A stretch of DNA of 42,451 bases. Source: a bacterium. Its GTDB lineage: Bacteria; Caldisericota; Caldisericia; Cryosericales; Cryosericaceae. The stretch covers positions 1 to 42,451 of the forward strand of contig JAJFTL010000048.1 of NCBI GenBank assembly GCA_021373025.1, given 5' to 3'. Position numbers and translations under genes: made by a program. The notes beneath the pieces are model-generated. The model saw only the letters and a list, made by a program, of their open reading frames with translations, was not told the DNA's origin and ran no database searches. Below, piece by piece: positions 1 to 42,451 of this stretch (the first letter of the stretch is position 1; each line of letters opens with the position of its first letter).

Positions 1-4
1 CCGC

Positions 5-1213
5 TTACTCCAGAATCTTGGTGACGACACCAGCGCCAACCGTACGGCCACCCTCACGGATGGCAAAGCGGAGGCCTTCCTCCATGGCAATGTGTGTCAT
101 GAGGGTGACGGTCATCACAACGTTGTCGCCGGGCATGGCCATTTCCTGACCTTCAGGAAGGGCAATGGCACCGGTCACATCGGTGGTACGGAAGTAGAAC
201 TGGGGCTTATAGCCAGGGAAGAAGGGCTTGTGACGGCCACCTTCTGCCTGGGACAGGACATAGACCTGTGCCTCGAACTTTGTGTGCGGAGTGATGGAAC
301 CGGGCTTAACGATGACCTGCCCACGGCGCACATCGTCATGCTCAACGCCACGGAGCAGGAGGCCAACGTTGTCGCCTGCCTGTCCCTCGTCCAGCAGCTT
401 GTGGAACATCTCAATACCAGTGACAACGGTCTTGCGGGTCTCTTCCGAGAGGCCGACGATTTCGACATTGTCGCTCATCTTGACGATACCACGTTCAATA
501 CGACCGGTTGCAACCGTGCCACGGCCCGTGATCGTAAAAACATCCTCGACGGCAAGCAAGAAGGGCTTGTCGATCGGACGGACAGGGGTCGGGATGTAGC
601 TGTCGACGGCGTCCATAAGTTCCCAGATCTTGTCGGTCCACTCATTCTTGCCACGGGAGCAGTCACCTTCATACTCCAGAGCCTTGAGAGCAGAACCACG
701 GATGATGGGGGTTGTATCACCATCAAAGCCTTCCTTCTTCAGGAGGTCACGCACTTCCAACTCCACGAGGTCAATCAGTTCAGGATCATCCACCTGGTCC
801 ACCTTGTTGAGGAAGACCACGATCTTCGGAACGTTCACCTGGTGAGCGAGCAGGAGGTGTTCACGCGTCTGAGGCATGGGTCCCTCGGATGCGGCAACCA
901 CGAGGATGGCACCGTCCATCTGAGCGGCACCAGTAATCATGTTCTTGATGTAATCTGCGTGCCCAGGGCAATCAATGTGCGCATAGTGACGCTTCTCGGT
1001 TTCATACTCGGCATGGTGAGCATTGATCGTGACACCACGGGCCTTCTCTTCCGGAGCGTTGTCGATCTCGTCGTACCGCTTGACCGCCGTATGGCCTAGG
1101 GTCGCAAGACACTTGGTAATTGCCGCTGTCAGGGTCGTCTTGCCATGGTCAATGTGACCGATGGTTCCGATATTGACATGTGGCTTGGTACGCTCAAACT
1201 TCTCTTTCGCCAT
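5..1213 (-). CDS. tuf: Translation elongation factor Tu
   Basis: EF-Tu is the GTPase that brings aminoacyl-tRNA to the ribosomal A site. The 402-residue product is near the family length (about 395). It shows GHIDHGKT (P-loop, residues about 19-26), switch [16 protein letters not shown] (G3) and NKVD (G4), followed by the two beta-barrel domains ending [11 protein letters not shown] chose the ATG at 1211-1213 because [17 protein letters not shown] is the canonical EF-Tu N-terminus and GGGAGG lies just upstream. The frame stays open further upstream inside fusA, but that extension has no homology. It is the last gene of the rpsL-rpsG-fusA-tuf string, 17 nt after fusA. The stop codon is four bases from the window edge, so no terminator is visible. 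Confidence 0.97.
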
Positions 1214-1230
1214 TATAACCTCCCGTCTGA

Positions 1231-3321
1231 TTATGCCTTGCTGGACGAACCTTCGAACTTGGCAACAATCTGTTCTTGAACTTCTTCTGAAACCTTTTGA
1301 TAGTGCGAGAATTCCATGGAAAACGACCCACGGCCCTGTGTCAGGGAACGTAGAATCGTTGTGTAACCAAACATCGCGGCTAAGGGAGCAGACGCCTCCA
1401 CAACCTGCAGGTGACCACGATCCTGAATCTGCTGGATAGTGCCTCTTCTCGCTGTGATACTGCCGATGACATCTCCAATGTTCTCCTTCGGGACAACAAT
1501 CTCCAGTTTCATGATGGGTTCCAGGAGAAACGGGGATGCTTTTGCGCAACCTTCCCGCAATGCCTTTGACGCAGCGATCTTAAACGCCATCTCTGATGAG
1601 TCAACGGGGTGATACGACCCATCCGTCAATGCTACCGTTATATCCACAAGCGGAAATCCAAGAATGGGACCAGAGGTGGAGGCCTCCCGCACTCCAGCTT
1701 CAATAGCCGAAATGAATTGCTTTGGCACCGAACCGCCTACGGTCTTGTTGACAAACACAATGCCACTGCCGCGCTCCCCAGGGGCAATTCTCAGGACAAC
1801 ATCGCCATACTGGCCATGCCCTCCTGTCTGTTTGATGTATTTGCCCTGCTGCACAATCTCGCGGCCAATCGCCTCACGGTAGGCAACCTGAGGCTCTCCG
1901 ACGACCGCGTTTACGCCATACTCCCGAAGCAGACGATCAATGATGATCTCCAGATGGAGCTCTCCCATCCCTGAAATGATCGTCTCGGAGGTTTCCTCAT
2001 CTGTCTTGATCCGGAATGTAGGGTCCTCGATTGCGAACTTCGCAAGTGAAGCAGCTAGTTTCTGCTGATCCACCTTCGTCTTCGGCTCAACGGCCACGGA
2101 AACCACGGGTTCGGGGAAGTGCATCGTTTCCAGCTGAATCAGTCTCCCCTCATCACAAAGCGTTGTACCCGTAATAACATCCCTCGAGCCGACAATGGCA
2201 CCAAGATCTCCCGCTCCCAGCTCCTCGATGTCCTCGCGCTTGTTCGCATGCATGCGAAGGAGCCTGCTCACACGCTGCTTGTCGCCCGTGTTTGCATTCA
2301 CAACGTATGAACTGCTCTTCATGACACCCGAGTACACGCGTATGTAGGAGAGGATACCAACATAGGGATCCGACACGATTTTGAAGACCAAAGCAACTAA
2401 CGGGCCATTCACATCGCTGGTGACTTCAACCTTTTCATCAGTTCCTGGACTCCTGCCAATAGCAGGCTTCACATCCAGCGGTGATGGAAGATAGTCCACA
2501 ATTCCGTCCAGTAGGGGTTGGATGCCCTTGTTTCGAAACGACGATCCTATAAACACTGGAACCACAAGATTCGCTATTGTCGCACGGCGAAGAGCGGGCT
2601 TGACGTGACTCCATTCCATTGTCCCGGTAGCTACGTATTCCTCAAGAGCTTCGTCATCCACCTCAGCTACCGCCTCGATAAGGCGCTCACGGGCATCGGC
2701 AACCTGAGCTGCCTCCTGCTCGTCGAGCTGAAGAGTCTCGAAGGTCTCACCAGTGGAATCCGAGAACAGATACTTCTTGGATTCCATAACATCGAGAACA
2801 CCCATGAAGCTATCTTCCTTTCCCACAGGCAATTGAACAATCGCCGGTCGAGCACCAAGCTTCTCTCGAATTGCTTCAATGGTCTTCTCGAAGTCTGCTC
2901 CCACCCGATCGAACTTGTTGATATAGACGATGCGCGGTACATGATACTTATCAGCCTGACGCCATACGGTCTCTGACTGAGCTTGTACTCCTTCGACCGC
3001 GGAAAGAATTATCACCCCTCCGTCAAGCACTCTGAGAGCACGTTCTACCTCTGCAGTGAAGTCCACGTGACCGGGCGTATCAATGATGTTAATCTTGAAC
3101 CCTTTCCATGAGGCAGTAACGACGGCAGACTGAATTGTAATACCACGTTCCCGCTCCTGCGGGAGGAAATCCGTAGTCGTATTGCCATCATCGACATTGC
3201 CAAGTTTATACGTAGACCCGGTATAGTAGAGAATCCGTTCCGAAGTCGTTGTCTTGCCGGCGTCAATGTGCGCAATAATGCCAATATTCCGTATGTCGTT
3301 CAAATCGTTCTGATTAAGCAT
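1231..3321 (-). CDS. fusA: Elongation factor G (str-operon copy)
   Basis: This five-domain GTPase drives translocation and, with RRF, ribosome recycling. The product is 696 residues. Visible motifs are AHIDAGKTT (residues 17-25), RGITI in switch I, DTPGHVDF (81-88) and NKFD (135-138). The domain IV loop contains [14 protein letters not shown], and the C-terminus is of the [14 protein letters not shown] type. The str-operon position between rpsG (21 nt upstream) and tuf (17 nt downstream) supports its being the main EF-G. One oddity: the segment after the P-loop reads [18 protein letters not shown], where canonical EF-G1 has an MDW-type sequence. This resembles the mitochondrial EF-G2/spdEFG lineages more than E. 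coli EF-G. A divergent EF-G paralogue lies between rpoB and rpoC. Confidence 0.95.
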
Positions 3322-3342
3322 GCAGTACCATGACTCCGGGGT

Positions 3343-3813
3343 CTACCAGCGATAGTGAGAGTACGACTTATTCGCCTCTGCCATGCGATGGACATCCGAT
3401 TTCTTCTTGAATGCAGCTCCCGTCTCGGAGGCAGCGTCAATCATCTCATAGGCGATCTTCTCGACCATCGACTTGCCAGCCCGCTTCTTAGCTCCATCAA
3501 CAATCCACTCCATGCTTAGATTGATTCCGCGACGTGACTCAACTTCCACAGGAACCTGAAGCGTTGCCCCTCCAACTCGGCGTGGCTTCACTTCAACCAA
3601 TGGTCTGCACTTTTCGACAGCCTGCTGAAAGACTTCAATGCCAGGCTTGGCACCCTTTTCGTCGATCAACTTCAAGGCACCATAGACAATGCCCTGCGCC
3701 TTCACCTTTTTGCCCTTCTTCAGAATCTTATTGATGAAATGGTTCAACAGCTCACTGTTGTAGATGGGATCAGACTGAGTTGGCTTGCGAAATTGTCGAA
3801 TCTTCCTAGGCAT
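3343..3813 (-). CDS. rpsG: 30S ribosomal protein S7
   Basis: S7 is the primary 16S rRNA-binding protein that organises the 30S head and contacts the exit-site tRNA. At 156 residues it matches the family length. It begins [18 protein letters not shown] and ends with the usual MAEANKSYSHYRW-type helix. Its ATG (3811-3813) overlaps the rpsL stop by one base (TAATG), so the two are translationally coupled. fusA follows after 21 nt. S7 is the autogenous repressor of the str operon in E. coli; whether that holds here cannot be read from the sequence. Confidence 0.97.
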   Translation of the reverse strand: MPRKIRQFRKPTQSDPIYNSELLNHFINKILKKGKKVKAQGIVYGALKLIDEKGAKPGIEVFQQAVEKCRPLVEVKPRRVGGATLQVPVEVESRRGINLSMEWIVDGAKKRAGKSMVEKIAYEMIDAASETGAAFKKKSDVHRMAEANKSYSHYRW

Positions 3814-4214
3814 TACTTGCCACCTTTCTTTGCAGCCGAGGTCTTCTTGGCTCGCTTGGCTCCGTATTTTGAGCGTGCTTTCATGCGATTAGCTACGCCT
3901 GCCGCGTCCAGTGTTCCACGAATAATGTGATATCGCACGCCGGGCAAGTCCTTCACTCTGCCGCCGCGGATCAGCACCATCGAGTGCTCCTGGAGGTTAT
4001 GACCGATACCACCAATGTAGGCAGTAACTTCCATTCCGTTCGTCAGACGAACTCTTGCGATCTTGCGCAATGCTGAGTTCGGCTTCTTCGGCGTTGCAGT
4101 CTTGACCTGAGTGCAAACACCCCTTTTCTGCGGACTACCCTTGAGAGCCGGAGTCTTGGTCTTGAACTTCGGCCGCACGCGGGGCGACCGCGCCAGTTGG
4201 TTAAATGTAGCCAT
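3813..4214 (-). CDS. rpsL: 30S ribosomal protein S12
   Basis: S12 is the decoding-centre protein and streptomycin target. The 133-residue product carries the invariant [19 protein letters not shown] block with the lysine equivalent to E. coli K42, then [26 protein letters not shown] split by short variations. The two common streptomycin-resistance positions appear wild type. The C-terminus has a Lys/Ala-rich tail (about residues 115-133). The start ATG at 4212-4214 follows a perfect AGGAGG at a normal spacing. A promoter lies immediately upstream (4252-4279), so the str genes can be transcribed apart from rpoBC. Confidence 0.97.
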
Positions 4215-4251
4215 ACAATTTCCTCCTAAGGACGTGAATACACATTTTTAA

Positions 4252-4279
4252 ATGATACGCATCCCAACCCATATGTCAA
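4252..4279 (-). promoter_or_regulatory. Predicted sigma-70-type promoter of rpsL-rpsG-fusA-tuf
   Basis: Read on the minus strand, TTGACA (4274-4279) and TATCAT (4252-4257) are separated by 16 nt. The start site would fall near 4245, giving a leader of about 30 nt that contains the AGGAGG of rpsL. The -35 is perfect consensus and the -10 has five of six matches to TATAAT. Confidence 0.65.
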
Positions 4280-4310
4280 GCGGTCCTAGCCTTGACAAAT
4301 CACTATCTTT

Positions 4311-4342
4311 GGCCGGAGCTTCTTGAGATGGTGCCTCCGGCC
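4311..4342. other. Inverted repeat between rpoC and rpsL
   Basis: GGCCGGAG (4311-4318) and CTCCGGCC (4335-4342) form a perfect 8-bp stem with a 16-nt loop, 12 nt after the rpoC stop. On the minus strand the stem is followed by AAAGATAG, with no U-tract. A simple intrinsic terminator is therefore unlikely. It could be an attenuator, an RNA-processing site or a 3'-end stabiliser separating rpoC from the rpsL promoter. Confidence 0.5.
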
Positions 4343-4353
4343 CTGTCTCTGGC

Positions 4354-7300
4354 CTATTTTGTTCCCGTGTGTGTCAACGACGATGCTTCCGGCTGTGTCT
4401 TCCTATTGGCAAAGATGAGCTCCGGGGAGGAAGTGCCAGCGGGAATCGGCTTACCTACGATCACAGCCTCCTTGAGACCAGTCAATCGGTCAATCTTGCC
4501 CTTGATAGCCGCATCGGCCAATACTCTCGGCGTTTCCTGGAAAGAAGCAGCTGAGAGGAAGCTGTCTGTCTCGAGAGAGGACTTTGTAATTCCCTGCAGC
4601 ACAAGATCGAAAGAAGCAGGCTTTCCCGCCTGGGCACGGACCCTACTGTTTTGGTGCAAGAGTTCGTGCTTGCTCACGATCTGATCAGTGAAGAAGGTCG
4701 TGTCTCCCGGCTCGATAATCTTGACTTTCTTGAGCATCTGGCGGATGATCATTTCAACGTGCTTCACGTTGATGTCCACGCCCTGAGACCGGTACACCTT
4801 CTGAACCTCCTGAACCAGATACCGCGCCGTTTCTTCAACACCTACCAGTTCAAGAAGATTCTTGGGGTCGATTGAGCCCTCTGTCAATTGATCACCAATG
4901 GACACGTGGTCGCCATCCTTCACTCGCAACCGTGCGTTAGACGAAACCTTGAATTTGACCTCGGCGCCAGCCGTGCCCGCGATGATAATCTGCTTTCGCT
5001 CTTCCTGATTTTTCTCCTTCAGATCGATGATGTGGAACACTCCATCCACAGGAGAGACCAAAGCTTGGCCCTTTGGCGTACGTCCCTCAAAGATCTCCTC
5101 AACGCGAGGCAGACCGGTCGTAATATCGACAACTGCAATGCCTCCTGTGTGGAATGTACGGAGGGTCAGCTGTGTTCCTGGCTCACCAATGGATTGTGCA
5201 GCGATCACGCCGACCGCCTCTCCCACTTGAACGTCATTGCCAGTGGAAAGGTCACGGCCATAGCACATGGCACAAACGCCGTTTTCGCTCTGGCAGGTAA
5301 TGGCTGAACGAAGACGGACGCTAGTGATCCCAAACTGCTCAATGGCAACGGCCACCTCATCACGGATAAAACCATCCTTGGGAACGAGAACGATATCCTC
5401 GTCGACGATTACTCGAACAGAGGTGATGCCGGCACGCTTTGCGGCAGTAACCACCTTGTCCGTCAAAGGATCGCCCTTCATTGCGATTGTTCGACCACCA
5501 TCACTAGATACGATATCCGCGGCAAGGGGCCGTTCCAGGATGCGCTCAAGCGTTGTCCGCGACCAGACGGGGTTGACGGCGATGGTCGATGCGCGCAGCA
5601 CTATGTCGTCGGCCGCGTACCGACCGGCAATCTGCTCGCGAAGACCAACAATGACGGCTCCTCCATCAACAACAGGCTGAACAGTTAAGCCACCAACGTA
5701 CCGCTGGATCTTCAGCGACTTGAGACCCAACGCCTCCAGACGTTTCGCCTGCTCCCAGGAGATCTCCTCACCGGGCTCAATGATAATTTCCCCAGTCAGC
5801 GGATTCACAACCTCTTCGTCAGCGATCTTGCCAGCTACCTCGTCAGACAGCGATGAAACAACCAGATTGCCGATCTTGATCTCGCGGGCAACCGAGTGCG
5901 TGCAGTCCACTTCCCGCACTACCAGCTCGTGAGCAACATCGACAAGACGACGCGTCAGATAGCCAGAGTCTGATGTCTTCAGTGCCGTGTCGGCCTGGCC
6001 CTTGCGTGTACCGTGCGTCGACAGGAAGTACTCCAGTACAGAAAGACCTTCACGCAGGTTGGATTTGATAGGGAACTCGATGATCTTGCCGGAGGGGTCA
6101 GACATCAGACCACGGATACCCGTCATCTGTACAATCTGCTTCTTACTTCCACGCGCCCCGGAGTCAGCCATGATGCGCACCGAGTTCTCCTCTGTGAGAT
6201 TGCGGAACACAGCACGCTCAATTTCCTCCCCCTTGTCCTGCCAAACCTTGACCACCTTCAGATAGCGGTCGTTGTACGAGAGAAGTCCTTCATCGTAGAA
6301 CGCATTGATTTCACGGACGCTCTTGTCGGCATCGTCCAGAATACGCTTCCGTTCTGGCGGAACCTCCATGTCTGAAAGACTGATGGACATGCCCGACTCG
6401 GTTGCATACTTGAAGCCAAGCGCCTTGATGTTGTCGAGAAGCACGCTCGTCTTGGAGACACCAAACTGGCGAAAGAAGTCCAGAATCATTGCCTCGATCT
6501 CTTTCTTAGGCATGGTCTTGTTTTGAAAGGGGAAGTCCGTGTACTTTGCCTCACCCTCAAAGATGCCTGTCCGCAGTTCATCGTTGAACACAACGCGTCC
6601 CACCGTCGTACGGATCTTCTGTCCGCCAATCTGGACAAGAACGGGGTCGTGGACGTGCAGCTTGCCCGACTCAAAGAGGTAGAGCACGTCCTGCTCAGGG
6701 TACACAGGAACAGCATTCCATTTCACTGCTTTCATCTTGTCCTTGATCTCGTACGTGAGGTAATAGGCTCCAAGTACCATGTCCTGAACGGGACCTGCCA
6801 TGGGATTGCCACTCGCCGGTGAGAAAATGTTATATGAAGAAAGCATGAGCAGACGGGCTTCGGTCTGAGCCGCGAGGCTCAGCGGAAGATGTATGGCCAT
6901 CTGATCTCCATCAAAGTCAGCGTTGAATGGGGTACACACCAGCGGAGAGATCTGAATGGCCTTCTCATCAATGAGGACGGGTTCAAATGCCTGAATGGAC
7001 AGACGATGAAGGGTTGGCGCGCGGTTCAGGAGGACAACATTGCCCCTGACGACCTTCTCGAGGATGTTCCACACCTCGGGCGTCGGCTTCTCCACGATGT
7101 CCTTAGCAACCTTCATGCTGCCAACAACACCTTCACGCATCAGCCGATAGATCACATGGGGTTTGAACAGTTCCAGTGCCATTTCCTTGGGCACACCACA
7201 CTGGCTGATCTTGAGCTGCGGCCCGGAAACAATGACGGCACGGCCTGAATAATCGACACGTTTGCCAAGCAGGTTCTGACGAAAACGGCCTTCCTTGCCC

Positions 7301-8259
7301 TTGAGCTTGTCACTGAGCGAGCGCAGGGGGCGGCCGTTGGCGTTGATAACGGGATATTGGCGCTTGCTGTTGTCCAGGAGAGCATCAACAGCATCCTGGA
7401 GCATGCGCTTCTCATTCTGCAGCAAGATCTCGGGAGCATTTTCGTCGATCATCTTCCCAAGACGGTTGTTACGGTTGATAACGCGGCGGTAGAGCTCGTT
7501 CAGGTCATCGGAGGCAAAACGTCCTCCCTCAAGCTGCACGAGCGGGCGGAGGTCCGGGGGAATGACTGGAATGCGAATCATGATCATGTCCGTGGGCTTC
7601 CGGCTATTGTTAATGAGAGCCGTGACGACGTCCAGCTGCTTGACAGCCTTTGCACGGTCCTGACGAGACTTGCCCTTGATCCGTATCAGAAGAGCATCAC
7701 GCATCTTATATAAGTCAACGTCCTTCAGAAGATCCAGGAATGCTTCTGCGCCCTTCTTGGCAACGAACTTCTCACCCTTGATCTTCCGATCGCGATACTC
7801 TTCGTCTGTCAGGAGCTGCTTACGGACGAGTCCTTCCGCGTCGCCGGGATCCAGGACCAGCCAGCTGCTGAATGAGATAACCTTCTCCACTGCTTTGCTA
7901 GGCATCTCCAAGAGGAGCGCGATGTAGTTGACGGCGTTCCGGAAATACCAGATGTGAGCGACGGGAGCATGGAGCTCGATGTGGCCCATGCGTTCACGGC
8001 GAACGCTGGAATCAGCAACTTCGACATGGCACTTGTCACAGACCTGTCCCTCGAAACTCTTTCCCTTGAGCTTCCCACAGCGGCACTGATAACTCTTGGT
8101 CGGTCCAAAAATGACCTCGCAGAACAATCCATGAGGCTTTGGCTTACCACTGCGATAATCAAGTGTTTCGGCTTCGGTGACTTCTCCGTGCGACCAGCTG
8201 CGTATTTCCTCCGGCGATGCCAGGTGAAGGGATAGAGCCTCTATCTTATTGTTTCTCAA
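4354..8259 (-). CDS. rpoC: DNA-directed RNA polymerase beta' subunit
   Basis: This is the catalytic clamp subunit of RNA polymerase, 1301 residues. The first zinc site is C59/C61/C74/C77 (CRCG then CDKC). The catalytic loop NADFDGDQ is at 446-453 with all three Mg2+-binding aspartates. The second zinc site is C786, C989, C996 and C999. The trigger-loop helix [10 protein letters not shown] is near 1033-1042. Between C786 and C989 there is an enlarged region with repeated hybrid-barrel-like units. The start codon is TTG (8257-8259), supported by AGGGAGGA 5-12 nt upstream and by the normal N-terminus following it. It lies 19 nt downstream of an EF-G-like gene instead of directly after rpoB, which is unusual. 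Confidence 0.97.
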
Positions 8260-8278
8260 TCTTCCTCCCTATGAACTA

Positions 8279-10366
8279 CTACTCTTCTTCCTCAGCGACC
8301 GCATTAGCCTTCGCATCGGCAATGATCTTCTCGGCAATCCGCTCAGGTACTTCTTCATAATGGTCGACCTTCATGGAGTATACACCAGTTCCCTGCGTGA
8401 TTGACCCTAGGTCAATCCCATAATTCAGCATCTCCGACAGGGGGACAAATGCCTTGATGGTCTGCTTTCCCTGAGTGTTTTCCATGCCCGAAATCTTGCC
8501 ACGCTTGCTGGTAAGATCCCCCATGACATCGCCCATATATTTCTCGTCGACAGTGACTTCAAGTGCAACGATTGGTTCGAGAAGAATGGGGTTGCACTGC
8601 TCAAATGCCTTCTTGAAGGCAAGCGATCCTGCCAATTTGAACGCCATTTCTGACGAGTCAACCGGATGGTACGACCCATCTACGACCGCGACCTTGATGT
8701 CTACAGCGGGATAGCCTGCCAGTTGGCCCTTGGACATCGTCTCCAGCATGCCCTTCTCAATAGCCGGAATGAACTGCTTCGGGATCGCTCCTCCAAAGAC
8801 TTTGTTCTCAAACACCCATCCTCCACCCCGTTCATTCGGTTCCATTTCGATCCAGCAATCGCCATACTGCCCATGCCCACCGGTCTGTTTCTTGTGCTTT
8901 CCTTCGACACGGGCGTGCCCCTTAATCGTCTCGCGATATGGAACCCTAGGCACTTCCAGGTCGATGTTCACACCAAACTTCTTTTGAAGGCGCTCAACAA
9001 TTACCTGAAGATGTGCCTCGCCGAGACCCCTCATGATGGTTTCATGAGTTTCCGCGTTCTTCTCGATGACTATAGCAGGCTCCTCTTCCTTAAGGCGGCT
9101 CAATGTAGAACTCAGTTTGTCGTCATCTGCTCTCGACTTTGGCTTCAAAGACCGCATCAGGAGCGGCTGCGAAAAAACGATCGGGGCAAGCTCAATGGGG
9201 TCGTCTTTGCTGGTAATTGTATCATTCGTGGTAGTCGCGACCAGCTTCGAAATGACCACTATATCGCCGGCGATACCCTCATCCAATGCTTCCTGCTTCT
9301 TGCCGATCATGTGGAACAGGCCGCCGACTTTCTCAGAAACATCCTTTGTCCCATTATAGATTTCGTGAGCGATCCTTCCACTATATATGCGTACAAACGA
9401 CAATTTACCCACAAATGGATCCGAAGTTGTCTTAAACACAAAGGCTGCTGGGCGCGCTGATGGATCCGCACGAAGCTCGACGACATCGTCCGTGCCTTTC
9501 CGCTTTGCTTGCACCCTGATTTCCGAGGGACTTGGAGCATACGAGGCAAGAAACTCCATGAGATAGTCACAGCCGATTCCCTTCAGGGCGGAAATGCCAA
9601 CAACTGGAAACACCTGACGGTTCTTGAATGCCTTTGCAAACACCACCGTAAGTTCATCCTGACTCAAGGCTTCACCACCGAGGTATTTCTCCATCATCGC
9701 ATCGTCCGATTCCGCGACTGCTTCCGTCAAGGCGAGACGTGCTGCCTCGTAGTCTGACCGGACATTGTCGGGAATAGCATCCGAAATGACTGCCTCGTCC
9801 TTCCCAGCAGGATATGAATAAACCTTGCCCGTCACAACGTCGACAAAGGCCGAAAAACCTGGTCCAGAAGCGATCGGGATCGTCAGGGTCGCAACCTTAT
9901 GGCCGAACGTTTTCTGTAACTCAGCAACCCGACTGTCAAAATCCACATTTTCCAAATCTACCTTGTTCACCACAAAAGCAACGGGAATCGCCTGCGCTTC
10001 GCAAAGGTTCCAGAAACGCGGTGTCTGGACTTCGACACCCGCGCCTGCGTTGATTGCAAGCAATGCCGTATCGGCGACTCGAACTGCTTCCTGTGCTTCT
10101 GTCATGAAATCGGCATAGCCCGGGGTATCGAGCAGATTTAGTCGAACCCCCTTATAGTCAAACTCGCAAAGGCCAATGCTTGTGCTGATATGGCGCCTCA
10201 CTTCTTCATCCAGGTAGTCGGAGACTGTTGTTCCGTCCTCGACACGGCCAACTCTCTGGCTTGCCCCCGCACGAAACAGCAGGCGTTCTGTGATCATCGT
10301 TTTTCCAGAGCCGCCTTGTCCAACGAGCACGAAGTTTCTGATATTACTCGGGCTGAATCTGCTCAC
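8279..10366 (-). CDS. EF-G-like GTPase (EF-G2 type) located between rpoB and rpoC
   Basis: This is a full-length EF-G paralogue of 695 residues with an acidic C-terminal tail (AVAEEEE). The P-loop is GQGGSGKT (16-23), where true EF-G has AHxDAGKT. Switch I reads RRHIST, with Ser at the usual Thr position. G3 is DTPGYADF, so the catalytic-type His is Tyr84. G4 is NKVD. These changes match the EF-G2/EF-G-like family known from Thermus and actinobacteria, whose cellular role is not settled. The domain IV region retains [17 protein letters not shown]. The start is GTG (10364-10366) behind GGGGAGG. It is 22 nt after rpoB and 19 nt before rpoC, so it is co-transcribed with them. I infer a housekeeping role in translation or ribosome handling tied to polymerase levels. 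Confidence 0.93.
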   Translation of the reverse strand: MSRFSPSNIRNFVLVGQGGSGKTMITERLLFRAGASQRVGRVEDGTTVSDYLDEEVRRHISTSIGLCEFDYKGVRLNLLDTPGYADFMTEAQEAVRVADTALLAINAGAGVEVQTPRFWNLCEAQAIPVAFVVNKVDLENVDFDSRVAELQKTFGHKVATLTIPIASGPGFSAFVDVVTGKVYSYPAGKDEAVISDAIPDNVRSDYEAARLALTEAVAESDDAMMEKYLGGEALSQDELTVVFAKAFKNRQVFPVVGISALKGIGCDYLMEFLASYAPSPSEIRVQAKRKGTDDVVELRADPSARPAAFVFKTTSDPFVGKLSFVRIYSGRIAHEIYNGTKDVSEKVGGLFHMIGKKQEALDEGIAGDIVVISKLVATTTNDTITSKDDPIELAPIVFSQPLLMRSLKPKSRADDDKLSSTLSRLKEEEPAIVIEKNAETHETIMRGLGEAHLQVIVERLQKKFGVNIDLEVPRVPYRETIKGHARVEGKHKKQTGGHGQYGDCWIEMEPNERGGGWVFENKVFGGAIPKQFIPAIEKGMLETMSKGQLAGYPAVDIKVAVVDGSYHPVDSSEMAFKLAGSLAFKKAFEQCNPILLEPIVALEVTVDEKYMGDVMGDLTSKRGKISGMENTQGKQTIKAFVPLSEMLNYGIDLGSITQGTGVYSMKVDHYEEVPERIAEKIIADAKANAVAEEEE

Positions 10367-10388
10367 TTTTTCCTCCCCTTAGGAAATG

Positions 10389-13300
10389 CTATTCATTGTC
10401 TTCAAGCAGTACTTTTGTGCTCTTTGCATAGACTTCTCCTGCTTTTGGCAAACTCTCCAGATCGAGTCCGAGCCCTCGAAGTTCCTTGACAAGAACATTG
10501 AAGGATTCGGGGAAACCTGTTTCAAAGAGATTATTCCCCTTCGTAAGACGTTCGTACGCTACGCGCCTTCCCTCAAGATCGTCTGACTTGATCGTCAGCA
10601 TTTCCTGCAAGACAGTCGAAGCACCATACGCCTCCAAAGCCCATACTTCCATTTCTCCAAAGCGTTGCCCACCGAATTGGGCCTTACCGCCGATCGGCTG
10701 CTGTGTAATGAGCGTATAGCGACCAGTTGACCGTGCATGCATCTTGTCTTCCGCCAAGTGAATGAGCTTCAGGATATATGCTTCGCCTACGGTAACCTGA
10801 CTCTCGAAGTACTTGCCATACACACCGTCGCGCACGTCCTCTTTGCCGCTCTCACTCAATCCGGCCTTCACAAGAAGCGCTTTAATTTCTTCCTCGGTAG
10901 CCCCATTGAACACAGGGGTAAGAGCGCGCACGTTAAGCCTCCTGGCTGCAATGCCCAGACTGGCTTCAAGCAGCTGACCTATGTTCATTCGTGATGGTAC
11001 GCCAAGCGGGCTCAAAATGATGTCCACCGGTGTCCCATCGTCAAGGAACGGCATATCCTCTTCGGGAAGGATGCGCGTAATGACACCCTTGTTCCCATGA
11101 CGTCCCGCAACCTTGTCTCCGACGATGATCTTCCGTTTCTTTGCGACATAAACTTTAATGATTCGCTCAACACCAACAGGAAGGGTATCACTTGTGCTGT
11201 CTTTGGTGATCTCCTGCACATCAATGACAACGCCATCCTCTCCTGGCGGAACCTTGTAGGACGTGTTCTTGTAGTCTCGAGCCTTGTCATGGAACAGTGC
11301 AAAGTAAACCCTTACCTCGGGCGACTCTTCCTGCTCTGCTCGTGGAGTGATCTTGCCCACCAAAACATCTTCAGCCTTGACGTGTGCTCCAATCCGGACT
11401 ATTCCCCGGTCATCAAGATGTCGAGCAAGCTCCTTGGAAACGTTGGGGGGATCCCTGGTAATCTCTTCCTTGCCGAACTCTGTGGATCTGACCTCAATCT
11501 TATGTTCCTTTATGTGGATGGAGGAAAGGCTATCGTCACGCACAAGGCGCTCGCTGACAATGACTCCGTCCTGATAGTTATACCCACGCCACGGAACATA
11601 GGCAACAAGCAGATTCTTCCCCAAAGCAAGCTCCCCATCGACAGAAGCATAACCGTTGGCGAGCAGATCGTCTGGGTGCACCTCGTCTCCGATAGAAACA
11701 GCTGGATGCTGGTTAATACACGTGTCCTGGTTCGTACGCTGGAACTTCTGAAGTTCGAAGATGCGCGCCTGTGGAACCGAAATGTGCGACACCCCGTTCT
11801 TTGCCATCAGAATCAGGTCGCCGCGAGTCAGTTTTTTGCCAACAGCAACTGTTTTGGTCTTGGGTTTACGAAGGTGCACATCCTCCGCCAACGTCTGACC
11901 CACCAGCGATCCGTTGACCCGAAAGAGCTCATAGGTCGAGGCCTTCGCTGGATCATAGGTAAGAATGCTCGCATTCTTGTCCTTGCCAAGGAGGTCACGC
12001 AGGCTGTCTTCTGAGACGACACCGCCAACACTGGCACTTAGATCCTGTGCCGACGTCACACGCAATATTCGGTGACCAAGAACCTGCTGTCCGATAGGCG
12101 TCATGGAAAGCGTCTGAAGGTCTACCAGCACCTCCGCGCCCGCTTCCTGAATCGGAAGAGAACGGATCCTAGCATTGTTGATAAGGCGACCGAGCAGCGT
12201 CTCAGTGATCTTCGTACCCGCCTTGTGCACTTTGTTCTTGCCTTCCTGCACATCCTTTGCCAGAGTCTTTCCGATCAAGCCATCATTCGTCTGCACGTCG
12301 AACAGATCAGCAAGCGAATTCTGCACAATAGACCCTGCGGGAACATATTGAAATGATTCAACACCGTCTTCTGCGAGACCTTCGACCTGCTCGCGCGAAA
12401 TCTCAGACCCTATCAAGGCGAGAACTCCCTCAGGAACGCCCTCTGGAGCGAACGAAATAGGAACCATTCGCACCTCCTCGCCAGCAATCCCTGGCTCTCC
12501 TGTCTCTGTGGCAAGCATCACAGGGACTACATCAACCGGAACGCTGCCGCTTTTGAGGTCCGCAACAGTCACGAGAGGTGATACTCTGATCTGCTCCGCA
12601 TCCACATAGGAAACAGTTCCCTCTACATCACTGAGAACCAGGTCACCATTATCGCGCACAACCCGCTCTTCCATGGTCGTCGAAACGCGGGTCAGATCTG
12701 GAGCAACAAGTGGAACCGCCTGTCGCTGCATGTTGCATCCCATGAGCGCGCGGTTTGCATCGTCATGCTCAAGGAATGGGATTAGTGATGCCGAAATCCC
12801 GAATACCTGGGAGGGCAGAAGGTCGATGTAGTCGACCTTGCTCGCTGGAAGTTCCTTTGGAAGAATTTCCCCTCCCTCGCTACGCTGTCTTGCAATAACT
12901 GTTTTCGAAGTCAAGCGGCCCCGATCGTCAACAGCAGTGTTTGCCTGGGCGATTGAGTAGTGCTCTTCCTCTTCGGCATCCATATAGACGACGTTACGTT
13001 CGTCCTTGCGCCCGTTCGAGACCTTTGCGTAAGGTGCCGTGATAAACCCGTACTCGTCGAGCATTGCATAAGAACTGAGACTGTTGATCAAACCAATGTT
13101 ACCGCCCTCTGGCGTCTCGATTGGGCAGATCCGGCTGTAGTGGGAGGAATGGATGTCCCGTACTTCGACCCCCGCACGTTTTCTGTTCAGTCCGCCAGGC
13201 CCCAGAGAACTCAGGCGCCGCTTGTGTGCCAGGCTCGAGAGCGGGTTGATTTGCTCCATGAATTGTGACAACTGGCTCTGCCCAAAGAAATTCCTGATGG

Positions 13301-14579
13301 AGGAGATGATCGGTTTGGTGTTCAGAACGTTTTGGAGATTCATCATCTGCTCTGATGAATAAATCGTAACCTTGTCGCGCGTAGCTTTGGCTACTTTCAG
13401 CATGCTGTCCTGAATTTCCTCAGCTAACAATTCGCCGACACACCTGATACGACGATTTGCAAGGCTGTCAATGTCATCAAAGCTAGCTTTGCGCTCGCGA
13501 ATATCAATCAGGTGCCGGATAATCGATATGTAGTCGTCTGTGGTCAGCACCGGCGAGCTGGTTTCAATACCAAACCGCTTATTGATTTTGTATCGCCCAA
13601 TGGGGGTATACGTATTGTATGCTGGGTCGGTGAGCAATGTTGACAGGAGGTTCTGGGCAGCCTCGACGGTAAGACGCTCCTTGGGTTGCATCTCCTTGAA
13701 GATCTGCTTCACGGCCTCTTCCTGGTTCGCCGTCTTGTCCACGCTGAGTGTCTTAATGATCCAGCGATCTGGCTGCCTGCTGCTGACCATGAATAAACTG
13801 ACTCCGTGATTCTCCAGGAGGCTCAGAGCCTTTTCGGTGATGGCGGCTCCCTCCTTGATGATTTCCTTGCCCCTCGCATCCAGGAGTGGCTCGGCTGCTC
13901 GATATTCAACCTGCTCGAACACCGACCGGAGTTGTTCAACCGACATACGCTCAGTCTTCTCGACGGTGAAGAGGCGCTTGATCTCTTCATTCGACTCTAT
14001 CCCGAGTGCTTTCAGCACAAGAGTCACCGGAATCTTGTGAGCCTTCTTCCGAAGGCGCGTATAGATCACGTCATCCTTGCCCGCCTCGATTTCCATCCAG
14101 TTGCCTCTGTCCGGAATGAGGGTTACCATATAGACCTGCGCTCCTGACAGCTTGTCTTTCCCGCCTTCGAAATAGACGCCGGGCGATCGCACCAATTGTG
14201 AGACAATCACACGCTCAGCCCCGTTGATAAGAAAGGTCCCGTACGCTGTCATGAGAGGAATCTGAGTGACAATCAGCGGCTGTTCACGAATTTCGCCGGT
14301 TTCCTTGTTGATCAGTCGGAAATTGGCACGGATCATGGCCTCAAAGCTCAGTCCCGCCTTACGGCAACTTTCCATCGACCTTCCAGGGCGTTCGGTGTCG
14401 TGGCTCACGTACTCGATCCGCAACTTCGCGGTGTCAATAGGGAAAACTCTCGTAAAGATCTGAGCAAGACCTGGTCCCAAAAGCCAATCATAAGATGTCT
14501 TCTGGAGCTGGAGGAGGTCGGGCATCGCGTAACTTGATTTGATTTTGGTAAAGTCTATAATGTTTGCTGCCACGCGCAT
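10389..14579 (-). CDS. rpoB: DNA-directed RNA polymerase beta subunit
   Basis: This is the second large catalytic subunit of RNA polymerase, 1396 residues. The rifampicin pocket lies at about 431-464 (FFGQSQLSQFMEQINPLS then HKRRLSSLGPGGL). SRICPIETPEG is near 482-492. GDKVAGRHGNKGV, with the two active-site lysines, is at about 1154-1166. The C-terminal GGKAQFGGQRFGEMEVWAL is intact. Two oddities stand out. Residues about 667-940 form a large insertion between YVDAEQIRV and KFQRTNQDTCINQ. The motif equivalent to E. coli E813-D814 reads YNYQDG, with Gln1003 in place of Glu. The ATG at 14577-14579 has AGGAG six bases upstream. rplJ/rplL are not upstream; the gene has its own promoter. Confidence 0.97.
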   Translation of the reverse strand: MRVAANIIDFTKIKSSYAMPDLLQLQKTSYDWLLGPGLAQIFTRVFPIDTAKLRIEYVSHDTERPGRSMESCRKAGLSFEAMIRANFRLINKETGEIREQPLIVTQIPLMTAYGTFLINGAERVIVSQLVRSPGVYFEGGKDKLSGAQVYMVTLIPDRGNWMEIEAGKDDVIYTRLRKKAHKIPVTLVLKALGIESNEEIKRLFTVEKTERMSVEQLRSVFEQVEYRAAEPLLDARGKEIIKEGAAITEKALSLLENHGVSLFMVSSRQPDRWIIKTLSVDKTANQEEAVKQIFKEMQPKERLTVEAAQNLLSTLLTDPAYNTYTPIGRYKINKRFGIETSSPVLTTDDYISIIRHLIDIRERKASFDDIDSLANRRIRCVGELLAEEIQDSMLKVAKATRDKVTIYSSEQMMNLQNVLNTKPIISSIRNFFGQSQLSQFMEQINPLSSLAHKRRLSSLGPGGLNRKRAGVEVRDIHSSHYSRICPIETPEGGNIGLINSLSSYAMLDEYGFITAPYAKVSNGRKDERNVVYMDAEEEEHYSIAQANTAVDDRGRLTSKTVIARQRSEGGEILPKELPASKVDYIDLLPSQVFGISASLIPFLEHDDANRALMGCNMQRQAVPLVAPDLTRVSTTMEERVVRDNGDLVLSDVEGTVSYVDAEQIRVSPLVTVADLKSGSVPVDVVPVMLATETGEPGIAGEEVRMVPISFAPEGVPEGVLALIGSEISREQVEGLAEDGVESFQYVPAGSIVQNSLADLFDVQTNDGLIGKTLAKDVQEGKNKVHKAGTKITETLLGRLINNARIRSLPIQEAGAEVLVDLQTLSMTPIGQQVLGHRILRVTSAQDLSASVGGVVSEDSLRDLLGKDKNASILTYDPAKASTYELFRVNGSLVGQTLAEDVHLRKPKTKTVAVGKKLTRGDLILMAKNGVSHISVPQARIFELQKFQRTNQDTCINQHPAVSIGDEVHPDDLLANGYASVDGELALGKNLLVAYVPWRGYNYQDGVIVSERLVRDDSLSSIHIKEHKIEVRSTEFGKEEITRDPPNVSKELARHLDDRGIVRIGAHVKAEDVLVGKITPRAEQEESPEVRVYFALFHDKARDYKNTSYKVPPGEDGVVIDVQEITKDSTSDTLPVGVERIIKVYVAKKRKIIVGDKVAGRHGNKGVITRILPEEDMPFLDDGTPVDIILSPLGVPSRMNIGQLLEASLGIAARRLNVRALTPVFNGATEEEIKALLVKAGLSESGKEDVRDGVYGKYFESQVTVGEAYILKLIHLAEDKMHARSTGRYTLITQQPIGGKAQFGGQRFGEMEVWALEAYGASTVLQEMLTIKSDDLEGRRVAYERLTKGNNLFETGFPESFNVLVKELRGLGLDLESLPKAGEVYAKSTKVLLEDNE

Positions 14580-14623
14580 GGCTCTCCTTTCATGTCGGTA
14601 TGAAAAAAAGCGTTCAAATTAAA

Positions 14624-14651
14624 AGTTTAGTCTTTTCCGGTTGACAGTCAA
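14624..14651 (-). promoter_or_regulatory. Predicted promoter of the rpoB operon
   Basis: On the minus strand TTGACT (14646-14651) and TAAACT (14624-14629) are 16 nt apart. Transcription would start near 14617, about 38 nt before the rpoB ATG. The -35 hexamer lies inside a perfect palindrome. The 247-nt gap to the preceding glycosyltransferase contains no clear terminator and no convincing gene. Confidence 0.55.
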
Positions 14652-14670
14652 CCGTGTGATCTCCACGGTT
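14638..14670. promoter_or_regulatory. Palindrome and overlapping inverted repeat at the rpoB promoter (candidate operator)
   Basis: CGGTTGAC-a-GTCAACCG (14638-14654) is a perfect 8+8 palindrome around one central base. It covers the predicted -35. It shares AACCG with a second repeat, AACCGTG-7 nt-CACGGTT (14650-14670). Such symmetry at a -35 is typical of a repressor or activator dimer site; the protein is unknown. Confidence 0.5.
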
Positions 14671-14826
14671 CAAGCAGGTTCTGCAACTACTCGTTTATGT
14701 GCGTTCCCTGCTCCTTCACATTTGGCTCGTCATCCTCCACCTCCCCCATCTCAGCGCAACGAGGTAAGGGCTTCTTCGGTGTTCATAGGTAACTAGTCCA
14801 TAGGATTCTTTCTTGCGCCGCAAACG

Positions 14827-15495
14827 TTATCGCCTCAGCAGACCGTACCTCACCAGTGCCCCGATGAACCTGAGAGTGTCAGTAACTGAGTTGAATTTGC
14901 TTCTGGCCTCATTCCGGTAGATCGTTCGCGTCGGAACCCAGCCGATTCGCTGGCCCGCTCTAGCCGCTTTGAAAATCACTTCAGTCTCCAGGTCGTACTT
15001 GCTTGCCTTGAGAGGTAAAGCCATCACAGAAAACAACTTGTAGTACCTGAACCCATTCTGACTGTCACGGATCATCTGTCCCGAAAAAAGACTGATGAGA
15101 AAAGATGACGTATGATTGGCAAACCTCCGAATAAAGGGCATCGTCGAAACATTCGACATTCTGTTGCCGATAACCATGTCATATCCGCGTTCTGCAGCAT
15201 CAACAAAAAGAGGGATTTCAGCTGGATCATGCTGTCCGTCGGCATCGATCGTAATAACCCCATCGTAACCATGTTCTAAAAGATATTGGAACCCGGTCTT
15301 GAGGGCGGCACCCTTGCCCATGTTTGACTCATGCCGGAGGACCATGGCCCCCGCCTCCGCAGCAGCCTCACTGGTGTTATCGGTGGAACCATCGTCGACC
15401 ACAATCGCAGTTGGCACAAAAGCCAGTACGCCTCTGACAACGTTTCCGATGTTGTGGCCTTCATTGAAAGCGGGGATAACAGCAGCGATCTTCAT
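14827..15495 (-). CDS. Family 2 glycosyltransferase, polyprenyl-phosphate sugar transferase type
   Basis: This is a GT-A fold sugar transferase of 222 residues without a membrane segment. It starts MKIAAVIPAFNE, with VDDGSTD (about 33-39) for nucleotide binding and DADGQHDP (about 84-91) for metal binding. The layout resembles dolichyl/polyprenyl-phosphate mannose or glucose synthases, which load a lipid carrier on the inner membrane face. The exact sugar cannot be told. I chose the ATG at 15493-15495 because it overlaps the acyltransferase stop (ATGA) and has a G-rich GGGGTG upstream; an in-frame start five codons earlier is possible. It is the last gene of the V-ATPase transcript and may act with the acyltransferase on the same envelope glycolipid. 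Confidence 0.85.
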   Translation of the reverse strand: MKIAAVIPAFNEGHNIGNVVRGVLAFVPTAIVVDDGSTDNTSEAAAEAGAMVLRHESNMGKGAALKTGFQYLLEHGYDGVITIDADGQHDPAEIPLFVDAAERGYDMVIGNRMSNVSTMPFIRRFANHTSSFLISLFSGQMIRDSQNGFRYYKLFSVMALPLKASKYDLETEVIFKAARAGQRIGWVPTRTIYRNEARSKFNSVTDTLRFIGALVRYGLLRR

Positions 15496-16349
15496 ATCAC
15501 CCCACCCCAAAAATCATAGAAGTTGAGAAACTGGGTCGGATCCTGATCAACGATCTGTTCATATTGGCGAGCAAAGTCGACGACAAACGCCCTCACCCAT
15601 GATTTCTCGTCTGAAGGTGCTGGGCATATCGGATCGCCGAACTTCACTATAAATCTGCCGCCCGGCTGACGCACCAAGAACCCGGGTATGCCGACCAACT
15701 TGCGACGGTAGCACAACACAGCAGCCCCGCGAGGAAAGTGCGCCGTGCGCCCAAAAAAGTTCACTTCCTCACCCCCAGTTCCGTACTCCCTGTCAGACAC
15801 AATCGCTGGTACTTCGCCCTCGGGAAGACCTTGGAGCAACTGCCTCATGCCATAGCGAACGTCATGTGCTGTCACTCCAAAGCGAACACGGAGCGACTCG
15901 TAGAGCTGTTCGACAACGGAGCTGTTCTGTGCCAAAGCAATTGCATGAGTCCTGTAGCCAGCCACCCCGAGAATCGCACCGGCAAGTTCCCAGTGGCCAT
16001 AATGCCCGGCTACCAGGCAGAACTCTTTACCGCCCGACTTCTCATCAAGCAGTGGCCGCATGCTGTCAAAGTTCACCACCATCGATCGGATGCGTGCATC
16101 GGTCATAGAGGGAATGCCAAAGAAGTCAACGAGATTCAGGCCGGCCTGTTTGAACGTCTGCACCGTCAGGCGCAGTAACATCTGGCGACCAATGCCGGGA
16201 CGCATGACTCTCAAGTTCGCCATGACGCCCCTCCGTTGTCGCGCATTAAAGAAGAAATAGCCGATGGCGATAGGCTCTGCAATGGCACGCTTCAACCAGG
16301 AGGGGAGGGTCCCTGCCACGCGAAAAGCAACAAGATACCAGAACGCCAT
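15492..16349 (-). CDS. LpxL/HtrB-type lysophospholipid (lipid A-like) acyltransferase
   Basis: The 285-residue protein belongs to the lipid A biosynthesis acyltransferase family. The HX4E catalytic motif is GHYGHWEL, with H116 and E121. A hydrophobic N-terminal part (about residues 1-35) anchors it to the inner membrane. Family members transfer an acyl chain to lipid A precursors or, in actinobacteria, to phosphatidylinositol mannosides. With a glycosyltransferase overlapping its 3' end, an acylated glycolipid is the natural substrate guess. No other lipid A gene is in the window, so a lipid A role is not shown. It starts 3 nt after the Nudix gene and ends in an ATGA overlap with the glycosyltransferase. 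Confidence 0.85.
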   Translation of the reverse strand: MAFWYLVAFRVAGTLPSWLKRAIAEPIAIGYFFFNARQRRGVMANLRVMRPGIGRQMLLRLTVQTFKQAGLNLVDFFGIPSMTDARIRSMVVNFDSMRPLLDEKSGGKEFCLVAGHYGHWELAGAILGVAGYRTHAIALAQNSSVVEQLYESLRVRFGVTAHDVRYGMRQLLQGLPEGEVPAIVSDREYGTGGEEVNFFGRTAHFPRGAAVLCYRRKLVGIPGFLVRQPGGRFIVKFGDPICPAPSDEKSWVRAFVVDFARQYEQIVDQDPTQFLNFYDFWGGVI

Positions 16350-16352
16350 CAG

Positions 16353-16913
16353 TTAATGACCCGTCAACCCCTCAAACACGGCGTACCACAGCAACCCGAT
16401 AAGCGTCTTTGCATCGTTTATATGTCCGACACGGCACTGCTCGATCGCCTCCGCGATGGGCATCAGAATCGGGTGGATAAACTCGTCAGTATCCATGTCT
16501 GTTGGACCCGGCTGAAGACCTTTCGCAACAAAGAGGGCCAGGCGTTCGTCAACAAAACCAGGGCTAGGCCAGAATTCAGCACATTTTTCCCATGAACTCG
16601 CAACATACCCGGTTTCCTCGCGGAGTTCGCGCTTGGCCGCAGTCAAAAAGTGCTCCCGCACGTTGCGGCGCCCGGCTGGGATCTCCAGCATGACCTTCTC
16701 GGGTGCAGGTCGATATTGGCGAACGAGCACAACCTGATTGTTGGTCGTTACCGCAACGACACATACGGCGCCGCCCGCATACGTCACGACGTCCCGATGA
16801 ACGAAGCGGTCGTCCGGTAACCGGACGACCTTGTCCAGAACTTCTATGGATTTCCCGAGATATGCCCGTCGGCATGACACGACACTCTCGAACATCCGTT
16901 CGTGTGTTCTCAA
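16353..16913 (-). CDS. Nudix hydrolase, ADP-ribose pyrophosphatase type
   Basis: The 186-residue product carries a complete Nudix box GX5EX7REUXEEXGU: G81, E87, then RELREETGY from about residue 95. The N-terminal region with VVAVTTNNQVVLVRQYR and the box following EIPAGR are typical of NudF/ADP-ribose pyrophosphatases, which hydrolyse ADP-ribose and related nucleotide sugars. The TTG start (16911-16913) overlaps the stop of the ATPase D gene as TTGA, implying coupled translation. An in-frame ATG at 16893-16895 is the alternative. The substrate is inferred from the family only. Confidence 0.87.
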   Translation of the reverse strand: MRTHERMFESVVSCRRAYLGKSIEVLDKVVRLPDDRFVHRDVVTYAGGAVCVVAVTTNNQVVLVRQYRPAPEKVMLEIPAGRRNVREHFLTAAKRELREETGYVASSWEKCAEFWPSPGFVDERLALFVAKGLQPGPTDMDTDEFIHPILMPIAEAIEQCRVGHINDAKTLIGLLWYAVFEGLTGH

Positions 16914-17530
16914 TGAGATCGAATCATCTCCTTGATTTTCAACAGTCTCGTCGTCGTGGCTCGTTCGTTCTCATCCAACTTCGATCTGATGAACCGGATT
17001 GTCTCTTCAAGATTGGGAATCATGACATATTCCAAGGCGTTTACCCTGCGTCTCGTCCGTTCAATCTCATCTGCCATGAGACGGATACTCGTCTCAATCT
17101 CGGCCAGCTTCATAATAGAAGGCATGATAGCGTACACCTTCAGAAGTGACGCTTCTACACCTGCGCCTTCTAACCCGGAAAATGACGGAGACTCAAAGTC
17201 GACCATGGTGAAACTCAGCACGGGCAAGCCCACATTCATAACGGTCCTGGTGCTGGCCTCGATGTCGAGCTTGGTCGATACCGTCCTCGAGAGCAAGTCC
17301 ACGACAGCAGCAGGATACGTGGCGGTCTGCCCCCTGAACGAGGCAAGTGCCTGTGGCAGGTCATGGTCAACCCGGGCTCGATATTCGCCATACTCATTGG
17401 CCAGCTTGATGAACGTCTTCATAAGGCCCTCGAGCTTGTCTTTGAGAAGCTTATGGCCACGCTGCGCGAGTACGAAGCGCTTCTGCAGTCGCAGAAGCTC
17501 CATTCTCGTTGGGTTGATCTTGAGGATCAT
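16910..17530 (-). CDS. atpD: V-type ATPase subunit D (central stalk)
   Basis: Subunit D forms the rotating central shaft inside the A3B3 ring. The 206-residue protein begins MILKINPTRMELLRLQKRFVL, the standard PTRM-type start, and is mainly alpha-helical. It has long coiled-coil-forming N- and C-terminal segments (about 5-70 and 130-205), and TRRRVNALEYVMIPNLEETI is a family hallmark near residue 160-180. It follows the B subunit gene by 8 nt and precedes the Nudix gene with a TTGA overlap. The order B-D matches the Enterococcus ntp operon. Confidence 0.94.
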   Translation of the reverse strand: MILKINPTRMELLRLQKRFVLAQRGHKLLKDKLEGLMKTFIKLANEYGEYRARVDHDLPQALASFRGQTATYPAAVVDLLSRTVSTKLDIEASTRTVMNVGLPVLSFTMVDFESPSFSGLEGAGVEASLLKVYAIMPSIMKLAEIETSIRLMADEIERTRRRVNALEYVMIPNLEETIRFIRSKLDENERATTTRLLKIKEMIRSH

Positions 17531-17538
17531 CGTCCAGT

Positions 17539-18915
17539 CTATGCCGCAGGCTTCGGCATGTACTTCTCAATCATGGCAGGCGACACCCTCTTCAGCTCCT
17601 GCAATGGCAACATTGCAAGAAGCTCCCATCCGACGGACAACGTCTGTTCTATCGACCGATCCTCGTCTCGCCCTTGCTGAACAAAACGTCGCTCAAATTC
17701 GTCGGAAAACTTCACGAACGTTCGATCTGTCTCTGTCAGTGCGGACTCGCCGAGGACGATCGCAAGTTCCTTCGCGTCGCGTCCACGAGCATAGGCAGCG
17801 AACAACTCATTCAGAAGACCGGCATGATCCTCACGTGTCTTGCCCTTGCCGATACCCTTGTCTTTCAGCCGCGATAGCGAAGGTAAAACATCGATGGGAG
17901 GATAGATGCCTGCCTGGTGCAGAGACCTGCTGAGAAAGATCTGCCCCTCTGTGATATAGCCGGTAAGATCCGGAATTGGATGTGTCTTGTCATCTTCGGG
18001 CATGGTGAGGATTGGTATTTGAGTGATAGATCCCTTCTTGTCCTTGATGCGGCCAGCACGCTCGTAGATTGTCGCCAGATCAGTATAGAGATATCCGGGA
18101 TAGCCACGCCTGCCAGGAACCTCCTTCCTAGCAGCAGAGACTTCACGCAGGGCCTCGCAATAGTTCGTCATATCGGACAGGATTACCAGCACATGCATGC
18201 CAAGTTCAAAAGCAAGGTATTCGGCAGCGGACAAGGCGAAACGTGGAGTGGCTATGCGCTCGATCACTGGATCATTCGCCAGATTCATGAACAAGACTGC
18301 CTGATTAATGGCACCGCTCTTGCGAAAATCTGATATGAAGTAGTCGGCCTCCTCGAACGTAATGCCCATTGCGCCAAACACCACGGCGAACTCGTCCGTT
18401 CCAGAAAGCACACGGGCCTGCCTGGCAATCTGCGCAGCTATCTCCGCATGTGGCAGGCCACTGCCAGAGAAGATCGGAAGCTTCTGCCCACGTACCAGTG
18501 TATTGAGCCCGTCTATTGCGGAAATGCCTGTCTGGATGAATTCATCAGGATAGTCGCGTGCATAGGGATTCATAGGATTGCCGTTGATATCCACCACGCT
18601 ATCCGGAATGATCGGAGCTATTCCATCAATCGGCGTACCAAGGCCGTCAAATACGCGACCGACGATATCACGCGAGACACCAAACTGTAGCCCATGTCCG
18701 AGGAACCTCGTTGCTGACCGACCACGGTCCATTCCCGATGACCCCTCGAATACCTGCACCAAAACGGTATCTCCAGAAATCTCGAGCACCTGGCCGTGTC
18801 TCAGGCCTGAGACAGTTCGGAATTCGACGAGTTCGCCGTATTTGACGTTTTGGGCCCCATCAAGCAAAACGAGTGGCCCCACAATTTCGCGGACTGTTCG
18901 GTAATCCTTATTCAT
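17539..18915 (-). CDS. atpB: V-type ATPase subunit B (regulatory, non-catalytic)
   Basis: The 458-residue nucleotide-binding-fold subunit alternates with A in the catalytic hexamer. It starts [20 protein letters not shown]. The degenerate P-loop region reads [20 protein letters not shown], lacking the GKT of the catalytic subunit. This is diagnostic of [16 protein letters not shown] and the C-terminal regions are all present, so the protein looks intact. The ATG (18913-18915) overlaps the end of the A gene by 8 nt and has GGGAGGA upstream. Confidence 0.96.
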
Positions 18916-20695
18916 GGTATTCCTCCCGTGCAGTCATATCCATTTCTGACAGCGCCGCAAAACCCTTTTCGATCGATTTCACAAGTGTGTCAAACGCAGC
19001 AAGGTTTCCCTCGGGAATAGCCTTTGAGCGTGCAATTTCTACCCTCACTGGCATTGCAAGAATGGCATTCAGCGGTATTCCATCCGCTGCAGCCTTTCCT
19101 GCCAGATGGCTCCACAGCATAATGCTATCAAGCATGCGCAGCTGCTTGCCGAGGGAGGTATAACTGTCGCCTTCAGTGAACGCTCCCTGCTGGAGGAAGT
19201 CCTCTCGCACAGACTTGGCGGATTCAAGCACCAGACGGTCAGACACGGAGAGAGCATCAACGCCAACGAGGCGGACGAGTTCCTGCAGCTCTGCTTCTTT
19301 TTGAAGGAGGGCTCGAACCTCAACAATGTTCCGGCTCCATTCCTCACCCACTTCTTTGTCGTAAAACTTCTCTAGAAGGTTGCTGTACAAGGAGTACGAC
19401 TGCAGCCAATCAATCGCAGGAAAGTGCCGCGCGTCCGCTAAGCGGGAGTCCAGCGCCCAGAACACTTTTACAACCCTCAACGTAGCCTGCACTACTGGCT
19501 CCGATAAGTCCCCGCCTGGAGGCGACACAGCGCCAATGACACTCAGGCTGCCTTCTCTGGGGTGACTGCCAAGGCTCATGGACCTTCCGGCACGTTCATA
19601 AAATGCTGCTACCCTTGATGCCAGGTAGGCCGGGTAGCCCTCCTCGCCCGGCATCTCTTCGAGTCGCCCGGAAATCTCGCGCATCGCTTCTGCCCAGCGA
19701 GACGTGGAATCCGCCATGAGCGCCACGCTGTAGCCCATGTCACGAAAATACTCAGCAATGGTGATACCCGTAAAAACAGAGGCCTCACGAGCTGCAACAG
19801 GCATGTTGGAGGTATTGGCAATGAGAACGGTGCGATTCATGAGAACTTCGCCGGTCTTCGGGTCCTTCAGCTGGGGAAATTCCTGGAGGACATCGGTCAT
19901 CTCGTTCCCACGCTCACCGCAGCCAACGTACACCACAATGTCCGCATCCGCCCACTTTGCCAGCTGATGCTGAATAACCGTCTTCCCACTGCCGAACGGA
20001 CCGGGGACACAAGCCGTTCCTCCTTTTGCAACAGGAAACATACTGTCGATGACACGCTGACCAGTCACAAGCGGAGCATTAGGAGCCAGACGCTGTGTAT
20101 ACGGCCTGCCATTGCGAACCGGCCACTTCTGAACCATGGTCATCGGTCGCTCTTCACCGGACTCCAACCGAATCACGGCAACAGGCTCCTCAACTGTAAG
20201 ATCATTTTCGGCGATAGACACGATGGTTCCTCCAAGGCCTCTGGGCACCATAATGTAATGAAGAACCGCCGTGGTCTCCCGAACGGAACCGATTATATCT
20301 GCCTCAACCACCACATCGCCGGCCTTTGCGCTGGGAACAAAGTGCCACTTCCTCTCTCGTGGAAGAGCCGGAAGAGCCACGCCACGCGGAATGAAGTCAC
20401 CATATTGCGCACGGATAGCATCCAGGGGACGTTGAATTCCATCGTAGATCGAGGTGATGAGGCCAGGCCCCAGCTCGACCGTAAGCTGGCTTCCAGTCTG
20501 GATGACAGGCTCGCCTGGCCCGACGCCGCTTGTCTCTTCATAGACTTGGACACTTGCCATGTCTCCCCGAAGCTCAATGATCTCGCCGAACAATTCAGCG
20601 CTGCCAACTCGCACCAATTCATACATCTGGGGATTTGTCAGTCCTTTGGCAACAACAAGTGGTCCAGCAACTTTGACAATCTCACCGTGTGTCAT
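18908..20695 (-). CDS. atpA: V-type ATPase subunit A (catalytic)
   Basis: The 595-residue catalytic subunit hydrolyses or makes ATP. The P-loop GPFGSGKTV is at about 232-240. The family's extra non-homologous insert lies upstream of it, and the C-terminus is helical. I set the start at the ATG 20693-20695 ([15 protein letters not shown]) because it has GGAGG eight bases upstream and matches the family N-terminus. A longer in-frame start nine codons upstream lies within the F gene and is unlikely. It overlaps both the F gene (upstream, about 14 nt) and the B gene (downstream, 8 nt). Confidence 0.95.
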
Positions 20696-21026
20696 GGCTC
20701 TTTTCCTCCGTAATTTTCCCAACTAGGTCGATGCCTACAGCATTCTCAATAAGACGTCGCACAGCAACCGAGGCGGTATCAGACGCCACTGAAGTCACCG
20801 GAACCACAAGCACGACGGGGATAACTTGTCTCCGAGCCGCCGACGACTCAGTCCACACGTCGGCCACGTCAGAAGTCAAGAGAACCAGGCCATATTCTCC
20901 CGAACGACTAATGGAGAGGACAGCCTGAGACGCTTCGTTCGCATCTTCTACTACCCGGCCGACAAAGCCCAGCGCCTCGAATGCCCCAACACAATCGCGC
21001 GTTGTCACAACTGCAGCCTTGCTCAC
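20682..21026 (-). CDS. atpF: V-type ATPase subunit F
   Basis: This is a small Rossmann-like central-stalk subunit (NtpG equivalent), 114 residues. It pairs with D and modulates ATPase activity. The N-terminus MSKAAVVTTRDCVGAFEALGF and an internal YGLVLLTSDVAD strand match the family fold. The start is GTG (21024-21026) behind GGGAGGAG, overlapping the C-subunit stop as GTGA. Its place between C and A is the standard ntp order. Confidence 0.9.
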   Translation of the reverse strand: MSKAAVVTTRDCVGAFEALGFVGRVVEDANEASQAVLSISRSGEYGLVLLTSDVADVWTESSAARRQVIPVVLVVPVTSVASDTASVAVRRLIENAVGIDLVGKITEEKSHDTR

Positions 21027-22060
21027 AATGCTCCTCCCGGGTTACCCTCCCCCAGCTCCATCGCTGCAGCCGCTTTGAACAAGCGGCGCAGGGCCCACAC
21101 TTCCCGTCTGAAATCCATGAGGTAGGCAAACACAACGGCAACCCCGTAAGGTTCAGCTGAGGCTTCTTCGGGGCGCCCAACAAGCCAGGACCCAAGAGCA
21201 TCCTCAAGCATGTCTATGCGCTCATCGGCAGTGTAGTGCCGCCCCACGGGGAGCACATAAGCTGAAGCCTCTGGAACAAGGTCCGCAGGTTGGAGTGTAT
21301 CCCAGGATATGTCCTGAATATGCTCTGAAATCGACACGAGAGTAACCTGTATGTCGGGCTCGACGAATGGCAGCAATCTCTGGAGCGGAGCTCCGATTCC
21401 GGACCCTCCCCGCAGCTTCATCTTCAGTGCATGCCCACTCAGCATCAATCTTCGAAGCCTTTCTACATATCCAATCACCGCAGGATTCCCATATGCCCTC
21501 GCCAGACCGCCAAGCGTGTCCTGAAATGAGAAGTCGAATACCGTCTGGGCATCTGACGTGGATGCCCCAGCCTCTGCTGCCTTCAATCCATGAGACAAGG
21601 CCACGCCGAAAACCGACTCTGCAAGCACTTCAGCAGAGTTCCCTGCCTTTTGAATACGTTTACAATACACTGCATACTCGCCACTTGTAGCACCCGTCAG
21701 GGATCCGTCAGTTCCGCCAAGCAGAGCCTGTGCCAAACCGGCCTTCGCATACTCCTTCTCATCGAGCGCCGCAAGCAGAAATGGAAGAAAGCCCTCCGGC
21801 AAGTCACGAGCCGCTCGAGCGAGAAACGCAAGCCATGTGCTCTCAACCCTCGCAAGGATGTCGCCTGGCGACATGTCGCTTGTAACAGGAGCATAGGCGC
21901 TACGGTTGAGCGCAGGCACCAGTGAACCGGTTTCTCCCGTCTCCGAGGCGTGTCGAAGTTCCTGTACAGGCAACAGCAGACTTCGCCTCGCCGAGAAGGC
22001 TCCAGAAGCATATGCATACTCACGCGCATCTGCCTGATGTGGCTCAATTGAAGCAATCAT
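21023..22060 (-). CDS. atpC: V-type ATPase subunit C (d-type, rotor cap)
   Basis: The 345-residue alpha-helical funnel-shaped subunit links the central stalk to the membrane rotor ring. The N-terminal motif REYAYASGAFSARRSLLL and the C-terminal PYGVAVVFAYLMDFRREVWALRRL (split here from a longer block) correspond to the family's conserved ends. The sequence is more diverged than A or B, as usual for C. The ATG overlaps the E-gene stop (ATGA) and the stop overlaps the F-gene GTG, so translation is coupled on both sides. Confidence 0.87.
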   Translation of the reverse strand: MIASIEPHQADAREYAYASGAFSARRSLLLPVQELRHASETGETGSLVPALNRSAYAPVTSDMSPGDILARVESTWLAFLARAARDLPEGFLPFLLAALDEKEYAKAGLAQALLGGTDGSLTGATSGEYAVYCKRIQKAGNSAEVLAESVFGVALSHGLKAAEAGASTSDAQTVFDFSFQDTLGGLARAYGNPAVIGYVERLRRLMLSGHALKMKLRGGSGIGAPLQRLLPFVEPDIQVTLVSISEHIQDISWDTLQPADLVPEASAYVLPVGRHYTADERIDMLEDALGSWLVGRPEEASAEPYGVAVVFAYLMDFRREVWALRRLFKAAAAMELGEGNPGGAL

Positions 22061-22635
22061 CTCTCGTCGCCAAACAGCATCCGGGCAGCTTCTACCACAG
22101 TACTCTCACGAAGTGCTTCAATGGCTGCCGACAGAGTCAGGTCAAGGTCACCCTCAGCAAAGTGAGCGATCAAGCCAGCACTGCTATCGGGAAGCGTTGT
22201 ATCAATATGAACACCTGCCAATTCTGGACGCCTGTTCAGCAACTCCCTGACCAAGCTCTCATCTCGAGCAGTGCAGTCAACAGAGATGGGAACACTCTGC
22301 CCAAGCTGCTCCACTGCATGTGCAAGATACGAACGATAGAGAGCGTCGTCACCCCGTACCTTTTGGTCTATCTCGTGGTACAAGTCGCCAAGTAATTCCT
22401 GCTTGCGCTTGAGGAGAGCATTTCTTAGCTCAATTTTCAACGCAGCAGTCCTGTTCACAATATCACGGTCTCGGACAGCGCGGTGCTCCGCTGCCCGTTT
22501 CTCCGCCTGTTCCTCCAGGTGCCGTTTCTGGTCCTCAACAACTTGCGATGCCTTTGCGGTAGCGGCCTCAACGAGCGCATTCGCCTCTGCAGCTGCTTCC
22601 CGGAGAACCGCAGCTTTAAGTTCGTCGGTTCCCAT
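22057..22635 (-). CDS. atpE: V-type ATPase subunit E (peripheral stalk)
   Basis: This is a 192-residue stator-stalk subunit. Residues about 1-90 are a long charged, Ala/Glu/Lys-rich helix suited to a coiled coil with subunit G/H. The C-terminal half is a compact domain that binds the A/B head (LTLSAAIEALRESTVVEAARMLF at the end, a family feature). It lies 12 nt after the K gene and overlaps C as ATGA. Confidence 0.9.
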   Translation of the reverse strand: MGTDELKAAVLREAAAEANALVEAATAKASQVVEDQKRHLEEQAEKRAAEHRAVRDRDIVNRTAALKIELRNALLKRKQELLGDLYHEIDQKVRGDDALYRSYLAHAVEQLGQSVPISVDCTARDESLVRELLNRRPELAGVHIDTTLPDSSAGLIAHFAEGDLDLTLSAAIEALRESTVVEAARMLFGDER

Positions 22636-22647
22636 GTATCAAGCGCC

Positions 22648-23229
22648 CTAGAATGCTGCCTGAGAGATCCAGAGAATAAGCAGGATGCCCGAAACCAGGG
22701 CGATGACAGCATAGGTCTCAACGAGCGCAGGGATGAGGATAGCCTGCCCGGAACTGCTTGGCTGGCGTGCCGTAAGGCTCTCTGCAGCAGCCGCCGACTG
22801 TCCCTGCAAAACAGCAGACAACCACTCTACCAAGCCGACGCCGACGCCGACTGCCATGAATGCAAGGCCCTTCGCGTTCGAGATCGCCGCCCCTTTGTTG
22901 AGAACACCCGACAGAACAATCATCATAATCCCGCAAACGAAGCTGTAGAATCCTTGTGTGCCTGGAAGAGCCATCATCACAAACATCTTACCGAAAAGTT
23001 CTGGCTTCTCAGATAGAACTCCGGCCGCCTGAGATCCACTGATGCGAATGCCTATGGCGGACCCCAGACCTCCGAGAGTGATAACAAAGACCGCTCCCAT
23101 GAATATCCACAGTGAACTCAACGATGCCATCGGCGTGTTAGACAGCTTAAAGGCAAACGCCGCCCCAACAGCACTGAGCATCGTCACAAGAGCTCCGACC
23201 AGAATTGACCACAACGCTTCGATACCCAT
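22648..23229 (-). CDS. atpK: V-type ATPase proteolipid subunit K (c-ring)
   Basis: This is the rotor-ring proteolipid that carries ions across the membrane, 193 residues. It contains two c-type hairpins. The first has LPGTQGFY, with Gly90 at the ion-binding Glu position. The second has VETYAV with Glu171. L88, T91, Q92, Q142 and E171 align with the five Na+ ligands L61, T64, Q65, Q110 and E139 of E. hirae NtpK. An extra hydrophobic segment (about residues 5-28) precedes the four expected helices, so five membrane spans are predicted. The start at ATG 23227-23229 has GGAGGT at a good distance; upstream in-frame codons lie in the I gene. Confidence 0.93.
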   Translation of the reverse strand: MGIEALWSILVGALVTMLSAVGAAFAFKLSNTPMASLSSLWIFMGAVFVITLGGLGSAIGIRISGSQAAGVLSEKPELFGKMFVMMALPGTQGFYSFVCGIMMIVLSGVLNKGAAISNAKGLAFMAVGVGVGLVEWLSAVLQGQSAAAAESLTARQPSSSGQAILIPALVETYAVIALVSGILLILWISQAAF

Positions 23230-23239
23230 GATGTACCTC

Positions 23240-25294
23240 CTATTTTCCCTGAACAGTCGACTTGTCGACAATCTTGACAACTTCCGACGAGAACCCAAAA
23301 CGATGGAACCGGGGCGCTCCACCCTCGTAGAACCGCCCAAAGAACTCGAGCAGGATGAGACGGGCAGAATGGATGAACGCACCCATGGTACCCATGAAAT
23401 AGTTCAGTAGATGCCCAAACAGCAGTATCACGGCACCTATAATGAAACCAAGAACCGGAACCTTTACAAGAGACCCCATCATGTTGAAGGCCGAGCCCAG
23501 CATCGAGGTAGTCAATCCCAGCGCCAGCAGACGCGAGTACGAAAGGACATCACCTAGAAATGAACCAACACCATAAGAACTTTGAATGCCATACAGGTTC
23601 ACGATCGCGGTAACTACCTTGGCTCCGCCCTTGCTCTGCCGTGCACCGCCAAGCAGAAGGAGCACAAGGCCAATGACTAATGCGATCAGATATCCGGTTC
23701 TGAAGGAGCTGCCCCACTTGGTTCCGATGAACAGCAATGCAGAGATTGCAGGCAGAAATAACAACCAGCCAACGCAATCATAAAGAATAGAAGCATAGTC
23801 ATGTCGCCTAGCAGCCTTGTAGATTGCAAGACAGACCCCGTAGAGTTGGTTGATGGCCCCCATGATCCACACGATTATCAGGAACTGGAATGCGGCTTGC
23901 AGAGGATTGATGATTGTGAGCGAGGATACGAACCGCGCGATCGGATTTCCTGCTCCCAAGTATGTCGCCGAAAGGAGATCTCCGCCCCAACTCCCGGTAA
24001 GCACACCGACAACCATGGCTGCTGCGCCGCCGTACACAAACACCATCATGAAGTTGCGGACTCCCATCGACCGTCGATACTTGCGCATGAAGTAGAAACA
24101 GATTCCTATCTGGATAGCGCCATACAGGACGTCTCCCAGACACAGTCCGAAGAAAAGAAGAAACGGAATCGCCAGATAAGGAGTCGGATCGAACGAGGAA
24201 TACACCGGAAATCCGAACATGTTGATCAGGATCTCGAGAGGTTTCAACCACTTGTTGTTGGTAATGGAAACGGGAGTGGTATCGCCCGCGGTAGAATCTC
24301 CCGTCATGCAAACGATTCCGCCAAGACTGGAACAAAGCATCTCCAGGGACTTGATATCAGTTTCTCGCACATATCCAGTGACGACGCTGCAGCGCTCTGT
24401 CCGCGTGAGTTCATTGGAGGCTTCCAGGCGCTGCCGCTCATTCAACAGATACTCGCGATAAACGACGATCTCCTGCCTGCGAGCGAGGTAGGACGCGACT
24501 TCAAGTTGAAGTGCCTCCACCCTGTCGTGCACGACTCGCTGCTCCTCAGTCAGGTGACCAATCAACGCTGCCACAGTGCCACTGACATTCGAGAGATCCT
24601 GTTCGACGAATCCCTCCGATACAAGTGCAGCCCGAACATCGTCAAGTTCGACATGCCGACATGCAACAACTGCCTTGACAGCAGTCTTCGTCTCAGACAG
24701 CGTCTCAACAGCAATGGGACTTCCGTGGTCCGAAAAAAGCCTCGTAACCCGTTCCAAGCCTTGCGAGGAGATGGAGCCTGTAATGAGCGAGATCCGCTTC
24801 CACCGACCAACTTCGCCGAAGTCCACTGGCAACGATGACCACGGTGTCAGCAACTCAAGATCTTGTCCGAGTTGACTCAGGCGACGGTGCTGTTCGGCAA
24901 GTTGCTCTTTCAGGGAAGACACGCTGCGCATCATTTCTGTGTAGCTGCCGTTGGAACCCCTCGATGCCGTGGTTTCCATATCAGAAGCACTGACATACAC
25001 TTCATCAGGGAAGAAACTCTGGACGAGCCCCTTGGCAATGGGATCGACTTCAGCGAAAAACGAGAGTGTCGCATTTGCAAGTTCCAGCTCTTCTCCTATG
25101 CGGTGCAGCGACTCCTCTCTCTGGATTCTGCAGACGTCCGGCGATGCAAGAGGGGCTTCTTCTCCTGTTGCGTCTTCAGACGCGACATAAGAAGTCAGAT
25201 GAACTATCCCGGCGTTGAACAGACACGTCAATACCACATCCTCGCTGCGATGTGGAAAAGCAAGAGCAAACTCCTGTACCTTGTCGATTGCCAT
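23240..25294 (-). CDS. atpI: V-type ATPase subunit I (a-type, stator and ion channel)
   Basis: The 684-residue membrane stator has a cytosolic N-terminal half (about 1-375) with coiled-coil arms and a C-terminal half with about seven to eight membrane segments. LGDVLSYSRLLALGL contains the Arg that faces the proteolipid Glu during ion transfer. The end FIHSARLILLEFFGRFYEGG is characteristic of the family. The stop is 10 nt before the K start, and the gene starts 1 nt after the G/H gene. Confidence 0.95.
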   Translation of the reverse strand: MAIDKVQEFALAFPHRSEDVVLTCLFNAGIVHLTSYVASEDATGEEAPLASPDVCRIQREESLHRIGEELELANATLSFFAEVDPIAKGLVQSFFPDEVYVSASDMETTASRGSNGSYTEMMRSVSSLKEQLAEQHRRLSQLGQDLELLTPWSSLPVDFGEVGRWKRISLITGSISSQGLERVTRLFSDHGSPIAVETLSETKTAVKAVVACRHVELDDVRAALVSEGFVEQDLSNVSGTVAALIGHLTEEQRVVHDRVEALQLEVASYLARRQEIVVYREYLLNERQRLEASNELTRTERCSVVTGYVRETDIKSLEMLCSSLGGIVCMTGDSTAGDTTPVSITNNKWLKPLEILINMFGFPVYSSFDPTPYLAIPFLLFFGLCLGDVLYGAIQIGICFYFMRKYRRSMGVRNFMMVFVYGGAAAMVVGVLTGSWGGDLLSATYLGAGNPIARFVSSLTIINPLQAAFQFLIIVWIMGAINQLYGVCLAIYKAARRHDYASILYDCVGWLLFLPAISALLFIGTKWGSSFRTGYLIALVIGLVLLLLGGARQSKGGAKVVTAIVNLYGIQSSYGVGSFLGDVLSYSRLLALGLTTSMLGSAFNMMGSLVKVPVLGFIIGAVILLFGHLLNYFMGTMGAFIHSARLILLEFFGRFYEGGAPRFHRFGFSSEVVKIVDKSTVQGK

Positions 25295-25295
25295 A

Positions 25296-25610
25296 CTAAG
25301 GAGCGATGAGTTTGGCCAGCAGTAGTTTCACAGCAGTGCTTCGGTGATCCCGTGCAAGACGATCCAGGTCTGAAAGCTGTTCCTGGAGATTCCTGTGGAA
25401 CTGTTCTTCGACACGCTTTACCTGCGCATCTGCTTCCTGATCAATTGCATGAATGCGTTGTTCTAACGACGCTTCGGCAGAGGCACGATCTCTAATGAGT
25501 GTAGATTCAGCATTGCGCTGAATATCTTGAACCTTTTCTTTCGCTGCAGCAACTAGCGCGTCTGCTTCAACCTCGGCACGCTGCACGTTCTCGATAAACT
25601 CTTCGATCAT
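25296..25610 (-). CDS. atpH: V-type ATPase subunit G/H (peripheral-stalk coiled coil)
   Basis: This short (104-residue) protein is almost wholly helical, charged and Ala-rich, from MIEEFIENVQRAEVEADALV to the C-terminal HRSTAVKLLLAKLIAP. It is the first gene of the ATPase string, equivalent in position to ntpF, and should pair with subunit E as a stator stalk. I chose the ATG at 25608-25610 with GGAGGGG upstream; a longer in-frame frame would run into the tRNA. The assignment rests on composition and gene order more than on a motif. Confidence 0.85.
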   Translation of the reverse strand: MIEEFIENVQRAEVEADALVAAAKEKVQDIQRNAESTLIRDRASAEASLEQRIHAIDQEADAQVKRVEEQFHRNLQEQLSDLDRLARDHRSTAVKLLLAKLIAP

Positions 25611-25639
25611 ACTGGTACCCCTCCGGTCAGGAGAATTAC

Positions 25640-25716
25640 TGGTCGGGATGGTGGGATTCGAACCCACGACCTCTTAGTCCCGAACCAAGCGCTCTACCAA
25701 GCTGAGCCACATCCCG
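25640..25716 (-). tRNA. tRNA-Pro (anticodon CGG)
   Basis: The 77-nt gene forms a full cloverleaf. The acceptor stem is CGGGATG/CATCCCG with A73 and an encoded CCA. The D-stem is GCTC/GAGC, and the anticodon arm is CTTGG-TTCGGGA-CTAAG. The T-arm is GTGGG-TTCGAAT-CCCAC. Anticodon CGG reads CCG proline codons. It lies 8 nt after the other tRNA-Pro and 29 nt before the first V-ATPase gene. Confidence 0.95.
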
Positions 25717-25724
25717 ACAAATAG

Positions 25725-25802
25725 TGGTCGGGGCGACAAGATTCGAACTTGTGACCCCCAGCACCCCATGCTGGTGCGCTAGCCAAACTACGCCACGCCC
25801 CG
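25725..25802 (-). tRNA. tRNA-Pro (anticodon GGG)
   Basis: The 78-nt cloverleaf has acceptor stem CGGGGCG/CGCCCCG, A73 and an encoded CCA. The anticodon arm is CCAGC-ATGGGGT-GCTGG and the T-arm ACAAG-TTCGAAT-CTTGT. Anticodon GGG reads CCC/CCU. Its 5' end lies one base after the stop codon of the HU-like gene, so it must be processed from a longer transcript or use a promoter inside that gene. Confidence 0.95.
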
Positions 25803-25803
25803 A

Positions 25804-26145
25804 CTATTTGTTCTCAACCAGCTTCTTCAGCCTTCCGCTAGCCCGAACGGTAACAACGCGCTTCCCCGGTACATTCACCGCTTCACGTGTGCTGGGGTTT
25901 ACCCAACGTACCTTTCTGGTGGACTCACAAAAAGCCCTAAAACCGGTCAGGGTAACCTTACGACCTGCCCGCAATTCTTTGCTGGAAGTACTCGAAGCCT
26001 GATATAAAACGCTCTCACCAACTACCTTCGAACATTCAGTCTTCGTCCCCACTACCGAAACCAGACTCGACTGCGTCCCATGAGCACCGCAGAACCCGGC
26101 AGACGGCTCACGCCAGCATGGCGGGTCGAGCAACCAACAAACCAC
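25804..26145 (-). CDS. HU/IHF-family DNA-binding protein-like, start unresolved
   Basis: From about residue 24 (nt about 26079) to the end, the translation aligns without gaps to bacterial HU: LVSVVGTKTECSK, LRAGRKVTLTGF, then NPST and a final SGRLKKLV. It is diverged: the usual GRNPxTG turn reads WVNPSTRE and the FGTF turn is FRAF. HU proteins bend and compact DNA as dimers. No start codon with a ribosome site exists at the expected position. The only in-frame candidates are GTG (26143-26145) and TTG (26131-26133), both without a Shine-Dalgarno, while an ATG at 26079-26081 is one frame off. It is either a real gene with an odd start, a sequence error, or an early pseudogene. Confidence 0.55.
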   Translation of the reverse strand: MVCWLLDPPCWREPSAGFCGAHGTQSSLVSVVGTKTECSKVVGESVLYQASSTSSKELRAGRKVTLTGFRAFCESTRKVRWVNPSTREAVNVPGKRVVTVRASGRLKKLVENK

Positions 26146-26264
26146 AAATGAATCTTACTCGCTTCAGCAACATTTGCAAGAGCCTCGAGACTGGATTCAG
26201 TGGTACGGTCCACAAATCCTGACCTTACAGGCATGCTGCCGGCGGCAACGATCACGATGGTCAT
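26052..26264 (-). CDS. Small ORF coupled to ispH, hypothetical
   Basis: A 70-codon frame starts with an ATG overlapping the ispH stop (TGATG) and runs into the HU-like gene in a different frame. The product begins MTIVIVAAGSMPVRSG and has no family I recognise. Its support is only the coupled start. It may instead be non-coding sequence, or the N-terminal part of a frame-broken HU-like protein, because its last codons overlap the HU start region. Confidence 0.2.
   Translation of the reverse strand: MTIVIVAAGSMPVRSGFVDRTTESSLEALANVAEASKIHLWFVGCSTRHAGVSRLPGSAVLMGRSRVWFR
26152..26179 (-). promoter_or_regulatory. Possible promoter upstream of the HU-like gene and tRNAs
   Basis: On the minus strand TTGCAA (26174-26179) and TAAGAT (26152-26157) are 16 nt apart. 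This is the same geometry as the stronger promoters in this window. The start site would be near 26145, which places it downstream of most of the small ORF and upstream of the HU homology. The hexamers are only moderate matches. Confidence 0.35.
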
Positions 26265-27148
26265 CAGGAATCCGGCAACAGGTTGCCTTCAATGGAGGCA
26301 TCAGAGCAGATGTTCCTGACTCGCTTCAGCACCTCCTCAATGACTGTCTCTGGGCACGAGGTTCCACCGACGATGCCAACGATATCGCTGCATGTTAGTC
26401 CCAGTTCGAGTACTTCCGAGGGGTCAGAGACGAGATATGTCCTGTGGCACTCCTCCGCAGCCACTGCAGCTAATCTTTTCGTGTTGGCACTGGACCGATC
26501 ACCGAGCACGAGCATGACGGAACACTGCTTCGCAATGGCCATGGCTTCGTCCTGTCTCCGCAACACCTCGGGACATAACGTCATTTCCTCGCTCACCTCA
26601 ACACCAGCTTTTCGAAACCATTCCAATATCCGCAGTCTGAACTCTCTCGACTGGGTCGTTTGATAGACGACTCCGACACGAGAGGACCCGATGGTCAGCG
26701 CGTCAAGATCCCTTTCCGATTCCACGACCGCCATAAGCTGGCTGCCGGCCGCTTCCATGAGATATCGTGTTTCTCGATGTTCTTTGTCCCCGACAACAAC
26801 CACAGGCACTCCTCTCTCAGCAAAACGCTTTGCAGCACCGTGAGCACGATTCACGATAGGGCACGTCAGATCCCATACTTCTCGCGCCCGCCGTTCCCAG
26901 TCAGCGTGCTCGGCCACCATGGAACCATGCGCCGGAAGGAGTACGGTAGCCCTCGCTATCGACTCGCTGCTTATGGTCGATGCCATCTTCAAACCCATGG
27001 AGCACAGCCGCAGCATTTCCTCTGTATTGTGAAGAAGCGTATCAGTCGCCACCACCGCCCCCCGCGTCTGCAAGGCCCTCTCAGTGGCCATGATAGCGTG
27101 CTGTACGCCGGAACAGAACCCGGACTCTCTTGCAACGATGATGCGCAT
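26264..27148 (-). CDS. ispH: 4-hydroxy-3-methylbut-2-enyl diphosphate reductase
   Basis: This is the last enzyme of the MEP isoprenoid pathway. It reduces HMBPP to IPP and DMAPP with a [4Fe-4S] cluster. The product has 294 residues. Cluster cysteines are visible in SGFCSGV (C12), DLTCPIV and MTLCPEV. Substrate residues are LLHN, PAHGS, the HRE pair (His124/Glu126 equivalents), YQTTQS and SSAN. It follows plsC directly and sits in the cmk-plsC-ispH order seen in several bacterial phyla, where rpsA often follows; here a small ORF and an HU-like gene follow. Confidence 0.95.
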   Translation of the reverse strand: MRIIVARESGFCSGVQHAIMATERALQTRGAVVATDTLLHNTEEMLRLCSMGLKMASTISSESIARATVLLPAHGSMVAEHADWERRAREVWDLTCPIVNRAHGAAKRFAERGVPVVVVGDKEHRETRYLMEAAGSQLMAVVESERDLDALTIGSSRVGVVYQTTQSREFRLRILEWFRKAGVEVSEEMTLCPEVLRRQDEAMAIAKQCSVMLVLGDRSSANTKRLAAVAAEECHRTYLVSDPSEVLELGLTCSDIVGIVGGTSCPETVIEEVLKRVRNICSDASIEGNLLPDS

Positions 27149-27149
27149 G

Positions 27150-27770
27150 TCAGTCCGGGCCCTGCTCCTGAAGTACCGAGATCCGACGCATGATATCGGT
27201 ACTGATTGCCGTCAGGTCCCCCTTCAGACTCTGTCTCTCTGGAGGAAGCCGGTATGTCACTGCCTGCCCTATGCGTACGGTAACGCGCCCTGGCCGTGGG
27301 AAGCGCCGCTGCCTTGGCCAGCACTCGTAGGATCCGATAACGGCCATTGGAATGACAGGCGCCCCTGACTTCACTGCCAAGAAGGCTGCCCCGTTGTGAG
27401 GCGTTTGCAGCTTTCCGTCCGGAGATCGTGTTCCCTCAGGGTAAATCAAGCAGAGATCGCCACGGTCCATAATTGCCAACATTGCCTGGAGAGCGCCCTT
27501 GTCCGCCAACGCTTCGCGATCAATCCGCACTGCCCCCAGACGGCGTATAAATGGACCCAGCATTCTCTGCTCGTATATTTCCTTCCGAGAAATGCTGTAG
27601 ACTTTGCGCGGCAAGACGACTGCCGCCACCATGGGGTCAAGATAGCTGCAGTGATTGCTACAGATCAGTCCAGGTCCATGCCGTGGAACATTCTCCAAGC
27701 CTACGACGCCCAATCTGAACAAGACTTTGAACCCCAGCTTCCCAACAGGAACAGCCAACTCATACAGCAT
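27150..27770 (-). CDS. plsC: 1-acylglycerol-3-phosphate acyltransferase family protein
   Basis: This 206-residue membrane-associated acyltransferase makes phosphatidic acid in phospholipid synthesis. The HX4D motif is NHCSYLD and the substrate-binding motif is PEGTRSPDG. I placed the start at the ATG 27768-27770 because AGGAGG lies seven bases upstream. It also overlaps the cmk end by only 11 nt. The longer open frame upstream runs antiparallel-free through cmk and shows no homology. It is coupled to cmk upstream and followed by ispH. Confidence 0.9.
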   Translation of the reverse strand: MLYELAVPVGKLGFKVLFRLGVVGLENVPRHGPGLICSNHCSYLDPMVAAVVLPRKVYSISRKEIYEQRMLGPFIRRLGAVRIDREALADKGALQAMLAIMDRGDLCLIYPEGTRSPDGKLQTPHNGAAFLAVKSGAPVIPMAVIGSYECWPRQRRFPRPGRVTVRIGQAVTYRLPPERQSLKGDLTAISTDIMRRISVLQEQGPD

Positions 27771-28431
27771 GCGAGAGCCTCCTGCCATACTCCGAAACAA
27801 TTCTCTGTACCACTCCCTCTGATCCGTCAGCTGAGTTGTCCACAATAACATATTCATCTGTGCACCGAAGGGGAGAGTCCTCTCGAGATGAATCAATCGC
27901 GTCACGTTCATGAATATTCACCAGAACCGCTGCAAAATCAGCCGTCACTCCTTGTCGTTCCAACTGCGCAACGCGACGCCTCGCACGAACCTGTGGATCG
28001 GCTGTGATAAAGACTTTGAGAAGTGCCTCGGGCAGGACTGTTGTACCGATGTCGCGCCCGACCATGACGACATCGTGGACAGCAGCAATACGCCGCAATT
28101 CTCTGTTCACGGAAGCTCTGACGCGAGGCACCGCACTGATGGGCGAGACAAGCAGATCAATGCGGAGATCGTGAAGCGACAGTGTGAGCATTTTTCCACC
28201 AAATCGGACTATTCCACCCGACTCATAGGCGACAGAAGACTCGAGAATCGTCGACAGATGATCATCCCGGAGGCATTGATCATCTGGAAACTTCTCCACA
28301 TAGCCTGCTGTAAAAGCTCTGTAGAGTAGACCCGAATCGATAAACATGAGACCAAGCCGCTTCGAAACGTGCAATCCCACCGATGTCTTTCCACTTCCGG
28401 ATGGGCCATCGATAGCTATATCACGTGTCAC
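27760..28431 (-). CDS. cmk: Cytidylate kinase
   Basis: This kinase phosphorylates CMP and dCMP. The product has 223 residues. The N-terminus has the nucleoside-kinase P-loop GPSGSGKT at residues 9-16. YRAFTAGY (CMP-site region), VGRDIGTTVLP and a lid segment with ARRRVAQLERQG follow the family order. It starts with GTG (28429-28431), behind a short GAGGAA site, inside the last 11 nt of tsaC, and ends inside plsC. Such overlaps suggest one translated unit. Confidence 0.93.
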   Translation of the reverse strand: MTRDIAIDGPSGSGKTSVGLHVSKRLGLMFIDSGLLYRAFTAGYVEKFPDDQCLRDDHLSTILESSVAYESGGIVRFGGKMLTLSLHDLRIDLLVSPISAVPRVRASVNRELRRIAAVHDVVMVGRDIGTTVLPEALLKVFITADPQVRARRRVAQLERQGVTADFAAVLVNIHERDAIDSSREDSPLRCTDEYVIVDNSADGSEGVVQRIVSEYGRRLSHAV

Positions 28432-29083
28432 CAGGTTCCTCCAGAAGCACAGTCTTCACGTCCGCCTCAGATATCCCGCCCTCCCGCAGAAGAGACCATG
28501 AGCCCTTCGCCAATCGAACTACCGTCGAAGGCCACCCCTGGGGACGCTGCTGGCTTTCCAGGAGCAGATCGGCCTGCTGGATGAGGACAGCGGCCTCTGC
28601 AGTATCAAGGCGTTCAATCACTTCATGCCCGCTCTCGTTCAGGCTTGTCTGTGCCATCAAGAGGCCACGTTGCAACAGGTGAAGGAGGCCCGACTGAGCA
28701 GGAGCGCGGAATCCAATAGTTGAAGCCTCTGGATAGGGTGGCGGCTGCGTGTGCAGTCCAGTTCCAGCAACATCAACCACGATCGTGAGGGGACCTGGCC
28801 AGAACCTTGTCGCAAGACGCATGGCATCAGTACGCTCAGCTGGCTCGATCCAGTGAACGACACGATCGATCCCCGAAGTGAACACAGGCAGTGGCTTGTC
28901 CGGACTGCGGCGTTTGATCGAAAAGACTCTTGCAACTGCAGGAACGTACGCCGCACTGCATCCTATCCCATAGACTGTGTCGGTGGGGAACACCACGACT
29001 GCTCCGGCGGCAATGCACTCGAACAGCTCGTCCAAATCACGTTCAGAGCACCCGTCCAACTGAACTGTCTCAGTGAATGGCAC
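28421..29083 (-). CDS. tsaC: L-threonylcarbamoyladenylate synthase (Sua5/YrdC family)
   Basis: This enzyme makes threonylcarbamoyl-AMP for the t6A37 modification of ANN-decoding tRNAs. The 220-residue protein has the YrdC fold signature. PTDTVYGIGC is near 34-43, followed by KRRSPDKPLPV, RFWPGPLTIVV and a conserved STVVRL near the end. It is the short form, close to TsaC length, without the Sua5 C-terminal domain. It starts with GTG behind GGAGGT, 95 nt after prmC. The intervening stretch holds no gene. Confidence 0.93.
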   Translation of the reverse strand: MPFTETVQLDGCSERDLDELFECIAAGAVVVFPTDTVYGIGCSAAYVPAVARVFSIKRRSPDKPLPVFTSGIDRVVHWIEPAERTDAMRLATRFWPGPLTIVVDVAGTGLHTQPPPYPEASTIGFRAPAQSGLLHLLQRGLLMAQTSLNESGHEVIERLDTAEAAVLIQQADLLLESQQRPQGWPSTVVRLAKGSWSLLREGGISEADVKTVLLEEPGDT

Positions 29084-29178
29084 TTGGTCTTACCTCCATC
29101 GCCACAGAGACGACACCCCGATCCAGAATCCGTGCTGGGTCCGCTCAAAATGCCATGCGCACGCCGAGGCACTGCTCA

Positions 29179-30039
29179 TCATTCGCGCCGAGCCTCCACA
29201 TAGCGTGGGAATCGTCTGAAGTCGGGCAGCCATCTCGCACCCTTCAGACCATATCGCTCACACAAGTTTAGAATATCGTCTTCGAGACCGTCGTCAATCT
29301 CCAGCAGCAACATACCTCCGGACCTCAGCCACCCCGGTGCCTCAGCAATAATTCTCCTGTAGAACGTAAGACCCGAAACACCACCATACAGGGCATGTAC
29401 TGGCTCAAGAGGTGAAGACTCGCATGCGGATGCCAGGCGGTCTCTGCGCACGTAGGGTGGATTGCTCACCACAACGTCAACGGAGCGGTGAACTCCCTTG
29501 AAAGCGAGCTGCCAGGACCCCAGGACGTTCCCCTGGACAAAGCTGACTCTACCTGACAAGCCCATATCCCTGGCAGACTGCCGTGAACATGACACCGACG
29601 TGCTGTCAATCTCCAATCCAACAACGACCGCACCCGGGAGAGCTTTGGCTATTGATAGAGCGATAGCTCCTGAGCCGGAGCACACATCGAGAACAGTGAC
29701 CGTGCGGAGGCCTTCATTCATGACGACGTCGATAACCATCTGCACCAGCTGCTCGGTCTCCGGCCGAGGGATCAAAACACCTTGCTCGACGCGGACCACA
29801 ATATCACGAAAGGATGCAGAACCGATAATATATTCTGCCGGACAGCCCTGGGCCAGTCTCCGGGCGATTTGTCCACCGACCATCTCGAACTCTTTTCCTG
29901 CAGGCACATTCAGATGCAACAGCAAGTCAGATCGGGTCCACCCACTGCACTCAGCAACAACGTACTCTAATTCGTGAACCTTCTCAGCCGAGAGTCCGGC
30001 GTCCCGTCTGGCTCTATCAAGCACTTCTCGGAGCGTCAA
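29179..30039 (-). CDS. prmC: Peptide chain release factor N5-glutamine methyltransferase
   Basis: PrmC methylates the Gln of the GGQ motif in release factors using SAM. The product has 286 residues. There is an N-terminal helical domain, then PRPETE (about 91-96), the SAM loop [12 protein letters not shown] (about 116-127) and the catalytic NPPY at about 193-196. The start is TTG (30037-30039), overlapping the prfA stop as TTGA. Direct coupling to its substrate gene prfA is the standard arrangement. Confidence 0.95.
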
Positions 30040-31121
30040 TCGTCGCTGTCCTGCAAGATGGAGGTCTCGAGGGTCCGTTCCCTAAACGCTCTGTGGAGAG
30101 CGTCGACAACGGGATCAAGATTCCCTTCCATGATAAGTGGCAAATTGTAGAAAGAGAGTCCAATGCGATGGTCGGTCACCCGACCCTGGGGAAAGTTATA
30201 CGTGCGAATGCGCATATTCCTCATTCCACTACCAATCTGGGATCTGCGTTCATTGACCATTTCGCTGTCCGCTCTTTCTTTCATGAACTCATAGACGCGC
30301 GACCGGAGCACTTTGAGCGCCTTCTCCTTGTTCTTCAGCTGAGACCGTTCATCCTGGCACGATGCCGTGATTCCTGTTGGAATATGCGTCATCCGCACAG
30401 CTGTCTCCACCTTCTGCACATTTTGCCCGCCATGCCCTGAGGCATGAAATAACTCGATCTTGATATCTTCCTCATCGATGTGAACATCGACGTCCTCTGC
30501 CTCTGGCAGGACAGCTACAGTGGCCGTCGATGTATGGATACGACCAGAAGCCTCAGTTGTGGGAACACGCTGGACCCGGTGCACTCCACTCTCAAATTTG
30601 AACAGCTTGTAACTCCCGACTCCCAAAACCGAAAACACAATCTCCTTGAATCCACCAATCTCTGTCGGATGACTTGAAATGACCTCGATCTTCAGACCAT
30701 GCTGCGCAGCATAATAGGAGTACATGCGGAATAGATCGGCCGCAAACAGCGCAGCTTCATCACCCCCTACTCCTGCACGAATCTCAACGATGATGTTTTT
30801 GTCATCGTCCGGATCCTTGGGGATGCGCTCTTCTTCAATCTGGGAAAGAACAGCATCCAGTTCTGATGCTATCCGCATGTTGTCTTCCTCAATCACATGA
30901 CTGAACTCGCTCCCGGGATCCTCAGCAAGGAGTGCCTCGTTGTCGGCAAGCTGGTGTCTCAGAGACTCCTCCCGTGTCAGAAGCTGTAACAGAGAGTCCA
31001 TCGTACGGCGTTCCAGCGTCAGTTTCTGAATTTCCTTCTGATCGACGTCATACCTCAATCCAGCAATCCGCTCGTCGATCTCACGGATCCTCCGTTCCAA
31101 CTGCTCTGTTTCCAAGCTCAT
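30036..31121 (-). CDS. prfA: Peptide chain release factor 1
   Basis: RF1 recognises UAA and UAG and triggers peptide release. The product has 361 residues. The codon-recognition tripeptide is PTT (187-189) in [16 protein letters not shown], the PxT form of RF1 and not the SPF of RF2. The catalytic GGQ is at 231-233 within [11 protein letters not shown]. The N-terminal coiled-coil domain is present. It lies 16 nt after tdk and overlaps prmC. Confidence 0.97.
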
Positions 31122-31137
31122 CGACTATCCTCGAACC

Positions 31138-31746
31138 TCAAATGAGGCGTTCCTTTTCTGGAACCCGCTCAGGGCATCCAGGGACAATATGATGCTCCCG
31201 GCAGCGCGCTTCGTAGCTCTCAGCGGCTCCGACCATAACTATGGGATCATCGTACCTTGCTGGACGACCATTGACGATACGCTGTGTTCGCGTCGCTGGC
31301 CTTCCACATACCATGCAGACAGCTGTCAACTTAGTTACATCTTCTGCCAGCGCAAGCAGCTCGGGCATCGGACCAAATGGCTCACCGCGAAAGTCTTGGT
31401 CCAGACCGGCCAGAATGACACGGACTCCCCTTCCTGCAAGATACTCAACAACGTCGATGATCTGAGGGTCAAAGAACTGCACCTCGTCGATGCCTATAAC
31501 TTCCACCTGTCGCTCTTCCACGATCTTGATGACGTCCGCGGGGGAGCTGATGACTGCTGAATCGAGGCGTACGCCTGAGTGCGACGTAATGCCCTCAATC
31601 CCGTAGCGATCGTCCAGAGAAGACTTGAGAGCGATGACCTTCTGTCTCGCTATCTGGGCTCTCTTGAGTCGCCGAATCAGCTCCTCGGACTTTCCAGAGA
31701 ACATGCAGCCAGTAACGACCTCTATCCTGCCGGCAAGGCCATCCAT
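31138..31746 (-). CDS. tdk: Thymidine kinase (type II)
   Basis: This enzyme phosphorylates thymidine in the salvage pathway. The product has 202 residues. The P-loop GCMFSGKS is at 13-20 and the Walker B/catalytic segment GIDEVQFF carries E88. The lasso-type zinc site is formed by C144 and C147 (CMVC) with C182 and H185 (CREH). It lies 5 nt after rho. In many Firmicutes rpmE (L31) sits between rho and tdk; it is absent here. Confidence 0.95.
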   Translation of the reverse strand: MDGLAGRIEVVTGCMFSGKSEELIRRLKRAQIARQKVIALKSSLDDRYGIEGITSHSGVRLDSAVISSPADVIKIVEERQVEVIGIDEVQFFDPQIIDVVEYLAGRGVRVILAGLDQDFRGEPFGPMPELLALAEDVTKLTAVCMVCGRPATRTQRIVNGRPARYDDPIVMVGAAESYEARCREHHIVPGCPERVPEKERLI

Positions 31747-31751
31747 AATGT

Positions 31752-33203
31752 TCAGCGCCCAGCGCTCTCCTGAGCGACGATACTCGCCAGAAACTCGCGA
31801 TTGTTCGCAGTTCTCTGGAGCATTGCAATAAGTTTCTCGAGACTCTCCGTAGGATCCTCGTTGCCAATGAACTGCCTGAGTGCCCAGATCTTCCGATATT
31901 CCTCTGGCGTATAAAGCAACTCCTCACGACGAGTTCCAGACTTTCGAACATCGATCGCAGGGAAAATTCTACGCTCGGCCAACTCACGATCCAGAACCAG
32001 TTCCATGTTGCCTGTTCCCTTGAATTCTTCGTAGATGACCTGATCCAACCGGCTGCCTGTTTCAATGAGTGCAGTTGCGACAATTGTGAGGCTGCCGCCT
32101 TCAACCATGTTCCGAGCCGCTCCGATGACCTTCTTTGGACCCCTGATTGCAGTTGGATCAAGACCGCCTGAAAGCGTTTTTCCCGAAGAGGAACTGATCA
32201 GGTTATAAGCACGCGTGAGTCGAGTAATACCATCCATGAGGATGACGACGTCTTTCTTAATTTCCACAAGACGTTTTGCCCGTTCCAGCGCAAGCTCGAC
32301 CACCCGGATGTGATTCTCAGGAGGCTGATCAAATGTCGAACTGATCACCTCGCTCCGGATAGACTGCTTCATGTCGGTCACTTCCTCCGGCCGCTCATCG
32401 ATCAGGAGAATCATCAGCGTGACTTCGGGATGATTGTACTCAATGCTCTGGGCAATGGCCTTGAGAATGGTCGTCTTCCCTGCCTTTGGCGGGGACACAA
32501 TCAATCCGCGCTGGCCCTTGCCAATGGGAGCCACAAGCTCCAGCAGTCTCAGCGCCATGCTGCAGTTCGGTGTTTCCAGCTTGAGGTGCTTGTTCGGGAA
32601 AATGGGGGTAAGTGATTCAAACTGAGGCCGATTGAGCATGTGCCCCTCTACACTCATTCCATTAATACTGTGAATCCGGACCAACGATGCATACTTCTCC
32701 TTCTCACCCCGAGGTGGATGAACGGTACCCTCGAGCCAATCGCCAGTGCGAAAGCCGAACCGGCGGATCATAGGTGGTGAAATATACACATCACTTGAAG
32801 ATGGAAAGTAGTTGGCTCGCATGAAGCCGTAGCCCTCGGCGAGGATCTCACAGAGTCCGGACGTAACGAACTCGCCTCCCCCCATTCGAGCGGGTTCTCC
32901 CTCTCTCCGGTCAGATGGACTCGTTATGATAGCTCCGGAGACCACCTGCGCCTGAGCATGCTGTTGTTCAACGTCAAGGTGCTCCGTCACAACTGGCGAT
33001 TTGCCGCGATCATGATCATAAGGTCCCGTTCCAGTCATGGAAGGCCCTTCCTGAACATTCCCATCCGTCCCCCCAAGTTTCAATAATTCCTCGATAAGTT
33101 CCGGCTTCTTGAGCCGAGTGTAGTTGCGAACATGCAGAACCTTCGCAATCTCATACAACTCCCTCGATGTCTTCTCAAGCAGTTCCTGTTGCGTAAAATT
33201 CAT
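31752..33203 (-). CDS. rho: Transcription termination factor Rho
   Basis: Rho is a hexameric RNA-dependent ATPase that ends transcription. The product has 483 residues. There is an N-terminal SAP-like helical part (about 1-45), then a linker of about 70 residues rich in polar and charged residues. The cold-shock-type RNA-binding domain follows with [20 protein letters not shown] (within 123-142). The Walker A motif is SPPKAGKTT at 237-245. The linker insert is longer than in E. coli. It heads the tdk-prfA-prmC-tsaC-cmk-plsC-ispH string and lies 27 nt after the cyclodeaminase-like gene. Confidence 0.97.
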
Positions 33204-33230
33204 GAGTCTCTACCTTCTTTCAAGAGAGTG

Positions 33231-33854
33231 TCATACAATGCTCAGCAAGCGCCCTATCGACTGTCTGAAGGAGGCTAGTACCGCTCTGCAGGTTTCACAC
33301 TGTTGTATGGCCGCGCGCACCCGATCCTTGAAATCCACATCCCGAAGGTATGCAAGGTTTACATAGACGTTTGCGATTCCTCCCTCAAGCGCAGCTTCAA
33401 GCATCGCCGCACCCACATACAAGTCTGAGGCAATGTCTTTCGGGGCGTCAACGAACGTCACCGTAAGAAGTTCCGCAAACACGCACACGTGTTGCGCCAG
33501 CGAGAGAGGAACCGATGTCGACCCTTGCAGGGCAGCCTGCATGGCTGCACGCCTCACGCTCTTCTCCTCATCTGTCTCTCTTGGCAGCTTCACCGCCGAC
33601 ATGTACTCATTAAACGCCACACTGTCCTGGTCCATCATGGTTGCAAATTCCTCACGAGCCCTCTCACATGTCAGGACAAAAGACGCCAGACGGGCCTTCT
33701 CTGCTTCGTCACGTGCGCCGACAACATTCGCGACCATCTCAACCAATGCTACTCCCATCGCGGCAGCCAAGCCAGAAGCGGTGCCTCCGCCAGGAGTCGG
33801 ATTGCGCGATGACAGTTCGCTTAGAAACTCATCCAGGGATTGATTCTTAAACAT
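33231..33854 (-). CDS. Formiminotransferase-cyclodeaminase family protein (FchA-like)
   Basis: The 207-residue all-helical protein resembles the cyclodeaminase domain and clostridial FchA (methenyl-tetrahydrofolate cyclohydrolase). The N-terminal SLDEFLSELSSRNPTPGGGT, with PTPGGG at about 19-24, and the following small-residue helix are the family signature. It would act in one-carbon folate metabolism; whether as a cyclodeaminase or cyclohydrolase cannot be told. I chose the ATG 33852-33854 with GAGG six bases upstream. The longer open frame upstream would cover the promoter. It is the first gene of the rho string and divergent from the cupin gene. Confidence 0.87.
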   Translation of the reverse strand: MFKNQSLDEFLSELSSRNPTPGGGTASGLAAAMGVALVEMVANVVGARDEAEKARLASFVLTCERAREEFATMMDQDSVAFNEYMSAVKLPRETDEEKSVRRAAMQAALQGSTSVPLSLAQHVCVFAELLTVTFVDAPKDIASDLYVGAAMLEAALEGGIANVYVNLAYLRDVDFKDRVRAAIQQCETCRAVLASFRQSIGRLLSIV

Positions 33855-33901
33855 TTCGACCTCGTGGTTGACAATTGGATTGTAACGACTTCTTCGTTCA
33901 A

Positions 33902-33929
33902 ATGATACCTGCTGATTCTGAAAATGCAA
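33902..33929 (-). promoter_or_regulatory. Predicted promoter of the fchA-like/rho operon
   Basis: On the minus strand TTGCAT (33924-33929) and TATCAT (33902-33907) are 16 nt apart, about 48 nt before the ATG. The -10 is identical to that predicted for rpsL. Confidence 0.5.
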
Positions 33930-33969
33930 GCACCACCATGCGAAAGCGTTCCTGGTACACCAATGGTGA

Positions 33970-34003
33970 TCTACTGTATAGTAGTATAATAGTATGGTAT
34001 CAT
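33970..34003 (+). promoter_or_regulatory. AT-rich region with repeated TAGTAT, likely promoter/operator of the cupin gene
   Basis: A perfect TATAAT (33985-33990) lies within a run of TATAGT, TATAAT, TATGGT and TATCAT. A short inverted repeat CTACT-GTAT-AGTAG (33971-33984) overlaps it. No good -35 is visible at 16-18 nt, so an activator may be needed or the -10 choice may be wrong. This run is unlike the GC-richer surroundings. Confidence 0.35.
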
Positions 34004-34027
34004 CATCTCACTCATGTGGAGGCTATA

Positions 34028-34366
34028 ATGATTGTCATAGCAGCAGAAGACGTCGAAGCAATTCCCGTCACTGAAAACGGCGCCCACGGAACAACCATCC
34101 GCTGGCTCCTCAAAGACACAGACGGTGTTCCTACGTTCGCAATGCGGCAGTTTGTTGTCGAACCTGGAGGTGCCACACCTCGTCATGCTCATGCATGGGA
34201 ACACGAGATCTATGTCCTTAAGGGTATCTGCACGGCCTTCTGCGAAGGAGAGACGCGGCGCGTCGGTCCGGACCATGCCATCTACATCGAGCCGAATGCC
34301 ATTCACAGTTTTACCAATGAAGAGTCTGAACCACTTGTTTTCCTCTGTATGATACCGATTGGTTAG
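34028..34366 (+). CDS. Single-domain cupin protein
   Basis: The 112-residue cupin has the metal motif PRHAHAWEHE: H53, H55 and H59/E60 as ligands, with H93 (AIHSF) completing the site. GGAT before the motif and the G-rich turn spacing are typical of cupin_2 proteins. The function is not determined by sequence; relatives include metal-dependent dioxygenases, isomerases and sugar or small-molecule sensors. The ATG (34028-34030) follows GGAGG at seven bases; the frame is open upstream but without a ribosome site. It starts a two-gene plus-strand unit with an SDR 3 nt downstream. Confidence 0.87.
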   Translation: MIVIAAEDVEAIPVTENGAHGTTIRWLLKDTDGVPTFAMRQFVVEPGGATPRHAHAWEHEIYVLKGICTAFCEGETRRVGPDHAIYIEPNAIHSFTNEESEPLVFLCMIPIG

Positions 34367-34369
34367 CTG

Positions 34370-35134
34370 ATGGACCTCGGCCTCGCAGGCAAGACTGTTG
34401 CAATCATGGGCAGCACAGGGGGCATCGGTACCGCTCTTGTCAATCTCTTGGCACAGGAACGGGCCCGTCTTGTGCTGATAGGGGGGCAGAGCGAACGCCT
34501 GAAGTCCCTCGCTGCTCGCCCGACATCTGCCGGCATCCTTGTCGACGCTGTCACAGGCGACTTTCGGCGCGACTCGGATCGGAGAGCATGCACGTCCGCA
34601 CTTCTTGATTTGGCTCAACTTGACGGCTTTGTATTCCTGCCGGCAGAACTGAGAACCGATACATTCCCGGACGCTCGTCCCTCAGAAATTCGAGAAACAT
34701 TTGACGTTAACCTCTTCGCAGCCATAGAGCTGGCACAGGCTGCACTTTCACGAGCATCATCCACCGCAAGTTTTGTCTTTGCGTCCTCCGTTGACGCGCA
34801 CCGCCATCCCAGGCATACGTCATCGGCAAGCTATGACAGCTCTAAACGAGCATTGGAGAGCGTTGCCGAGTCAATCGCGGTTGAAGCCGGATCTCGAGGC
34901 ATACGTTCAAACTGCATTATCCCAGGTCTCATCCGGACACCCATGACAGAAGACCTTTTCAGCACTCAGTTCCAACTCGAGCGGGATCAATTTCTTGCCT
35001 CTGTTCCCCTTGGAAGGGCAGGAACCGCAACAGAGGTTGCGACTCTTATCGTCTTCCTTCTGTCTCCAGCTTCTAGCTATCTGACCGGAGCATGCATTCC
35101 TGTCGACGGAGGTTTTCTGTCTCAGGGCCTCTGA
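34370..35134 (+). CDS. Short-chain dehydrogenase/reductase
   Basis: The 254-residue classical SDR has a Rossmann nucleotide-binding loop GSTGGIG at 14-20, N114, the catalytic serine near 139-140, and Y155 and K159 in SYDSSKRA. The C-terminal PVDGGFLSQG end is usual. The NNAG-type motif is altered to LPAEL. NAD(P)-dependent oxidoreduction of an alcohol or keto group is expected; the substrate is unknown. It follows the cupin by 3 nt, so the two probably serve one pathway. It converges on rpsU. Confidence 0.92.
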   Translation: MDLGLAGKTVAIMGSTGGIGTALVNLLAQERARLVLIGGQSERLKSLAARPTSAGILVDAVTGDFRRDSDRRACTSALLDLAQLDGFVFLPAELRTDTFPDARPSEIRETFDVNLFAAIELAQAALSRASSTASFVFASSVDAHRHPRHTSSASYDSSKRALESVAESIAVEAGSRGIRSNCIIPGLIRTPMTEDLFSTQFQLERDQFLASVPLGRAGTATEVATLIVFLLSPASSYLTGACIPVDGGFLSQGL

Positions 35135-35140
35135 CTACAC

Positions 35141-35162
35141 AAAAGGGGCGCTCGCGCGCCCC
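35141..35162 (-). terminator. Intrinsic terminator of rpsU
   Basis: The minus strand reads GGGGCGC-GCGA-GCGCCCC followed by TTTTGTGT. The stem occupies 35145-35162 and the T-run 35141-35144. On the plus strand the stem is preceded by AAAA and not followed by T residues, so it would be a poorer terminator for the SDR gene. Confidence 0.8.
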
Positions 35163-35185
35163 GCTTCCATCTGCAATAAAGCGAT

Positions 35186-35386
35186 CTACTTACGCCTGCG
35201 CGCAGCAATAGACTTCTGCTTGCGCTTCTCACTCGGCGCCACGAAGAACCTGCGCTTCTTGAGCTCGCCGAAGAGGCCATCACGGATACAATCCTGCTTG
35301 TAGCGCCTCAGCATATTCTCGAGTTGAGCGTCCTCACCTTGAGGTTCTGTCCTATCTCTGTTCCTATCATGATAGTTTGCCATCAT
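35186..35386 (-). CDS. rpsU: 30S ribosomal protein S21
   Basis: S21 is a small basic protein that binds near the 3' end of 16S rRNA. The product is 66 residues, starting MMANYHDRNRDR, with the conserved RRYKQDCIRDGLFGELKKRR core and a Lys/Arg-rich tail ending AARRRK. Two tandem ATGs (35384-35386 and 35381-35383) follow AGGAGGGG; either could be used. It has its own promoter overlapping the end of the upstream membrane-protein gene, and an intrinsic terminator. Confidence 0.93.
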   Translation of the reverse strand: MMANYHDRNRDRTEPQGEDAQLENMLRRYKQDCIRDGLFGELKKRRFFVAPSEKRKQKSIAARRRK

Positions 35387-35400
35387 TCACCCCTCCTTTC

Positions 35401-35416
35401 GTCAAACCGTTGCCAA
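35401..35416. repeat. Short sequence shared with the gyrB upstream region (copy 1)
   Basis: GTCAAACCGTTGCCAA here matches GTCAAACAACCGTTGCCAA at 41039-41057 except for a 3-nt gap. Both are upstream of a minus-strand gene. Two copies alone do not prove a functional element. Confidence 0.3.
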
Positions 35417-35439
35417 AGGGGTTGATACACAACCAATCA

Positions 35440-35467
35440 ATTATATTGGAGATGCCCTTTCAGTCAA
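35440..35467 (-). promoter_or_regulatory. Predicted promoter of rpsU
   Basis: On the minus strand TTGACT (35462-35467) and a perfect TATAAT (35440-35445) are 16 nt apart. The -35 overlaps the stop codon of the AI-2E-family gene. The predicted leader is about 46 nt. Confidence 0.65.
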
Positions 35468-36542
35468 CCGGCTTCTCAGCGATATCTTCCTTGTCAGACT
35501 GGAGTAACCGCGCACTCTTCACGATCTCTCGTACGAAAACTGCTGCAGGCACTGCAAGCAACAGGCCAAAAAAACCGCCGAGAGAGCCCGCTGCGAGAAG
35601 CAGCAGGATCACTAGTCCCGGGTTCAGCCCTGTTTTCTCGGAAATGAGTCGTGGGGAAAGGATCTGACTCGTCACCGTTTCGATAGCACCGAAGATCACA
35701 ACCCAGGCAATGAGCTCGCCTGGACCCGTCATAGCTGCAAAGAAGGCTCCCAGTAACGCGACCACGAAGGGACCAGCATATGGAATGAACTCGCCGAAGA
35801 AATCCAAAACGCCGATCGTCAGAGCATACCTGATACCGAAAACCCCGCTGAGGCTACCCATGAGTATCGAGGTGACGGAAGCAATGATGGCGAGCGCTTC
35901 AATGTATCTCCTCGTACTGGCAGCTATCCTTGACAGCGCGACCTCTGCACGGTCCTTCTGCGTGCGGATAAAGGGTAACCTGAGAGACATCATATAATAG
36001 TCATGAGAACCCGTCATAAAGAAGTACATGAGGACAAAGAACGGGAGAAGCGCACTTAAGCCAAGCAGCTTCTTGGATGATGTCGTCACAAGATCCTGCC
36101 CGAACTGGATCACAGCCTTCTGCACAGAATCCAGGACAGCTGTGATGGTATCTTTGGCAGCTCCCAGTTGATAGCGATCCAACCAACCCAAAAACTTCGA
36201 GAAGTACCCCTGAACTGACTTCACATAGTCCGGAAGAGAAGCTACAAGCGACCTGGTCTCATTAACAAGCGGAGGGATCGTAATTGCTATCAGTCCACCA
36301 AATACGGCCACAATCCCCAGCACAACAATGGCGCAGGTGATACCCATGGGAAGATGGGTTTTCCGATTGACCCAATGCGCAATGGGCAGAGAAAGAAACG
36401 CCGCGAACGCCGCAGCGATCCCCAATGCAACAATGCTTCGAAGGTCCCACAAGAGCCAGACGGCCCATGAAGCTATAGCAATACTCAGAACCGAAAGCAG
36501 GACGACACGAAGAGCACTAGCTTCCTTGCTGCTCAGCTTCAT
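35460..36542 (-). CDS. AI-2E/PerM family transmembrane protein
   Basis: The 360-residue polytopic membrane protein has about seven to eight hydrophobic spans. The usual arrangement is two or three near the N-terminus (about 10-100), a soluble stretch (about 100-165), then a cluster. Family marks are [21 protein letters not shown] and [20 protein letters not shown] (each within longer blocks). Members include the proposed AI-2 exporter, PerM permeases and Na+/H+ antiporters; the substrate here is unknown. The ATG (36540-36542) has GGAGG seven bases upstream. It overlaps the gyrA 3' end by 26 nt. Confidence 0.9.
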
Positions 36543-39003
36543 CTATAGCCTCCAATGGAGCTACCTCTTTCAGGATGGCCTCTGCGGCAATGACGCCGCT
36601 GCCATGGGACTTCAGCCGGATCACCTTTACACCTGATGAGTTCCTTCCCAGCAACGGCAAGGCCTCTGCAGGAGTTCGTATGGTCTGGCCAGTACTGGTC
36701 GACACGACAATATCCTGGTCAGGCGTGCCAGTAGTAAACGCCGCCAATGGACCCGTTTTCTCGGTGACTCGATAGCAGATTACTCCGCCGGACCCACGAC
36801 CTACAAGCCGGACTTCATATGGGTTCAATCGTTTGCCATACCCGTGCTCGGTAATAAGCGTGAACGGGACGCCAGGCTGCAGGACTTCCATACCGACAAC
36901 AAACCGGCCTCCTCGTGAAAGCCGCATTCCCCGCACACCTGCTGCAGACGCCCCCATTGCCCTGACGGATACCGAGCGGATTCGTACCGCTCGTCCTGAG
37001 TCAGAAGCAATAAGCACCTCATCGGTGTCCTTAACGGGCCTCACGGACACCACAGAATCTCCTTCTGCCAGCTTGATGAACGTCTTCCCCGTACTGCGTA
37101 TGGTAACAAACTGAGACGTGAGCATCTTCTTGATGCGACCCTTGCGCGTCATGATGATGAACGAGACACCTTCCTGCTCTGCAGGCAGTACCGTTGCCTC
37201 AGTCACGAGTTCGTCAGCTCCCATACCCAGCAGCAGTGAAAGATTCTCTCCTCCGCCCTGCCTTTTCTCCTCGGGCATTCGGTACGCGGGGATAGAATAG
37301 ACACGTCCTTTGCTGGTGAACAGCAGCACCCGCTGTTTGGTTCGGACAGTAAAGTACTTACTGATATAGTCGTCTCGTTTCAGGTTCATGCTTGCTACGC
37401 CCAGGCCGCCTCTTCCCTGGACCTTGAATGTCGAACTTGGGATTGTCTTGGCATAGCCATTTTTGGAAATGACGACCATGACTTCCTTGTCTTCGATGAA
37501 CTGCTCATCGTCGTCTTCCCCAGACCCAGTGTCACTAATAACCTGAGTTCTACGTTCGTCTCCATACTTGTGAGCAATATCCGTAAGCTCTTCCTGAATG
37601 TAGAAGCGGATCTTGTTAGGATCTCCCAGCAAGCCGGAAAGCCGTTCAATTTCCCGCTTCTTCTCGTCCACTTCCTTGGCAAGCTTCTCCACCTCCAAAG
37701 ATACAAGCGATCTCATGCGCATCTCGAGAATCGCCTCGACCTGGTCCTCGTTGAGCTGGAAGTTCTCTATTAATCGAGATGATGCTTCTTCCAGAGAAGC
37801 AGACGAGGTGAGGATATCTGTCACGGATTTGACGTTCCTGATGGCAATAACAAGGCCGTTAAGAACATTCAACCGCTCCGTATTCTTGCGAAGTTCCATG
37901 GAAAAACGCTTGTGGAGCGTCTCCTCCCGGAAATCCAGAAATGCTGCCAGAGCATCGCGTAACGACAGAGTACGTGGCACACCGTTGATGATACCAAGCA
38001 TGCTGACATGGAAGTGCTGTTGGAACTGCGTTCGCTTCCGGAGGAGGAGATCAACACGCTCTGGTATTGCATCTTTTCTGAGTTCAAGAACGACGCGAAT
38101 GCCTTCGCGACTTGATTCATCACGCAGATCAGAAACCTGATTCAGGCTCTTATCCTTCATGAGATCTGCGACTTTCTGAACGAATTCAGCCTTGTTGACC
38201 TCGTACGGAAGCTCGGTGATAACCAATCTTGTCTTGTTCCCTTCCTTTTCGATCGTGTATTTGCCTCTGCAGACAACATTGCCGCGACCCGTCGAGACAT
38301 AATCGTCGACGCCGCTTGTCCCTACAATGATGCCCCCACCAGGAAAGTCTGGACCCTTTACAAGTGATCGAATAAACGCAAAATCTTCTGGTTGACCCTT
38401 CATGCGGCAATCCAGGAGATACTTGGAAGCGTCGACCAATTCTCTCAGATTATGCGGTGGAATATTCGTCGCCATACCGACAGCAATACCGCTTGAACCG
38501 TTGAGAAGCAACTGTGGCAGCTTAGCCGGTAAAACGCTGGGTTCTTCCAGACTATTATCAAAATTCGGTCCGAACTCGACAATCTCTTTGTCCAGTTCGT
38601 CCAGCATGAGCGCGGAGATGGGAGCCAGCCGCACCTCAGTATAACGCATGGCAGCGGGAGAATCGCCATCAATAGAACCAAAGTTCCCATGACCATCGAC
38701 CAGTGGGTAGCGCAGTGAAAAATCCTGCGCCATGCGAGCCAACGCACCATAAATGGCTGGATCGCCATGAGGGTGGTATTTGCCCAAAACGTCGCCGACA
38801 ATACGTGCGCTCTTTTTGTACGGTTTGTTCCAGAAACAACTGAGATCGTACATCGCGTAGAGGATACGCCGATGGACAGGTTTCAGTCCATCTCGGAAAT
38901 CGGGCAGTGCGCGCCCGATGATAACACTCATGGAGTACTCAAGGTAGGATTTCTTCATCTCCTCCTCGACGTAGACGTTGAATACTCTATCGTTTTCAGG
39001 CAT
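36517..39003 (-). CDS. gyrA: DNA gyrase subunit A
   Basis: This is the DNA cleavage-religation subunit, 828 residues. The catalytic tyrosine is Y121 in AMRYTEVRL. The quinolone region is [17 protein letters not shown], with Pro82 and Gly86 at the E. coli Ser83 and Asp87 positions. The C-terminal wrapping domain has a degenerate GyrA box QGRGGLG (529-535) versus QRRGGKG. A complete set of beta-pinwheel blades appears present. It is 17 nt after gyrB and overlaps the AI-2E-family gene. Since only this pair is seen here, a topoisomerase IV-like role cannot be excluded, but the box and length favour gyrase. Confidence 0.93.
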
Positions 39004-39020
39004 CTTTTCCCCTCACTCCA

Positions 39021-40983
<1,963 letters not shown>

Positions 40984-41038
40984 TGCAGAAACAGCGGTTG
41001 AGGCGCTTTCCCATTTCATCTATGTCAAGGATTTTTTG

Positions 41039-41057
41039 TCAAACAACCGTTGCCAAG
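41039..41057. repeat. Short sequence shared with the rpsU leader (copy 2)
   Basis: GTCAAACAACCGTTGCCAA lies immediately downstream of the ssnA stop and matches the sequence at 35401-35416 apart from a 3-nt gap. Confidence 0.3.
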
Positions 41058-41058
41058 A

Positions 41059-42411
41059 CTAGACCAACCTGTCGAACGCCTCCCAAACGTCTTTCGCGAC
41101 TTTCAACGACTCTCGCTCAAGGCTTTTTCTGTCCACCTCGAGCACCTCGTGATCCTTCACGACGACCTTTCCCTCTACAACCACAGTATCAACCAGGTCA
41201 GAAGACATTCCAAAGAACATGTGGCCAAAAGCGTTCGCCGCATTGATAAACGTTGGACTTGTGTAGTCCATAAGGATGAAATCTGCAGCCGCACCAGGCT
41301 CGAGACGCCCCACGGGGCGTCCGGCAAGTCGTGAAACGATGTCTGCATTGGTTTCGATCTGAGCGCGCTGGACTTCAGGCCAGAAACCCGATGGGTCCTG
41401 GTATCGGTTTCTCAGACCCACCAGCGTGTTGCGAAACTCCTCGAACATGTTTGTTGTATACCCATCGGTCCCGATGCCAACCTGGATACCGGCATCCAAC
41501 ATTTCACGAACGGCAGGGAGTCCGACAGCATTGTTCATGTTGGACATGGTGTTCACGACCACCGAGGTCTTGGATTCCGCAAGAAGGCTCCTCTCCGAAG
41601 CATCAATCCCAACGCAATGAACAGCAATTGATCGCGGACCAAGCAACCCTGCCTCATCCAGTCGGGCAACGATGCGCTTGCCGTATTTCCTGAGGCTGTC
41701 CTCTTCGTCGATGGCACCTTCGGCCACATGGATATGGTACCCAACGTCACGCGATCCCACTCTGTCACGGAGCGCAGCGAGCGTCCCATCCGAGACCGTG
41801 AACGACGCATGCAATCCTATCATGCCTGACGCCAAACCTGTCCCCTCCGTACCGACCTCGTCAAGAAAACGCAAGTTCTCCTCGATCCCATCCATCGCAC
41901 CTTGTATACCGTTTCTGTCCGTAATTTCATAGGAAAGCACATGTCGCAAGCCAAGCTTGTTCAGTGCGTCAGATAACGTCGATAGACTTCCAGCGATATA
42001 ATTAGGCGACGCGTGATGATCGACAATGGTTGTAGTTCCGCACCGCAACGAGTCCATGCCGCTGAACATGGCACTCATCCAACAGGCATCCTTAAGCAGT
42101 GATCGGTCCAAACGCCACCAGAGATCCTGGAGCACATCGAGGAAGCCATGCGACGTTCGCCCTGTGCTGATACCACGCGAATACATCGAGTACAGATGCA
42201 TGTGTGTATTCAGCAGTCCCGGAAGCAACGTCATGCCTGAAGCATTGATCTCAACCAGATCTGCAGATGGCTGACAAGTCCCAGGAGAAGGGTCCCCCGC
42301 GCCCAGTCCAGCAATCGACCCGTCCCTTGCCAAGAGCCAACCCCGGTCGATGACGAAACCGCTTGTCGCCGGGTAGACAATCCGAGCATTCGTGACGAGC
42401 AGTTCCGTCAT
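41059..42411 (-). CDS. ssnA: SsnA-type putative aminohydrolase
   Basis: The 450-residue amidohydrolase has the TIM-barrel metal motif THMH (H70 and H72), then HIHVAE, VHCVG and GTDGY as further ligands. The blocks LWWRLDR, TTTIVDHHASP and NTMSNMNNAVG are those I associate with SsnA, a family linked in other genomes to selenium-dependent molybdenum hydroxylases and purine breakdown. Its substrate is unproven; guanine deaminase-like activity on a purine or related compound is the usual guess. The ATG (42409-42411) follows AGGAG. It begins 12 nt after the end of a gene cut by the window edge, so it is an internal operon gene. Confidence 0.88.
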   Translation of the reverse strand: MTELLVTNARIVYPATSGFVIDRGWLLARDGSIAGLGAGDPSPGTCQPSADLVEINASGMTLLPGLLNTHMHLYSMYSRGISTGRTSHGFLDVLQDLWWRLDRSLLKDACWMSAMFSGMDSLRCGTTTIVDHHASPNYIAGSLSTLSDALNKLGLRHVLSYEITDRNGIQGAMDGIEENLRFLDEVGTEGTGLASGMIGLHASFTVSDGTLAALRDRVGSRDVGYHIHVAEGAIDEEDSLRKYGKRIVARLDEAGLLGPRSIAVHCVGIDASERSLLAESKTSVVVNTMSNMNNAVGLPAVREMLDAGIQVGIGTDGYTTNMFEEFRNTLVGLRNRYQDPSGFWPEVQRAQIETNADIVSRLAGRPVGRLEPGAAADFILMDYTSPTFINAANAFGHMFFGMSSDLVDTVVVEGKVVVKDHEVLEVDRKSLERESLKVAKDVWEAFDRLV

Positions 42412-42423
42412 CTCGTACTCCTG

Positions 42424-42451
42424 TTACTTCTTGCTGACGAAATCGACGCCA
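42424..42451 (-). CDS. C-terminal end of an upstream gene, cut by the window edge
   Basis: A frame open from the edge ends in TAA at 42424-42426, giving a C-terminus GVDFVSKK. The 12-nt spacing to ssnA suggests a co-transcribed gene. Too little is present to identify it. Confidence 0.4.

Follow-up and report, generated by a model that had tools for sequence, protein, structure and literature searches.

A predicted five-helix, Na+-type rotor proteolipid in the V/A-type ATPase of Candidatus Cryosericum, with an extra N-terminal helix that probably derives from TM1

In the window, by which we mean the whole stretch of 42,451 nucleotides analysed here, we found a complete V/A-type ATPase operon on the minus strand, with the gene order G/H-like, I, K, E, C, F, A, B, D. 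The source of this DNA is Candidatus Cryosericum (Caldisericota), and the nearest public match, at 91% identity, is Ca. C. septentrionale. The operon opens with a peripheral-stalk, G/H-like coiled-coil subunit (25296..25610, start ATG at 25610; a longer ORF reaching up to 25667 was rejected, as it overlaps a tRNA), followed by ntpI/atpI, the stator a subunit (23240..25294), by ntpK/atpK, the proteolipid (22648..23229), and by atpE (22057..22635). Subunit I, like E, was assigned by family profiles; it keeps the essential Arg588, in the motif SYSRLLALG, and among solved structures it comes nearest to E. hirae NtpI, with 143 bits against 54 bits for the Thermus H+ enzyme. Next comes atpC (21023..22060), a d/AC39-like subunit expected at the ring's cytoplasmic side and recognised by its operon position and by a Pfam match at E 0.03 only; it is very diverged, and its 345 aa exceed the 313 and 272 aa of relatives. 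The remaining genes are atpF (20682..21026, by Pfam) and, by family profiles, the catalytic atpA (18908..20722), atpB (17539..18915) and atpD (16910..17530), all on the same strand. The order of the operon is the same in relatives, and K is located together with A, B, D, E, F, C and I. Elsewhere in the window, an Rfam search returned two tRNAs and no regulatory RNAs, and inspection of translations identified two EF-G-like GTPases of 695 and 696 aa (8279-10366 and 1231-3321, both minus) within one ribosomal/rpo cluster. An HU/IHF-like DNA-binding protein (25804-26145, minus) has GGG where a GTG start would be expected (GTG is present in a relative, L088) and scores 45 bits in Pfam against 90 bits in that relative, so this gene is perhaps a decaying copy, or one with an alternative start.

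The first-pass annotation had called a V-ATPase proteolipid at 22648-23229, and the coordinates are correct; it did not give the strand, the organism or the additional N-terminal helix described below. The gene runs on the minus strand from an ATG at 23229 to a TAG at 22650-22648 and encodes 193 aa, and a plus-strand frame across the same interval was rejected. PF00137 (ATP-synt_C) matches the protein in two stretches with 88.8 bits (cut-off 24), and the NCBIfam equivalog NF005124 scores 117.8 bits, slightly under its cut-off of 127. The best match in the PDB is E. hirae NtpK (2bl2), at E 3.4e-19 in HMMER phmmer. Both ATP-synt_C hairpins are present, and the ion-binding glutamate, E171 in the motif VETYA, lies in TM4. 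Five helices are predicted, rather than the four usual in NtpK-like K subunits, with the four core helices intact. Cryosericum K is thus a variant of the V/A-type ATPase subunit K, the NtpK-like double-hairpin proteolipid.

For the ion site, we read L88, P89, G90, T91, Q92, Y95, Q142, E171, T172 and Y173 from the translation, and found the complete Na+ ligand set (Leu carbonyl, Thr, Gln, Gln, Glu). The predicted ligands are L88, T91 and Q92 in TM2, Q142 in TM3 and E171 in TM4. The phmmer alignment pairs LPGTQG with LPGTQG, the QG of Q142 with the QG of NtpK Q110, and VETYA with VETYA, which bears out the earlier proposal that these five residues correspond to the NtpK Na+ ligands, including the placement of Q142 at the site, on which that proposal had been staked. 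The accompanying claim that Gly stands in place of Glu in the first hairpin also holds, since G90 lies opposite E171 at an ungapped offset of 81, as G63 does opposite E139 in NtpK, and a single ion site per subunit (G90 in hairpin 1, E171 in hairpin 2) is therefore supported. The match is not generic to proteolipids, since the H+-type c subunits of citrus and yeast, used as a negative control, align without the Thr and without both Gln (citrus c reads 'magvlgiy' and 'aigivgda' at these places). The five ligands and the supporting Tyr are kept in all 17 K sequences from other families of the class; the ligand set, which these relatives keep, and the hairpin-1 Gly, which NtpK shares, are ordinary features. 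A published criterion predicts Na+ transport for any c/K subunit that has the full set of Na+ ligands (PMC2359735), and by it, given the 17 sequences, Na+ coupling is predicted for the class as a whole. At a separate position in TM3, two helical turns from Q142, we observed an invariant glutamate, E135 (window 22825-22827), in 9/9 aligned Cryosericum K sequences; class-wide this position is Glu, Gln or Leu, and NtpK, with Gly there, has no counterpart to such a buried carboxylate.

What sets the protein apart is its N-terminus, which is about 35 residues longer than that of NtpK. Codons 1-33 (23131..23229, minus) encode an extra hydrophobic segment, with a best 19-residue Kyte-Doolittle mean of 2.25, that is less hydrophobic in the most divergent member of the genus. 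Directly 5' of the ATG of this extended form lies the ribosome-binding site AGGAGGTACATC (23230..23241, minus), which presents AGGAGG in the source gene. A mis-called start was considered and rejected: GGAGG precedes the same ATG in 12/12 distinct genus sequences, all of them 193 aa long and free of indels in the extension, and across these sequences dN/dS is 0.24 for codons 2-33 (0.10 for the remaining codons), which places codons 2-33 under purifying selection. Across 54 genomes of the phylum, every full-length Cryosericum K is matched from residue 1 by a profile HMM of the genus (a contig end truncates one gene), whereas in other families of the class the match begins at residue 22 or later. 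The extension is absent in 17/17 class relatives, and their ribosome-binding sites indicate that these N-termini are truly short. An AlphaFold2 model built on nine sequences predicts helices at 2-30, 34-74, 76-109, 118-153 and 162-190, with a low mean pLDDT of 62, and a second model, with another species as query, again predicts helix 2-30 (pLDDT 49). In Foldseek the best match of the first model is 2bl2_A, with a TM-score of 0.84 on the target; mammalian and yeast c'' are also aligned over about 190-210 columns, at an rmsd of 6-7 A and from a low-pLDDT model. The extra helix is a genuine feature of K and, within the class sampled, is specific to the genus.

Where this helix came from is suggested by the protein itself. 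When we slid the extra segment without gaps along the rest of K, it found one clear best place, residues 39-72 in TM1, at an offset of 34, so that residues 5-38 (ALWSILVGALVTMLSAVGAAFAFKLSNTPMASL) are set against 39-72 (SLWIFMGAVFVITLGGLGSAIGIRISGSQAAGV). Residues 5-32 pair best, without gaps, with residues 39-66, and of 2000 column shuffles under each of two nulls, the second of which preserves the hydrophobic pattern, 1 was as good. Furthermore, TM1 was compared from 18 sequences that have no extension, and in 16 of them, NtpK being one, the same register scores best; the score of 38.1 against its own TM1 compares with a maximum of 28.0 among eight other membrane proteins of the genome. The program hhalign also finds this register, at E 0.0027, although at 11% its probability is low, the profiles being short and shallow. 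We consider it fairly probable, from this internal likeness, that the extra helix arose by tandem duplication of TM1. The likeness could have come about by convergence of two glycine-rich inner helices, and it is true that both are Gly/Ala-rich and hydrophobic, that the repeat statistics are moderate, as the hhalign probability indicates, and that unrelated membrane proteins reach the 28.0 given above; but an ungapped register held over some 28-34 residues, taking in LW, G12/G46, G22/G56, K28/R62 and S30/S64, and recurring against relatives that lack the extra helix, makes convergence unlikely, although by no means negligible.

The setting in which such a ring would work can be read from the rest of the genome, an assembly of 1.6 Mb that is 97.9% complete. 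A family search of it returned a single PF00137 gene, this K, with neither an F-type c subunit nor a second K. A mixed ring built with a second K paralogue was considered and set aside, as none was found in the source genome (G000); two K copies occur in another genome, G007, which carries 10% contamination. The genome further encodes a full rnfCDGEAB cluster (Rnf C-D-G-E-A-B), two OadB-type Na+-translocating decarboxylase beta subunits, one of them beside mmdA (methylmalonyl-CoA decarboxylase alpha) and a biotin carrier, and two membrane pyrophosphatases, which we typed by the residue rules of PMC10897367. The first, with GNTTAAMGKG (Ala12.46, Gly12.49) and Glu6.53, falls in the K+-dependent, Na+ or Na+/H+ type, and the second, with GNTMKATTKA (Lys12.46, Thr12.49), in the K+-independent type. 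PF00361 (Proton_antipo_M, of Mrp antiporters and of NADH dehydrogenase, complex I) is absent in all 15 Cryosericum genomes searched. The pump set leans towards Na+ and is served by one rotary machine. With this set, the full ligand complement, and a Na+ enzyme as the best PDB relative of both K and I, the first-pass prediction of a Na+-coupled rotary ATPase stands, on the evidence of sequence, as likely. Two side observations concern this inventory: RnfG (L061:6582-7772, G000:C26) is, at 396 aa, roughly double the normal length, contains two FMN-binding stretches and is duplicated or fused; and the K+-independent pyrophosphatase (L065:1924-3894, minus, G000:C57) combines GNTMKATTKA with Gln at 6.53 and Asp at 6.57, and this combination is unlike the subclasses of PMC10897367.

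The direction in which the enzyme runs is a separate matter. It had been argued that a low ion-to-ATP ratio would favour pumping over synthesis, and this part we could not support. ATP synthases with 8-subunit rings exist. Rotor rings have between 8 and 17 subunits (PMC5376962), and the E. hirae V-ATPase, with 10 sites, itself makes ATP from sodium motive force at a measured ratio of about 3.2-3.3 Na+/ATP (PMC12018189), its direction in vivo being set, according to the same authors, by the small available force and by uninhibited hydrolysis rather than by the ratio alone. A preference for pumping is also weakened by this being the only c/K gene found in a 97.9% complete genome that encodes Rnf and Na+-decarboxylases. 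Because Rnf, the Na+-decarboxylases and a Na+-type pyrophosphatase are present, ATP synthesis from a Na+ gradient would be at least as likely as pumping, and a reversible Na+-coupled synthase would fit at least as well as a pump. That the enzyme instead serves solely as an ATP-driven Na+ pump, in the manner of E. hirae, making a Na+ gradient for uptake in a fermenter, draws on the nearest characterised relatives of K and I being subunits of the E. hirae Na+ pump; we hold it doubtful, since it would be the sole rotary ATPase found in an organism where Rnf, two Na+-decarboxylases and two pyrophosphatases can build an ion gradient, and since the E. hirae enzyme synthesises ATP as well.

Two further readings bear on the N-terminus and on the ion. 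The N-terminal segment might be a cleavable signal peptide or leader that aids an N-out topology, leaving a mature K of the four-helix NtpK type. Another class of the phylum (f7) has a single-hairpin K with textbook signal peptides of the form MKK...AXA, and in most Cryosericum sequences Ala occupies a possible -1 site before F27-K28. We regard this as rather improbable: the sequences checked have no Lys or Arg ahead of residue 28 and share an invariant Glu4, quite unlike the n-region of a signal peptide, L008 carries Val at the putative -1, an exact-register likeness to TM1 would not be expected of a signal peptide, and the other families of the class do without the segment. A ring coupled to H+, or to H+ and Na+ mixed at low Na+, with the ligands as ancestral remnants, is very improbable, for although some H+ enzymes also carry a partial Na+ ligand set (PMC2359735) and Cryosericum has a K+-independent, H+-type pyrophosphatase too, drift would not preserve all five ligands and the supporting Tyr invariant across the class.

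We hypothesise that K is the sole proteolipid of the rotor ring in a Cryosericum genome where no second rotary ATPase was found, that each subunit would bind one Na+ between TM2, TM3 and TM4 through the NtpK ligand set, and that the ring would turn against subunit I, so coupling Na+ flow to ATP hydrolysis or synthesis in a reversible enzyme for which synthesis from a Na+ gradient may be at least as likely as pumping. Ahead of TM1 would come the extra helix, which most likely arose by tandem copying of that inner helix and could take the position of c'' TM1 in the lumen. The bovine V-ATPase has c'' TM1 in the middle of its c-ring, and TMs 2-5 in the ring wall (PMC7414150); by analogy with it, and because TM1 is the inner helix, the extra helix most likely lies in the ring lumen, inverted relative to its parent TM1. 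The positive-inside rule speaks against this arrangement: K28, the first basic residue of K, would lie at the outer end, provided that TM1 is oriented as usual. With one K gene only, a homomeric ring would have the extra helix in all of its subunits. Taken as a whole, a single Na+ K ring with a TM1-derived extra helix in a reversible enzyme seems to us probable. The stronger picture, of a homomeric Na+ ring in three concentric helix layers, with an inverted lumen copy of TM1 in all subunits as a bacterial counterpart of c'' confined to one lineage, we offer tentatively, with confidence somewhat short of even.

While the Na+ site is one more phylum-level example of a known pattern, the new point is the genus-specific five-helix K in a predicted homomeric ring, which probably came about through copying of TM1. 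Among openly accessible papers, our literature search found no prokaryotic five-helix K subunit, which is weak evidence of absence. To our knowledge, rotor subunits are otherwise built of whole two-helix hairpins, and if our reading is right, an odd helix gained by copying TM1 alone would be a new route of ring growth. Such a simple homomeric system would moreover help to probe whether the lumen helix of c'' acts as a lipid plug, in assembly or in coupling to subunit d, and it would be relevant to energy conservation in Cryosericum, a permafrost-thaw lineage.

Among known systems, the Na+ A1AO ATP synthase of Eubacterium callanderi, as cited in PMC9503626, resembles the predicted Cryosericum enzyme in being bacterial and Na+-coupled with a V-type c subunit; it is reported as an ATP synthase from experiments, whereas the Cryosericum enzyme is predicted from sequence. 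Within Caldisericota, K subunits of other families (e.g. G028, L028) share the operon order and the Na+ ligands at 44-53% identity and lack the extra helix. In the phylum's other class, the single-hairpin c (L081-L085) likewise has a hydrophobic N-terminal stretch ahead of its first core helix, but that stretch, borne on a two-helix c, carries Lys-Lys and an AXA site and is clearly a signal peptide. The Cryosericum segment has no basic residue ahead of position 28. E. hirae NtpK, the top PDB match by both sequence and fold, agrees with Cryosericum K in the five Na+ ligands, the Tyr, the hairpin-1 Gly and the four-helix core, at 29% identity in the structural alignment, and differs from it in having 156 aa and no N-terminal helix. 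Eukaryotic c'' (Vma16, the 21 kDa proteolipid) shares the extra N-terminal helix ahead of the double hairpin, and we know of no proposal that its helix is a copy of TM1; c'', a type with its ion Glu in the first hairpin, contributes one copy to a mixed H+ ring, whereas Cryosericum K, departing from the c''-type traits, is encoded by one gene and combines Gly in the first hairpin and Glu in the second with a Na+-type site.
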